From positions 434,001 through 498,000 of the forward strand of contig NZ_AVCJ01000001.1 of the NCBI RefSeq assembly GCF_000743535.1: DNA of 64,000 nucleotides, in the 5' to 3' direction. Positions 1 through 64,000 of this stretch are shown here, one piece after another. Positions within the stretch are counted from its first letter, which is position 1. Each line of letters begins with the position of its first letter. The notes below the pieces were generated by a model. That model did no database searches. It was not told the DNA's origin and saw nothing but the letters and a program-made list of their open reading frames with translations. Source of the stretch: Arenimonas donghaensis DSM 18148 = HO3-R19 (GTDB taxonomy: Bacteria > Pseudomonadota > Gammaproteobacteria > Xanthomonadales > Xanthomonadaceae). Made by a program: the position numbers and the translations under genes.

Positions 1-21
1 CAAGGAATGACCTGCTGCCCC

Positions 22-98
22 GTAGGAGCGCCTTCAGGCGCGAATTCCTTCCTTGCCCAAGGCAAAGGCAAAAGATTCGCGCCTGAAGGCGCTCCTAC
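22..98. repeat. REP-like inverted repeat pair
   Basis: Two perfectly complementary 23-base arms (22-44 and 76-98) are separated by 31 bases. Each arm begins with GTAGGAG and carries its own small hairpin (GCGCC-TTCA-GGCGC). The architecture matches paired REP sequences (REPINs) of Xanthomonadaceae and Pseudomonas, which are mobilised by RAYT transposases; no RAYT gene is present here. The right arm ends 9 bases before the first gene's start codon. Confidence 0.8.
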
Positions 99-107
99 AG
101 GCTCGGG

Positions 108-1256
108 ATGAGCCTGCAGCTCCGCCTCCACGAACGGCTCGACGACATTCCGGCGCAGGCCTGGGACGCGCTGCACGATGGCGCCAACCCCTTCCTCGCC
201 CATGCCTTCCTGGCCGGGCTCGAACGCCACGGCTGCCTGCGCCCCGCCTGGGGCTGGACACCCCGACACGCCAGCCTCTGGCGGGATGGGGAAATGGTCG
301 CGGCGGCACCGGCCTACCTGAAGGGCAACTCACACGGCGAATTCGTCTTCGACCACGCCTGGGCCCAGGCCCACCAGCGCCTGGGCCTGGCCTACTACCC
401 GAAATGGCTGGTGGCGGTGCCCTATTCGCCCGTCACCGGCCCGCGCCTGCTGGCGCGCGAAACCAGCGACCGCCGGGCATTGCTCCAAGCGATGCGCGAA
501 CGCGGCGACCGCGACGGCCTGTCCTCGCTGCACGTCAATTTCCATCCGTCCACGGAGTCGGCCGCCTTCGGCGACGGCTGGCTGCAGCGCGACGACATCC
601 AGTACCACTGGCGCAACCGGGACTGGCCCGACTTCGACGCCTTCCTGGCCGACCTGCAGCCGCGCAAGCGCAAGAACATCCGCCAGGAACGCGCCCGCGT
701 CGCCCGCGACGGTTTCCGGCTGCGCTGCGTGCACGGCGACGAGGCCAGCGAGGTCGAGCTCGAGGCGATGTACTACTTCTATTGCCGCACCTTCGCCGAC
801 TACGGCAACCACCCGGCGCTCACGCTTGAATTCCTGCAGCACCTGGCCCGGGTGATGCCGCGGCAGCTGGTGCTGGTGTTGGCAGAACGCGAGGGCGAGA
901 TCGCCGCCGGTGCCTTGTGCCTGCGCGGCGGCGACACGCTCTACGGCCGCTATTGGGGCTCGGTGGAGGCCTCGCCCGGGCTGCACTTTGAAACCTGTTA
1001 CTACCAGGGCATCGAATATTGCCTTCGCGAGGGCCTGGCGGTCTTCGAGCCCGGCGCCCAGGGCGAACACAAGGTTCCGCGCGGTTTCCTGCCGGTGCGC
1101 ACGAGCAGCCACCACCACGTCGCCGAACCGGCTTTTGCGCAGGCCCTGGCGCAGTGGTGTGCGCAGGAGCGCCAGGCCGTGGCCGAGCACCAGGCGCTGG
1201 TGCTCAGGCATCATCCCTATCGTGGCCTTCCTGCCGATACCTCCGCTGGACCCTGA
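108..1256 (+). CDS. GNAT/FemAB-like family protein (peptidogalycan biosynthesis type)
   Basis: A 382-residue soluble protein of the GNAT-superfamily group often annotated as peptidogalycan biosynthesis protein or FemAB-like (DUF482). Recognisable family stretches are HVNFHPSTE, the basic run PRKRKNIRQERARV near residue 190, and the C-terminal FEPGAQGEHKVPRGF. Members are thought to be aminoacyl- or acyltransferases, but the substrate is not established and I do not infer one. The start is fixed by the family-typical N-terminus (RLHERLDDIPAQAWDAL). The 3' end overlaps the next gene, aat, by 35 bases, so the two are probably co-transcribed. A REP palindrome ends 9 bases upstream, leaving little room for a ribosome-binding site. 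Confidence 0.75.
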   Translation: MSLQLRLHERLDDIPAQAWDALHDGANPFLAHAFLAGLERHGCLRPAWGWTPRHASLWRDGEMVAAAPAYLKGNSHGEFVFDHAWAQAHQRLGLAYYPKWLVAVPYSPVTGPRLLARETSDRRALLQAMRERGDRDGLSSLHVNFHPSTESAAFGDGWLQRDDIQYHWRNRDWPDFDAFLADLQPRKRKNIRQERARVARDGFRLRCVHGDEASEVELEAMYYFYCRTFADYGNHPALTLEFLQHLARVMPRQLVLVLAEREGEIAAGALCLRGGDTLYGRYWGSVEASPGLHFETCYYQGIEYCLREGLAVFEPGAQGEHKVPRGFLPVRTSSHHHVAEPAFAQALAQWCAQERQAVAEHQALVLRHHPYRGLPADTSAGP

Positions 1257-1968
1257 GCAACCGGCGTGGTTCCCGCCGGCCTCGCAGGCGCTGGCCGACC
1301 CGAACGGCCTGCTGGCCTGGGGCGGCGACCTGTCCCCCGAACGCCTCAGGGCGGCCTATGCACGCGGCATCTTTCCCTGGTACAGCCCGGGCCAGCCACC
1401 CCTGTGGTGGTGCCCGGACCCACGCGCCGTCTTCGACACGCGACGGATACACCTGTCGAGCCGGTTCCGGCGGCGCCTGCGGTCGAGCAACTGGATCGTC
1501 CGCGCCGACACCTGCTTCGACGCCGTGGTCCAGGCCTGCGCCAGCGCGCCGCGGCCCGGACAGGACGGCACCTGGATCCTGCCCGCCATGCGCGAGGCCT
1601 ACGGCGAGCTGCACCGGCTCGGGCACGCCCACAGCATCGAGGTGTTCGATGGCGATCGCCTGGTGGGCGGCCTTTACGGCGTGGCCTCGGGCGAAATGTT
1701 CAGCGCCGAGAGCATGTTCAGCGCGGACCCGGGGGGATCCAAGGTGGCGCTGGCGGCGCTGGGCCACTGGCTGGCCGGCTGGGGCTGGCCGCTGGTGGAC
1801 GCACAGATCACCAACCCACACCTGGTGTCGCTGGGGGCCCAGGCGATTTCGCGCGGGCACTACCTGGCGCGGCTAAAAGTGCTGGCGGCCGCCGCCGGAC
1901 GCCCCGGCAGCTGGTCGGGACTGGCCGCGCTGCCGGCAGCAAGTTTGGCCCCGGTCATTCCCGATTAA
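1222..1968 (+). CDS. aat: Leucyl/phenylalanyl-tRNA--protein transferase
   Basis: Transfers Leu or Phe from aminoacyl-tRNA to proteins with an N-terminal Arg or Lys, creating N-degrons read by ClpS and destroyed by ClpAP. The 248-residue product has the family N-terminus (FPP, then [20 protein letters not shown]), the GIFPWY segment, WWCPDPR, and SAESMFS with the later [10 protein letters not shown] choose the GTG at 1222 because the conserved protein starts within a few residues of it; the frame is open further upstream, but that part lies inside the preceding gene. The substrate-selector and protease genes clpS and clpA lie just beyond infA on the opposite strand, so the N-degron pathway is nearly contiguous here. 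Confidence 0.93.
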
Positions 1969-1976
1969 CCAAATTT

Positions 1977-2005
1977 TTGCAACTGGGGCAAGGAGATGGC
2001 AGAAT
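1977..2005 (+). promoter_or_regulatory. Putative sigma-70 promoter for infA
   Basis: TTGCAA (1977-1982), a 17-base spacer, then CAGAAT (2000-2005), each 4 of 6 to consensus. It lies in the 80-base gap between aat and infA, giving a leader of about 37 bases. Confidence 0.45.
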
Positions 2006-2048
2006 CACCGGCTTCCAAGCGCGGTTTCCCCGCCCAGCGAAACAGAGA

Positions 2049-2267
2049 ATGTCCAAAGACGATTGCATTGAATTCGAAGGTACGGTTCTCGAGACCCTCC
2101 CGAACACCATGTTCCGGGTCAAGCTCGAGAACGGCCACGTTATCACCGCCCATATTTCCGGTCGCATGCGCAAGAACTACATCCGCATCCTCACCGGCGA
2201 CAAGGTCAAGGTCGAGATGACTCCCTATGACCTGACCAAGGGCCGCATCACCTACCGCATGAAATAA
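2049..2267 (+). CDS. infA: Translation initiation factor IF-1
   Basis: A 72-residue single OB-fold protein that binds the 30S A site during initiation. The sequence is a full-length match to bacterial IF-1: start [13 protein letters not shown], the central [19 protein letters not shown] and the C-terminal [12 protein letters not shown]. It sits next to aat and clpA as in many gammaproteobacteria. It has its own promoter candidate just upstream. Its stop codon directly abuts the clpA stop codon on the other strand, so any shared terminator must lie within coding sequence. Confidence 0.97.
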
Positions 2268-4544
<2,277 letters not shown>

Positions 4545-4582
4545 GCTCTGCTCCGGAACGTTTGCTCCGATATGGGGCCAGC

Positions 4583-4909
4583 CTAGGCTTTTTCCATGGT
4601 GCACAACAGGGGGTGCTGGTGCTCCCGGGAGAACTCGTTGACCTGCGTTACCTTCGATTCAGCCACTTCGCGTGTGTAGACGCCGCAAACGCCCTTGCCA
4701 CGGGTGTGGACATGCAGCATCACCTGGGTGGCCTGCTCGCGGTTCATGGCAAAGAAAACCTGCAGGACCTCGACCACGAAGTCCATGGGCGTGAAGTCAT
4801 CGTTGAGGATGATCACCTGGTAAAGGGGCGGCCGGACGACCTCGGGCTTTGCGGTCTCGACCGCCAGGCCGTGGTCGTGTTCGCGTTCGGGTGGGCGTTG
4901 CTGGGGCAT
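4583..4909 (-). CDS. clpS: ATP-dependent Clp protease adaptor ClpS
   Basis: The adaptor that binds N-degron residues and delivers them to ClpA. The 108-residue product has the core [20 protein letters not shown], where the NDDFTPM loop forms the N-degron pocket, and then [22 protein letters not shown]. The first ~35 residues are a polar, variable tail, as expected for the ClpS N-terminal extension that enters the ClpA pore. It precedes clpA in the same orientation. A minus-strand TATACT hexamer lies only 7 bases upstream of the start codon, so the transcript may have a very short or no leader. Confidence 0.95.
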
Positions 4910-4969
4910 GGCGCAAGTATAAGATGGCCAGGCCGGATTCCGCCGGTTCCCGACCCGGAGTACTCGAAC

Positions 4970-5434
4970 ATGACCCGTCACATCGCCCTGATCTCCCTGG
5001 CCTTGCTGGCCATGCCGGCCTTCGCCGCCAACCACGACGCGGTGGTCAAGGCGCAGCTGGAGGCCAAGGGAACGCCCTTCACCATCGACGACGACGGCGA
5101 CTTCCAGATCACCGTCCGCGTCAGCGACAAGCGTACGCAGCTGGTCTGGGTCCGCTCCGGCGTCGAATCGACCGACCATTACAAGGTGCGCGAGATCTGG
5201 TCGCCGGGCTACCGGGCGCCGGGCGGCGACTTCAGCGCCGCCATCGCCAACGACCTGCTCGAGCGCAGCAACAACCTCAAGCTCGGCGCCTGGGTGAAAC
5301 AGGACGATGTCGCCATGCTGGTCATCAAGATCCCGGCCGACGCCAGCGCCGACGCCCTGGACGAGGCCATCGACCTGGCCGCCGCCTCGGCCGATGCGGT
5401 CGAGCGTGAACTGCTGGGCTCGGACGCCCTTTGA
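4970..5434 (+). CDS. Small exported protein, possible YbjN/CesT-like fold
   Basis: A 154-residue protein with a clear signal peptide ([19 protein letters not shown], then ANHDA). The mature part alternates short strands and helices and resembles YbjN-type or type III chaperone-like folds in pattern only ([19 protein letters not shown], then a central VREIW segment). I do not recognise a catalytic motif and assign no function. The start at 4970 is preceded by CGGAG at good distance. It is divergent from clpS with a 60-base gap. Its stop codon overlaps the TTG start of nudJ, so the two are likely translationally coupled. Confidence 0.6.
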
Positions 5435-5895
5435 ACTATCGCAGCGGCCGCTTCTGGCAGCCCGACGTCACCGTCGCCACCGTCGTGGTGCGCGAGGGCC
5501 GGCTGTTGATGGTGGAAGAACGGGTCCAGGGCGAGCTGGTGCTCAACCAGCCGGCGGGCCACCTCGAGCCGGACGAAAGCCTGGTCGAGGCGGCCCGCCG
5601 CGAGACCCTGGAGGAAACCGGCTGGGAGGTCGAGCTGACGGCCTTCATCGGCGCCTACCAGTGGACCTCGCCGCGGGACGGCAAGCAGTTCCTGCGCATG
5701 GCCTTCGCGGCCGAGCCGCGTCGCCACGACCCCGACCGCCCGCTCGACGAGGGCATCGTGCGGGCCCTTTGGCTGACACCGGCCGAGCTTGCCGCCGAGT
5801 CGGCCCGACACCGCAGCCCGCTGGTCTGGCAGGTGGCCGAGGACTTCCTGGCCGGACGGCGCCTGCCCCTGCAGGCCCTGACCCAGGTCGCATGA
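5431..5895 (+). CDS. nudJ: Nudix hydrolase, NudJ type
   Basis: A phosphatase-type Nudix hydrolase of 154 residues. The Nudix box is present: G of GHLEPDE, then E of the [16 protein letters not shown] stretch, giving GX5EX7REXXEEXG. The NQPAGHLE lead-in, YQW and RSPLV segments match E. coli NudJ (YmfB), which dephosphorylates nucleoside and HMP-type pyrophosphates. Neighbourhood supports the symbol: E. coli also has nudJ-mnmA-hflD in this order. The start is TTG, overlapping the previous stop as TTGA. The 3' end overlaps mnmA by ATGA. Confidence 0.88.
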
Positions 5896-7010
5896 GCGGG
5901 GCCCGGGTCATCGTCGGCCTGTCCGGCGGCGTGGATTCGTCGGTGGCCGCCCTGCTGCTCAAGCGCCAGGGCGAGTCGCTGGCCGGGCTGTTCATGCAGA
6001 ACTGGGACGACGGGGAAGACGGCACCGGCGAGTGCCGCGCGGAGGACGAACGCCGCGATGCCCTGCGCATCGCCGGCCTGCTGGGCATCCCCTTCCACAG
6101 CCGCAACTTCGCCGCCGAGTACTGGCGCGACGTCTTCAAGCACTTCCTGGACGAATACCGGGCCGGGCGCACGCCGAACCCGGACGTGCTGTGCAATCGC
6201 GAGATCAAGTTCAAGACCTTCCTCGACGAGGCCCGGGCCCTGGGCGCCGAGGCCATCGCCACCGGCCACTATGCCCGGGTGGAACGACGCGACGGCCGCT
6301 GGTGCCTGCTGCGCGGCGTCGACACCGGCAAGGACCAGAGCTATTTCCTGCACCAGCTCGGCCAGGAGCAGCTGGCCGCGACGCTGTTCCCGGTCGGCCA
6401 CCTGCCCAAGGCCGAGGTCCGCCGCCTGGCCGCCGAAGCCGGCCTGCCGACCGCGGCCAAGAAGGACTCCACCGGCATCTGTTTCATCGGCGAGCGCGAC
6501 TTCCGCGAGTTCCTGGGCCGCTACCTGCCCGCCCGGGCCGGCGAAATCCGCGACCCCCGCGGCGTCGTGGTCGGCGAGCACGCCGGCTGCTGGTATTACA
6601 CGCTCGGCCAACGCGAAGGCCTGCACATCGGCGGTGTCCGCGGGCGCCCGGCGGCGCCCTGGTTCGTGGTCGGCAAGGACGTCGCCGCGAACGTGCTGGT
6701 GGTGGACCAGGGGGGCGACAGCCCCTACCTGTTCTCGAACCGGCTGGCGTCCGAACCGGCCCACTGGGTCGCCGGGTCGCCACCGGCCCGCCGATTCGAA
6801 TGCACCGCCAAGACCCGCTACCGCCAGGACGACCAGGCCTGCACCGTGGAGGTGGACGCGGACGGTTCGCTTTCCGTAGCCTTCGCGTCCCCGCAGCGCG
6901 CGGTGACCCCCGGCCAGTCCGTGGTGCTCTACCGCGACGATGAATGCCTCGGTGGCGCCGTGATCGCCACCACCGACGCCCCCCTGGAAAGGAAAACCGC
7001 CCCACCATGA
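5892..7010 (+). CDS. mnmA: tRNA-specific 2-thiouridylase MnmA
   Basis: Adds sulfur to U34 of tRNA-Lys, -Glu and -Gln using ATP and persulfide from the Tus relay. The 372-residue product has the PP-loop [15 protein letters not shown] at the N-terminus, the catalytic Cys101 in [13 protein letters not shown] and the second active-site Cys197 in [12 protein letters not shown]. Length is typical for the family. It starts with ATGA overlap from nudJ and ends with ATGA overlap into hflD, so all three form one translationally coupled operon. Confidence 0.97.
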
Positions 7011-7618
7011 AGGACCGCGCCCTCGCCCTCGCCGGCCTGCTGCAGGCCGTGCAGCTGGTTCAGCAGATGGCCCAGACCGGCCAGGCCGAGTCGGCCCCGC
7101 TGGCCGCCAGCATCGACAGCCTGTTCCGCTTCGACGCCGAAACCCCCGAAGCGGTATTCGACGGCGCCGACAAGCTGCGGCCCGGGCTCGAACGCCTGCT
7201 CGGCCAGCTCGAGGGTGGCGCCGGCCGCGACGCCGGCCTTACCCGGATGGCCATGACGGTGCTGCACCTGGAACGCAAGTTCATCGCCCACGCCCGCGCG
7301 CCGGGCGCCGTGCACGAGGCGCTGGAAGACATCGCCCGCCAGCGCGGCCACTTCGGCCCGGCGCATCCGACTGTGCTGGCGCGCCTGGGCGAGCTGTACG
7401 CCAACGAAGTCTCGCCGGTGGGACCGCGCGTGCTGGTGCAGGGCAACCCGGTCTACCTGGGCCAGCCCGACGTGGTCGGCGAAGTGCGCGCCACCCTGCT
7501 CGCCGCACTGCGCGCGGCGGTGCTGTGGCGCCAGCTCGGCGGCAGCTACTGGGACTTCCTGCTGGGGCGCCGGGCGCTGGCCCAGGCGGCCAGGGAATGG
7601 CTCGCCGCAACGGCCTGA
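7007..7618 (+). CDS. hflD: High frequency lysogenization protein HflD homolog
   Basis: A 203-residue mostly helical protein of the HflD family (DUF489), membrane-associated in E. coli where it modulates lambda CII. The general cell role is unknown. Family-like stretches are [19 protein letters not shown] at the N-terminus and [20 protein letters not shown] near the C-terminus. The ATG overlaps the mnmA stop. In E. coli purB follows; here aconitase does. Confidence 0.9.
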
Positions 7619-7666
7619 GGGCGCCGCGTCGCGGTTTCGAACCGGACGGGAGGGTACGGGTTGAGG

Positions 7667-7672
7667 CATAAT
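7667..7672 (+). promoter_or_regulatory. Possible -10 element for acnA
   Basis: CATAAT, 5 of 6 to TATAAT, lies 31 bases before the aconitase start in the 84-base gap after hflD. I see no good -35 hexamer at 16-18 bases, so this is weak on its own. Confidence 0.3.
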
Positions 7673-7702
7673 ACGGGGCTAACCAGCCCCCGGAGCCTGT
7701 CC

Positions 7703-10453
<2,751 letters not shown>

Positions 10454-10461
10454 CCCCACCC

Positions 10462-10483
10462 GGCGCTCCTTCCCCGGAGCGCC
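10462..10483 (+). terminator. Stem-loop after acnA
   Basis: GGCGCTCC and GGAGCGCC pair perfectly around a TTCCCC loop, 8 bases after the aconitase stop. There is no T-run, so intrinsic termination is uncertain. Confidence 0.5.
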
Positions 10484-10507
10484 CCGGGCACGAAGCCCTC
10501 CCCGATT

Positions 10508-10529
10508 GTGGGAGGGACTTCAGTCCCGG
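10508..10529. repeat. Single REP-like unit
   Basis: One copy of the GTGGGAGGGACTTCAGTCCC unit that occurs as inverted pairs at 18727, 19970 and 33747. No inverted partner is present; the trailing GACTGGGAC may be a remnant. It lies between the convergent acnA and lipoprotein genes. Confidence 0.7.
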
Positions 10530-10545
10530 CGACTGGGACAGCGGG

Positions 10546-11094
10546 TCACTCCCAGTCGGCGGAGATCAGCTTCCAGTCGTCGTCTTCCAGGCGCCAGCCC
10601 GTGTTGACCTGGTAGACCTCGGCGCGCTCGGGCAGCCACCTTCCGCCGCCACGGGCGGCCGCCGTGAACCTGACCCGGGCGCGGTCGGCTCCCACCAGTT
10701 CGACGTCCAGCGGCCCCAGCGTCACCCCGACCTCGCGGTTGCGCAGCCAGATCAGGGCCAGGTAGCGCCTGAACCGCTCGCGATCCATCCCGCCCGGGCC
10801 GGCGAAATCCTCCGCGAAGTGCTCGACCAGGCCGGCGCTGTCGCGCGCCTCGGCGGCTTCCTCCATCGCCGAAATCGTCTCGCGCAGGGCCTGTTCCGGC
10901 GGCGTCCGCGAACAGCCCCCGGCGACAACCACGCTCACCGCGGCCAGCGCCGTGAAGACCGCGCGAAACCATACGCGGGCCGCCTTGCCTGACCCCCGAC
11001 GGTATGCTCCAATCGAGCGAATACTCCAATTCCGTTCAGGTGCACGATGCGCCGTGCGGGGAGTGCAGTCATCGGGTATCGAGGGGAAATGCAT
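10546..11094 (-). CDS. Putative lipoprotein, NTF2-like size, start uncertain
   Basis: The frame encodes a hydrophobic segment ([19 protein letters not shown]) ending in a lipobox-like AGGC, then about 120 residues with a charged helix ([20 protein letters not shown]) and strands ending in [12 protein letters not shown]. The shape suggests an exported NTF2-like domain, but I do not recognise a named family. The start is unresolved: the only ATG near a usable position is at 11094, on the same CATG that carries the rpfB start on the other strand, and it would add a 41-residue polar leader. No ATG, GTG or TTG lies in frame between there and the hydrophobic segment. It is convergent with acnA and divergent from rpfB. 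Confidence 0.5.
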
Positions 11095-12775
11095 GGGTTT
11101 CGAACGTCCTTGGCTGGCCAATTATCCGAAGGGCATCGACCCCGAGGTCGACCTGGAGAAATACAGCTCGATCGTCTCGGTGCTGGAGGAATCGTGCCGG
11201 ACCTACCGGGACAATCCCGCCTTCGCCAATTTCGGCAAGCAGCTGACCTACGGCGAGGTCGACAGGCTCAGCACCCAGTTCGCAAACTACCTCCTGCACG
11301 AGCTCAAGCTCAAGAAGGGCGACCGGGTCGCCCTGATGATGCCCAATGTCCTGCAGTACCCGGTCGCCATCTTCGGCGTGCTGCGCGCCGGCCTGACCGT
11401 CGTCAACACCAACCCGATGTACACCGCCCGTGAGCTTCGCCACCAGCTCACCGATTCGGGCGCCAGCGCGATCGTGGTGCTCGAGAATTTCGCCCACGTC
11501 GTCGAGGAAGTCGTCGCCGACACCCCGGTCAAGCAGGTCATCGTCACCGGCGTCGGCGACATGCTTGGTTTCCCCAAGGGCGCGCTGATCAACTTCGTGC
11601 TTCGCCACGTCAAGAAGCAGGTGCCCGACTACGGCCTTCCGGGCCACGTACGGTTCAACGACGCGCTGGCCAAGGGCGCCGGCCAGACCTTGCCGGCCAT
11701 CGAGCTGCGCGGCGAGGACATCGCGTTCCTCCAGTACACCGGCGGCACCACCGGGGTCGCCAAGGGCGCCATGCTGACCCACCGCAACCTGGTGGCCAAC
11801 ATGCAGCAATCGTCCGCGTGGCTGGGAGCCAACGCCACCATGGGCAAGGAGGTGATCATCACCGCCCTGCCGCTCTACCATATCTTCGCGTTGACGGCGA
11901 ACTGCCTGGTCTTCATGAAATTCGGCGGCCTCAACCACCTGATCACCAACCCGCGCGACATGAAGGGGTTCGTGAAGGAACTGCGCGGCATCCCGTTCAC
12001 CGCCATCACCGGCGTGAACACGCTTTTCAACGGACTGCTGAACACGCCCGGGTTCGAGGACGTCGATTTCTCACGCCTGCACCTCACCCTCGGCGGCGGC
12101 ATGGCCGTGCAGCGGGCGGTCGCCGAGCGCTGGAAGAAGGCCACCGGCATCACCCTGGTCGAAGCCTACGGCCTCACCGAGACCTCGCCGGCGGCCTGCA
12201 TCAATCCCATGGACTTGTCCGAATACAACGGCGCCATCGGTCTGCCCATCCCGTCCACGGACGCCTGCGTCAAGGACGATGACGGCAAGATGATGCCGGT
12301 GGGCGAAGTGGGCGAGTTGTGCATCCGTGGCCCGCAGGTCATGGCCGGCTACTGGCAGCGCCCTGAAGAAACCGCCAAGGTGATCGACGCCGATGGCTGG
12401 TTGCACACCGGCGACATGGCCAAGATGGACGAGAAGGGTTTCTTCTACATCGTCGACCGCAAGAAGGACATGATCCTGGTCTCGGGTTTCAACGTGTACC
12501 CGAACGAAGTCGAGGACGTGATCGCACTGATGCCCGGCGTGCTGGAAGTGGCGGCGGTCGGGGTGCCGGACGAAAAATCCGGCGAAGCGGTGAAGGTTGT
12601 CATCGTCAAGAAGGACCCCTCCCTCAGCGCCGACGAGGTGAAGGCCTTCTGCCGCGAGAACCTGACCGGCTACAAGCACCCCCGGTACGTCGAGTTCCGG
12701 GACGAGCTGCCCAAGTCCAACGTCGGCAAGATCCTTCGCCGCGAGCTTCGCGACGGCCCCAAGACCCCGGCCTGA
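11093..12775 (+). CDS. rpfB: Long-chain fatty acyl-CoA ligase RpfB
   Basis: An AMP-forming acyl-CoA synthetase of 560 residues, FadD class. The ATP-binding loop [11 protein letters not shown] is at residues 215-225, followed by [18 protein letters not shown] and the hinge/C-terminal stretch [17 protein letters not shown]; the conserved catalytic Lys region is [14 protein letters not shown] at the end. In Xanthomonas RpfB has FadD activity and turns over DSF-family fatty acids, so here it probably recycles the signal made by the adjacent RpfF. The ATG at 11093 is chosen because it is the family N-terminus (MGFERPWL) and follows GAGGGG. A hairpin separates it from rpfF, so the two may be regulated separately. 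Confidence 0.93.
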
Positions 12776-12799
12776 CAGTCTCTCCAGCGGACCCCGGAC

Positions 12800-12818
12800 G
12801 GCGGCCCCCGAGGCCGCC
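12800..12818 (+). terminator. Putative rpfB terminator
   Basis: A 7-bp stem GGCGGCC/GGCCGCC with a CCCGA loop, followed within 6 bases by a short TTTT run. It lies 24 bases after the rpfB stop and 98 bases before rpfF. Confidence 0.5.
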
Positions 12819-12916
12819 GCTGGCGTTTTGGCGCGGTCTCCAGTGTAGACTGGCCAGGCCCCTTGCGCTCCAAGCCCGGAACGTGTAGGGCCGCCCCCTT
12901 GCCTGGAGAATCCATC

Positions 12917-13810
12917 ATGTCAGTCGTCGAAAACATCATCCGCGAGCCCGCCCTCACCCTGGTCGACCACCGCACCGAAGCCGAAGCCGGCATCGAATGG
13001 TGCTTCATGCACCACAAGCCGGCCGCCGGCTACCGCCCCTGTTTCAGTGAACAACTGCTCGTGGACCTGCGCGAATGCCAGCGACAGGTCGCCAATCGCC
13101 TGGCCAACGACCCGGACCAGGCCGGCAACGAAGTCCGCCACCTGGTGCTGGCGTCCCACTCCGACGTCTTCAACCTCGGCGGCGACCTCGAGCTGTTCTC
13201 CCGCCTGATCCGCACCGGTGACCGGGCCCGCCTGCTCGCTTATGCCCAGCTCTGCGTTTCCGTGGCCTTCCATTTCGCCCGCCTGGCCGATGATCGTGTC
13301 CACAGCATCGCGGTGGTCCAGGGCGACGCCCTCGGCGGCGGCTTCGAGGCCGCCCTTTGCTGCCACACGATCATCGCCGAGGAAGGCACCGGCATGGGCT
13401 TCCCGGAAGTCCTGTTCGACCTGTTCCCGGGCATGGGTGCCTATACCTTCCTGTCGCGCCGGGTCACCCCGGCACAGGCCGAACGCATGATGCTCGACGG
13501 CAACGTCTACTCCGCGGAAGACCTGCATCGCATGGGCGTGGTTGATTTCCTGGTCCCGCGCGGCGAAGGCCTGGCCGCGGCCCGCGAACTGGTGCGCCGT
13601 CGCAAGCGCATGGGCAATGCCTTGCGCTCCATGAACACCGTGCGCATGACCTGCAACCCGGTCAGCCTGGACGAACTGATGCGCGTCACCACGACCTGGG
13701 TGGATGCCGCGATGCGTCTTGGCGACCGCGGCCTGCAGACCATGGAGCGCCTCGTGCGCGCCCAGAAGCGCCGCGTGGCGGGTGGCTCGCCGCTGCGCCA
13801 GGTGATCTGA
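12917..13810 (+). CDS. rpfF: DSF synthase RpfF
   Basis: A crotonase-fold enzyme that makes cis-2-unsaturated fatty acid signals (DSF family) from 3-hydroxyacyl-ACP by dehydration and thioesterase steps. The 297-residue product keeps both catalytic acids: Glu144 in GGGFEAALCCHTIIAEEG and Glu164 in GFPEVLFDLFPGMGAY, matching Glu141 and Glu161 of Xanthomonas RpfF. Also diagnostic are SDVFNLGGDLELF (83-95) and DRARLLAYAQLCV. The ATG at 12917 is chosen for the GGAG at 12905 and the family N-terminal length. It is convergent with rpfC, as in Xanthomonas, with a hairpin between them. Confidence 0.96.
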   Translation: MSVVENIIREPALTLVDHRTEAEAGIEWCFMHHKPAAGYRPCFSEQLLVDLRECQRQVANRLANDPDQAGNEVRHLVLASHSDVFNLGGDLELFSRLIRTGDRARLLAYAQLCVSVAFHFARLADDRVHSIAVVQGDALGGGFEAALCCHTIIAEEGTGMGFPEVLFDLFPGMGAYTFLSRRVTPAQAERMMLDGNVYSAEDLHRMGVVDFLVPRGEGLAAARELVRRRKRMGNALRSMNTVRMTCNPVSLDELMRVTTTWVDAAMRLGDRGLQTMERLVRAQKRRVAGGSPLRQVI

Positions 13811-13818
13811 GGATCGCC

Positions 13819-13855
13819 CCGGATGGCCGCCTCGCAAGGGGGGCGGCCATTCCGG
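13819..13855. terminator. Bidirectional terminator between rpfF and rpfC
   Basis: CCGGATGGCCGCC (13819-13831) pairs with GGCGGCCATTCCGG (13842-13855) with one bulged base. It occupies the 52-base gap between the convergent rpfF and rpfC genes. T-runs are lacking on both sides. Confidence 0.6.
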
Positions 13856-13862
13856 CCGGGGC

Positions 13863-15986
13863 TCAGCCCGACTCGTTGTCGGTGGGCCGGCCCTCTTCCC
13901 CTTGCGGCCGTGCAGAAATGCGCGCGACTTCGCTGCGGACCTGGGCAGCCGTGCCCTCGAGCTGGGTACCGATGCTGCCGACGAGGCGGCGCCATTCCTT
14001 GGCCAGCACGGCATCACTTGAACGCATCAGTTCGGCGCTGCGCACCACCAGCGCCTGCGCGCCGAGGTTCTCCGACACGCCCTTGAGTGCGTGCGCGGCC
14101 TCGCGCAGCCCCTCCCAGCGCCCGGACGCCGCGGCCCGCTCGGCTTCGGCCAGGCAACGGCTGGCGTCGCGCAGGCACTGCTCGGAAAAATCCCGAAGGA
14201 ACTGTTTGCCCAGGCCCATGCCGGCCAGCTCCTCGAGCACGTCCGTGCGCAGGCTTGGCAGGCTGTCCTTGCGCTTGGGCGCAGCGGATTCGCCGCCGGC
14301 ACCGCTGGCGATCTCGGCCAGGGTGTCGAGCAAGCGCGCGACCACCACCGGCTTGGTGAGGAAACTGTAGGCGCCCGCGGCCTCGGTATCGCGGACGGCG
14401 TCGACCGTGGCGTCGGCGCTGAGCACGACGATGGGCGTGCGCGTCCCGCCCGCCTGCATCACCCTCGCCTGCTTGATGACCTCGAGCCCGTCGACACCCG
14501 GCATGTGCAGGTCGACGATCGCCGCGTCCAGGGTTTCCGTCTCCAACCGGTCCAGGGCCTGCTCGCCGTTCTCAGCGAACACCGGCTGGTGGCCCGCGCG
14601 CTCGAGCAGTCGCTGCAGGACCAGCCGGTTGGCCGGCTGGTCGTCGGCCACCAGCACACGCATGGGCCGGACCCGGGCCCGGTGGCGCACAAAGGGATCG
14701 TCGAAGGAAATGATCTTGCCCTCGACCGCCTCGGACGCGGACTCGCTGTCGTCCACCACCCGCAGCTCGAGGTCCACCCAGAAATGGGTGCCGCCCCCGG
14801 GGTTGTCCTCGAGGCCGATGCTGCCGCCCAGGAGCTCGGTCAGCGTCTTGGCGATGGTCGTGCCCAGGCCGGTGCCACCAAAACGCCGGGTCGGGCCGCT
14901 GTCCACCTGTTCGAAGGCCTGGAACAGCGTTGCCTTGGCCTTGTCGGGCACGCCGATGCCGGTGTCGCGCACCGAGATGCGCAGCGCCACCTTGTCCTGG
15001 TCCCGGGAGCGCTGCTCCATCGTCAGGCTGACGCCGCCGGCGTCGGTGAACTTGATGGCGTTGTGGGTGAGGTTGAGCAGGATCTGGCCGAGGTGGCCCA
15101 CGTCGCCGTGCAGGCGCGCCGGCACCTGTTCTTGCACGCTGATGTGCAGCTCGAGGTTCTTCTGCGCCGCCATGGGCTGGAGCATCGTCCGGATGCGCCG
15201 GGCCAGTTCCCGGGGCGAGAAGTCGCTGTCCTGCCGCTTGAGCTTGCCGGCTTCGATGGCCGAGATGTCGAGCACGTCCTCGACCAGCAGCAGCAGGGAC
15301 TGCGCCGACGTCTGGATGACGTCCGCGGCTTCCCGCTGCTCGGGCGCCAGGCGCGTGCCCGACAGCAGTTCGGCCATGCCGATGATGCCGTTGAGCGGCG
15401 ACCGGAACTCGTGGCTCATGTTGGCCAGGAACCGGCTCTTGGCGGCGTTGGCGCGCTTGGCCTCCTCGCCGGCGCGGCGCAGGTCGCGCAGCAGGCTGAT
15501 CAGGTAGGCCGGGATGGCGACCAGCCCGACCAGCAGGCCCCAGGCGATGTAGGGGTTCTGTAGCCAGTACGGCGTCGTGAGGATGACCGCCAGGAAGCAG
15601 GCCATGGCCAGGCCGATGGCCGCGAAGAGGTAGGTAGTGCCGTAGCGCAGGCCGTTGCCGACGGTGACCCAGAGGATGATCACGTACAGGGGCGCCAGCA
15701 CCTCGCCCTTGAGCATCATCATCGCGGCCAGGGTGCTGTAGTCGGCCAGCATGCCGACCACCCGTCGCGCATGCGACACCCCGGGCTGCACCACGATCGC
15801 GATCACGATGCCCAGGCCCAGCACGGTTTCGGCGAGCAGGATGAGCACGCTCAGCCGCAGCTCTTCACCTGCCGACTGGCTGCTGGCCAGCCCCGCCAGG
15901 TAGGCGAGCAGGAACCCGGCGATGATCAACCTCACCAGCGCCTGGCCGTGCTCGCTGTCGGGGCGATTGGCGAACGCGCGGATCAT
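13863..15986 (-). CDS. rpfC: DSF sensor hybrid histidine kinase RpfC
   Basis: An inner-membrane hybrid kinase of 707 residues that senses DSF. In order: a short N-terminal sensor segment with DSEH at residues 10-13; about five membrane helices (20-165); HisKA with phosphoacceptor His192 in [12 protein letters not shown]; HATPase with N-box HNAIKF (309) and GTGLGTTIA; a receiver with Asp492 in [10 protein letters not shown] and Lys545; and an Hpt domain with His632 in [13 protein letters not shown]. This is the RpfC architecture of Xanthomonas (about 726 residues there). It follows rpfG by 10 bases. The extra gene rpfH found between them in some Xanthomonas is absent. In Xanthomonas RpfC also binds and restrains RpfF through its receiver. 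Confidence 0.95.
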
Positions 15987-15996
15987 GGCACGGTGA

Positions 15997-17046
15997 TCAG
16001 GGGAGCGCGGGGCCCGGCGCGACCATGCGGAAGACTTCCTCGAGCTGCTCCCTGCGGGCCAGCGCCGCCGAAACGACGGCCGGGTCGAACAGCGTGCCCG
16101 CGCTGTCCTTGATGTGGGCGATGGCGTCTGCGAACGAATGGGCCTCGCGCCAGGTCCGGGGTGATGTCATCGCGTCCAGCACATCGGCCACCGCGACGAT
16201 GCGGGCCGACAGGGGGATGTCTTCGCCCGCCAGGCCCGCCGGATAGCCGCTGCCGTCCCAGCGCTCCTGGTGGCCCAGGGCGATCGCGGCGCCGGTCTGC
16301 ACGAAGCGGCTGCTGCTGCCCGAAAGCAGTTCCTGGCCCAGGGTCGGGTGGCGGCGGACTTCGTCCATCTCGGCGTCGTCGAGCGCCGAGGGCTTGCGCA
16401 GGATGGCGTTGGAAATCGCCAGCTTGCCGATGTCGCGCAGCGGCGCGGCCAGTTCGATCATTCTCACTTCGTCCTCGCCCAGGCCCAGGGCCTCGGCGAT
16501 GAGACCGGCATACCGACCCAGGCGCTCGAAGCTGGCTACCGAGCCGCCGTCGTGGAAGGCCGTGGCCTTGGCCAGGCGATGCAGGATTTCGCGCTCGCGC
16601 TCGTCCAGTTCGTGCATGCGCGCCAGCAGCTGGCGTTCGAGTTCATGCGCGCGGGACTTGAGGTTTTGCTGTTGCTGGCGCAGCGCCAGCAGGTTGCGGC
16701 AGCGCGAGCGCAGTTCGCGCGGGCGCACCGGCTTGACCAGGAAGTCGATGACGCCGGCTTCGAGCGCGGCGTTGCGGATGGGCTCGTCGCCCACCACGGT
16801 GATCAGGATGATCGGCACGTCGCGGTGCGACAGCGGACGTCGGAAGCGGCGGGCGAACTCCAGGCCGTCGAGCTTGGGCATCCGGTAGTCGAGCAGCAGC
16901 AGGTCGGGCGAGCTACGCTGGGACCAGAGCAGGGCCTCGACCGGGTCTCCGAAATCGGTGACCTTCACCTCGGGACTGATGTCCTCCAGCAGATGGCGGA
17001 ACATCGTCCGCTGCGAAGGCTGGTCGTCGACGATCAGTACGTTCAC
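15997..17046 (-). CDS. rpfG: Response regulator RpfG with degenerate HD-GYP domain
   Basis: The partner of RpfC: an N-terminal receiver (acidic pair at 7-8, phospho-Asp53 in LLLLDYRMP, Lys105) and a C-terminal HD-GYP domain, 349 residues. The start is GTG at 17046, after GGGAG. The receiver is intact. The HD-GYP domain aligns end to end with canonical members, but the HD motif reads PLRDIGK (Arg204 for His), the ETGxH motif reads GSVAS (Gly168, Ser172), and HHE reads HQE (Gln260). GYP (267-269), Asp205, His233, His259 and Asp288 remain. Canonical RpfG hydrolyses cyclic-di-GMP; with four of eight metal ligands changed, that activity is probably lost. The H-to-R change needs only one base (CAC to CGC). 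Confidence 0.92.
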
Positions 17047-17166
17047 GTAAAGCTCCCGGGTGCGGACACCGTGATTGCCGCGGATCGCGGCTCGGGTCCA
17101 GCTTACTCCCGGGAATTCAATGCCGGCAAGCACTTGCCGCTCATTCTTGCTGTCCGGTCTGCGGCC

Positions 17167-18690
17167 TTAGGAGGCCTCCGGACGCATGTAGGGGAACAGC
17201 AGCACGTCGCGGATGGAGGCCGAATCGGTAATCAGCATCACCAGGCGGTCGATGCCGATGCCCAGGCCCCCGGTCGGGGCCATGCCGTACTCGAGCGCAC
17301 GGATGTAGTCAGCATCGAAGTGCATCGCCTCCTCGTCGCCCCCGTCCTTGGCCTCGACCTGGGCCAGGAAACGGGCCTTCTGGTCTTCCGGGTCGTTGAG
17401 CTCGGAGAATCCGTTGGCGATCTCACGGCCACCGACGAACAGTTCGAAGCGGTCGGTCAGCCCCGGGTCCCGGTCCGAGGCACGTGCCAGGGGGCTGACT
17501 TCCACCGGGTGGTCGGTGATGAAGGTCGGCTGCACGAGGGTGTGTTCGACGGTCTTCTCGAAAACCTCCAGCAGCAACTTGCCCCAGCCGTAGCCGTCCT
17601 TGAACCGGATGCCCAGGCGGGTGCAGTGCGCGCGCATCCTGGCGACGTCGCGGAGCTCGTCGCGACCGATCTCGGGGTTGTGCTCGAGCACGGCCTCGGT
17701 CATCGACCAACGCCGGAACGGGGGTCCCAGGTCGATGGCCATGCCTTCCCATTCCAGGTGGGTGGTGTCGCGCACCCGCAGGGCGGTTTCGCGGATCAGC
17801 TGCTCGGTGAGGTCCATGACTTCGTGGTACGTGGCGTAGGCCTCGTACAGCTCGAGCATCGTGAACTCGGGGTTGTGCCGCGTGGACACGCCCTCGTTAC
17901 GGAAATTGCGGTTGATCTCGTAGACGCGCTCCATGCCGCCGACGACCAGGCGCTTGAGGTAGAGCTCGGGCGCCACGCGCAGGTACAGGTCCAGGCCCAG
18001 CGCGTTGTGGTGCGTGGTGAAGGGCTTGGCCGTGGCGCCGCCGGGGATGTAATGCATCATCGGCGTTTCGACTTCCAGGAAGCGACGGGCGTCGAGCCAG
18101 GCCCGCATCGCCGAAACGATGCGCGAACGCTGCACGAAGACCTCGCGCGCTTCCGGGTTCATGATCAGGTCGACGTAGCGCATGCGGTAGCGCTGCTCGA
18201 CGTCGGCCAGGCCGTGGAACTTGTCCGGCAGCGGCCGCAGCGACTTGGTCAGCAGGCGCAGCGACGTCGCCTTGACCGAAAGCTCGCCGGTGCGGGTGCG
18301 GGTGAGCCCGCCCTGCACCGCGACGATGTCGCCCACGTCCCAGCCCTTGAAGGCGTCGTAGGCGTCGCCCAGGTCGGTGGCCTGCAGGTACAGCTGGATG
18401 CGGCCGGACATATCCTGGACCTGGGCAAAACTCGCCTTGCCCATCACCCGCTTGGCCATCAAGCGGCCGGCCACGGCGACCCGCCGGTCCAGGGCTTCGA
18501 GCTTCTCCGCCGGCCAGGCGTCCTTGTCGGCGAACTCGGCCTGCAGGTCGCCGGCGTAGTCGGCGCGCGCGAAATCATTCGGGAAGGCGATGCCGCCGGC
18601 GTCGCGAAGTGCCGCCAGTTTCGTCCGGCGCTCGGCGATCAGGGTGTTTTCGTCGGCGGCGGGAGTGGTCGGGTTGGGCTTGTCGGTCAT
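17167..18690 (-). CDS. lysS: Lysyl-tRNA synthetase, class II
   Basis: Charges tRNA-Lys with lysine. The 507-residue product has the N-terminal OB-fold anticodon domain ([15 protein letters not shown], about 95-110), class II motif 2 around [23 protein letters not shown] and motif 3 in [16 protein letters not shown] near the end, followed by [10 protein letters not shown]. Length is typical. It lies 120 bases upstream of rpfG on the same strand and downstream of prfB, an order shared with Xanthomonas. A REP palindrome separates it from prfB. Confidence 0.97.
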
Positions 18691-18726
18691 GGCGGTCGGG
18701 CCGGTAAGGCTGCAGGTTGGGTTTTC

Positions 18727-18777
18727 GTGGGAGGGACTTCAGTCCCGAAGGGCTTTCGGGACTGAAGTCCCTCCCAC
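18727..18777. repeat. REP-like inverted repeat
   Basis: Perfect 23-base arms (18727-18749 and 18755-18777) around a 5-base loop, in the prfB-lysS gap. Arms begin GTGGGAGGGACTTCAGTCCC. It would form a strong hairpin in the prfB-lysS transcript. Confidence 0.85.
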
Positions 18778-18792
18778 AGGGTAGCCGTTGGC

Positions 18793-19915
18793 TCAGGCGT
18801 CGGAGCGTTTGGCGCCCACTTCCAGGCCGGCCTTGAGGCTGGCCTCGATGAATTCGTCGAGGTCGCCGTCGAGCACCTTCTGGGTGTCCGAGCGTTCGAT
18901 GCCGGTGCGCAGGTCCTTGATGCGGCTCTGGTCGAGCACGTAGTTGCGGATCTGGCTGCCCCAGCCGATGTCGGACTTGGTCGCCTCCACCGCGTCCTTC
19001 TCGGCGTTGCGCTTCTGGATCTCCAGCTCGTAGAGCTTGGCCGCCAGCATCTTCATCGCGGTGTCGCGGTTGGCGTGCTGGCTGCGGCCGGTCTGGCAGG
19101 CCACGACGATGCCGGTGGGTTCATGGGTGATTCGCACCGCCGACTCGGTCTTGTTGACGTGCTGGCCACCGGCGCCGGAAGAGCGATAGACGTCGGTGCG
19201 CAGGTCGGCCGGGTTGATGGTGATGTCGATGTTGTCGTCCACTTCCGGCGACACGAACACCGAGGTGAAGCTGGTGTGCCGGCGGTTGTCGGAGTCGAAC
19301 GGCGACTTGCGCACCAGCCGGTGCACGCCGGTCTCGAGCTTGAGCCAGCCATAGGCGAAGTCACCTTCCACCCGGAACGTGGCCGACTTGATGCCGGCGA
19401 CGTCGCCGCCGCTGACTTCCATCAGCTCGGTCTTCCAGCCGCGGGCTTCGCACCAGCGCAGGTACATGCGCAGCAGCATTTCGGCCCAGTCCTGCGCCTC
19501 GGTGCCACCGGCGCCGGCCTGGATGTCGACGAAGGCGTTGGCCGAATCCATCTTGCCGGAGAACATGCGGCGGAACTCGAGCTGTTCGACTTCGCGCGCG
19601 TGCTTTTCAACGTCCTCGACAACGGCGTCGGCGGTGTCCTGGTCGTCCTCGGCCTCGGCCAGGTCGAGCAGTTCGCCGGCGCCGGTCAGGCCCTCGGTGA
19701 GCGTGCGGATGCCGTCGACGACCTTTTCCAGGGAGGCGCGTTCGCGGCCCAGGGCCTGCGCGCGCTCGGGATCGTTCCAGACGTCGGGGCTTTCCAGCTC
19801 CCGGTTTACTTCCTCGAGACGTTCGACCTTGAGGTCGAAGTCAAAGATACCCCCTGAGCGAATCCAGCCGGCCAATGAGGTCGGCGATGCGCTGGCGGAC
19901 GGGATTGAGTTCCAT
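18793..19915 (-). CDS. prfB: Peptide chain release factor 2, with programmed +1 frameshift
   Basis: Class I release factor for UGA and UAA stops, 373 residues after frameshifting. The first 24 codons (from ATG at 19915) end at CTT followed by an in-frame TGA (19843-19841). The sequence AGGGGGTATCTTTGAC has the internal Shine-Dalgarno-like AGGGGG and the slippery CTT of the E. coli prfB site. Reading resumes at GAC (19842) in the +1 frame. The main part carries the anticodon-like SPF in [11 protein letters not shown] and the GGQ loop in [15 protein letters not shown]. When RF2 is scarce, ribosomes pause at TGA and shift, so the gene autoregulates. recJ lies upstream and lysS downstream on the same strand. 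Confidence 0.96.
19841..19856 (-). promoter_or_regulatory. prfB programmed +1 frameshift site
   Basis: On the minus strand the bases read AGGGGGTATCTTTGAC (the final C at 19840), with 3 bases (TAT) between the Shine-Dalgarno-like run and the CTT slippery codon before TGA. This is the classic bacterial RF2 recoding signal. Confidence 0.95.
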
Positions 19916-19969
19916 GGGATTCCGCGGTTGTTTGGACGAAAGACCGCGAATACTAACATCCGACCCCCT

Positions 19970-20018
19970 GTGGCAGGGACTTGGGTCGCGAAGGTTTCGG
20001 GACTGAAGTCCCTTCCAC
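19970..20018. repeat. Degenerate REP-like inverted repeat
   Basis: Arms at 19970-19992 and 19996-20018 belong to the same family as 18727. The left arm has several substitutions (GTGGCAGGGACTTGGGTCGC), the right arm only one. It lies in the recJ-prfB gap and is probably an older copy. Confidence 0.7.
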
Positions 20019-20029
20019 AAGGCGCGCAA

Positions 20030-21754
20030 TCAGGCCGGCTGCAGGTGGCGGATCAGCAGCTGGACGCCGCGACGACCGTTCCAGTCGTCGGCTTCGAGCT
20101 GGAAGGCGACGTGAACCTGCGTCGGCGGCGCGGTGCCGGTCCAGCCCCCGAAATGGATGGCCGACAGCTCAGGTCCGCCGGCCTCCGGAGAGAGCGCCAG
20201 CTTCAGGTGGCGGTCGCCGACCTTGCGCCAGGACGCGACCCGGAACCGGCCGTCGAACACCGGCTCCGGGAACCCCTGGCCCCAGGGACCGGCCAGGCGA
20301 AGCTGGTCGACCCGCTCGCGGCTGAAGTCGCCGGCCTCGAGCTCGCCGTCGCTGGCGAGTTCGGCGCGCAGCCGGGCCGGGTCGAGCAGCCCGGAAACGA
20401 CGGTCTCCAGCGCCTGGCGAAAGGCCGCCAGCTGCCCTGCCCCCAGGCTCAGGCCGGCCGCCATGGCGTGCCCGCCGAATCGTTCGATCAGGCCCGGATG
20501 GCGGGCATCCACGGTGGCCAGGGCGTCACGCAGGTGCAGGCCCGGGATCGACCGCGCCGATCCCTTGAGCCGGTCGCTGCCGGGCTCGTCCGGCGCGAAG
20601 GCGAGCACCGGCCGGTGCAGGCGATCCTTGAGCCGGGAGGCCACCAGGCCGACGATGCCGGGATGCCAGCTGGCGTCGTGCAGGCACAGGACCGACGGCA
20701 GGTCGCCCTCGCCCAGCGGCAGGCCGTCCACCAGCGCTTCGGCGGCGTCCACCATCTGCTGCTGCAGGTCCTTGCGTTCGGCATTGATGCCGTCGAGCAC
20801 GGCAGCCAGTTCGCGGGCACGCACTGGGTCGTCGCAAAGCAGGCATTCGATGCCCAGGGCCATGTCCTCGAGCCGGCCGGCGGCGTTCAGGCGAGGGCCG
20901 ATCGCGAAGCCGATGTCCGAGGCGGTGAGCGCGCATTCATCCCGTTTGGCCAGTTCGATGAGCGCACGCAGGCCCGGCTGGCCCTGGCCGTTGCGCAAGC
21001 GCTTGAGCCCGGCGGAAACCAGCAGGCGGTTGTTGTAGTCCAGCGGCACCAGGTCGGCGACCGTGCCGACGGCGACCAGGTCGAGCAGCGCCGACAGGTC
21101 GGGCTCCCCGCCCGGGAAGGCACCGGCCTCGCGCAGCCGGCGGCGCAGGGCGAGCAGCAGGTAGAAGACCACGCCGACCCCGGCCAGCGCCTTGCTGGGG
21201 AAAGCGTCGTCACCGAGGTTGGGGTCCACGATCACATCCGCCGGCGGCAGGGTCTCGCCGGGCAGGTGGTGGTCGGTGACCAGGACCCGCCAGCCGCGGG
21301 CGCGTGCGGCGGCGACGCCGGCATGGCAGGCGATGCCGCTGTCGACGGTCAGCACCAGGTCGGGCGCCATGGCCACCATGTCCTCGACCAGGGCCGGGCT
21401 CAGTCCATAGCCATGCCGGGCCCGGTGCGGCACCTGGTAGGACACCCGGCGCGCACCCAGCAACCGCAGTCCACGCACGGCCACCGCGGTGCCGGTGGCG
21501 CCGTCGCAGTCGAAATCCCCGACCACCACGATGTGGCGGTCGTCGGCGATCGATTCGGCCAGCAGGGCCGCGGCCTGGTCGACCCGGCCCAGTGCGTCCG
21601 GTGGCAGCAGGCGCGCCAGCCGCAGTTCCCCGTCCGCCGGGGTCAGCACGCCGCGCGCGGCATAGACCCGCTGCAACACCGCCGGCACGTTGCCGGGCCA
21701 CGGCGCGAAGTGCGGTACCTGCCGGCGGACGATGCGGGTCGCGGGCGGCGTCAT
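20030..21754 (-). CDS. recJ: Single-stranded-DNA-specific exonuclease RecJ
   Basis: A 5'-3' ssDNA exonuclease of the DHH family acting in recombination and repair, 574 residues. Visible motifs are [15 protein letters not shown] (motif I), [22 protein letters not shown] (the DHH motif) and, in the DHHA1 domain, [14 protein letters not shown]. The ATG at 21754 overlaps the rpfE stop codon as ATGA, so the two are translationally coupled. Placement next to rpfE, greA and carB is the Xanthomonas order. Confidence 0.96.
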
Positions 21755-22653
21755 TCCAGCCCGGCCAGCGGCCTGCGCCAGAATCGCCAGCCCTGCCCGG
21801 CCCGCAGCCACCAGCCGGCACCGTCGGCGAAATCCAGCACCAGGCCGGCGCCATCGACGCCTGGCAGCCGCGGCAGCAGTTCGGCCTCGACCGCCGCCCA
21901 ATCACGGCTCCCACGAAGATCGAGCAGCTCGCCCGCGTTCGCCGCGACGCCGGCGGACAGCGCGGCCAGCGACGCCAGCTGGGCCTCGTCCGAGCGCACG
22001 TCGCCCAGGCGGCACCGGACCTGGTCCGGCAGCCGCCCCGCCCCCCAGAAACACAGGCTGTTGGCCGGCACGCGGCCAGCAGCGATGCGGGCGGCGTTGA
22101 CCGGGTGGTTGTGCAGGATGATCTGCGCTTCGTTGAGCAACGACCGCCAGCGCCGCCCTTCCGGACCTTCGGGCAGGTGCAGGAACAGGTCGTCGCCCAA
22201 CACCGCTTCGGGCGCCGCAAAGTCAGGCAGGCGCGCTTCGGGCGGCAGCGCCAGGTACCAGCGCGCCGGGTTCGGCGCCGAAATCGGGAAGCCGGCGTCG
22301 CCGAACAGCGGCCCCAGCGCAGCGCAGAGCGCTTTGGCTTCGTCGGCCGACAGGCCCAGTTCGCCGATCGCCAGCACCCGCGCGCCGGTCATGTCCGGAC
22401 GCACGTAGGCCGGGTCGGCGCGCAGCCAGGCATGCAGCGCGGCGTCGCCGGCATCGCGCTGGCGGGTGATCGCCGCCATCGGCCAGCCGCGCGGCAGCAG
22501 GTCGAACCAGCGCTGGAGTTGGGCCTGTTCGCCCGTGCCGGCTTGCGGCATCGGGTCGGCGCGGCCCAGGGCGCGCGCCACCGCTTTCGACAGCGGCTGG
22601 CCGGCGAAGCGCCGGCTTTCGGGCAGCAGCAGGACCTGGCGCGGAGGGAGCAT
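21751..22653 (-). CDS. rpfE: RpfE-like protein
   Basis: A 300-residue cytosolic protein at the position of Xanthomonas rpfE, between greA and recJ. RpfE homologs are often annotated as phosphoglycerate mutase-like; the N-terminus here (VLLLPESRRFAG, then GEQAQLQRWFDLLPRGWP) has that look, but I see no catalytic metal motif and do not assert enzyme activity. The middle has ARWYLALPPEA and the C-terminal part is rich in W and G (GAGWWLRAGQGWRFWRRP). Mutants of rpfE in Xanthomonas affect exoenzymes and exopolysaccharide modestly; its mechanism is unknown. It starts 10 bases after greA and overlaps recJ. Confidence 0.75.
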   Translation of the reverse strand: MLPPRQVLLLPESRRFAGQPLSKAVARALGRADPMPQAGTGEQAQLQRWFDLLPRGWPMAAITRQRDAGDAALHAWLRADPAYVRPDMTGARVLAIGELGLSADEAKALCAALGPLFGDAGFPISAPNPARWYLALPPEARLPDFAAPEAVLGDDLFLHLPEGPEGRRWRSLLNEAQIILHNHPVNAARIAAGRVPANSLCFWGAGRLPDQVRCRLGDVRSDEAQLASLAALSAGVAANAGELLDLRGSRDWAAVEAELLPRLPGVDGAGLVLDFADGAGWWLRAGQGWRFWRRPLAGLE

Positions 22654-22663
22654 CCGGGGCCGC

Positions 22664-23136
22664 TCAGGCCCCGTAGCGTACGGCGACGATGTCGTAGTCG
22701 CGGTCGCCGGCAGGCGCCTGGATGGTGACCGAGTCACCCTCGTGCTTGCCGATCAGCGCGCGCGCCAGCGGCGAGGACACCGACACCAGGCCCTTCTTGA
22801 TGTCCGCTTCCAGGTCGCCAACGATCTGGTAGGTGACTTCTTCACCCGAGTCGCAGTCGGCCAGCTCCACCGTGGCACCGAACACCACGCGCGAGCCGGC
22901 GTTGAGCGTGGACACGTCGATGAGCTGGGCATGCGAAAGCGTGTACTCGAGCTCCTGGATGCGGCCCTCGATGAAACCCTGCTGTTCGCGGGCGGCGTGG
23001 TACTCGGCGTTTTCCTTCAGGTCGCCGTGGGCGCGGGCCTCGGCGATGGCGTTGATGACCGCCGGCCGCTTGACCGACTTGAGCTCGTCGAGTTCGGCGC
23101 GCAGGCGTGCGGCGCCCTGGGTCGTGAGGGGTGCTT

Positions 23137-23140
<4 letters not shown>
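22664..23140 (-). CDS. greA: Transcription elongation factor GreA
   Basis: Binds the secondary channel of RNA polymerase and stimulates cleavage of backtracked RNA. The 158-residue product has the N-terminal coiled coil ([21 protein letters not shown]) with its acidic tip in [16 protein letters not shown], and the C-terminal FKBP-like domain ending in [11 protein letters not shown]. The start overlaps the carB stop as ATGA, so greA is translationally coupled to carB. Confidence 0.97.
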
Positions 23141-26379
<3,239 letters not shown>

Positions 26380-26450
26380 GGCGTGGGGTCTTGTGTGCTT
26401 GGGGGAAACCGGGCGCCGATGCTGGAACGGCACCCGGGTGAACCGTTTGG

Positions 26451-28361
26451 TCAGGGCGCCTCGCCAACCTGGCGGGGCGCCGTGTGCTTGTCCAGGAAGG
26501 CCTCGATGGCGGTGTAGAGCTCGACCTGGTTGTCGTAGTCGTAGAAGCCATGGGCCTCCTTGTCCTTGACGATCGTGACTTCCGGCGGACGGCCGGCCTT
26601 TTCCAGGTTCTTCTTGAGGATTTCGTACTGCGACATCGGCACGCGCTCGTCCTTGGCGCCCTGGACCAGCATCACCGGGATGCGGATCTTGTCGACGTTG
26701 TACGCCGGCGACTGCGCCTGCTGCTCGGACAGCGTTTCAGGCATCACGCGGTTGAGGAAGCTGCGGCCGGACTCTTCTTCCGGGATGTCGCCATCCTTGA
26801 ACATCAGCGGCAGGCTGTAGACACCGACGTAGCCAATCGTGCAGCGGTATTTTTCAGGTTCGCGAACCACCATCTGCAGCGCGGCGTAGCCACCGTAGGA
26901 CGCGCCGTAGGTGCAGATGCGATCCTTGTCGACGATGCCTTCCCGGATGGACCAGTCCACGGCGTCGGTCATGTCGTCGATCATCACCTTGCCCCAGTTG
27001 CGGTAGCCCTGGCGCTCGAAGGCGCTGCCGTAGCCACCGGAACCGCGGAAATTGAGCTGCATCACGGCATAGCCACGATTGGCCAGGAACTGCACCGCCG
27101 GATTGAAGCCCCAGGTGTCGCGCACGCCGTGCGGGCCGCCGTGCGGGTGGAACACCAACGGCAGGTTCTTGCCGTCGCTGCCCGCCGGGATGGTCAGGTA
27201 GCCATGGATGGTCGTGCCGTCACGGGCAGGAATGGCCACCGCACGCGTTTCGGACATCTGCTCGGGCTTGATCCAGTCCATCGCCGAGAGCAGGAACTGG
27301 GCCCGGCCGGCCTCGCGGTCGAACAGGTAGTAGGTGCCGGGGTCACGATCGGAAAAGGCATAAACAAGGATGTAACGGCCGTCACGACTGATGTCCGGGA
27401 AGACAACCGACTTGTTGGGGAACGCGTTCATCAGGCCGGCGTAGACCTTCGACTCCGGGTGCTCGGTGTCCAGGAACTCGTAGGAAGGCAGGCCGTCGTG
27501 GTAGCGAACGGCCAGGACCTGGTCATCGTCCTCGCTCGCCGAAATCGAACCACCGGGCGTCACGTTCGGGTTGCGCGTCACCAGCTCTTCCTCACCGGTC
27601 GCCGGGTCGACCAGCGCCCACCGGGACGGCTCGCCCTTGTCGCTGATCGAGAACAGCACGCGCTTGCCGTCCTTGCCAAAGCCGATGGGCGTGCGGTGCC
27701 CCTCGCCCATGGTGCTGCGGAAGGTTTCCACCCAGCGATCGCCGTCGCGGCGCAGGATGATGTTGTTGAGCTTTTCGTCGCCACCGACCACGTAGCGGAT
27801 GTTCTGGTCCTTGTCGAGCACGAAGCCACCGAATCGCACCGGTGCCGTGGCCATCGTGACCACGCGGCCACTGTAGACGTCGTACTTGAACAGGAAGGCC
27901 GACTCCACCGAGCGCTGCACGATTATGCTGCGCGGGTCATCCCAGTTCAGGTCGACGATGCCGTAGGTGCCCAGGTTCGGCATGTCGGCCCGCTGGGTGC
28001 CATCGACATTGCTGGCGTAGACGTCCGGCGTGCCGACGCGGAAGTCGAAACGGCCGAGCTTGAGCGACACGTACATCAGGAATCGTTCGTCGCTTACCCA
28101 CGTGACGTCTTCGATATGCTTCTTCGGGCCATAGTCCCACTTGCCCACCAGCTTCATGCCGTCGACCTCGAAGGCCGCCAGCAGGGTGCGGTCGCCCTGG
28201 GGCACCGACACGGTGATGTACTTGCCACTGGGCGACAGGGACACCGAGGTGAACTCCGGATCCTTGAAGAAGTCACCGACCGGCAACTGCGTCGGCTTGG
28301 CCAGCACGAGGGCCGGCAGCGCGAGTAGCGCGGCGAGCAGGAGTTTCCCGAAAATACGCAT
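26451..28361 (-). CDS. Exported S9-family peptidase (prolyl oligopeptidase type)
   Basis: An alpha/beta-hydrolase peptidase with an N-terminal beta-propeller, 636 residues. A signal peptide ([21 protein letters not shown]) precedes the propeller (about 25-370). The catalytic domain has Ser488 in [10 protein letters not shown], Asp571 in QGAKDERVP and His604 in KEAHGFYD; the oxyanion region is FHPHGGPHG. It therefore probably acts in the periplasm on proline- or alanine-containing oligopeptides. It sits between carA (4 bases upstream) and carB (71 bases downstream), all on the same strand. No functional link to carbamoyl phosphate is evident; it is likely an insertion into the operon that is now co-transcribed. 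Confidence 0.92.
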
Positions 28362-28365
28362 GGAT

Positions 28366-29508
28366 CTATTCCCCGAGTGAAGGTCGGCCCTGGGCCGACA
28401 TCATGCTGACGAACTTGTCGAACAGCCCGGCCACGTCATGCGGGCCGGGGCTGGCTTCCGGGTGCCCCTGGAAGCTGAAGGCCGGGGCATCGGTCAGCTC
28501 GATGCCCTGGTTGGACCCGTCGAACAGCGAACGGTGCGTCACCTGCACGCCGGCCGGCAGGCTGGCCTCGTCGATCGCGAAGCCGTGGTTCTGGCTGGTG
28601 ATCATCACCCGCTTGGAAGCGAGGTCAATGACCGGGTGGTTGGCGCCATGGTGGCCGAATTTCATCTTCATGCTGCGCGCCCCGGCGGCGATGCCCAGCA
28701 GCTGGTGGCCCAGGCAGATGCCGAAGGTCGGCACCTTGGCGGCCAGCACCTCGCGGATGGCCGCGATGGCGTAGTCGCAGGGCTCGGGATCGCCCGGGCC
28801 GTTGGACAGGAAGACGCCGTCGGGCTTTTCCGCCAGCACCTGCGCCGCCGGCGTCTGCGCCGGAACCACCGTGACCCGGCAGCCGCGCTCGGCCAGCATG
28901 CGCAGGATGTTGCGCTTGACGCCGAAATCGTAGGCCACCACGTGGAAACGCGGCTCGGCGCGCACGAATTCGTTGGAATCGAGGTCAAGCGAGCCCTCGG
29001 ACCAGCTGTAGCGCTCGCGGGTGCAGACCTCCTTGGCCAGGTCCATGCCCTTGAGGCCGGGGAACTTGCGCGCGGCTTCGATGGCCGCCTCGCGGTCGAT
29101 CTCGCCGGCCATCAGGCAGCCGTTCTGGGCGCCGCGGTCGCGCAACAGCCGGGTCAGCTTGCGGGTGTCGATGCCGGCGATGGCCACGACGCCGCGCGCC
29201 TGCAGCCATTCGGGCAGCGAGGCCTGGCTGCGCCAGTTGCTGGGCCGGCGCGGCACGTCGCGCACGATCAGGCCGGCGGCCCAGGGCTTTTCGGCCTCGT
29301 CGTCGCTGGCGGTGCAGCCGGTGTTGCCGATGTGTGGGTAGGTCAGGGTGACCAGCTGCCGCGCATAGGAGGGATCGGTGAGGATCTCCTGGTAACCGGT
29401 CATGGCGGTGTTGAACACCACTTCACCGGTGCGGCTGCCGGTAGCGCCTACGGATACGCCCTCGAATACGGTGCCGTCTTCGAGCGCAAGGATTGCTGGA
29501 TGGTTCAC
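28366..29508 (-). CDS. carA: Carbamoyl-phosphate synthase small subunit
   Basis: Glutamine amidotransferase subunit that supplies ammonia to CarB. The 380-residue product has the N-terminal CarA-specific domain ([16 protein letters not shown]) and the class I GATase domain with the nucleophile Cys265 in [10 protein letters not shown] and the HPE in [11 protein letters not shown]. The start is GTG at 29508, giving an N-terminus ([16 protein letters not shown]) that aligns with E. coli CarA. A 202-base leader with alternative hairpins separates it from dapB upstream. Confidence 0.96.
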
Positions 29509-29536
29509 GGGCTGGCGCCTTGGCTTGGGGGAACCC

Positions 29537-29560
29537 GTTCGCCGGGTGTGCGAACACCCG
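29537..29560 (-). promoter_or_regulatory. Alternative hairpins in the carA leader
   Basis: CGGGTG/CACCCG (29543-29560) and GTTCGC/GCGAAC (29537-29555) are both perfect 6-bp stems but share bases, so only one can form. They lie 29-52 bases before the carA start. The rest of the leader shows no leader peptide or T-run that I can support. Confidence 0.35.
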
Positions 29561-29710
29561 CGGACTGGGCAGGACCATGTCCGGACGGATGTGGGTTCAG
29601 GCGAGCCGGAAGTCTAGCGAAAACCGTTCCAAAAGAAAAACGCAACGGCCGCGGGCTCGGCAGGTTCAGCCAGTTCAGGTCCGATGGCGGGGCGAAATCC
29701 CGCCCGGAAC

Positions 29711-30448
29711 TCAGGTCCGGCCCGAGGCCAGCAGCAATTCGCCGAAGTCGTAGCGGCCCGGGCCCTTGCCAGCCAGCCGCACCGCGGCCTCCAGCGCGCC
29801 CCGGGCGAAGATGTCGCGGTCGGTGGCCCGGTGCACCAGTTCCAGGCGCTCGCCGGGGCCCGCGAACTGCACCAGGTGTTCGCCCACCACGTCCCCGCAG
29901 CGCAGCGAGGCATAGTGCGGCTGGCTGCCCCGCCCCAGCGCCACCATCGCCCCCAGCGACAGGGCCGTGCCCGAGGGCGCGTCCTTCTTGTGCACATGGT
30001 GGGATTCGACGATGTCGGCGTCCCAGGCCGGCAGCGCCGCCGCGGCCTGGTGGACCAGGACCCGCAGCACCGCGACACCGACGCTGAAATTGGCCGACCA
30101 CAGCACCGGCATCAGCTCCGAGGCTTCGTCCAGCGCTTCAAGCTGGCCCGGGGACAGCCCGGTGGTGCCGCTGACCAGGGCGGCGCCCTTGGCCCGGCAG
30201 GCCGCCACCAGCGGCTCGAAGGCCTCCGGCAGGCTGAAATCGACCGCCACGTCGAAATCCGGCACTTCGGCCAGCCGCGCCACCGGCAGCACCGGTACGC
30301 CGTCCGGCGCTTCGGCCAGCGGCTCGCCGCTGCGGGACACCGCCGCCACCAGCTGCAATTCCGGACGTTCGGCCGCCAGGCGCAAGAGCGCGCGACCCAT
30401 GCGTCCGGAGGCACCGTGGATGAGCAATCGGGGTTTGGCCTGGTCCAT
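29711..30448 (-). CDS. dapB: 4-hydroxy-tetrahydrodipicolinate reductase
   Basis: NAD(P)H-dependent reductase of the lysine/diaminopimelate pathway, 245 residues. The nucleotide-binding loop is HGASGRMGRALL (11-22), with VDFSLPEAF, the SGTTGLS segment, and the active-site stretch ESHHVHKKDAPSGTA containing the catalytic His and Lys. It precedes carA on the same strand, as in many gammaproteobacteria, and is divergent from the cyclase operon with a 54-base gap. Confidence 0.97.
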   Translation of the reverse strand: MDQAKPRLLIHGASGRMGRALLRLAAERPELQLVAAVSRSGEPLAEAPDGVPVLPVARLAEVPDFDVAVDFSLPEAFEPLVAACRAKGAALVSGTTGLSPGQLEALDEASELMPVLWSANFSVGVAVLRVLVHQAAAALPAWDADIVESHHVHKKDAPSGTALSLGAMVALGRGSQPHYASLRCGDVVGEHLVQFAGPGERLELVHRATDRDIFARGALEAAVRLAGKGPGRYDFGELLLASGRT

Positions 30449-30502
30449 TGCCGGACGCTAGCGGAAACCGCCCGCCGGTGGCAAACCGCTACACTCCGGC
30501 GC

Positions 30503-32353
30503 ATGACCCGGACCAAGCACGTGCCCCTCCGCCTGCCCCTGCTGGCCCTGGCCGTCATCACGCTGGCCCTGCATGTCGCGGGCGCCCTGGACCGGGCCGA
30601 CGATCGTCTTGGCGACTGGCTCGTGGCCTGGCACGCGCAATCGCGCCAGCCACCCGAAGACATCGTGGTGGTCGCGATCGACCAGCGCAGCCTTGAGGAG
30701 ATGAACGAAGTCGCCGGCAACTGGCCCTGGGCCCGCGCCGTGCACGCCGAGGTGCTGGCCGGGCTGGCGCCGCATGGCCCGAAGGCGGTTGCCTTCGACA
30801 TCATGTTCAACGAGACCGATGACTTCCGGGCCGACAGCGACCTCGTCTTCCGGGAGGTCGTGGCCAGCCAGGACAATCTGTTTTTCGCCTCCCTGCGCCT
30901 TGTCGATGGCCAGCAGGGCCCGCTGGCGCTGCTGCCGCCGAGCTTCGGCGCGGAAAGGACCGCGGCCGCCAAGCCAGATGCCAGCGCGACCCTGTTGGTG
31001 CCAGCGGTGCTCGGGCCCGCCAGCTGGCGCGGCGGCCTCATCAATTTCGAAGCCGACGGCGATGGCACGGGCCGCTACTACCGCCTCTACCAGCCCATCG
31101 ACGGCTGGCGGCTGCCGTTCCTGGCCGCGAACCTGGCGCGTTTTTCCGGCACCCCCCTGCCCGACCGCGAACGCGTGCGCCTGCACTGGTTCGGCCAGCC
31201 GCCGCCGACGATCGCCTACGTCGACCTGTTCAGGGACCTGGAACAACGCGAGCCCGTCATCGCGCCCACCCTGGCCGGCAAAACCGTTCTGATCGCGGCC
31301 ACCGCGCCGGGCATGCATGAGAACCGCCCGACGCCGCTGGGCCAGCACACGCCGGGCGTGCACGTCATCGCCACCGCCCTGGCCAACCTGCGGGCCAACG
31401 ACTGGCTGCGCGAGTGGCCGGCCCGCTGGCCGCTGGTGGTGGTGCTGGTGGCCGGCACCGTGCTGGCCTTCCATCGCCGGCTGAGCCCGGTGCAGGCCAG
31501 CCTCGGCCTGGGTGCGGCCAGCCTGCTGTTGCTGGCGGTCGCCTGGGCCGTACTCAGCGCCAACCTCTACCTGCCCCTGGGCACGGCGCTGCTGCTGGCC
31601 TGGCTGGGCTTTGGCCTGCTGACGATCGAGGCGCAGTGGCTGGAACGGCGCCAACGCGAGGCCACGGTCGGCATCTTCGGGCGGTTCCTGGATCCGCGCG
31701 TGGTGGAGGGCCTGGTCGAAAGCGGCGAACTCGACCGCGAACGCAAGCCCGAGGCCCGCGACATCACCATCCTGTTTTCGGACATCCGCGGTTTCACCAC
31801 GCTTTCCGAGACGCGCACGCCGGAGCAGGTGGTGCACCTGCTCAACCGCTACTTCAGCCGCCAGGTGGACGTGATCTTCCGGCACGGCGGCACGCTGGAC
31901 AAATTCATCGGCGACGCCATCATGGCCTTCTGGAACGCCCCGACCGAAGTACCGGGGCACGCCGAAAAGGCGGTGGAGGCTGCATTGGACATGACCCTGG
32001 CCCTGGACGAATTCAAGCGCGAACTGGCCGCCAACGGCGAGGGGCTGGGCGACTTCGACGTCGGCATCGGCCTGCACACGGGCCCGGCGGTGGTCGGGTT
32101 CCTCGGCAGTGACACCCGGATGGAATACACCGCCATCGGCGACACCGTGAACCTGGGCAGCCGCATCGAGGGCACGACCAAGGGCGTGGCCCGCGTGCTG
32201 GTTTCGGGCGCCACCAAGGCCGCCTGCGAGGGCTCTTCCCGTTTCACCTTTACACACCGCGGCCAGTTCAAGGTCAAAGGCCGCGAAGAGCCGGTCGAAC
32301 TTTACGAACCGGCCCGTTCCAACGACGAAACCCGAGCAGGAGACATTCCGTGA
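30503..32353 (+). CDS. CHASE2-domain class III adenylate cyclase
   Basis: A membrane adenylate cyclase of 616 residues. One N-terminal helix (8-29) leads to an extracytoplasmic CHASE2 sensor (about 50-290), then three helices (310-375) and a cytoplasmic cyclase domain (415-590). Catalytic residues are visible: metal ligands Asp427 (ILFSDIRGFTTLSE) and Asp471 (KFIGDAIMAFW), purine-specifying Lys467 and Thr543 (EYTAIGD), and transition-state Asn550 and Arg554 (VNLGSRIEG). The Lys/Thr pair points to ATP, hence cAMP, rather than GTP. The CHASE2 ligand is unknown. The stop overlaps the next gene's GTG, starting a three-gene coupled operon. A TACACT hexamer 14 bases upstream of the start may be its -10. 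Confidence 0.93.
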   Translation: MTRTKHVPLRLPLLALAVITLALHVAGALDRADDRLGDWLVAWHAQSRQPPEDIVVVAIDQRSLEEMNEVAGNWPWARAVHAEVLAGLAPHGPKAVAFDIMFNETDDFRADSDLVFREVVASQDNLFFASLRLVDGQQGPLALLPPSFGAERTAAAKPDASATLLVPAVLGPASWRGGLINFEADGDGTGRYYRLYQPIDGWRLPFLAANLARFSGTPLPDRERVRLHWFGQPPPTIAYVDLFRDLEQREPVIAPTLAGKTVLIAATAPGMHENRPTPLGQHTPGVHVIATALANLRANDWLREWPARWPLVVVLVAGTVLAFHRRLSPVQASLGLGAASLLLLAVAWAVLSANLYLPLGTALLLAWLGFGLLTIEAQWLERRQREATVGIFGRFLDPRVVEGLVESGELDRERKPEARDITILFSDIRGFTTLSETRTPEQVVHLLNRYFSRQVDVIFRHGGTLDKFIGDAIMAFWNAPTEVPGHAEKAVEAALDMTLALDEFKRELAANGEGLGDFDVGIGLHTGPAVVGFLGSDTRMEYTAIGDTVNLGSRIEGTTKGVARVLVSGATKAACEGSSRFTFTHRGQFKVKGREEPVELYEPARSNDETRAGDIP

Positions 32354-32895
32354 AGCGCAAACGTACGTCCCCCACCCCCTGGCGCCCGATGCCCCTGGCA
32401 TTGGCGCTGGCCGCGACGCTGGCCAGCAGCCTGGCCTTCGCCGAATCCGCGACCACGCTGCGCGCGGTCGACATGCACAGCGAACCGCTGGGATCGGCCG
32501 AGGTCGTGGCCAAGCTGGGCGCCAAGGCCCCCGTCGACATCACCCAGCGCCAGGGCGCCTGGGCCGGCGTCAAGAACGCCGAGGGCCTGGACGGCTGGGT
32601 CCGCATCCTGAACCTGCGCACCGGCACCTCCGACGGCAAGTCCGCCGGTGGCGGCAACCAGCTGGCCGCCGCCTTCCTGACCGGCTCCAGCGGCAATACC
32701 GTCAGCACCGGCGTCAAGGGCCTCTCGCCCGACAAGCTGCGCAATGCCGGGGAGGCCCCGGGTGAAGTGGCATGGCTCGAGCAACTGGCGGTCGCGCCCG
32801 ATGACGCCCGGCAGTTCGCCGCGTCCGCCCCGCTGGCCTCGCAGCAGGTCGATTACCTGAAAGAAGAACGCCGTAGCCGGAGGAGGCAGCGATGA
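32350..32895 (+). CDS. Exported SH3-type protein
   Basis: A 181-residue protein with a signal peptide (basic MKRKRTSPTPWRPMP, then LALALAATLASSLAFA) and a small bacterial SH3-like domain of about 65 residues (LRAVDMHSEPLGSAEVVAKL to GLDGWVRILNLR), the pattern seen in peptidoglycan- or envelope-associated modules. The C-terminal half is helical and polar, ending in a very basic EERRSRRRQR. The start is GTG, with AGGAG 7 bases before it, overlapping the cyclase stop; the end overlaps the M48 gene as ATGA. A periplasmic partner of the CHASE2 sensor or the peptidase is plausible from context only. Confidence 0.75.
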   Translation: MKRKRTSPTPWRPMPLALALAATLASSLAFAESATTLRAVDMHSEPLGSAEVVAKLGAKAPVDITQRQGAWAGVKNAEGLDGWVRILNLRTGTSDGKSAGGGNQLAAAFLTGSSGNTVSTGVKGLSPDKLRNAGEAPGEVAWLEQLAVAPDDARQFAASAPLASQQVDYLKEERRSRRRQR

Positions 32896-33734
32896 AAACC
32901 AAGCACCTGCTAACAGCGCTGATCGCCCTGGCGCTGGCCTCCCCGGCCGCCGGCTTCGGCCGCCTGGGCGACGCCGAAAAGCTGTTCAAGTTCGGCAAGA
33001 AGGCCGCCGATGCCTCGGCGCCGATCACCGACGAGGACGAAATCGAACTCGGTCGCGGCATCGCCGCCAAGCTGCTGGCCGCCCGGCCGCTGGTACGCGA
33101 TGAAGGCCTGCAGCAGTACGTCAACCGGGTCGGCCTGTGGCTGGCCCTGCAGACCGAACGCCCGGAACTGCCCTGGCGCTTCGGGGTGATGGACAGCACC
33201 GACGTCAATGCCTTTGCCCTGCCCGGCGGCACCATCCTGATCACCCAGGGCCTGTACGACCGCCTGCGCGACGAAGGCGAGCTGGCCGCGGTGCTCTCGC
33301 ACGAGATCGCGCACGTGGTCGAACGCCACCAGGTGAAGGCCATCAAGAAGGAAATGGGCACTGCCTTCGCCACCGAGCTGGCCGGCGAGGCCGCCGGCCA
33401 CAGCGACAACCAGGCCGTGCGCATGTTCGGCCAGAAGGCCTTCCAGGCCGGCACCGAACTCTTCGTTCGTGGCCTGGACAAGGGCGATGAGCACCAGGCC
33501 GACGTGCATGGCATGGTCATCGCCGCGCGCGGGGGCTACAACCCCTACGCCCTGGCCTCGGTCCTGCACACGCTCGACGGCAGCAAGGCCGACGACGTCG
33601 GCGTGGCGCTGATGTTCTCCACGCACCCGACGGCGGTCAGCCGCCTGGAGCACCTGGAAACGGTGGTGGGCGACAAGCTCGAGGCGTATGCGATGAACCA
33701 GGCGCCCGCGCGCATGGTCCGTCCGGCGCAGTAA
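32892..33734 (+). CDS. M48-family periplasmic metallopeptidase
   Basis: A zinc peptidase of 280 residues with a signal peptide (MKTKHLLTALIALALASPAAG). The zinc motif HEIAH is at 137-141, and the third ligand is the Glu of GDEHQADVHG. FALPGGTILITQGLYDRL is characteristic of the BepA/LoiP/YcaL branch, which degrades misassembled outer-membrane proteins; assignment to one of these is not certain. There is no C-terminal TPR domain, so it is not a full BepA. It is the third gene of the overlapping cyclase operon, suggesting envelope surveillance coupled to cAMP signalling (inference). Confidence 0.88.
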   Translation: MKTKHLLTALIALALASPAAGFGRLGDAEKLFKFGKKAADASAPITDEDEIELGRGIAAKLLAARPLVRDEGLQQYVNRVGLWLALQTERPELPWRFGVMDSTDVNAFALPGGTILITQGLYDRLRDEGELAAVLSHEIAHVVERHQVKAIKKEMGTAFATELAGEAAGHSDNQAVRMFGQKAFQAGTELFVRGLDKGDEHQADVHGMVIAARGGYNPYALASVLHTLDGSKADDVGVALMFSTHPTAVSRLEHLETVVGDKLEAYAMNQAPARMVRPAQ

Positions 33735-33746
33735 GGCCGTTGGACT

Positions 33747-33820
33747 GCGGGGCTTCTTGTGGGAGGGACTTCAGTCCCGAAAAGCTTCGGGACTGAAGTC
33801 CCTCCCACAAGAAGCCCCGC
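33747..33820. repeat. REP-like perfect palindrome, 35-base arms
   Basis: Arms 33747-33781 and 33786-33820 are perfectly complementary over 35 bases with a 4-base AAGC loop. The inner 23 bases are the same unit as at 18727; the outer 12 (GCGGGGCTTCTT) extend the match. It fills the gap between the convergent M48 and dnaJ genes and probably also serves as a bidirectional terminator. Confidence 0.88.
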
Positions 33821-33823
33821 GGT

Positions 33824-34948
33824 TCAGGAGGTCATGCGGTCCCAGAAGGCCTTCACGCCGTCGAGGAACCCGCTCGAGCGCGGCGAGTGCTTGGCGCCCA
33901 GCTCGCCGGCGAACGTGGACTCGAACTCCTTGAGCAGTTCGCGCTGGCGCGCGGTCAGGTTGACCGGCGTTTCCACCACCACCCGGCACAGCAGGTCACC
34001 GGTGCCATGGCTGCGTACCGACTTCACGCCCTTGCCGCGCAGGCGGAACAGCTTGCCGGTCTGGGTCTCGATCGGCACCTTGATCAGGGCCTCGCCCTCG
34101 AGCGTCGGCACCACGATGTCGGCACCCAGGGCGGCCTGCGAGAAACGCACCGGCACTTCGCAATACAGGTCGTTGCCGTCGCGCTGGAAGATCGGGTGCT
34201 CGCGCACGCTGACCTCGACGTACAGGTCGCCCGGCTGCGAACCCGGCGGGCCGGCTTCGCCCTCGGCGGCCAGGCGGATGCGGTCGCCGGTATCGACACC
34301 GGCCGGGATCTTCACCTGCAGCACCTTTTCGTCCTGCACCCGGCCGTTGCCGTGGCAGGTCTTGCAGGGCCTGGCGATGGTCTGGCCGCGGCCGCCACAG
34401 GCCGGACAGGCCTGCTGCACGGCGAAGATGCCGCGCTGCATGCGCACCTGGCCGCGACCGCGGCAGGTGCTGCAGGTCTCGACCTTGCCGTCCTCGGAGC
34501 CGCTGCCGTTGCACGGCTTGCAGCCGACCAGGGTGGGCACCTCGATGCGCTTTTCGACGCCGAACACGGCCTCTTCGAGGTCGAGTTCGACCACGTAGCG
34601 CAGGTCGGCGCCCCGACGCGGGCCACGCTGGCGTCCACCGCCGAAGATGTCACCAAAGATGTCGCCGAAAATGTCGTTGACGTCGGCGAATCCGGGGCCG
34701 CCGTTGCCCCCGCCCATGCCGTTCTCGAACGCGGCATGGCCGTGCTGGTCGTAGATGCGGCGCTTGCCACCGTCCGACAGCACCTCGTAGGCCTCCTTGG
34801 CCTCCTTGAAGCTGGCTTCGGCGGCCTTGTCGCCCGGGTTGCGGTCGGGGTGGAACTTCTGCGCCGCGCGGCGATAAGCCTTTTTCAGCTCGTCCTCGCC
34901 CGCGTTACGCGCAACCCCCAGCACTTCGTAGTAATCACGCTTGCTCAT
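33824..34948 (-). CDS. dnaJ: Chaperone protein DnaJ
   Basis: Hsp40 co-chaperone that stimulates DnaK ATPase, 374 residues. Domains in order: J domain with the HPD motif ([10 protein letters not shown], about 32-41), a G/F-rich linker ([12 protein letters not shown]), four CxxCxGxG zinc repeats (starting CKPCNGSG, then [24 protein letters not shown]), and the two C-terminal substrate-binding domains. The [11 protein letters not shown] start is the family start. Three stem-loops lie between dnaK and dnaJ and could reduce dnaJ relative to dnaK. Confidence 0.97.
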
Positions 34949-34980
34949 CAAATCCCCAGCCTTGGCACCCTGCATGGCAC

Positions 34981-35083
34981 GGGCCGCAATTGCGGCCCGG
35001 CCCTGAGCCGGCGTTGAGCCTCACGAACGTGAGGCTCGAACGGCGGCAGTTATTCCGTTGCGCGAAGCGCGACAGGGAATAAC
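34981..35083 (-). terminator. Three stem-loops between dnaK and dnaJ
   Basis: In transcript order: 35083-35049 (GTTATTCC/GGAATAAC outer stem with an inner GCGC stem, starting one base after the dnaK stop), 35040-35014 (GAGCCTCAC/GTGAGGCTC), and 34998-34981 (perfect palindrome GGGCCGCAATTGCGGCCC). None has a U-tract, so they may attenuate, stabilise the dnaK 3' end or serve as processing sites rather than fully terminate. Confidence 0.55.
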
Positions 35084-35084
35084 C

Positions 35085-37007
<1,923 letters not shown>

Positions 37008-37067
37008 GGTGTAACTCCCTGAAATTACGAATCTGTGTTGGCGGCGGCGGCCGCGGATGTTCGGTAG

Positions 37068-37093
37068 ATGGGGCCCGCCGCGGATTGTTCAAG
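37068..37093 (-). promoter_or_regulatory. Sigma-32 promoter for dnaK
   Basis: On the minus strand: CCCTTGAA (core CTTGAA at 37093-37088), 14 bases, then CCCCAT (37073-37068) followed by CTA. This is a near-perfect heat-shock promoter. It lies in the 99-base grpE-dnaK gap. Confidence 0.85.
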
Positions 37094-37106
37094 GGCCGTG
37101 AAGCCC

Positions 37107-37625
37107 TCAGCCGGCGGCGACGACGACCAGGGCCGGCCGCAGCAGGCGTTCGTTCAGCGCGTAGCCCTTCTGGAAGACCTGCAGCACGCTGCCGGGCTCG
37201 GCGCCCGGGGACTCGAGCTGGCTGATCGCCTGGTGCCACTCGGGGTCGAAGGCCTCGCCCTCGGGATTGATCTGCGCCAGGCCGTTGTCCTCGCCCACCT
37301 TGAGCAGCTGGCGCAGGGTCAGCTCCAGGCCGTCCTTGAGCGGGCCGGTGGCGTCGCCGGCGGCCTTGAGGCCGGCCTCGAGGCTGTCGAGCACCGGCAG
37401 CAGCTGCGAGAGCAGTTTCTCGTTGGCGAAGCGGCGGGCCTGGTCGACGTCCCGGGCCAGGCGCTTGCGCTGGTTTTCCAGCTCGGCGCGCTCGCGCAGG
37501 GCCTCTTCGCGCAGGTCACCCAGGGCGCCGCGGAGCTGCTCGAGCTCGTTGGCCAGGCTGTCGGTGTCCAAATCGGGGGCGTCTTCGGGCGCCTGGGCGT
37601 CCGGGTTCGGGTTCTGGTTTTGCAT
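37107..37625 (-). CDS. grpE: Nucleotide exchange factor GrpE
   Basis: Releases ADP from DnaK; 172 residues, dimeric. The acidic disordered N-terminus (to about 25) is followed by the long dimerising coiled coil ([20 protein letters not shown]) and the four-helix/beta-wing head with [16 protein letters not shown] and [20 protein letters not shown]. It lies between hrcA and dnaK on the same strand. Confidence 0.97.
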
Positions 37626-37670
37626 GGCGGTCCAATGGCTTGACCCGCGTCCTGCGGGCGTCGCCTACCC

Positions 37671-38717
37671 CTATGGGGTCGGCGGTTCGGGATTCAAGGC
37701 GGCACCGAGCAGGTCGGCGGTGGCCTGGACCATGGGAATGACCCGCTCGTAGGCCATGCGCGTGGGCCCGATGACGCCGAGCACGCCCAGGACCTTGCCC
37801 TGGGCGTGGTAGGGCGCGGTGACCACGGTGCAGGCGTCGAGCGGCGCCAGGCCGGTCTCCTCGCCGATGAACACCCGCACGCCCTGGGCCTTGAGCGTGC
37901 CCTCGAGCAGCTGGAGGATCTCGCGCTTGCGGGAAAAGGCCTCGAACAGCTCGCGCAGCCGGTCCATGTCGGACAGGTCCTGCACGCCCATCAGCCGGGT
38001 CTGGCCGGCCAACAGCATGTCCTCGGGCAAGGTGCCTCCGCCCAGGGCCTGTTCGGAGAGCTCGACGGCGGCCGACAGCAGCCGCTCCATCTCGCTGCGG
38101 GTGGCACGCAGGTCGCGCAGCAAGCGCGTCCTGATCTCCGCCAGCGGCTGGCCGGCGAAGTGGGCGTTGAGGTAATTGGCGGTCTGCTCGAGCTCGGCCG
38201 GCGTATAGGTCCGCCGGGGGCTGATGATGCGGTTCTGCACCTCGTTGTCGGTGAAGACCAGGATCACCAGGATGCGCTGCCCGTCCAGCGGCACGAAATC
38301 GATGTGCCGGAAGGCGAACTGGCTGCGCTGGGGAACGGTGACCACGCCGACGAACTGGCTCATCGCCGACAGCAGTTCGCTGGTGTTGGACAACAGGGCC
38401 TGGGTGCCGCCGCCGGCCGGCAGCAGGGACCGCAGCTGCTGCATTTCGGTGTCGTGCAGCGGCTTGATCGGCAGCAGGCTGTCGACGAAGACCCGGTAGC
38501 CCTGGGAGGTCGGCACGCGCCCGGCCGAGGTGTGCGGCGCCGAGACCAGGCCGATTTCCTCGAGGTCGGCCATGATGTTGCGGATGGTGGCCGGGCTCAC
38601 GTCCAGGCCCGAGCGCTTGGCCAGCGTGCGCGAGCCCACGGGTTCGCCGTCGCGGATGTGCTGGGCGATCAGGGTGCGCAGCAGGCGGCGGGCGCGCGGG
38701 TCGAGTTCGAGGTCCAT
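37671..38717 (-). CDS. hrcA: Heat-inducible transcription repressor HrcA
   Basis: Repressor that binds CIRCE elements upstream of chaperone genes with help from GroEL; 348 residues. The N-terminal winged helix has VGSRTLAKRSGLDVSPATIR and NIMADLEEIGLV; the GAF-like core includes TSQGYRVFVDSLL; the C-terminal part has GVIGPTRMAYERVIPMV. The start MDLELDPRARRLL at 38717 lies 145 bases from the divergent recN start. No CIRCE sequence (TTAGCACTC-N9-GAGTGCTAA) is visible near hrcA, grpE or dnaK, so its targets are probably elsewhere (for example groESL, not in this window). Confidence 0.96.
   Translation of the reverse strand: MDLELDPRARRLLRTLIAQHIRDGEPVGSRTLAKRSGLDVSPATIRNIMADLEEIGLVSAPHTSAGRVPTSQGYRVFVDSLLPIKPLHDTEMQQLRSLLPAGGGTQALLSNTSELLSAMSQFVGVVTVPQRSQFAFRHIDFVPLDGQRILVILVFTDNEVQNRIISPRRTYTPAELEQTANYLNAHFAGQPLAEIRTRLLRDLRATRSEMERLLSAAVELSEQALGGGTLPEDMLLAGQTRLMGVQDLSDMDRLRELFEAFSRKREILQLLEGTLKAQGVRVFIGEETGLAPLDACTVVTAPYHAQGKVLGVLGVIGPTRMAYERVIPMVQATADLLGAALNPEPPTP
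37673..37698 (-). promoter_or_regulatory. Sigma-32 promoter for grpE, inside the hrcA 3' end
   Basis: On the minus strand: CTTGAA (37698-37693), 14 bases, CCCCAT (37678-37673). The hrcA stop codon TAG immediately follows within the -10 (CCCCATAG). Same hexamers and spacing as the dnaK promoter. Leader to grpE is about 40 bases. Confidence 0.8.
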
Positions 38718-38862
38718 GCGCCATAGATAAGGCCGCCGGGCCCCTGGCGCAAGGCGCAGGCCCGTCCGGGACGAACCCCTACCCGGTCCGGGGCGGCCAG
38801 CGTCTTGGTCCGTGAGACAGGGGCAGCCGAAACTCGGTCTTTCAGGCAAAATCGCCGCCACC

Positions 38863-40536
38863 ATGCTCAGCCACCTCACGCTCCAGGATTTCGCCGTCGT
38901 CAGCCGCGCCGAACTGGCCTTCGGGCCCGGCATGACCGTGGTTTCGGGCGAAACGGGCGCCGGCAAGTCACTGCTGGTGGATGCGCTGATGTGGCTCACC
39001 GGCGCCCGTGCCGACGCCGGCATCGTCCGCCATGGCGCCGAACGGGCCGAACTGGCCGCCGAATTCGACCTCGGTGATGCCCCGGCGGCGCTGCATTGGC
39101 TGCGCGAGAACGAACTCGACGACGACGGAGCCTGCCAGCTGCGCCGGGTCATCCGGGCCGACGGCGGCTCGCGGGCGTGGATCAACGGCCGCCCGGCGAC
39201 CCTGGGGCAGCTTTCGGCCCTGGGCGGCCTGCTGGTGGAAATCCATGGCCAGCACGAACACCAGGCCCTGCTCGACCGCGGCCAGCAGCTGGCCCTGCTC
39301 GATGCCTTCGGACAGCACGGCCCGTTGCTCGACGCGGTGCGCGATGCGGCCCGGCGCTGGGCCGGGCTCGACCGCGAGCTGGCCGACCTGGCCCGCGCCG
39401 GCGACGTCGGCGAGCGCCTGGCCTGGCTCGAACACCAGGTCCAGGAACTGGCCGCCGAGTCGCTGGATGCCGAGTCCCTGGAAGAACTCGCCGCCGCGCA
39501 CCGCCGCCAGGCCAATGCGGCCGGCCTGATCCAGGGCTGCGAAACGGCGCTGGCCCGGCTCGCCGGCGACGAGGGCCTGTCCCTGCAGCGCCTGCTGCAC
39601 CAGACCCAAAACGAACTCGCCCGCCTGGCCGGCGACGAGCCGCGCCTGGCCGAGGTGCTGTCCCTGCTGGAATCGGCCGGTATCCAGCTCGACGAGGCCG
39701 CGGCCGGCATCGAACGCCTGCACGACGACTTCGACCTCGACCCCGACCGGCTGCGCACGCTCGAAGACCGCCTCGCCCGCCTGCACGACCTGGCCCGCAA
39801 ACATCGCGTGCCGCTGGAGGACCTGGCCGCCCGGCGCGACCAGCTGCAGGAGGAACTCGACGGCCTGGCCGGCGCCGGCGAGCGCGCCGCCCGCCTGGGC
39901 CGCGAACGCGACGTCGCCGCGCGCGAATACAACGAGGCCGCCACCCGCCTGGGCCAGGCCCGGGCCGGCGCCGCCCGGCGGCTGGGCGAGGCCGTGGCCG
40001 CGCTGATGGACGAGCTGGGCATGTCGGGCGGCGTTTTCACCGTCGCCCTGGAGCCGCTCGACACGACCCGGCCGGCGCCGCAGGGCGCCGAACGCTGTGA
40101 ATTCCTGGTCTCCGCCAATCCCGGCCAGCCGCCGCGCGCCCTGCGCAAGGTCGCCTCCGGCGGCGAACTGGCGCGTATCAGCCTGGCGATCGAGGTGGCC
40201 GCCCTGGGTCTGGACGCCGTGCCGACGATGGTCTTCGACGAGGTCGACACCGGCATCGGCGGCGCCGTGGCCGAGGTGGTCGGCCAGAAGTTGCGGGCCC
40301 TGGGCGCCGAGCGCCAGGTGCTGTGCGTCACCCACCTGCCCCAGGTCGCGGCCCAGGGCCACCACCACTACCGGGTCAGCAAGGCGGTCGAGGCCGACAC
40401 CACCCACAGCCAGGTCCAGGCGCTGGACGACAAGGCCCGGGTCGAGGAGCTCGCCCGCATGCTCGGCGGTGTCGAGATCACCAAGGAAGTACGCGCCAAC
40501 GCCCGTCAGCTGCTTTCCCGGGCCAGCGGCAAATAA
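38863..40536 (+). CDS. recN: DNA repair protein RecN
   Basis: SMC-like ATPase for double-strand-break repair, 557 residues. Walker A is GETGAGKSLLVDALMWL near residue 34; long coiled-coil arms occupy about 155-365; the C-terminal half carries the ABC signature VASGGELARISLAIEV and Walker B region TMVFDEVDTGIGG. The MLSHLTLQDFAVVS start is the family start. I see no clear LexA box upstream. The stop lies 3 bases from the convergent fur stop, both within the palindrome AAATAAGCCTTATTT. Confidence 0.96.
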   Translation: MLSHLTLQDFAVVSRAELAFGPGMTVVSGETGAGKSLLVDALMWLTGARADAGIVRHGAERAELAAEFDLGDAPAALHWLRENELDDDGACQLRRVIRADGGSRAWINGRPATLGQLSALGGLLVEIHGQHEHQALLDRGQQLALLDAFGQHGPLLDAVRDAARRWAGLDRELADLARAGDVGERLAWLEHQVQELAAESLDAESLEELAAAHRRQANAAGLIQGCETALARLAGDEGLSLQRLLHQTQNELARLAGDEPRLAEVLSLLESAGIQLDEAAAGIERLHDDFDLDPDRLRTLEDRLARLHDLARKHRVPLEDLAARRDQLQEELDGLAGAGERAARLGRERDVAAREYNEAATRLGQARAGAARRLGEAVAALMDELGMSGGVFTVALEPLDTTRPAPQGAERCEFLVSANPGQPPRALRKVASGGELARISLAIEVAALGLDAVPTMVFDEVDTGIGGAVAEVVGQKLRALGAERQVLCVTHLPQVAAQGHHHYRVSKAVEADTTHSQVQALDDKARVEELARMLGGVEITKEVRANARQLLSRASGK

Positions 40537-40539
40537 GCC

Positions 40540-40947
40540 TTATTTCTTCTTGCGGGCGCGCACGTACAGGACCAGCGAGTGGTCCTCGATGTCGTAGCCG
40601 TGCTTGGCGGCGATGTCGTGCTGGAGGCGTTCGATTTCCGGGCTGGTGAACTCGATCACCTTGCCGGTGTCGACGTCGACCATGTGGTCGTGGTGCTGGC
40701 CGCGGTCGAGTTCGTAGACGGCCTGGCCGCCTTCGAAATTGTGCTTGAGCACCAGGCCGGCCGATTCGAACTGGGTGAGCACCCGATAGACCGTCGCCAG
40801 GCCGATGTCGTCGCCGCTGCCGAGCAGCTGGCGGTAGATGTCCTCGGCGGTCAGATGGCGCGGGCTGGTGGTCTCGAGCACCTCGAGGATCCGCATGCGC
40901 GGATGCGTGACCTTCAGTCCGGCCTTTCGCAGGTCCTGGGATTCCAT
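40540..40947 (-). CDS. fur: Ferric uptake regulator Fur
   Basis: Iron-responsive repressor, 135 residues. The N-terminal winged helix (LKVTHPRMRILEVLE, TVYRVLTQFESAGLV) is followed by the dimer/metal domain with QHHDHMVDVDTGKVIEF and ending in SLVLYVRARKKK. The CxxC structural zinc motif of E. coli Fur is absent; there is no cysteine in the protein, as I recall for Pseudomonas-type Fur. It is divergent from bamE with a 100-base gap, an arrangement described in Xanthomonas (fur/omlA). Confidence 0.96.
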   Translation of the reverse strand: MESQDLRKAGLKVTHPRMRILEVLETTSPRHLTAEDIYRQLLGSGDDIGLATVYRVLTQFESAGLVLKHNFEGGQAVYELDRGQHHDHMVDVDTGKVIEFTSPEIERLQHDIAAKHGYDIEDHSLVLYVRARKKK

Positions 40948-41006
40948 GTCGTCTCCTGAATGCCTTCCGTCATGTGCCGTGGCCAGGGCTGGCGGCTGCG
41001 GACCGT

Positions 41007-41016
41007 AGTGTATCAT
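41007..41016. promoter_or_regulatory. Overlapping -10 elements between fur and bamE
   Basis: Plus-strand TATCAT (41011-41016, 5 of 6) points to bamE; minus-strand TACACT (41012-41007, 4 of 6) points to fur. The two hexamers overlap, so polymerases on fur and bamE may exclude each other. The -35 elements are weak. Confidence 0.4.
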
Positions 41017-41047
41017 CGGCCCCGGACAGTCCCGGATACCCCACGCA

Positions 41048-41446
41048 ATGCGCAAGGCCTTCACGCTCCTGCTCGCCACTTTCCTGATCGCCGGCTGCGG
41101 CATCATCTATCGCCAGCCCGTGTTCCAGGGCAACCTGCTCGAGACCAGGAACGTCGAACAACTCCAGGTCGGCCTGAGCCGCGCGCAGGTGTTCAGCCTG
41201 CTCGGTTCGCCACCGGTGTCCGACCCCTTCCACCAGTCGCGCTGGGACTACGTCGCCACCGAACGTCGCCGCACCGGCGACACCGAGATCAAGAACCTCA
41301 CGCTGTGGTTCGAAGGCGATTCGCTGGCGCGCTGGGAAGGCGAGTATTTCCCCGAGGCCGACACCGAACTGGCCGCTGAAATGCGCCGTTTCGGCAACCT
41401 CGCCCGCGACAAGGACAAGCCGCGCCGTCCGCCCAGCGGCGGCTAA
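41048..41446 (+). CDS. bamE: Outer membrane protein assembly factor BamE (OmlA/SmpA)
   Basis: A lipoprotein of the BAM complex that inserts outer-membrane proteins, 132 residues. The signal peptide ends in the lipobox LIAGC with Cys17 as the lipidated residue. The family core is RQPVFQGNLL and VGLSRAQVFSLLGSPPVSDPFHQSRWDYV. In Xanthomonas this gene is omlA, divergent from fur as here. Its stop overlaps the end of rnfH, which runs the other way. Confidence 0.94.
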   Translation: MRKAFTLLLATFLIAGCGIIYRQPVFQGNLLETRNVEQLQVGLSRAQVFSLLGSPPVSDPFHQSRWDYVATERRRTGDTEIKNLTLWFEGDSLARWEGEYFPEADTELAAEMRRFGNLARDKDKPRRPPSGG

Positions 41447-41727
41447 GCGTCCCTGGCCCGGCGCCGCCGGGCCTGCATCGGATCCACCAGCAGCGGCCGC
41501 AGCACCTCGACGCGGTCGCCGTCGCGCAGGGCATCACCGGGTGCCGCCGTCCGGCCGTGGATCGCCAGGCAATCCTCCTGCACCACCAGACCGGGCACCT
41601 TCGTGGGCAGGTCGGCGGCAGCCAGGGCATCTGCGACCGTCGCGCCGGCGGGTAGCGCCAGCGTCAGCCGCCAGGCGCGACCGGGGCGCGCGCAGACCAC
41701 TTCGATCCGCAGCGGCGCGCCGGCCAT
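41443..41727 (-). CDS. rnfH: RnfH family ubiquitin-like protein (RatB)
   Basis: A 94-residue beta-grasp protein of the RnfH/UPF0125 family: RIEVVCARPGRAWRLTLALP at the start, GATVADALAAA, and GDALRDGDRVEVLRPLLVDP near the end. Its role is unclear. It is the second gene after ratA (1-base gap), opposite smpB, the usual toxin-antitoxin-like pairing named RatA-RatB. A very basic tail (RRRRARD) closes the protein. Confidence 0.92.
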   Translation of the reverse strand: MAGAPLRIEVVCARPGRAWRLTLALPAGATVADALAAADLPTKVPGLVVQEDCLAIHGRTAAPGDALRDGDRVEVLRPLLVDPMQARRRRARDA

Positions 41728-41728
41728 G

Positions 41729-42154
41729 TCAGGCCCGGTCGGCTTCGCGGCAGAAATCGTCGACCATGCGGTCGGCCAGGCCCTGGAACCCCACGGCCAT
41801 TGCCGTGCCCAGGACCTTGCCGGCGACGTCGAAGTCGAGCGTCAGGCTGACCTTGCAGGCGTCCTCGGCCAGGCTGTGGAAATGCCAGTGGCCGCTGAAA
41901 CGGCGGAACGGCCCTTCCTCCAGCTCCAGGTCGATGCGGGTCGGGGGTTCGAGCCGGTTCCGGGTGGTGAAGCTGGTGCGCATGCCGGCCACGCGCAGGT
42001 CCAGCCGCGCCAGCATGTGGGACTCCGAGGCCTCGAAGACCTCCGAGCCCTCGCACCACGTGAACCGCGCCGCGTAGGACCCGACGTCGTTGACCAGGTC
42101 GTACATGCGCCGGGCCGAGTGCCGCACCAGGGCGTGCCTGTGGATGCTTGTCAT
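41729..42154 (-). CDS. ratA: RatA family SRPBCC protein (ribosome association / coenzyme Q binding)
   Basis: A 141-residue START/SRPBCC-fold protein. Family features are RHSARRMYDLVNDVGSYAA and FTWCEGSEV near the N-terminus and FQGLADRMVDDFCREA at the end. E. coli RatA was described as a toxin blocking 70S formation, while Coq10-like members bind ubiquinone; sequence alone does not decide. It lies divergent from smpB with a 66-base gap and upstream of rnfH. Confidence 0.92.
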   Translation of the reverse strand: MTSIHRHALVRHSARRMYDLVNDVGSYAARFTWCEGSEVFEASESHMLARLDLRVAGMRTSFTTRNRLEPPTRIDLELEEGPFRRFSGHWHFHSLAEDACKVSLTLDFDVAGKVLGTAMAVGFQGLADRMVDDFCREADRA

Positions 42155-42220
42155 GGGCTCCTTGCCGCGCCCTCCCCCAGCCGGCCCGCGATGGGCGACA
42201 ATGACCGCCAAGGAAAGGAC

Positions 42221-42727
42221 ATGTCGAAGAAAAACAACGCCAAGAATACCGGAACCGGCTCTGACGGCCACAAGACCATCGCCCTCAACCGCAGCGCCCG
42301 GCACGAATTCCACCTCGAATCCCGCTTCGAGGCGGGCATCGCCCTGCAGGGCTGGGAGCTCAAGTCCATCCGTGCCGGCCGCATGAACATGGGCGACGCC
42401 TACGCCGTGGTCAAACGCGGCGAGATTTTCCTGTTCGGTTCCCAGATCACCCCGCTCAGCCAGGCCTCGACCCACGTGGTGGCCGACGACCGTCGCACCC
42501 GCAAGCTGCTGCTGCACCGGCACGAGATCGACAAGCTGGTCGGCAAGGTCGAACGCGACGGCTACACCCTGATCCCCACCGCCGTGTACTGGAAGGGCAA
42601 CAAGGTGAAGCTGGAACTGGCCCTGGCCAAGGGCAAGCAGAGCCACGACAAACGCCAGGCGAGCAAGGACCGCGATTGGCAGCGCGACAAGCAGCGCACC
42701 CTGCGCAGCCACAACAAGAACGCGTAA
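42221..42727 (+). CDS. smpB: SsrA-binding protein SmpB
   Basis: Binds tmRNA and places it in stalled ribosomes, 168 residues. The core has IALNRSARHEFHLESRFEAG, LQGWELKSIRAGRMNM and HVVADDRRTRKLLLHRHEI; the basic C-terminal tail (DKRQASKDRDWQRDKQRTL) that occupies the empty mRNA channel is intact. A strong AAGGA ribosome-binding site precedes the ATG. ssrA, its RNA partner, lies 94 bases downstream on the same strand. Confidence 0.97.
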   Translation: MSKKNNAKNTGTGSDGHKTIALNRSARHEFHLESRFEAGIALQGWELKSIRAGRMNMGDAYAVVKRGEIFLFGSQITPLSQASTHVVADDRRTRKLLLHRHEIDKLVGKVERDGYTLIPTAVYWKGNKVKLELALAKGKQSHDKRQASKDRDWQRDKQRTLRSHNKNA

Positions 42728-42737
42728 ACCAGCCCTG

Positions 42738-42758
42738 AAGGACCTACCACCGGTCCTT
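42738..42758 (+). terminator. Putative smpB terminator
   Basis: AAGGACC and GGTCCTT form a perfect 7-bp stem with a TACCACC loop, 11 bases after the smpB stop and 64 bases before tmRNA. No T-run follows. Confidence 0.5.
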
Positions 42759-42821
42759 GTGGTCCCCAGCCCGGACCCCCATACTCACCGTGTCGGTTGA
42801 TCCAAAGCTTTCCGCGTTTCC

Positions 42822-43174
42822 GGGGGTGTCCTGGCTTCGACGGGGGTTGCAAGGTCGACTGGCGCATGCCGAGGGGGTAGCTTTCCTCGATAATCCAGCT
42901 GCAAAACTTTAGTTGCCAACGACGACAACTACGCTCTCGCCGCTTAAGGCGTAAGCCCCGAACCCACTTGTGTCCGTGCTCGTGGATGTAGGGTCATTAT
43001 CACGGATCAGCGCCCGGCGGCGACCCGCCAACCGGGTGTCTACATAGCGGGTGTGGACGGTGGTGTGCTTCGCACGCTGTGTTGCCACCGGACGAGAATC
43101 AACAGCGAGCTAAGCATGTAGTGCCAGAGATTGAGTGCTCTCGGACGGGGGTTCAACTCCCCCCACCTCCACCA
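42822..43174 (+). ncRNA. ssrA: Transfer-messenger RNA
   Basis: The 353-base RNA rescues stalled ribosomes and tags nascent peptides. The 5' end GGGGGTG pairs with CACCTCC just before the 3' ACCA, forming the tRNA-like acceptor stem; GGGGGTTCAACTCCCCCC is the T arm. The tag frame starts at the GCC at 42915 and encodes ANDDNYALAA before TAA (42945-42947), a tag ending in the ALAA degron read by ClpXP and ClpAP. Pseudoknot-rich sequence fills the remainder. smpB is immediately upstream. Confidence 0.97.
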
Positions 43175-43183
43175 AACCACGCC

Positions 43184-43207
43184 AACGCCGCCCACCCGGG
43201 CGGCGTT
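43184..43207. terminator. Terminator between ssrA and msrB
   Basis: AACGCCGCCC and GGGCGGCGTT pair perfectly over 10 bp around an ACCC loop, 9 bases after tmRNA. It is placed to stop both tmRNA and the convergent msrB transcript. Confidence 0.75.
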
Positions 43208-43225
43208 GTCGTTCATGGGTCGGTT

Positions 43226-43693
43226 TCAGTCCGGCAGCTTCTGCAGCGACAGCGCGTTGGTGCAGTAGCGCAGGCCGGTCGGCGGCGGGCCGTCCGGGAA
43301 GACGTGGCCCAGATGGGCGTCGCAGGTGTTGCAAAGGATTTCGACCCGCTGCATGCCATGGCTGTGGTCGCCCTTGTAGGCAACGACGTTGTCGGCAAGC
43401 GGCGCGGTGAACGAAGGCCAGCCGGAGCCGGACTCGAACTTGGTGCCGGCGTCGAACAGGGCTTCGCCGCAACAGGCGCAACCGTAGCGTCCGGGTTCGA
43501 ACAGGCCGCACATCTGCGAACTGAAGGGCCGTTCGGTGCCGGCCAGTCGCGTCACCTGGAAAACCTCCGGGGCCAGCAGCTCTCGCCACTGCGCCTGGGT
43601 TTTCCCGACCCGACGCGCGGGCGGCGGGTTGCCCGCGCCCACCCGCGCGATGACCAGCGACCAATCGTGCACGGACTCAGGCACCGGGCTCAT
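43226..43693 (-). CDS. msrB: Peptide-methionine (R)-S-oxide reductase MsrB
   Basis: Repairs methionine-R-sulfoxide, 155 residues. The zinc-binding pairs are Cys72/Cys75 (GCACC) and Cys121/Cys124 (CNTCDAHLGHVF); the catalytic Cys144 is in RYCTNALSLQKL; SGSGWPSF binds the substrate. There is no signal peptide, so it is cytosolic. Its start overlaps the end of the upstream coiled-coil gene by 17 bases. Confidence 0.95.
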   Translation of the reverse strand: MSPVPESVHDWSLVIARVGAGNPPPARRVGKTQAQWRELLAPEVFQVTRLAGTERPFSSQMCGLFEPGRYGCACCGEALFDAGTKFESGSGWPSFTAPLADNVVAYKGDHSHGMQRVEILCNTCDAHLGHVFPDGPPPTGLRYCTNALSLQKLPD

Positions 43694-44156
43694 CGCCCAG
43701 GTACCGGGCCACGCTGGCGCTGGCTGCGTCGACCGCCGACTTGGCCGCCAACAGCGTTGCCTGGCCTTCGTTCATCGCCGACTCCAGGCCTTCGATTTCC
43801 TCGCGGGCCCGGCGCACCGCCTCGCCCGCGCGATTCGCCGCCTCCCGGTCCTGGTCGACCTGTCGCCGGGTGACCCGGCCCTTGGCGGCCTGGGCCTCGG
43901 CGCGGGCCAGCCGCTCCGCGGCCTGGCCACGGGCGCGCTCGGCGCGCGCCAGGCTTTCCTGCGCCGCTTCGAGCTGGGCCTGGCGCGCTTTCACTTCCAG
44001 GCTCGCCGCATCGACGGCCGCGGCGGCCTGGGCCAGTTGCGACTCGACCTGGTCGCGGTCGGGCCGGTCCTGCGCCCACGATGGGCCAGCCAGGGCGATT
44101 GCCATGGCCAGGATGCATCCTCGCGCGGCCAAACGCCGCGAGTGTTTCGTATCCAA
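43677..44156 (-). CDS. Exported coiled-coil protein, unknown function
   Basis: A 159-residue protein with a signal peptide (MDTKHSRRLAARGCILAMAIALAGPSWA) and then almost entirely Ala/Glu/Arg/Gln heptads (for example SLEVKARQAQLEAAQESLAR), indicating a long periplasmic coiled coil. I do not recognise a family. The TTG start is supported by a perfect AGGAGGTGA Shine-Dalgarno 5-13 bases before it, unusual strength in this window. It overlaps msrB, so both may be co-expressed. Confidence 0.65.
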   Translation of the reverse strand: MDTKHSRRLAARGCILAMAIALAGPSWAQDRPDRDQVESQLAQAAAAVDAASLEVKARQAQLEAAQESLARAERARGQAAERLARAEAQAAKGRVTRRQVDQDREAANRAGEAVRRAREEIEGLESAMNEGQATLLAAKSAVDAASASVARYLGDEPGA

Positions 44157-44263
44157 GCGTCACCTCCTGTTATCAGGCAGGCCGCCCCCTTCGGACCACG
44201 CCAACGGGCCGAGTCTAGCTTTTTTTATCGCGCCTGCGACCCCCTGCCAGGGACCCGCGGGCC

Positions 44264-45622
44264 TCACTGGACATAAATGGTCTGGATGTTGGTGAACTCG
44301 TGCATGCCGTGCTCGGCCAGCTCCCGGCCGAAACCTGAGGCCTTGGTGCCACCGAAGGGCAGCCGTACGTCGGACTTCACCAGCGAATTGACGAAACAGG
44401 CGCCGGCATCGATCTGCCGGGCCACGCGCTCGCCGCGCGCGGTGTCGGTGGTCCAGACGCTGGCACCGAGCCCGAAGCGGGTCGCGTTGGCGACGCGGAT
44501 GGCTTCGGCTTCGTCGGCGACGCGCAGGACCGATGCGACCGGCCCGAACAGTTCCTCGTCCCAGGCCGGCATGCCCGGCTGCACGCCATCGAGGATCGTT
44601 GCCGGGTATTGCGTTTCGCCCTGCCCCGGCTGCCCGCCCAGCAGCACGCGGGCCCCCTTGGCGACGCTGTCCTGCACCTGCCGGTGCAGTTCGTCCCGCA
44701 GGTCGGCCCGGGCCATCGGCGCCAGGGTGCTGGCATCGTCATTGGGGTCACCCACGATCAGCTTCGAGGCGGCGTCGGCGAAGGCCTGGACGAAGCGGTC
44801 GGCGATGCCGGGCGTGACGATGAAACGCTTGGCGGCGATGCAGGTCTGGCCGGCGTTGCCGAAGCGCGAACGCACGGCGATCTTCACCGTTGCGTCCAGC
44901 TCGGCATCGTCGAGCACCACGAAGGGATCGCTGCCACCCAGTTCGAGCACGCACTTCTTGAGGTGCTTGCCAGCGGTGCCCGCCACGGAGCGCCCCGCCC
45001 GCTCGCTGCCGGTCAGGGTGACCGCCTTGACCCGGGGGTCGGCGATGACGTCCGCGGCCTGGTCGTTGTCGATGTGCAGGACGCCGAAGACGCCTTCGGG
45101 AATGCCCGCCGCAGCCAGAACCTCGGCGATGGCGTCGGCGCAGCTGGGCACGTTGGTGGCGTGCTTGAGCAGGGCGACGTTGCCGGCCATCAGGCCCGGC
45201 GCCAGGAAGCGGAAGACCTGCCAGACCGGGAAGTTCCACGGCATGATCGCGAACACGCAGCCCAGCGGCGCGTAGCGCACGTAGCTGAGGCTGGCCTCGG
45301 TGGCGATGGGCTGGTCGGCCAGGTAGCCGGCCGCGTGCTGGGCGTAGTACTCGCAGGCGTCGGCCGACTTCTCGACTTCCACGATCGCCTCGCGATGCAG
45401 CTTGCCCATTTCCGCGGTCATGGTCAGGGCCAGGTCGCGTTTGGCGCTGCGCAGGCCGGCGGCCACCCGCCGCAGCAGTACGGCACGTTCGTTGATCTCC
45501 CGGCCCGACCACGCCGGGAATGCCGCCTCGGCGGCGGCAAGCCGGGACTCGATGGCGGCGTCGTCCATCTTGGGAAACGGACGGACCTCCCCGGTCCAGG
45601 GATCACGATTGGCTTGGCTCAT
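44264..45622 (-). CDS. NAD(P)-dependent aldehyde dehydrogenase, succinate-semialdehyde type
   Basis: A 452-residue ALDH resembling Sad/GabD enzymes that oxidise succinate semialdehyde. Catalytic Cys261 is in NAGQTCIAAKRF, general-base Glu227 in LELGGSDPFVV, and the oxyanion Asn130 in MPWNFPVWQ. It begins 6 bases after potI with a TGAAAAAAAATGAG junction, making it the last gene of the polyamine operon. That context supports the final step putrescine - GABA - succinate semialdehyde - succinate; exact substrate is inferred. The 107-base gap downstream (44157-44263) holds only the next gene's ribosome-binding site and A/T-rich sequence. Confidence 0.88.
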   Translation of the reverse strand: MSQANRDPWTGEVRPFPKMDDAAIESRLAAAEAAFPAWSGREINERAVLLRRVAAGLRSAKRDLALTMTAEMGKLHREAIVEVEKSADACEYYAQHAAGYLADQPIATEASLSYVRYAPLGCVFAIMPWNFPVWQVFRFLAPGLMAGNVALLKHATNVPSCADAIAEVLAAAGIPEGVFGVLHIDNDQAADVIADPRVKAVTLTGSERAGRSVAGTAGKHLKKCVLELGGSDPFVVLDDAELDATVKIAVRSRFGNAGQTCIAAKRFIVTPGIADRFVQAFADAASKLIVGDPNDDASTLAPMARADLRDELHRQVQDSVAKGARVLLGGQPGQGETQYPATILDGVQPGMPAWDEELFGPVASVLRVADEAEAIRVANATRFGLGASVWTTDTARGERVARQIDAGACFVNSLVKSDVRLPFGGTKASGFGRELAEHGMHEFTNIQTIYVQ

Positions 45623-45628
45623 TTTTTT

Positions 45629-46471
45629 TCAACCCTTCTGCAGCGCCAGCTGCGCATCGCGCTGGCGTTTCCTTTCCTCGCGGTGCATCACCCACCAGCC
45701 GATGACGGCCGCCGCGGACACCGCGGCGATCATCAGCGTGGCCAGGGCGTTGATCTTGGGGCTGACCCCAAGCCGCACCGAGGAGAACACCTTCATCGGC
45801 AAGGTTGTCGATGAAGGACCCGTGACGAAGCTGGCGATCACCAAGTCGTCCAGACTCAGGGTAAACGCAAGCAGCCAGCCGGAGATGAGCGCCGGCGCAA
45901 TGATCGGCAGCGTGATGACGAAAAACACCTTGAGCCGGTTCGCGCCCAGGTCCATGGCCGCTTCTTCCAGTGACCGGTCCAGTTCGCCCAGCCGGGAGCT
46001 GATGACGACGGTGACGAAGGCCATGCAGAAGGTGACGTGGGCGATCCAGATCGTCAGCATGCCGCGCTGGCCGCCGATGCCGATGACCGGCCCGATGGAC
46101 ACGAACAGCAGCAGGATCGACAGGCCGGTGATCACCTCGGGCATCACCAGCGGCGCCGTGATCAGGCCGCCGAACAGGGTCTTGCCCGGGAACTGGCGAA
46201 ACCGGGTCATCACCATCGCCGCCATGGTGCCCAGCACCACCGATGCGCAGGCGGTCCAGAACGCCACCTGGATGCTGACCCAGGCCGCGTCCATCATCTG
46301 CTGGTCGCGGAACAGTTCGCCGTACCACTTCACCGAGAAGCCCGACCACACCGTCACCAGCCGCGACTCGTTGAACGAGTACACCATCAGGCTCAGGATC
46401 GGCGCGTAGAGGAATACGAAGCCCAGCACCAGCATGGCCTTGGTGAAACCGGAGTTGCCGCGCCCGTTCAT
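45629..46471 (-). CDS. potI: Polyamine ABC transporter permease PotI/SpuH
   Basis: Inner-membrane permease of the putrescine/spermidine importer, 280 residues, about six helices. The first is AMLVLGFVFLYAPILSLMVYS; the EAA motif that docks the ATPase is EEAAMDLGANRLKVFFVITLP. The ATG overlaps the potH stop as ATGA. It is followed by the aldehyde dehydrogenase. The gene order binding protein-ATPase-permease-permease is that of potFGHI and spuDFGH. Confidence 0.94.
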   Translation of the reverse strand: MNGRGNSGFTKAMLVLGFVFLYAPILSLMVYSFNESRLVTVWSGFSVKWYGELFRDQQMMDAAWVSIQVAFWTACASVVLGTMAAMVMTRFRQFPGKTLFGGLITAPLVMPEVITGLSILLLFVSIGPVIGIGGQRGMLTIWIAHVTFCMAFVTVVISSRLGELDRSLEEAAMDLGANRLKVFFVITLPIIAPALISGWLLAFTLSLDDLVIASFVTGPSSTTLPMKVFSSVRLGVSPKINALATLMIAAVSAAAVIGWWVMHREERKRQRDAQLALQKG

Positions 46472-47385
46472 GACAGCCGCGACTCCATTTCCCGGGACTG
46501 GTAGCGGTGGAAGATGGTGATGGGCACGATCAGCAGCACCAGCATCACGATCGCCACCGCCGAGGCCACCGGCCAGTCGCGGTTGTTGAAGAACTCCTGC
46601 CAGAGCACCCGGCCGATCATCAGCGTATCGGGACCGCCGAGCATTTCCGGGATCACGAACTCGCCCACCACCGGAATCAGCACCAGCATCGACCCGGCGA
46701 TGATGCCGGCCTTCGACAGCGGCAGCGTGATCGACAGGAAGGACTTCCAGGGCGGCGCGCCCAGGTCGTTGGCGGCTTCGATGAGCCGGTGGTCGTGCTT
46801 GACCAGGTTGGCGTAGAGCGGCAGCACCATGAACGGCAGGTAGGCGTAGACGATGCCGATGTACACGGCCACGGGCGTATGCAGGATGGCCAGCGGCTCG
46901 TCGATCAGCCCCATCCCCATCAACGCGTTGTTGAGCAGGCCATTGTTCTTGAGGATGCCGACCCAGGCGTAGATGCGGATCAGGAAGGAGGTCCAGCTCG
47001 GCAGGATGACCAGCATCAGCGCCACGTTGCGGGTGGCCGGATCCATGCGCGAGATGCCGTAGGCGATCGGATAGCCGATGAGCAGGCACAGGAACGTGGA
47101 CACCACGGCGATCTCGAGCGAGCTCAGGTAGGCCTTCACGTACAGGCTGTCACGCACCAGGTACAGGTAGTTGGCGGTGTTGATGCTGACTTCGAGCTTG
47201 TCGCCGGCCCACGACACCAGGTCGGTGTAGGGCGGCATCGCGATGGCGGCGCTGGCGAAGCTGATCTTGAGCGCGATCGCGAACGGCACCGCGAAGAACA
47301 GCAGCATCCACAGGTAGGGCACCGCGATCACCAGCCAGCGTGGTCCCGGCAGGCGCTTGCGGATCGAGCGCGGCAGGTTCTTCAC
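46468..47385 (-). CDS. potH: Polyamine ABC transporter permease PotH/SpuG
   Basis: Second permease subunit, 305 residues. Helices start with WLVIAVPYLWMLLFFAVPFA; the EAA motif is EAANDLGAPPWKSFLSITLP, and the family segment LPSWTSFLIRIYAWVGIL is clear. The start is GTG at 47385, chosen because it overlaps the potG stop as GTGA; a further-upstream in-frame ATG lies inside potG. Confidence 0.93.
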   Translation of the reverse strand: MKNLPRSIRKRLPGPRWLVIAVPYLWMLLFFAVPFAIALKISFASAAIAMPPYTDLVSWAGDKLEVSINTANYLYLVRDSLYVKAYLSSLEIAVVSTFLCLLIGYPIAYGISRMDPATRNVALMLVILPSWTSFLIRIYAWVGILKNNGLLNNALMGMGLIDEPLAILHTPVAVYIGIVYAYLPFMVLPLYANLVKHDHRLIEAANDLGAPPWKSFLSITLPLSKAGIIAGSMLVLIPVVGEFVIPEMLGGPDTLMIGRVLWQEFFNNRDWPVASAVAIVMLVLLIVPITIFHRYQSREMESRLS

Positions 47386-48527
47386 GTGGTCAGCACCACC
47401 CCGGCCTGGTCGTCCCAGCTCAGCCACACCGAGTCGTTCCAGGTGAACTTCTCGCTGGCCCAGCGCTGGCTGTTGATCATGTTCGCCAACAGCTTGGTGC
47501 CACCCGGCAGGCGCACGTGGAAGACCGAGTGGCTGCCGAAGTAGGCGATGTCCTCGATGATGCCGCGCACCTTGTTGTGGGCCTGCGCCGGCTCGTCCTT
47601 GTCGACCTGGATTTTCTCGGGCCGGATCGCCAGGGCGACTTCCTGTCCCTCGAAGCCGGTGACGCCGTGGCCGACGTAGGCCATGTGCTCCAGGGCCGGG
47701 CTGGCGATGGTGACGTAGTCGTTCTCGTCTTCGACGATGCGGCCGTCGATCAGGTTGACCGAACCGATGAACTCCGCGGTGAACCGGCAGCTGGGCTGCT
47801 CGTAGATTTCGTCGGGACTGCCGACCTGGCGGATCCAGCCGGCGTCCATCACCGCGATGCGATGCGCCATAGTCATCGCCTCTTCCTGGTCGTGGGTGAC
47901 CATCACGCAGGTCACGCCCAGGCGCTCGACGATGTTCACCAGCTCGAGCTGCATCTGCGAGCGCAGCTTCTTGTCCAGCGCGCCCATCGGTTCGTCGAGC
48001 AGCAGCAGCTTCGGGCCCTTGGCCAGCGACCGCGCCAGCGCCACGCGCTGCTGCTGACCACCCGAAAGCTGGTGCGGCTTGCGCCGGGCGAACTTCTCCA
48101 TCTGCACCAGGGCCAGCATCTCGGCGACCTTGCGCGTGACATCGGCCTTGGCCAGGCCGTCCTGGCGCAGGCCGAACGCCACGTTCTGCTCGACGCTCAT
48201 GTGCGGGAACAGCGCGTAGGACTGGAACATCATGTTGATCGGCCGCTCGTACGGCGGCAGCCCCGTGATGTCCTGGCCGTCGAGCACGATGCGACCGCGG
48301 GTCGGCTTCTCGAAACCAGCCAGGCAGCGCAGCAGGGTCGACTTGCCACAGCCCGAGGCCCCGAGCAGCGCGAAGATCTCCCCCTGCCGGATCGACAGGC
48401 TGACGTCGTCCACCGCGACGAAACCATCGAACTCCTTGCGCACCGTCTCGATGCGCAGGTAGCCCTCGGCCCCCAGCATGTCGTTCTTGGGGGCGCCCGC
48501 CAGGGCGCCGCTCGCCGTCGTCGCCAT
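47382..48527 (-). CDS. potG: Polyamine ABC transporter ATP-binding protein PotG/SpuF
   Basis: The ATPase subunit, 381 residues. Walker A is LGASGCGKSTLLR (about 55-67), the signature LSGGQQQRVALARSL, Walker B KLLLLDEPMGALDK, and the H-loop VTHDQEEAMTMA. A C-terminal TOBE/OB regulatory domain (from about 260) matches PotA/PotG subunits. It lies 6 bases downstream of potF and overlaps potH. Confidence 0.95.
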   Translation of the reverse strand: MATTASGALAGAPKNDMLGAEGYLRIETVRKEFDGFVAVDDVSLSIRQGEIFALLGASGCGKSTLLRCLAGFEKPTRGRIVLDGQDITGLPPYERPINMMFQSYALFPHMSVEQNVAFGLRQDGLAKADVTRKVAEMLALVQMEKFARRKPHQLSGGQQQRVALARSLAKGPKLLLLDEPMGALDKKLRSQMQLELVNIVERLGVTCVMVTHDQEEAMTMAHRIAVMDAGWIRQVGSPDEIYEQPSCRFTAEFIGSVNLIDGRIVEDENDYVTIASPALEHMAYVGHGVTGFEGQEVALAIRPEKIQVDKDEPAQAHNKVRGIIEDIAYFGSHSVFHVRLPGGTKLLANMINSQRWASEKFTWNDSVWLSWDDQAGVVLTT

Positions 48528-48533
48528 CGTGGC

Positions 48534-49676
48534 TTATTGCCCCGTCTTGAGGGTGGTCCAGTGCCGGTTGAACAGGCGGTCCACTTCCGGCGGCAGCACC
48601 GCCAGGGTGAACAGCTTGGCCTTGGTGTCTTCGTCCGGGTAGATGCCCGGGTCGTCAAGCACCGCGTCATCGACCATCGGCAGCGCCGCCTGGTTGGCGC
48701 TGGCGTACATGACGTAGTTCTGGATGCCCGCCATCACGTCCGGGCGCAACAGGTAGTCCAGGAACAGGTAGGCGTTGTCGACGTTCCTGGCGTCCTTCGG
48801 GATCGCCAGCATGTCGAACCACATCGGCGCGCCTTCCTTGGGGATCGAATAGGCGACGTCGACGCCCTTGCCGGCCTCTTCGGCCCTGGCCTGGGCCTGG
48901 ATGATGTCCCCCGACCAGCCCACCGCCACGCAGATGTCGCCGTTGGCCAGGTCGTTGATGAACTGCGAGCTGTGGAAGTAGGTGATGTGCGGACGCAGTT
49001 CCTTCAGGCGGTCGACGCCTTTCTGGATCACCGCCTCGTCGAAGCTGTTGGGTTGCTCGCCGAGGTAGAGCAGCACCGGCGGGATGATCTCGGACGGGGT
49101 GTCGAGGATCGCCACGCCGCAGCCCTTGAGCTTGGCCAGGTTCTCCGGTTCGAACACCAGGGCCCAGCTGTCGACGGGCGCGTCTTCGCCCAGGGCTTCC
49201 CTGACCTTCTCGACGTTGTAGCCGATGCCGGTGGTCCCCCACAGGTAGGGCAGAGAGTGCAGGTTGCCCGGGTCGTTGGTCGCCAGCAGGGCCATGAAGG
49301 CAGGGTCGAGGTTGCCGTAGTTGCTCAATCGTGACTTGTCGAGTTCCTGGAACACGCCAGCCTGGACCTGCCGCGACAGGAAGGTCAGCGACGGCACGAC
49401 GATGTCATAGCCCGTGTTGCCGGCCATGAGCTTGGCCTCGAGCACTTCGTTGGAATCGAAGACGTCGTAGGTGACCCGGATGCCGGTCTCTTCCTGGAAG
49501 CCGGCGATGGTGTCTTCGCCGATGTAGTCCGACCAGTTGTAGACGTTGAGCACCTTTTCGGCGCCGGGCGCCGCGTTGGCGGCGCTGCCGTCGGCACCGG
49601 CCGGCGGATCACCCCCGCAGCCGGCCAGCAGGGCCGCGGCAAGGGCGGTAAAAAGAGCAGACATCCTGGCGTTCAT
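48534..49676 (-). CDS. potF: Polyamine-binding lipoprotein PotF/SpuD type
   Basis: Substrate-binding protein of the importer, 380 residues. The mature fold begins KVLNVYNWSDYIGEDTIAGFQ, the hallmark of PotD/PotF/SpuD (with the polyamine-contacting Trp and Asp), and includes VGWSGDIIQA and PMWFDMLAIPKDA. The signal peptide ends in LLAGC (Cys20), so it is probably membrane-anchored, unlike soluble E. coli PotF. The start at 49676 follows GGGGAG at 8 bases. Whether it prefers putrescine (SpuD) or spermidine (SpuE) cannot be told. Confidence 0.93.
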   Translation of the reverse strand: MNARMSALFTALAAALLAGCGGDPPAGADGSAANAAPGAEKVLNVYNWSDYIGEDTIAGFQEETGIRVTYDVFDSNEVLEAKLMAGNTGYDIVVPSLTFLSRQVQAGVFQELDKSRLSNYGNLDPAFMALLATNDPGNLHSLPYLWGTTGIGYNVEKVREALGEDAPVDSWALVFEPENLAKLKGCGVAILDTPSEIIPPVLLYLGEQPNSFDEAVIQKGVDRLKELRPHITYFHSSQFINDLANGDICVAVGWSGDIIQAQARAEEAGKGVDVAYSIPKEGAPMWFDMLAIPKDARNVDNAYLFLDYLLRPDVMAGIQNYVMYASANQAALPMVDDAVLDDPGIYPDEDTKAKLFTLAVLPPEVDRLFNRHWTTLKTGQ

Positions 49677-49736
49677 CGGCACACTCCCCTCGGGGTGAAT
49701 GAAGCGGTTGGACTGCGGGTGCATCATAACCACTGG

Positions 49737-51110
49737 CTAGCCGGTCGCCATGCCCAATTCGCGGGCGGTCAGGTCCAGGGCACGCCAGGTCTTCCCGGCC
49801 AGCTCGTCGACCTGGTCCCGGCTGATCACCAGCGGCGGCGACAGCAGCATGGCGTCGTTGGTGGCGCGCAGGATCAGGCCTTCGGCCAGGGCGAAGTCGC
49901 GGCACAGCTGCCCCACCCTGCCCCGGTCCGGGAAATAGGCGCGCGAAGACTTGGACGGCACCAGCTCCAGTGCCCCGACCATGCCGACGAAACGCGCCTC
50001 GCCGACCAGCGGGTGCTCGGCCAGGGCCTTCCAGCGCTCGCCCAGGTAGGGCCCGATGTCGGTCCGGCAGCGATCGACGATGTGTTCTTCCTCGAGGATG
50101 CGGATGTTTTCCAGGGCCACCGCCGCGCAGACCGGATGGCCCGAGTAGGTGTAACCATGGGCCAGTTCACCGCCGCGGCTCGACAGCACGTTCGCCACCC
50201 GGTCGTTGAACATCACCGCGCCCAGCGGGATGTAGCCCGAGGTGATGCCCTTGGCCAGGGTCATGACGTCGGGCCGGAAGCCGAAGGTCTGGCTGGCGAA
50301 CCACTCGCCGGTGCGGCCGAAGCCGCAGATGACCTCGTCGGCCACCAGCAGCACGTCGTATTTGCGGCAGATGCGCTCGACTTCCTGCCAGTAGTTGCGC
50401 GGCGGGATGTATACGCCGATGGCGCCCATCACCGGCTCGCCGATGAAGGCGGCGACGCGTTCGGGCCCGAGCGCGAGGATCTTGTCCTCCAGGCGCTTGG
50501 CGCAGTGCCGGCCGTATTCGTCTTCGTCCATGTCGCCGCCGTCGCCGAACCAGTACGGCGGGTCGATGTGCACGATGTCCGGGATCGGCAGGCCGCCCTG
50601 CTTGTGCATGCCCTTCATGCCACCCAGGCTGGCGCCGGCGACGGTGGAGCCGTGGTAGCCGTCGTGGCGGCCGATGAAGATGTTCTTCTGCGGCTGGTCC
50701 TGCACGGCCCAGAAATGCCGGACCAGGCGCAGGATGGTGTCGTTGGCCTCGGAGCCGGAATTGGTGAAGAAGGCGTGGTTGAGGTCGTGCGGGCACAGTT
50801 CGGCCAGCTTGGCCGACAGCCGTACGGTCGGCTCGGTCGTGCACTGGAAGAAACTGTTGTAGTAGGCCAGTTCGGTCATCTGGCGCGAGGCCGCCTCGCC
50901 CAGTTCCTTGCGGCCATAGCCGACGTTCACGCACCACAGGCCGGCGAAGGCATCGAGCAGCTTGTTGCCCTCGGCGTCCCAGACGTAGCAGCCCTCGCCC
51001 CGGGTGAGGATGCGGGTGCCGCGCTTGGCCAGGGCCGCATTGTCGTTGAACGGATGCAGGTGGTGGGCGGCGTCCAGGCGCTGCAGGGTGGCGGTGTCGA
51101 TTCCGGGCAT
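49737..51110 (-). CDS. spuC: Polyamine:pyruvate aminotransferase SpuC
   Basis: A PLP-dependent class III aminotransferase, 457 residues, converting putrescine (and related polyamines) to 4-aminobutyraldehyde with pyruvate as acceptor. The PLP Lys287 is in TLAKGITSGYIPLGA; NSGSEANDTILRL and ADEVICGFGRTGEWF are cofactor-binding segments. The N-terminus (HHLHPFNDNAAL) is typical of SpuC/omega-transaminases. It lies between the ligase gene spuB (14 bases) and potF (60 bases), as in the Pseudomonas spuABCDEFGH operon. Confidence 0.92.
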   Translation of the reverse strand: MPGIDTATLQRLDAAHHLHPFNDNAALAKRGTRILTRGEGCYVWDAEGNKLLDAFAGLWCVNVGYGRKELGEAASRQMTELAYYNSFFQCTTEPTVRLSAKLAELCPHDLNHAFFTNSGSEANDTILRLVRHFWAVQDQPQKNIFIGRHDGYHGSTVAGASLGGMKGMHKQGGLPIPDIVHIDPPYWFGDGGDMDEDEYGRHCAKRLEDKILALGPERVAAFIGEPVMGAIGVYIPPRNYWQEVERICRKYDVLLVADEVICGFGRTGEWFASQTFGFRPDVMTLAKGITSGYIPLGAVMFNDRVANVLSSRGGELAHGYTYSGHPVCAAVALENIRILEEEHIVDRCRTDIGPYLGERWKALAEHPLVGEARFVGMVGALELVPSKSSRAYFPDRGRVGQLCRDFALAEGLILRATNDAMLLSPPLVISRDQVDELAGKTWRALDLTARELGMATG

Positions 51111-51124
51111 GGTGGATCCTTGGG

Positions 51125-52510
51125 TCAGACGTTGAGCAGCAGGAACTCGCGTTCCCAGCTGCTGATCACGCGCAGGTAGGTTTGGTGTTCCTTGTCCTTG
51201 ACGGCGGTGTAGGCGCGCACGAAACGCTCGCCCAACAGGTCACGCAGGGGCTTGCAGGCCCGCAGCGCCGCGATGGCTTCCTCCAGCGAACGCGGCAGGT
51301 CGTAGCCCTTGTCGTGGGCGCTGCCGACCAGGGGTTCGGTCGGCTGCAGTTTTTCCTTGATGCCCAGGTAGCCGCAGGCCAGCGTCGCCGCCAGGGCCAG
51401 GTAGGGGTTGACGTCGGAACCGGCGAAGCGGCTCTCGACGCGGGTGTTTTCCTGGTCGTCGTGGGGCACGCGCAGGCCGCAAGTGCGGTTGTCGTAGCCC
51501 CACTGCACGTTCTTGGGCGAGACCTCGCCGAAGGCCAGGCGGCGGTAGGAATTCACGTTGGGACCAAAAAACGGCATGGCCGCCGGGACGTACTTCTGCA
51601 GGCCGGCCAGGTAATGCATGAACAATGCGCTCTGCTGCCGCGACTTGCCGCCGGCGAAGGCGTTCTTGCCGGTTTTCGGATCGCGCAGGCTCTGGTGGAT
51701 GTGCATCGAGCTGCCGGGCTCGTTCTCCATCGGCTTGGCCAGGAAGGTGGCGTACACGCCGTGGCGCATCGCCGCCTCGCGCATGGTGCGCTTGAACAGG
51801 AACACCTGGTCGGCCCGCGACAGCGGATCGGCATGCACGAAGTTCACTTCCAGCTGGGCGGCGCCGGATTCGTGCACCAGGGTGTCGACATCGAGCTCCA
51901 TGGCCTCGCAGTAGTCGTACATCAGGTCGAGGATGGGGTCGAATTCGTTGACCGCGTCGATCGAATACGACTGGCGCGCCGTTTCCGGGCGACCGCTGCG
52001 ACCGGCCGGCGGCAGCAGCGGGAAATCCGGGTCGGTATTGCGCTGGACCAGGTAGAACTCCAGCTCCGGCGCGATCACCGGCTCCAGGCCGATGCCTTCG
52101 TAAAGCTCGAGCACCCGGCGAAGCACGCTGCGTGGCGCCAGTTCGTGCGGGCGGCCGTCCTTGGTGAAGCAGTCGTGGATGACCTGGGCCGTGGGATCGG
52201 TGGCCCAGGGCACCATGCGGATGGTTTCGGGATCCGGGCGCAGCACCATGTCCGAGTCCGAGGCGCTGACCAGGTCGTCGTATTCGTCCGGGTAATCGCC
52301 GGTGACCGTGGTCGCGAAGATGCCCTCGGGCAGGCGCGTGCCGTAGTCGTGCGAGAACTTCGCGGCCGGGATGATCTTGCCGCGGGCGTTGCCGGTGATG
52401 TCGGGCACCAGGCATTCGACTTCGGTGATCCGGCGCTCCTTGAGCCAGCGCTTGATCGCACTCTCCTGCTGGGCCTGTTCGTCCTTGGGACTGGTTTTTT
52501 TCCGGGCCAT
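51125..52510 (-). CDS. spuB: Gamma-glutamylpolyamine synthetase (SpuB/PuuA type)
   Basis: A glutamine-synthetase-family ligase, 461 residues, that joins glutamate to putrescine or other polyamines using ATP. GS-family features are ECLVPDITGNARGK, APELEFYLV with metal-binding Glu, the AKPMENEPGSSMHIHQSL stretch, and FGPNVNSYRRL. The adenylylation Tyr of GlnA is not evident. The MARKKTSPKDEQ start is 5 bases from the upstream puuD stop. A second, divergent paralog lies at 53421. Confidence 0.91.
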   Translation of the reverse strand: MARKKTSPKDEQAQQESAIKRWLKERRITEVECLVPDITGNARGKIIPAAKFSHDYGTRLPEGIFATTVTGDYPDEYDDLVSASDSDMVLRPDPETIRMVPWATDPTAQVIHDCFTKDGRPHELAPRSVLRRVLELYEGIGLEPVIAPELEFYLVQRNTDPDFPLLPPAGRSGRPETARQSYSIDAVNEFDPILDLMYDYCEAMELDVDTLVHESGAAQLEVNFVHADPLSRADQVFLFKRTMREAAMRHGVYATFLAKPMENEPGSSMHIHQSLRDPKTGKNAFAGGKSRQQSALFMHYLAGLQKYVPAAMPFFGPNVNSYRRLAFGEVSPKNVQWGYDNRTCGLRVPHDDQENTRVESRFAGSDVNPYLALAATLACGYLGIKEKLQPTEPLVGSAHDKGYDLPRSLEEAIAALRACKPLRDLLGERFVRAYTAVKDKEHQTYLRVISSWEREFLLLNV

Positions 52511-52515
52511 GGGCC

Positions 52516-53286
52516 TTAGCGCCTTTGCTGTGCACGTTGGCGGCAGGCTGCCGCGAACGCCTGGAAGATACCCAGGTAGAAGGGATTCTCGGTGACCCGC
52601 CACTCCGGGTGCCACTGCACGGCCAGCAGGAAGGGGTCGGGCTGCCCGGACACGCCGCGGTCCAGGCGGGCCGCTTCCACCAGGCCGTCCGGTGCCGTCG
52701 CCTCGACCACCAGGCCCGGGGCCAGCTCGCGGATACCCTGGCCGTGCAGCGAGTTGACCATGGCCTCGGACGAGCCCGCGATGCGCTCGAGCCAGCCACC
52801 CGGCGCGAGGGCCACCGGATGCGCGGGCGCGTAGCGCACGCCCAGGGGTTCGTCGGGATTCTCGCGGTGGTCGGCGTAACCGATCAGGTCGTGCACCTTC
52901 TGGTGCAGGCTGCCGCCCAGTGCCACGTTGACTTCCTGCATGCCGCGGCAGATGGCGAGCACGGGCAGGCCACGTTCGATGGCCCGGGGCACCAGGGAGA
53001 GCGTGTTGAGGTCGCGGGCGGGATCGTGTTCGTTGCCCGGGAAGCTCGCTTCACGGCTGTAGTGGTGCGGTTCGATATTGCTGTGCGCGCCGGTCAGCAC
53101 CAGCCCGTCGAGTTCATCGAGCAGGTCGCCCAGGTCCAGCGGCGGCGACAGCGACGGCAGCAGGACCGGCAGGCAGCCGGCGCCGTCCACCACCGCCCGG
53201 AGGTACTTTTCGCCCACCGCATGGAAGGGGTGGGGCCCGATCTGCTTGCGATCGGAAGGCAGGCCGACCAGCGGACTCGAACGCAT
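52516..53286 (-). CDS. puuD: Gamma-glutamyl-GABA hydrolase (PuuD/SpuA type)
   Basis: A class I glutamine-amidotransferase-fold hydrolase, 256 residues, releasing GABA from gamma-glutamyl-GABA. The nucleophile Cys113 is in LAICRGMQEVNVALGG; the His/Glu of the triad are in AVQWHPEWR; GAHSNIEPHHY is family-specific. It is the first gene of the minus-strand polyamine operon, with a promoter candidate and a dyad in the gap to the divergent ligase gene. Confidence 0.92.
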   Translation of the reverse strand: MRSSPLVGLPSDRKQIGPHPFHAVGEKYLRAVVDGAGCLPVLLPSLSPPLDLGDLLDELDGLVLTGAHSNIEPHHYSREASFPGNEHDPARDLNTLSLVPRAIERGLPVLAICRGMQEVNVALGGSLHQKVHDLIGYADHRENPDEPLGVRYAPAHPVALAPGGWLERIAGSSEAMVNSLHGQGIRELAPGLVVEATAPDGLVEAARLDRGVSGQPDPFLLAVQWHPEWRVTENPFYLGIFQAFAAACRQRAQQRR

Positions 53287-53311
53287 AAAGGCCTCGGCGA
53301 GGGGAAGCCAG

Positions 53312-53340
53312 ACATTACGCCCGGCGTTTGATTTTATCAA
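53312..53340 (-). promoter_or_regulatory. Promoter and dyad for the puuD-spu-pot operon
   Basis: Minus-strand TTGATA (53340-53335, 5 of 6), 17 bases, TAATGT (53317-53312). An inverted repeat TTGAT-TTT-ATCAA (53328-53340) covers the -35, a plausible operator for a polyamine-responsive regulator. No regulator gene is adjacent. Confidence 0.45.
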
Positions 53341-53366
53341 CGCATTCGCCAAAGTGATGATTATTC

Positions 53367-53394
53367 TTTACAGCCGGGCCCCCGGTGATAAACT
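53367..53394 (+). promoter_or_regulatory. Promoter for the divergent ligase gene
   Basis: TTTACA (53367-53372, 5 of 6), 16 bases, TAAACT (53389-53394, 4 of 6), 27 bases before the ligase start. Confidence 0.45.
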
Positions 53395-53420
53395 CCCGCG
53401 ACCCCCGCGGATGCCCGTTC

Positions 53421-54788
53421 ATGAACCAGCTTGCCCTGCCCTCCGAAGACGCCGCCACCCTGGCCCAGCTGCAGGACTGCGAGCAGGTGGATTTGCTGCT
53501 GCCGGACATGAACGGCCTGCTGCGCGGCAAGCGCATCACCCGCGACGCCCTGGAAAAGGTCTACCGCGACGGCGTGTGCCTGCCGATGTCGCTGATCGCC
53601 ACCGACATCACCGGCAACACCGTCGAAGAAACCGGCCTGGGCTACGACATCGGCGACGAGGACCGGCTTTGCCGGCCCGTGCCCGGCAGCCTGCGCCCGG
53701 TCCCCTGGCAGCCACGGCCTTCCGCCCAGCTGTTGCTGCAGATGGAGGACGGCCAGGGCGGCCTGTTCGCCGCCAATCCGCGCGAAGTGCTGCGCCGGGT
53801 GCTCGACGGCTTCCGCGACCTGGGCCTGACGCCCGTGGTGGCGGTGGAACTGGAGTTCTACCTGCTCGACGCCGCGCTCGACGCCCAGGGCCGCCCGCAG
53901 GTGGCCCGCAACCCGGCCACCGGCGAACGCAACCAGAGCACGCAGGTCTATTACATCCAGGACCTGGACGATTACCGCGCCTTCACCGACGAGGTCAGCG
54001 CGGCCTGCCGGGCCCAGGGCATCCCGGCCGATACCGCCGTGGCCGAATACGCGCCGGGGCAGTTCGAGATCAACCTCAAGCACCGCGCCGACGCCCTGCA
54101 GGCCTGCGACGACGCGCTGATGCTCAAGCGCGTCATCAAGGCCGTCGCCGCCCGGCGGGGCCTGATGGCCAGCTTCATGGCCAAGCCCTTCGCCGACCAG
54201 GCCGGCAGCGGCGCGCACGTGCACGTGAGCCTGCTGGACCGGGAGGGTCGCAACCTCTTCGCCTGCACGCCCGAGGCGCCGGCCGATGCCCTGCGCCACG
54301 CCGTCGCCGGCCTGCAGCGCGCCAGCCGCGACTGCATGCTGATGTTCGCGCCGCACGCCAACAGCTACCGGCGCTTCGTGCTCAATGCCTTCGTGCCGCT
54401 CAACGACGCCTGGGGTTTCAACAACCGCACGGTCGCCATGCGGGTGCCGCACAGCGACCCGGCCAACCTGCGCATCGAGCATCGCATCGCCGGCGCCGAC
54501 GCCAATCCCTACCTGGTCACCGCGGCGGTGCTGGCGGGCATCCTGCAGGGACTGCGCGACAAGGGCGACCCGGGCCCGCCGACGGTGGGCAACGCCTACG
54601 AACAGGGCGAGCACCGCGAACTGTTCTGGCGCGACACCCTGCGCGACTTCCTGGCCAGCGAGTTCGTCGCCAGCCACTTCGGCGAGCAATTCCGGCACAT
54701 CTACGGCCAGCAGAAGCTCAAGGAGCTGCGCAGCTTCCATCGCGAAGTGACCACGCTGGAAGTGGACTGGTACCTGCGCCAGGTCTGA
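53421..54788 (+). CDS. Second gamma-glutamylpolyamine synthetase (PuuA/SpuI type)
   Basis: A 455-residue paralog of spuB, divergent from it. Features are VDLLLPDMNGLLRGKRI, VAVELEFYLLD, FEINLKHRADA, FMAKPFADQAGSGAHVHVSL and APHANSYRRFV. It differs from the first copy in length and in many loops, so the two may act on different amines (Pseudomonas also has several SpuI/PauA ligases). Its stop is 1 base before puuB, so both are co-transcribed. Confidence 0.9.
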   Translation: MNQLALPSEDAATLAQLQDCEQVDLLLPDMNGLLRGKRITRDALEKVYRDGVCLPMSLIATDITGNTVEETGLGYDIGDEDRLCRPVPGSLRPVPWQPRPSAQLLLQMEDGQGGLFAANPREVLRRVLDGFRDLGLTPVVAVELEFYLLDAALDAQGRPQVARNPATGERNQSTQVYYIQDLDDYRAFTDEVSAACRAQGIPADTAVAEYAPGQFEINLKHRADALQACDDALMLKRVIKAVAARRGLMASFMAKPFADQAGSGAHVHVSLLDREGRNLFACTPEAPADALRHAVAGLQRASRDCMLMFAPHANSYRRFVLNAFVPLNDAWGFNNRTVAMRVPHSDPANLRIEHRIAGADANPYLVTAAVLAGILQGLRDKGDPGPPTVGNAYEQGEHRELFWRDTLRDFLASEFVASHFGEQFRHIYGQQKLKELRSFHREVTTLEVDWYLRQV

Positions 54789-54789
54789 C

Positions 54790-56079
54790 ATGAGCCTGCG
54801 CGAGCCTTCGGCGCACGCCGACTCCTGGTACGCGCAGGGCGCCACGCCCTCGCCCGCCCACCCGCGGCTGGAAGAACGCACCCGCGCCGATGTCGTCATC
54901 CTCGGCGCCGGCCTGACCGGGCTTTCGACGGCGATCGAACTGGCCCAGGCCGGCCTGGATGTCGTGGTGCTCGAAGGCCGCCGCGTCGGCTGGGGCGCCA
55001 GCGGGCGCAACGGCGGCCAGGTGATCTTCGGTTATGGCTGCGACCAGGCGAAGATCGCCGCCCTGCTGGGCATGGAGGCTTCCCGGCAGTTGTTCCAGTG
55101 GTCGGTGGACGCCGTCGACCTGGTCCGCCGCCGGATACTCGAGCACCGCATCGACGCGCACTGGCGCGACGGCCACGCCCACGTGGCGATCAAGCCCCGC
55201 CACCTCGGCGAGCTCAAGGCCTGGCAGGCCGACCTGGCGGACAACTACGGGTACCCGCTGCAGTGGTGGGAACGTGACCAGGTGCAGGCGGTGGTGTCGA
55301 GCCCGCGCTACATCGGCGCGCTCTACGATCCGTGTTCGGGCCACCTGCATCCGCTCAACTACACCCTGGGCCTGGCGCGCGCCGCCACCGGCGCCGGCGT
55401 GCGCATCTTCGAGCACTCGCCGGTCACCAAGCTGGAACGTGGCGGCCGCCCGCTGATGCGCACGGCCACCGGCGAAGTGCAGGCCGACTTCGCGGTGCTG
55501 GCCGGCAACGCACTGGTGCATGGCATAACACCCGAGCTCGACGCGCGGGTGATGCCGGTCGGCACCTATATCGGCGCCACCGCGCCGCTGGGTCCGGAAC
55601 GCGCACGTGCGCTGATCCGCAACGACATGGCGGTGGCGGACACCAACTGGGCCCTGGACTACTTCCGGCTCAGCCGCGACCACCGGCTGCTGTTTGGGGG
55701 CCGTGCCAGCTATTCCACCTTGCCGCCGCCGGGACTGGCCGGGGTGATGACCCGGCGCATGCGGCGAGTCTTCCCGCAGCTGGGCGACGTTGGCTTCGAG
55801 CAGGTCTGGGGCGGGCTGATCGACATCAGCCTCAACCGCGCCCCGCACTGGGGTCGGCTGGGCGACAACGTCTATTTCGCCCAGGGCTTCAGCGGCCACG
55901 GCGTCGCCGCCACCGGCCTGGCCGGACAGGTCATCGCCGAAGCCATCCGCGGCCAGGCCGGGCGCCTGGACGCCTTTGCCCGCATTCCGCACCGGCCGTT
56001 CCCTGGCGGCCGGACCCTGCGCACGCCGCTGCTGGTGGCGGCGATGGCCTGGTACAAGCTGCGCGACGCGCTGTGGTGA
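54790..56079 (+). CDS. puuB: Gamma-glutamylputrescine oxidoreductase (PuuB type)
   Basis: A DAO-family FAD oxidase of 429 residues that oxidises gamma-glutamylputrescine to the aldehyde. The dinucleotide-binding loop is VVILGAGLTGLSTAIELAQ, preceded by a W-rich N-terminus (DSWYAQG) typical of PuuB. GRRVGWGASGRNGGQVIFGYG and YFAQGFSGHGVAATGLAGQ are FAD/active-site segments. It follows the ligase with a 1-base gap. The next pathway enzyme, PuuC-like, lies about 6.9 kb downstream. Confidence 0.92.
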   Translation: MSLREPSAHADSWYAQGATPSPAHPRLEERTRADVVILGAGLTGLSTAIELAQAGLDVVVLEGRRVGWGASGRNGGQVIFGYGCDQAKIAALLGMEASRQLFQWSVDAVDLVRRRILEHRIDAHWRDGHAHVAIKPRHLGELKAWQADLADNYGYPLQWWERDQVQAVVSSPRYIGALYDPCSGHLHPLNYTLGLARAATGAGVRIFEHSPVTKLERGGRPLMRTATGEVQADFAVLAGNALVHGITPELDARVMPVGTYIGATAPLGPERARALIRNDMAVADTNWALDYFRLSRDHRLLFGGRASYSTLPPPGLAGVMTRRMRRVFPQLGDVGFEQVWGGLIDISLNRAPHWGRLGDNVYFAQGFSGHGVAATGLAGQVIAEAIRGQAGRLDAFARIPHRPFPGGRTLRTPLLVAAMAWYKLRDALW

Positions 56080-56097
56080 GCGCGTCGCGCGCCCCGG

Positions 56098-57600
56098 TCA
56101 GGCCGTGGGCTGCACGTTGGCGTTGAGGCGGAACAGGTTGCCCGGGTCGTAGCGGTTCTTCACCTGCACCAGCCGCTCGTAATTGCCCTGGTAATTGCCA
56201 CCGACCACGCGGGCGGATTCGTTGGTGACCTCGTTGGCGTACCAGCCGTCGGTGAACCGCTCGAAAGGCTTCCACTCCTCCCGAATGTAGGCCACGTGCT
56301 GCTCGGGCGACTCCGCCAGCGGCCAGCGCACGAAGAACAGCATGTTGGCGATGGCCTTGCGCTGTGCGAACGCGGTGGCGTCGGCCGGCACCCGGCTGAT
56401 CGCGCCGCCGGCATGCTGGAACGCCAGCATGGTGCCGCGTTCGACGAAGCCGTCGAAGTTGTCCGCGATCAGGTCCACCAGCGCGTCAGGAAGCTCATTG
56501 ATGAAACCCGACTTCAGGTACTGCGCGTGGTTGCGCGGGTCGGAGTTGTCGTGGATCTGCTGGATGGCGACGTAGTCACGCCGTTCGATGCCGTCCCGGA
56601 TCGGCTTGCCGGCCTTGTACAGCGGCGCGAGCACGGCTTCCGCCTTCTCCTCGGGGCCGGAGTAACACACGTGCATGCCGACGATGCCGTCCGGCTTGCC
56701 GATGGGCGAGTTGGCCATCATGTCGAGGTACAGCTCGTCCGGCGCCTGCCGTGAATAGTCGGCATAGAACCGCGCGATGTCGCGGAGCTGGGACAGCGGG
56801 AAGAGCAGGTCGCCGCCGACCACCGTTCGCTTCATCGGATGGAGCTGGAACTCGAAGCGGGTCACCACGCCGAAATTGCCGCCACCGCCGCGCACGCCCC
56901 AGTAGAGGTCCGGGTGCTCCTCGGCGTTTGCGTGCACCAGCTTGCCGTCTGCGGTGACGATGTCGACCGCCGTCACGTTGTCCAGCGCCAGGCCGAAACG
57001 CCGCGCCAGGCGGCCAAAGCCACCGCCCAGGGTCAGGCCACCCACGCCCGTGTGCGACACCGTACCGGCGGTGGTGACCAGGCCCTGCGCCATGGCCTCG
57101 TGGTCGAGCGAGGCCAGCAGGCTGCCACCGGCGACATGGGCGCGGCGCGTGCGGGCATCCACGTGGGTGCCACGCAGCGTCGACAGGTCGATCTGCAGGC
57201 CGCCGTCGCAGGTGGACTTGCCGCCGTAGCTGTGGCCACCGCATTTCACGGCCAGCAGCAGGTCCCGCTGCCGGGCAAATTCCACCGCGCGCATGACGTC
57301 GGAGGCCCCGGTGGGCTGCACCACCAGCGCCGGGTACTTGTCGATGCCGGCGTTGACCACCCTTCGAGCGGCGTCATAGCCCTCGTGGCCCGGGAGCAGC
57401 AGACGCCCCTGCAAGCTGTCGCGCAATTCCTCCAGTGCCGCGTGTTCCAGCGTCAGCTTGCGCCCGTCCAGGCCGATGGCTTCGACGGCGCCATCCACCC
57501 TGGACAGCGTTTGCACGGCTTGCGCGAGGGCGGCGGAAGTGGGCAGCGCGGCAACGGCGGCTGCACCGAGCGCGGTTTGCATGAATCGGCGTCTTTGCAT
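56098..57600 (-). CDS. Tat-exported berberine-bridge-type FAD oxidoreductase
   Basis: A 500-residue FAD-linked oxidase (FAD_binding_4 plus BBE domain). A twin-arginine signal (MQRRRFMQTALGAAAVAALP) suggests folded export. His in KCGGHSYGGKST is the covalent 8-alpha-FAD attachment site; the second, Cys attachment seen in plant BBE enzymes is not present (SHTGVGGLTLGGGFG there). The BBE C-terminus NYERLVQVKNRYDPGNLFRL is intact. Related enzymes oxidise sugars, alcohols or phenolics; the substrate is unknown. It is convergent with puuB and followed upstream by a 253-base gap containing the arsR promoter. Confidence 0.88.
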   Translation of the reverse strand: MQRRRFMQTALGAAAVAALPTSAALAQAVQTLSRVDGAVEAIGLDGRKLTLEHAALEELRDSLQGRLLLPGHEGYDAARRVVNAGIDKYPALVVQPTGASDVMRAVEFARQRDLLLAVKCGGHSYGGKSTCDGGLQIDLSTLRGTHVDARTRRAHVAGGSLLASLDHEAMAQGLVTTAGTVSHTGVGGLTLGGGFGRLARRFGLALDNVTAVDIVTADGKLVHANAEEHPDLYWGVRGGGGNFGVVTRFEFQLHPMKRTVVGGDLLFPLSQLRDIARFYADYSRQAPDELYLDMMANSPIGKPDGIVGMHVCYSGPEEKAEAVLAPLYKAGKPIRDGIERRDYVAIQQIHDNSDPRNHAQYLKSGFINELPDALVDLIADNFDGFVERGTMLAFQHAGGAISRVPADATAFAQRKAIANMLFFVRWPLAESPEQHVAYIREEWKPFERFTDGWYANEVTNESARVVGGNYQGNYERLVQVKNRYDPGNLFRLNANVQPTA

Positions 57601-57796
57601 GACCTCTCCCCTTTCGTGGCGGGACGGCCCGACGGGGCAGGTCCCGTGACTTCATGACGTGCCCTTGCGGCACCACGCGCACGACCTCGTGCCGATCGCC
57701 GAAGCCCAAGCCCCCTGGACTCCCTGCAGAGCCAGCCCGGTCGCTGTCCTGGAGTGGAACGCACTCGGGCGCGGCTCCCGGCCGGTCCGGGTTTGC

Positions 57797-57839
57797 TTGA
57801 CGCGGATCGTTCCGGGAAGTTATATAACCACTTGGTTAT
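57797..57839 (+). promoter_or_regulatory. arsR promoter with overlapping operator
   Basis: TTGACG (57797-57802), 18 bases, TATATA (57821-57826). A perfect dyad ATAACCA-CT-TGGTTAT (57824-57839) overlaps the -10 and the start site, as expected for an autorepressed ArsR gene. The rest of the gap (57601-57796) shows nothing I can support. Confidence 0.7.
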
Positions 57840-57853
57840 CTTCAGGCTGACCC

Positions 57854-58222
57854 ATGGCCGACCGACTCAGCGCCACCTTCGCCGCCCTCGCCGACCCGAC
57901 CCGGCGCGCCATCCTGGCGCGGCTGACCGAGGGCGAGTGTTCGGTCACCGCACTGGCGGAACCGTTCGCCATGAGCCAGCCGGCCGTGTCCAAGCACCTC
58001 AAGGTGCTCGAGCGTGCCGGCCTGGTCAGCCGCGGGCGCGAGGCGCAGTGGCGCCCGTGCCGCCTCGATGCCGGCCCGCTGAAGGACGCGACCGACTGGC
58101 TCGAACCCTATCGCCAGCTTTGGGAAGCCCGCTTCGACCGCCTCGACGCCTACCTGGCCGAACTGCAGGCCGGGGCTGGCCCGGCGAGCAAGTCCAAGCC
58201 CAAGCCGCGCAAACCCCGCTGA
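57854..58222 (+). CDS. ArsR-family transcriptional regulator
   Basis: A 122-residue winged-helix repressor: FAALADPTRRAILARL, then ECSVTALAEPFAMSQPAVSKHL (recognition helix) and VLERAGLVSRGREAQWR. It has no metal-binding CxC, so it is not a metalloid sensor; it belongs to the group linked with SRPBCC (AHSA1) proteins. It precedes a glyoxalase-like and two SRPBCC genes on the same strand. The C-terminal tail is basic and disordered (KSKPKPRKPR). A strong dyad covers its promoter. Confidence 0.93.
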   Translation: MADRLSATFAALADPTRRAILARLTEGECSVTALAEPFAMSQPAVSKHLKVLERAGLVSRGREAQWRPCRLDAGPLKDATDWLEPYRQLWEARFDRLDAYLAELQAGAGPASKSKPKPRKPR

Positions 58223-58254
58223 CCCATCCATCGATTACCCGACAGGAGCCCCCG

Positions 58255-58716
58255 ATGGCCATCACCGCGATCCACCCCTACCTCAACTTCCAGGGCAACT
58301 GCGAAGAAGCCTTCGCCCATTACGCCAAGGTGCTGGGCGCCAAGAACACCGGCATCTTCCGCTACGGTGACGCGCCGCCGGAGCCGGGCGAGGCGTCGAC
58401 ATCCTCGCCGGAGGGCTGTAATCCCGCGCTGCCGCCTGGCTTCGAGGACAAGGTGATGAACACCGCCCTGCGCCTGGGCGACATGATCCTGATGGGCAGC
58501 GACTGCCCGCCCGGCATGTCCGAGCCCGGCGCCAACTTCACCGTTTCGATCCAGGTCACCGACGAAGCCGAAGCCGAACGCCTGTTCGCCGGCCTGATGG
58601 AAGGCGGCGGCAAGGTGCAGATGGCCATGGGCGAAACCTTCTGGGCCCGGCGTTTCGGCATGGGCGTGGACCGGTTCGGCACGCCCTGGATGGTCAACTG
58701 CGACCGGGAGGCCTGA
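58255..58716 (+). CDS. VOC-superfamily PhnB-like protein
   Basis: A 153-residue glyoxalase/PhnB-like protein: HPYLNFQGNCEEAFAHYAKVLGA, MNTALRLGDMILMGSD and a C-terminal FGTPWMVNCDRE. Catalytic function is unknown; members are often found with ArsR/SRPBCC genes. A CAGGAG ribosome-binding site precedes the ATG. It lies 3 bases before the next SRPBCC gene. Confidence 0.9.
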   Translation: MAITAIHPYLNFQGNCEEAFAHYAKVLGAKNTGIFRYGDAPPEPGEASTSSPEGCNPALPPGFEDKVMNTALRLGDMILMGSDCPPGMSEPGANFTVSIQVTDEAEAERLFAGLMEGGGKVQMAMGETFWARRFGMGVDRFGTPWMVNCDREA

Positions 58717-58719
58717 GCC

Positions 58720-59241
58720 ATGGCGCGCACCACCCTGCAGGCCGACCTGGCCGAGCGCCAGGTCATCCTCACCCGTGATTTCCAGGCGCCGCGCGAGCTG
58801 GTGTTCCAGGCCTTCACCGATGCCGGCGCCCTCGCGCGCTGGTGGGGCCCGCATGGCTTCAACACCGAGATCGTCGAAAACCAGGTCCAGGCCGGCGGCC
58901 GCTACCACTTCGTGATGCGCGACGGCGAGGGCAACGCCTACCCGGTACGCGGCCAGTACGTCGAAGTGACGCCGCCCGGGCGCCTGGTGATGACCGACGA
59001 CTGCAGCTGCATGCCTCCCGAGTGGCTGAGGGAACACGCCGCCGACGAGATGGCCCGCGGCGAGGCGATCGTGAACACCAGCGTGACCACCTTTGAAGAC
59101 CTGGGTGATGGCCGCACCCGCATGCGCATGGAAATCACCTGCCCGAACAACCGCCTGCGCGACGGCCTGGTCAAGGCCGGCATGAACGAAGGCTGGGGTG
59201 AGAGCTTCGAGAAGCTCGACGCCGCGCTGCGAACCCCCTGA
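58720..59241 (+). CDS. SRPBCC (AHSA1-like) protein 1
   Basis: A 173-residue START/SRPBCC-fold protein: LTRDFQAPRELVFQAFTDA near the start, then RWWGPHGFNTE and GGRYHFVMRDGEG, and a C-terminal amphipathic helix (GWGESFEKLDAAL). The hydrophobic-pocket fold suggests binding of a small ligand; function unknown. It is co-transcribed with the ArsR regulator and a second copy. Confidence 0.9.
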   Translation: MARTTLQADLAERQVILTRDFQAPRELVFQAFTDAGALARWWGPHGFNTEIVENQVQAGGRYHFVMRDGEGNAYPVRGQYVEVTPPGRLVMTDDCSCMPPEWLREHAADEMARGEAIVNTSVTTFEDLGDGRTRMRMEITCPNNRLRDGLVKAGMNEGWGESFEKLDAALRTP

Positions 59242-59262
59242 CCTGTCCCGGGAGCCGAACCG

Positions 59263-59733
59263 ATGAGCGCCACCGCCGCACCACCGGCCCGCGAGGGCCA
59301 GGACGAACTGATCATCGTCCGCGACTTCCGCGCCCCGCGCGCGCTGGTCTTCCGGGCCTGGACCGACGCGAGCATGCTGCCGCGCTGGTTCTGCCCGGAA
59401 GGCTGCGACCTGCCCTTCCAGCGCTTCGACCCTCGGGTGGGCGGCAGCTACCGCGTCTGCCTGCGCGGCAGGGAAAGTGGCACCGAATGGTGGATGCAGG
59501 GTGAGTTCCTGGCCATCGAGCCGAACGAGCGCATCGTCTTCACCCACGTCTGGGACGACGTGGCCCGCCGCCCCGACCAGGACTCCGTGGTCACCGTCAC
59601 CTTCTCCGACACGCAAGGCGGCACCCGCATGCACTTCCACCAGCAGCGTTTTGCATCCGAATTCGAGCGCGACGACCACCGCGGTGGCTGGAACAGCTGT
59701 TTCAACCGGCTCGAGGCCCTGGTCCGGCACTGA
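59263..59733 (+). CDS. SRPBCC (AHSA1-like) protein 2
   Basis: A 156-residue paralog of the preceding gene: IIVRDFRAPRALVFRAWTDA, RWFCPEGCDLPF and WNSCFNRLEALV. The close likeness at both ends suggests tandem duplication followed by divergence. It is the last gene of the ArsR-led operon and is convergent with the TonB receptor, 25 bases away. Confidence 0.9.
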   Translation: MSATAAPPAREGQDELIIVRDFRAPRALVFRAWTDASMLPRWFCPEGCDLPFQRFDPRVGGSYRVCLRGRESGTEWWMQGEFLAIEPNERIVFTHVWDDVARRPDQDSVVTVTFSDTQGGTRMHFHQQRFASEFERDDHRGGWNSCFNRLEALVRH

Positions 59734-59758
59734 GCCGACGCCCGAGCCCGGGACCGCG

Positions 59759-61729
59759 CTAGAACTTCAACCGCACCCCGCCGTTGACCACGAACCCGTC
59801 CAGGGGCGCCCAGGCATCCACGGTCCACTGGCCATCGCTGGTGCGGCGCTGGCGCAGCATCGGGTCATGCTTGCTCTGGCGAACGTCGAGGATGTTCTCC
59901 AGGTTGAGGAAGAGGCTGACGTTGCCCAGCACGATCTCGCCAAGCGCACCCAACTCGACGTAGGGACGGCTGCGGCGGCGCCATGGGTTGTCGTCCAGCG
60001 CCTGGGTCCCCGTGTAATACGCCTCGAGCCCGATGCGGCCGCGGCCATGCTGTTCCCACATCGCCACGATGCCGGCGGAATGACGGGGCGTCAGGGACAC
60101 TGCACGGCGGCCGCCACCTTCGCCCGGCTCGTCGGCGTCGGTGTAGACGTAGCTGCCGGTCACCGTGGTGTCACGCCAGCGGTAGCGCAGCAGAAGCTCG
60201 CTGCCCCGGGTGCGGGTGACACCCCGCACGTTGATCAGCTGCACGCGTTCACCTGGCGCGGACAGCGAATCGACCAGTCGCACCGCATCGTTGATGTTCG
60301 ACGCGAACAGGCTCACGTTGGTTTCCCAGGGGCCACGGGTATAACCCACGTCGATCGAACCGGTCGTCGCCGTTTCCGCCTGCAGCCCTTGCAGGGGGTC
60401 GAGACGGGACAGGCCGGCGGCCTCGATTTCCTCCACGAAGGGCGTGGGTGCGTAGAAGCCCCCGCCCATGGCCGCCCGCAGGGTCCAGTCGCCGGGCCGG
60501 AAAAGCAGCGACACGCGCGGACTGAGGTGCCCTCCGTACTCGCTGTGCTCGTCCCAGCGGGCGCTACCGGAGAGCGTCAGGTCTCCACCCAGCGCCTGCT
60601 CGGCCTGCACGAACACCGCCGGCACCGTATGGCGGTAATCGAACTGCCGGAACTGCCGCAACCTGAACCGGTCCTGCTGCGCCGCCACGCCGGCCAGCCA
60701 GCTCGTGTCGCCGAAGCCGGAGGCATAGGTTGCTTCGGCGAAACCCGTCCAGTGGGCGTCCTGTTCCAGGGATTCGCCGTAACGATGGCGATGGTCGGTC
60801 GACATGGCCGAAGCACGCAGCTGCAGACGGTCCGTCTCCCGGAGCGGGATCTCGACCACGGCGCCCGCGTCATGGCGATCGGTGTGCTGTTCCAGCGCGA
60901 ATGGCTGGCCATCGGGCGCGAGCCGGCCGGGCAAGGTGCCGCCCCTACGGCTTTCGCGCGTGCTGCCGCCGGTCACCAGCGCGCGGGCGCCCGTGTCCGC
61001 TTCCCAGAAGAGGCGCGGGCGCAGGGTGGAGCGTTCATAGCCGGGCATGTCGGCCCAGCCATCGCTGTCCAGGTCCTGGCGATCCTGCCGGTGGTGGCCG
61101 GCCACCACCGACAGCCCCCATTGCCCGGTGAGTGGCCCGGCGGCATACCCCGTCAGGTCCTGGCCTCCGCGGCTGGTGGCGTTGAACAACATCTCGGCCT
61201 CGCGGGTTTCGCGCGGCCGACGGGAAACAAGGTTCACCACGCCGCCCAGGGCCGCCGGGCCGTATAGCGCCGACGCACTGCCCTTGATGATCTCCACGCT
61301 GCCCAGGTCGGTGGGTGGAATCTGCAGCAGGCCGATTGACGAAGACTGGCCGCCGTACAACGGCAACCCATCCGCCAGCAGCTGGGTGTAGCGGCCGCGC
61401 ATGCCCTGGATGCGGATGTTCGACCCGCCCATCCCGGGCGATGTGTTCTGTACGCGAACGCCTGCGGTTTCAGCCACCAGCATCGACACGTTTCCCGGCG
61501 ACATCAGCAGTTTTTCCTCGATTTCCTCCCTCGGGACCACGTCCACCCGGATGGGGTCGTCGCTGACACGACGGCCCGAGCGGGTGGACTGCACCACGAC
61601 GGCTTCCAACGCCACCGCGTCGTCGTGGTCGTCGTGCGTCGTCGCCGGCTCATGCGCGCGCGTGGTGGTGGAACCGGCGAAAAGGGCGATGCCCAGGGCC
61701 AGTGCAAGGGGGTTGAGGGACGAAGTCAT
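59759..61729 (-). CDS. TonB-dependent outer-membrane receptor
   Basis: A 656-residue outer-membrane receptor: signal peptide to about residue 25, then a His/Asp-rich mature N-terminus (HDDHDD at 32-37), a TonB-box-like EAVVV (42-46), the plug with GMGGSNIRIQGMRGRYTQLL, and a 22-strand barrel ending in GVRLKF with the terminal Phe. The His/Asp-rich start and the MerR operator 53 bases upstream suggest a metal or metal-complex substrate; the cargo is unknown. Transcription is from a MerR-type promoter whose -35 includes the merR stop codon. Confidence 0.93.
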   Translation of the reverse strand: MTSSLNPLALALGIALFAGSTTTRAHEPATTHDDHDDAVALEAVVVQSTRSGRRVSDDPIRVDVVPREEIEEKLLMSPGNVSMLVAETAGVRVQNTSPGMGGSNIRIQGMRGRYTQLLADGLPLYGGQSSSIGLLQIPPTDLGSVEIIKGSASALYGPAALGGVVNLVSRRPRETREAEMLFNATSRGGQDLTGYAAGPLTGQWGLSVVAGHHRQDRQDLDSDGWADMPGYERSTLRPRLFWEADTGARALVTGGSTRESRRGGTLPGRLAPDGQPFALEQHTDRHDAGAVVEIPLRETDRLQLRASAMSTDHRHRYGESLEQDAHWTGFAEATYASGFGDTSWLAGVAAQQDRFRLRQFRQFDYRHTVPAVFVQAEQALGGDLTLSGSARWDEHSEYGGHLSPRVSLLFRPGDWTLRAAMGGGFYAPTPFVEEIEAAGLSRLDPLQGLQAETATTGSIDVGYTRGPWETNVSLFASNINDAVRLVDSLSAPGERVQLINVRGVTRTRGSELLLRYRWRDTTVTGSYVYTDADEPGEGGGRRAVSLTPRHSAGIVAMWEQHGRGRIGLEAYYTGTQALDDNPWRRRSRPYVELGALGEIVLGNVSLFLNLENILDVRQSKHDPMLRQRRTSDGQWTVDAWAPLDGFVVNGGVRLKF

Positions 61730-61775
61730 GGAAACGGAGGGCGCAGCCAGGCCGCAGGATGGCGAAGAGGCGTGT

Positions 61776-61806
61776 CTTGTAAACCCTGAAGTGACTACAG
61801 GGTCAA
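61776..61806 (-). promoter_or_regulatory. MerR-type promoter for the TonB receptor
   Basis: Minus-strand TTGACC (61806-61801), a 19-base spacer, TACAAG (61781-61776). The spacer and flank contain the dyad ACCCTGTAG-TCA-CTTCAGGGT, one mismatch from perfect. The 19-base spacing is the MerR-family signature. The merR stop TGA (61805-61803) lies inside the -35. Confidence 0.8.
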
Positions 61807-62213
61807 GCGGCAGGCGTTGGCTGCAAGGCTTCGAGCACGCGGCAATCGGCGACGCGCCCACCCGGGCAGCTCCCGAGCATCCGTCCGAGCTCGGCCTGCA
61901 AGGCCTGAAGATCCCGGATCCTGAGGCCGATGTCGGCGATATGGGCTTGAACGAGGCCGTCCACCGAGCTGCATTGGAAGTCCCGCTGCTCGCCAAGCGC
62001 GATGAGTTCCCGGATCTGCTCGATGGAAAAACCGAGTTCGCGCGCCCTGCGGACGAACGAAAGGCGCTCCAGGTCCTTGGCGCCGTAGTAGCGGTAGTTG
62101 CCTGCGGAGCGCATGGCCTCGGCCAGGAGGCCGATCTTTTCGTAATAGCGGATCGTCTCCACCTTGGTGCCGGTCTGGCGGGCCAGCTGGCCGATGGTGA
62201 ACGTTGCGGACAT
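61803..62213 (-). CDS. MerR-family metal-responsive regulator
   Basis: A 136-residue MerR regulator: IGQLARQTGTKVETIRYYEK (helix-turn-helix), then RSAGNYRYYGAKDLERLSF, a long dimer helix and the C-terminal metal loop. Cys81 matches the position that distinguishes divalent-metal sensors such as ZntR, CadR and PbrR; Cys116 and Cys124 (CPGGRVADC) match the two loop cysteines of CueR. Zn, Cd, Pb or Co are therefore more likely than Cu. It is divergent from the CDF transporter and followed by the TonB receptor; both have its operators. Confidence 0.92.
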   Translation of the reverse strand: MSATFTIGQLARQTGTKVETIRYYEKIGLLAEAMRSAGNYRYYGAKDLERLSFVRRARELGFSIEQIRELIALGEQRDFQCSSVDGLVQAHIADIGLRIRDLQALQAELGRMLGSCPGGRVADCRVLEALQPTPAA

Positions 62214-62217
62214 GGGC

Positions 62218-62248
62218 TTGACCCTGTAGTGGCTACAGGGTTGATAAA
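62218..62248 (+). promoter_or_regulatory. MerR-type promoter for the CDF transporter
   Basis: TTGACC (62218-62223), a 19-base spacer, GATAAA (62243-62248). A perfect dyad ACCCTGTAG-TGG-CTACAGGGT (62221-62241) fills the spacer. It is the same operator as at 61776-61806. Confidence 0.85.
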
Positions 62249-62297
62249 GGTTACCGGAGCCGATTTCAAGACCGGGATCCCCCGACAGGAGCCCCCC

Positions 62298-62927
62298 GTG
62301 GACCATTGCTGCAGCCAGAAGCGCCAGGACCTGCAGAGCCTCGCCCTTCACAGCGCCCAGCGGCGCGTGCTGGTCGCGCTGCTGGTGATCAACCTGGCCA
62401 TGTTCCTGCTCGAGTTCGGTGCCGGGGTGGTGGCTCGTTCCAGTGCGCTGAAAGCCGATGCGGTGGACATGCTGGGCGACGGCATCGTCTACGGCCTGAG
62501 CTTGTGGGCCGTGAACCGGGGCCCCCGGTGGGAAGCCGGTGCCGCCCTGGTCAAGGGCCTGCTGATCCTTCTGCTGTTCATGTTCATCGTCGTCGAACTG
62601 ATCGGCAAACTGGTCAACGGCGTGCCGCCCTCCAGCACCCTGATGCTGGTCTTCGGTGCGATGGCGCTGGTGGCGAACCTCACCTGCCTCGCGTTGCTGT
62701 GGCGGTTCCGCGTACTCAACATCAACATGAAGAGCACCTTCGAATGTTCCCGCAACGACGTGGCGGCGAACCTCGGCGTACTGGTCGCGGCCTGCGGCGT
62801 CGCGTTGACCGGACGCGGCTGGCCGGACATCGTCGTTGGTGCCGCGATCGGCTTGCTGTTCCTGCGGTCCGCCCTGCGCATGATCGCCGAGGCCTGGCCA
62901 GCATGGCGGGCGGCGCGGACAGGGTGA
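62298..62927 (+). CDS. Short CDF-family cation transporter
   Basis: A 209-residue cation diffusion facilitator of the short type, with about five or six helices and no C-terminal cytoplasmic domain. The N-terminus has a Cys pair (Cys4-Cys5); helix two carries ADAVDMLGD, and helix five CSRNDVAANLG, the metal-site helices of CDF proteins. It probably exports a divalent metal in exchange for protons. The start is GTG at 62298, after CAGGAG, about 43 bases from the expected transcription start. The metal is not identified. Confidence 0.88.
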   Translation: MDHCCSQKRQDLQSLALHSAQRRVLVALLVINLAMFLLEFGAGVVARSSALKADAVDMLGDGIVYGLSLWAVNRGPRWEAGAALVKGLLILLLFMFIVVELIGKLVNGVPPSSTLMLVFGAMALVANLTCLALLWRFRVLNINMKSTFECSRNDVAANLGVLVAACGVALTGRGWPDIVVGAAIGLLFLRSALRMIAEAWPAWRAARTG

Positions 62928-62951
62928 GTCGGCCGTCGCGGAAGGGCGGCC

Positions 62952-64000
62952 TCAGGACGCCAGGTTGATCCAGGTCGCCTTTACTTCGGTGTACTTGTCG
63001 AAGGCATGCAGCGACTTGTCCCGGCCGTTGCCGCTTTGCTTGTAGCCGCCGAACGGCGCGGTCATGTCGCCGCCGTCCCAGTAGTTCACCCAGACGCTGC
63101 CGGCGCGCAGCTTTCGCGCGACGCGATGGGCGCGACCCAGGTCGGCCGTGAAGACACCGGCGGCCAGGCCGTAGTCGCTGTCGTTGGCGATGGCGAGGGC
63201 TTCGGCTTCGTCGTCGAAGGCGATGACGCTGAGCACGGGGCCGAAGATTTCCTCGCGCGCGATGGTGTGGCTGGCGGCCACGTCATCGAAGATGGTCGGC
63301 GCCACGTAGCAGCCGCCGTCGACGGTGGCCAGGCGCTCGCCGCCGATCACCACGCGGCCGCCCTCTTCCCGGCCCCGGGCGATGTAGTCGAGCACGCGCC
63401 GGGTCTGGCCTTCGTCCACCAGCGCGCCCATCGGCGCGCCCGGTTCCAGCGGGTGCCGGGGCTGCATGGTTTCGCCGTGCCTGGCGACGCGCGCGACGAA
63501 CTCGTCCTTGATGCGGCGCTCCACCAGCAGGCGAGAGGCCGCGGTGCACACCTCGCCCTGGTTGTAGAAGATGCCGCTGGCCGCCGCCTTGGCCGCCAGG
63601 TCCAGGTCCGGGGCGTCGGCGAAGACCAGGTTCGGGCTCTTGCCGCCGCATTCGAGGTAGACGCGCTTCATGTTCGATTCGCCGGCACACACCAGCAGGT
63701 GCTTGCCGACGGCGGTCGAGCCGGTGAACACCAGGCCGTCTACGCCCATGTGCCGGGCCAGCGGCTCGCCGGTGTCCTTGCCGAAGCCGGGCAGGACGTT
63801 CAGGACGCCCGGCGGCAGGCCGGCCTCCATGGCCAACTCAGCGAAGCGGATGGCGGTCAGCGGCGACTTTTCGGAGGGCTTGAGCACCACCGAATTGCCC
63901 ATCGCCAGCGCCGGCGCCAGTTTCCAGGCGGCCATCAGCAGCGGAAAGTTCCAGGGCACGATGGCGGCCACCACGCCCAGCGGTTCGCGGGTCACCAGGC
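62952..64000 (-). CDS. puuC: Aldehyde dehydrogenase, PuuC-like (partial)
   Basis: The C-terminal part (about 349 residues) of an NAD-dependent aldehyde dehydrogenase; the N-terminus lies beyond the window. Visible are the oxyanion Asn in IVPWNFPLLMA, the Glu in YLECGGKSPNLVF and the catalytic Cys in NQGEVCTAASRLL. The C-terminus GRDKSLHAFDKYTEVKATWI is close to E. coli PuuC, which oxidises gamma-glutamyl-gamma-aminobutyraldehyde. With puuB, spuB and puuD in the same window, that role fits and would complete the glutamylated putrescine route. Confidence 0.85.
   Translation of the reverse strand, partial: LVTREPLGVVAAIVPWNFPLLMAAWKLAPALAMGNSVVLKPSEKSPLTAIRFAELAMEAGLPPGVLNVLPGFGKDTGEPLARHMGVDGLVFTGSTAVGKHLLVCAGESNMKRVYLECGGKSPNLVFADAPDLDLAAKAAASGIFYNQGEVCTAASRLLVERRIKDEFVARVARHGETMQPRHPLEPGAPMGALVDEGQTRRVLDYIARGREEGGRVVIGGERLATVDGGCYVAPTIFDDVAASHTIAREEIFGPVLSVIAFDDEAEALAIANDSDYGLAAGVFTADLGRAHRVARKLRAGSVWVNYWDGGDMTAPFGGYKQSGNGRDKSLHAFDKYTEVKATWINLAS

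Follow-up and report, generated by a model that had tools for sequence, protein, structure and literature searches.

RpfG is the best-known link between DSF quorum sensing and the hydrolysis of c-di-GMP. The rpfG gene of Arenimonas donghaensis lies within the window (the whole stretch of DNA that was analysed, 64,000 nucleotides), and the question raised by this locus is whether its product is still a phosphodiesterase or has come to act by other means. A preliminary description had stated that RpfG has lost four of the eight metal ligands of its HD-GYP domain, and had inferred that it cannot hydrolyse c-di-GMP and may act as a binding or scaffold protein. The output of RpfG, hydrolysis or protein contact, differs by species: the HD residues are required for the regulation of extracellular enzymes in X. 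campestris but not for HSAF production and biofilm control in L. enzymogenes.

The gene encodes a protein with a receiver domain followed by an HD-GYP domain, and is located together with rpfF, rpfC and rpfB (Table 1). The receiver retains D7, D8, D53 and K105, and all 31 rows of alignment A1 carry T83, in agreement with the preliminary statement that this domain is intact. The protein groups with the RpfG proteins of Lysobacteraceae in the gene tree, and is 89% identical to that of Arenimonas sp. SCN 70-307, 86% to that of A. malthae, 79% to that of A. daejeonensis and 78% to that of A. composti. Domains of the neighbouring proteins were assigned with Pfam; rpfB, rpfF and rpfC are the names that we take to apply, and the genes adjoining rpfG are presumably lysS and prfB. 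The Glu pair of RpfF (E144, E164) occurs in all 24 rows for which an RpfF was available and the H192/D492/H632 set of RpfC in 25 of 25 rows, the roles of these residues being those that we assume for the two proteins. Upstream of rpfG, the promoter scan yielded a single terminator-like site, on the + strand, and nothing resembling a sigma-70 site.

Table 1. Features of the rpf cluster and of the rpfG product, with positions in the window.
Feature	Position	Strand	Remarks
rpfB	11045..12775	+	AMP-binding acyl-CoA ligase of the rpf cluster; start unrefined
rpfF	12917..13810	+	DSF synthase (enoyl-CoA hydratase family); E144 and E164 both present
rpfC	13863..15986	-	hybrid sensor kinase; presumed phosphorelay residues H192/D492/H632 all present
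rpfG	15997..17046	-	GTG start (17046), 349 aa; REC, stalk helix and HD-GYP (Pfam HD_5)
rpfG receiver domain, residues 1-125	16672..17046	-	D7/D8, phospho-acceptor D53, T83, K105
rpfG stalk helix, residues 109-165	16552..16722	-	predicted (AF2 model)
rpfG HD-GYP domain, residues 150-338	16033..16599	-	probably non-hydrolysing
Gly168 at PmGH E185 position	16543..16545	-	usual state in the family
Ser172 at PmGH H189 position	16531..16533	-
Arg204 for HD-motif His (PmGH H221)	16435..16437	-	codon CGC (16437-16435)
Gln260 at PmGH H277 position	16267..16269	-
rpfG GYP motif, residues 267-269	16240..16248	-

The metal-binding positions were mapped with a gapless phmmer alignment of the window RpfG to PmGH (PDB 4mcw), using the PmGH ligand numbers given in PMC4159591. 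The PmGH ligands E185, H189, H221 and H277 correspond to Gly168, Ser172, Arg204 and Gln260, and D222, H250, H276 and D305 to Asp205, His233, His259 and Asp288. The alignment thus confirms the four substitutions, the CGC codon of Arg204, and the retention of the other four ligands and of the GYP motif, all as previously described. The HD dyad of active HD-GYP phosphodiesterases (HDxGK) reads RDIGK, and in the HHExxDGxGYP motif the first His is kept and the second is Gln.

The residues stood, and the count built on them did not. Among 139 other Lysobacteraceae RpfG proteins, 132 carry Gly and none Glu at position 168, position 172 is Tyr in 94, Phe in 20, Asn in 17, Ser in 3, Trp in 2, His in 2 and Gln in 1, and position 260 is His in 125 and Gln in 14, these 14 having the six core positions defined below intact. 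In RpfG from X. campestris itself, whose HD-GYP domain is the one first shown to be active, Gly replaces E185 and Phe replaces H189 (PMC4159591). By contrast, position 204 is His in all 139, so that in this alignment H204R is the sole change setting the window RpfG apart. The change is common to the RpfG of two other genomes (L034/L005 and L006); its presence in three genomes makes a sequencing error unlikely. The clade is not uniform for the four changes: a sister group (L035, L036, which is A. malthae, and L009) shares Ser172 and Gln260 and keeps H204. His at position 172 occurs in 11 of 22 clade members (L037, L014, L011, L013, L041 and others) versus 2 of the 139, and the H189-equivalent ligand has therefore been kept or regained while others were lost.

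Hydrolysis has likely been lost in the window RpfG, because of H204R and not because four ligands went. In PmGH, the H221A mutation essentially abolishes activity, whereas E185A and D305A leave residual activity (PMC4159591). The equivalent L. enzymogenes residue is H190, which, like position 204, lies 63 residues before the GYP Gly; the H190A variant is described as having its activity 'almost abolished' in one report (PMC8463545) and 'significantly attenuated' in another (PMC9758175). The conclusion of the preliminary description is thus retained as a probable one, on different grounds. Alternatively, the enzyme might work through an unusual mono- or binuclear site that includes Arg204 and Gln260, with some hydrolysis of c-di-GMP. 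D205, K208, H233, H259 and D288 all remain and might form a partial metal site that retains some activity. The attenuated H190A variant, the residual activity of PmGH E185A and D305A, the activity of X. campestris RpfG despite the replacement of two of the eight ligands by Gly and Phe, and the occurrence of Gln260 in otherwise intact proteins all speak in favour of this alternative. The near-inactivity of PmGH H221A and, in the first report, of H190A, the invariance of H204 in the 139 proteins and the loss of further residues in sibling lineages make a still-active enzyme unlikely.

We analyzed the distribution of these losses in the family. RpfG matches were found in 188 family genomes, of which 161 were taken and 27 left out; with six further genomes of the genus, 207 loci gave 170 distinct RpfG-like proteins. 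The 169-row gene tree omits the partial L281, in which the six positions are intact, and was built with the trait columns included; two of its rows carry an in-frame stop that was left unmended (L044 at codon 345, L021 at codon 9). Six core positions were scored (H204, D205, K208, H233, H259 and D288), K208 being included because its PmGH equivalent, K225, is as important to activity as the ligands (PMC4159591). The window RpfG belongs to a clade of 22 distinct proteins, which comprises the RpfG of 18 genomes of its genus and L041, L114, L115 and L116 from four other genus codes.

At least one core position is altered in 14 of the 22 clade members, corresponding to 11 of the 18 genus genomes, and in none of the 139 other Lysobacteraceae proteins or the seven outgroup rows. 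One protein outside the clade and the 139, L042, carries H204Y. All six positions are kept in the other 8 clade members, A. daejeonensis RpfG among those with an intact set. The sibling lineages show D205G, H233Y, H259Y and D288Q, with H233Y being the change carried by A. composti, and the minimum numbers of changes on the 169-row tree are four for H204 (one of them in L042), three each for K208 and H233, and one each for D205, H259 and D288. A tree of the flanking genes without rpfG (lysS, prfB and rpfB; 25 rows; its outgroup is not clean) gave identical counts. The HD His was lost separately in the window trio, which reads RD, and in the G011/G015 pair, which reads RG; for the trio, support is 98 in the gene tree, and the flank tree gives 88/78 (unstarred). 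The clade accounts for 33% of the summed HD-GYP tree length and for all 12 changes, with none in the 139 (P about 1.5e-6 in a simple length-share model that ignores tree and count uncertainty, 12 being our own reading of the minimum counts). The pattern across the clade, as read from these sequences, is one in which different lineages have lost different catalytic residues.

No rpf-type RpfG was detected in 9 of 27 genus genomes, several of the nine being incomplete. In G024 (L021/L152), one of the 11 altered genomes, codon 9 of the rpfG-like gene is an in-frame stop; the gene lies near a contig end, in an assembly with 9% contamination.

The GYP motif is kept in all 22 clade members and all 139 other proteins. 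In PmGH, the GYP residues, I294, R314 and K317 are implicated in c-di-GMP recognition (PMC4159591); in the clade, the equivalents are I277 in 22 of 22 members, R297 in 21 of 22, and R300 as Arg in 15 and Lys in 7. An AF2 model of the window RpfG, computed from the 31-row alignment, shows a REC fold, a helix spanning residues 109-165 and an HD-GYP domain, with a mean pLDDT of 90.8 and a pTM of 0.65. The pLDDT per 10-residue block is 85-98 over residues 171-340, weaker at 161-170 (76) and poor at 341-349 (55).

The two domains of RpfG evolve very differently in 14 Arenimonas genomes. Their mean identity is 0.993 for the receiver and 0.722 for the HD-GYP domain, and residues 2-125 are identical in 55 of 91 pairs; the stalk is also conserved, at a mean identity of at least 0.93 up to residue 160. 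Invariant positions number 120 of 124 in the receiver, compared with a mean of 72.9 and a maximum of 88 in random 14-sets from the other, more diverged 139, and 77 of 189 in the HD-GYP domain, for which such sets give a mean of 85.7 and a range of 64-110. The summed branch lengths of HD-GYP domain and receiver are 2.46 and 0.11 in the 14, and 16.42 and 11.88 in the 139. Maximum-likelihood omega values are 0.004 for the receiver and 0.072 for the HD-GYP domain, with 0.049 for lysS, 0.040 for prfB and 0.055 for rpfB. A value of 1.000 for the linker, from 24 codons, was discarded, as the fit appears to have failed. The NG86 dN/dS estimates (HD-GYP 0.41, REC 0.013, lysS 0.21) are much above the ML values, perhaps as a result of codon bias at high GC, and follow the same order. 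Rest-of-family dN/dS means were taken from 3000 random pairs, and gapped rows were dropped there as in the omega groups (5/7, 10/12, 10/11, 14/15 and 17/20 rows used; L021 excluded). Receiver dS (0.33) resembles that of lysS (0.37) and prfB (0.30), and dN alone is depressed. An overlapping gene is an unlikely cause of the frozen receiver: one antisense frame stays open over codons 2-159 in all 14 genomes, but synonymous change is free.

A candidate explanation for this contrast is that the receiver is itself the output, docking on a number of partners or on RpfC variants brought in by swapping, with the HD-GYP domain aiding dimerisation only. In a PhoB-type regulator from the same 14 genomes, omega is 0.033 in the receiver and 0.032 in the effector domain (this regulator was read from an internal Met, and its receiver is without the first residues), so the RpfG receiver is much the more constrained of the two, and the conserved stalk and the near identity of the receiver beside three types of rpfF-rpfC cassette (see below) fit the same idea. 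On the other hand, RpfC is the sole known receiver partner here, the kept c-di-GMP-contact residues are left unexplained, and strong receiver conservation is found elsewhere. Four other RpfG clades have omega values of 0.009-0.031 for receivers and 0.031-0.054 for HD-GYP domains, so the contrast is partly general and Arenimonas is its extreme. The outer clade members, several of which have likewise lost catalytic residues, by contrast lack the frozen receiver (REC 0.075, HD-GYP 0.115; 5 of 7 rows used); the two features are therefore not coupled across the clade. We regard the receiver-only output as doubtful.

The HD-GYP domain, for its part, does not seem to be drifting; it has apparently been retained for a task that is not hydrolysis or that asks less of the domain than hydrolysis does. 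Its omega exceeds that of lysS by a factor of only about 1.5, and is 0.052 both in the seven genomes with intact and in the seven with altered core positions; ligand loss thus left no extra mark, and the relaxation is not a sequel to it. In all 14 genomes the match is free of in-frame stops. An output domain degenerating because DSF signalling via RpfG no longer matters would be in line with the recurrent catalytic losses, the lower identity of the HD-GYP domain relative to the receiver, the genus genomes without an rpf-type RpfG, incomplete as several are, and the early stop in the L021 row, a MAG. Neutral decay is, however, unsupported by the omega values, and drift is hard to reconcile with the 77 invariant HD-GYP positions, the GYP motif in every clade member, the intact RpfF and RpfC residues and a receiver under tighter constraint than lysS or prfB, which leaves it improbable.

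The rpfF and rpfC genes behave differently from their neighbours. Across the 14 core genomes, rpfF-rpfC (12917-15986 in the window; L133-L145) is of three types, with RpfF 80-94%, 52-55% or 36% and RpfC 75-88%, 53-55% or 28% identical to those of the window, whereas rpfB (81-92%), rpfG (77-90%) and lysS (78-92%) are conserved beside all three. In this genus, rpfF-rpfC is apparently a swapped cassette, and its types resemble the rpf-1/rpf-2 variants reported for S. maltophilia (PMC4517397). The RpfC match of A. daejeonensis (L138) stops at residue 640 of 707, unlike those of near relatives, and may reflect a truncation or a frameshift. Since the cassettes abut the 3' end of rpfG, the HD-GYP end might have travelled with them and given the contrast between the domains, which is very improbable given that window and A. 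malthae group are 53% identical in RpfC yet 77-78% in the HD-GYP domain with S172 and Q260 shared, that gene and flank trees agree on the relevant groups, and that a receiver dS like that of the flanking genes also disfavours recombination as the cause of the frozen receiver.

The window genome contains matches to 42 GGDEF, 15 EAL, 3 HD_5 and 3 PilZ domains. It is therefore rich in c-di-GMP signalling, and EAL proteins could carry out hydrolysis. Only one of its three HD_5 proteins, the GAF-type L001, has intact HD, HH and GYP motifs, which are likewise intact in 14 of 14 copies aligned at at least 45% identity. The third (L003; copies L360-L373) lacks the HD His in all 15 copies, of which 14 have Leu and one has Met at that position, and nine of the 15 carry Met in place of the Lys. 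A second RpfG-like protein that takes over is thus not among the HD_5 matches, which besides RpfG are the GAF-type protein and the protein without the HD His. Y_Y_Y proteins gave four matches, two of them above the cut-off, and no wsp gene was recognised beside one REC-GGDEF gene (C34) from the 60 N-terminal residues of the adjacent ORFs.

Taken together, the window protein is a true RpfG whose rpfB-rpfF-rpfC-rpfG cluster is intact, and we consider it probable that it acts as a DSF-gated, non-hydrolysing adaptor or c-di-GMP receptor. In this scheme, RpfF would make DSF, and RpfC would sense it and phosphorylate Asp53 of RpfG, as suggested by their intact residues. The HD-GYP domain, folded according to the model, would probably be unable to hold the metal centre or to hydrolyse c-di-GMP. 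The output would be non-enzymatic: receiver and stalk may reposition the HD-GYP domains, which could then bind a GGDEF protein via the GYP loop, bind c-di-GMP, or act through contacts of receiver and stalk. The binding or scaffold role proposed in the preliminary description is strengthened by the kept GYP and contact residues, the RpfC and RpfF residues, the modelled fold, the purifying selection and the repeated loss. For the clade, a release of RpfG from phosphodiesterase duty may be envisaged. We propose only tentatively that Arenimonas and its neighbours have uncoupled DSF from c-di-GMP breakdown, that RpfG became a pseudoenzyme, a DSF-gated non-hydrolysing c-di-GMP receptor or GGDEF adaptor, via independent losses that struck different catalytic residues, and that a new, exacting protein contact locked receiver and stalk in the core genus. 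A clade with repeated losses and close sister species that keep the residues offers matched natural pairs in which the two outputs of RpfG can be separated.

Inactive HD-GYP proteins and phosphodiesterase-independent RpfG are already known. A natural, repeated catalytic loss within RpfG appears to be new, in that no description was found in the limited collection of RpfG and HD-GYP literature searched. The adaptor or receptor is the most likely reading in view of two precedents, the L. enzymogenes H190A variant and DvhD of Desulfovibrio vulgaris. L. enzymogenes RpfG is from the same family and has a DSF system, and its regulatory role survives the mutation: the H190A variant still restores HSAF production (PMC8463545), represses biofilm and binds WspR (PMC9758175). 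The Kd for WspR is 0.2 uM for H190A compared with 0.15 uM, and binding occurs via HD-GYP, not REC (PMC9758175), which leaves the frozen REC of Arenimonas unexplained. The wild-type L. enzymogenes protein is, as described there, an active phosphodiesterase, whereas the loss in the window lineage is natural and recurs in the clade. X. campestris RpfG resembles the window protein in its domain order, Gly at E185, a non-His residue at H189, the GYP motif and the rpfF/rpfC cluster. It differs at the HD His, which is Arg in the window; H/D-to-Ala variants of the X. campestris protein do not restore extracellular enzyme synthesis (PMC3749722), and the independence of RpfG from phosphodiesterase activity is therefore not general.

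DvhD, with SQ for HD and MN for HH, binds c-di-GMP without hydrolysing it, no metal being seen, and its stalk helices are splayed in the c-di-GMP-bound form (PMC13090378). Like the window RpfG it combines lost metal ligands with a stalk helix before the HD-GYP domain. Unlike that response regulator, which has fewer losses, it is described as a membrane PAS-HD-GYP receptor. Finally, Bd1817 of Bdellovibrio, reported as a catalytically inactive HD-GYP protein, is matched by the predicted inactivity of the window RpfG, with the reverse disposition of residues: Bd1817 has a binuclear iron centre and lacks the GYP Tyr, whereas the window RpfG keeps the Tyr and has lost the HD ligand (PMC4159591).
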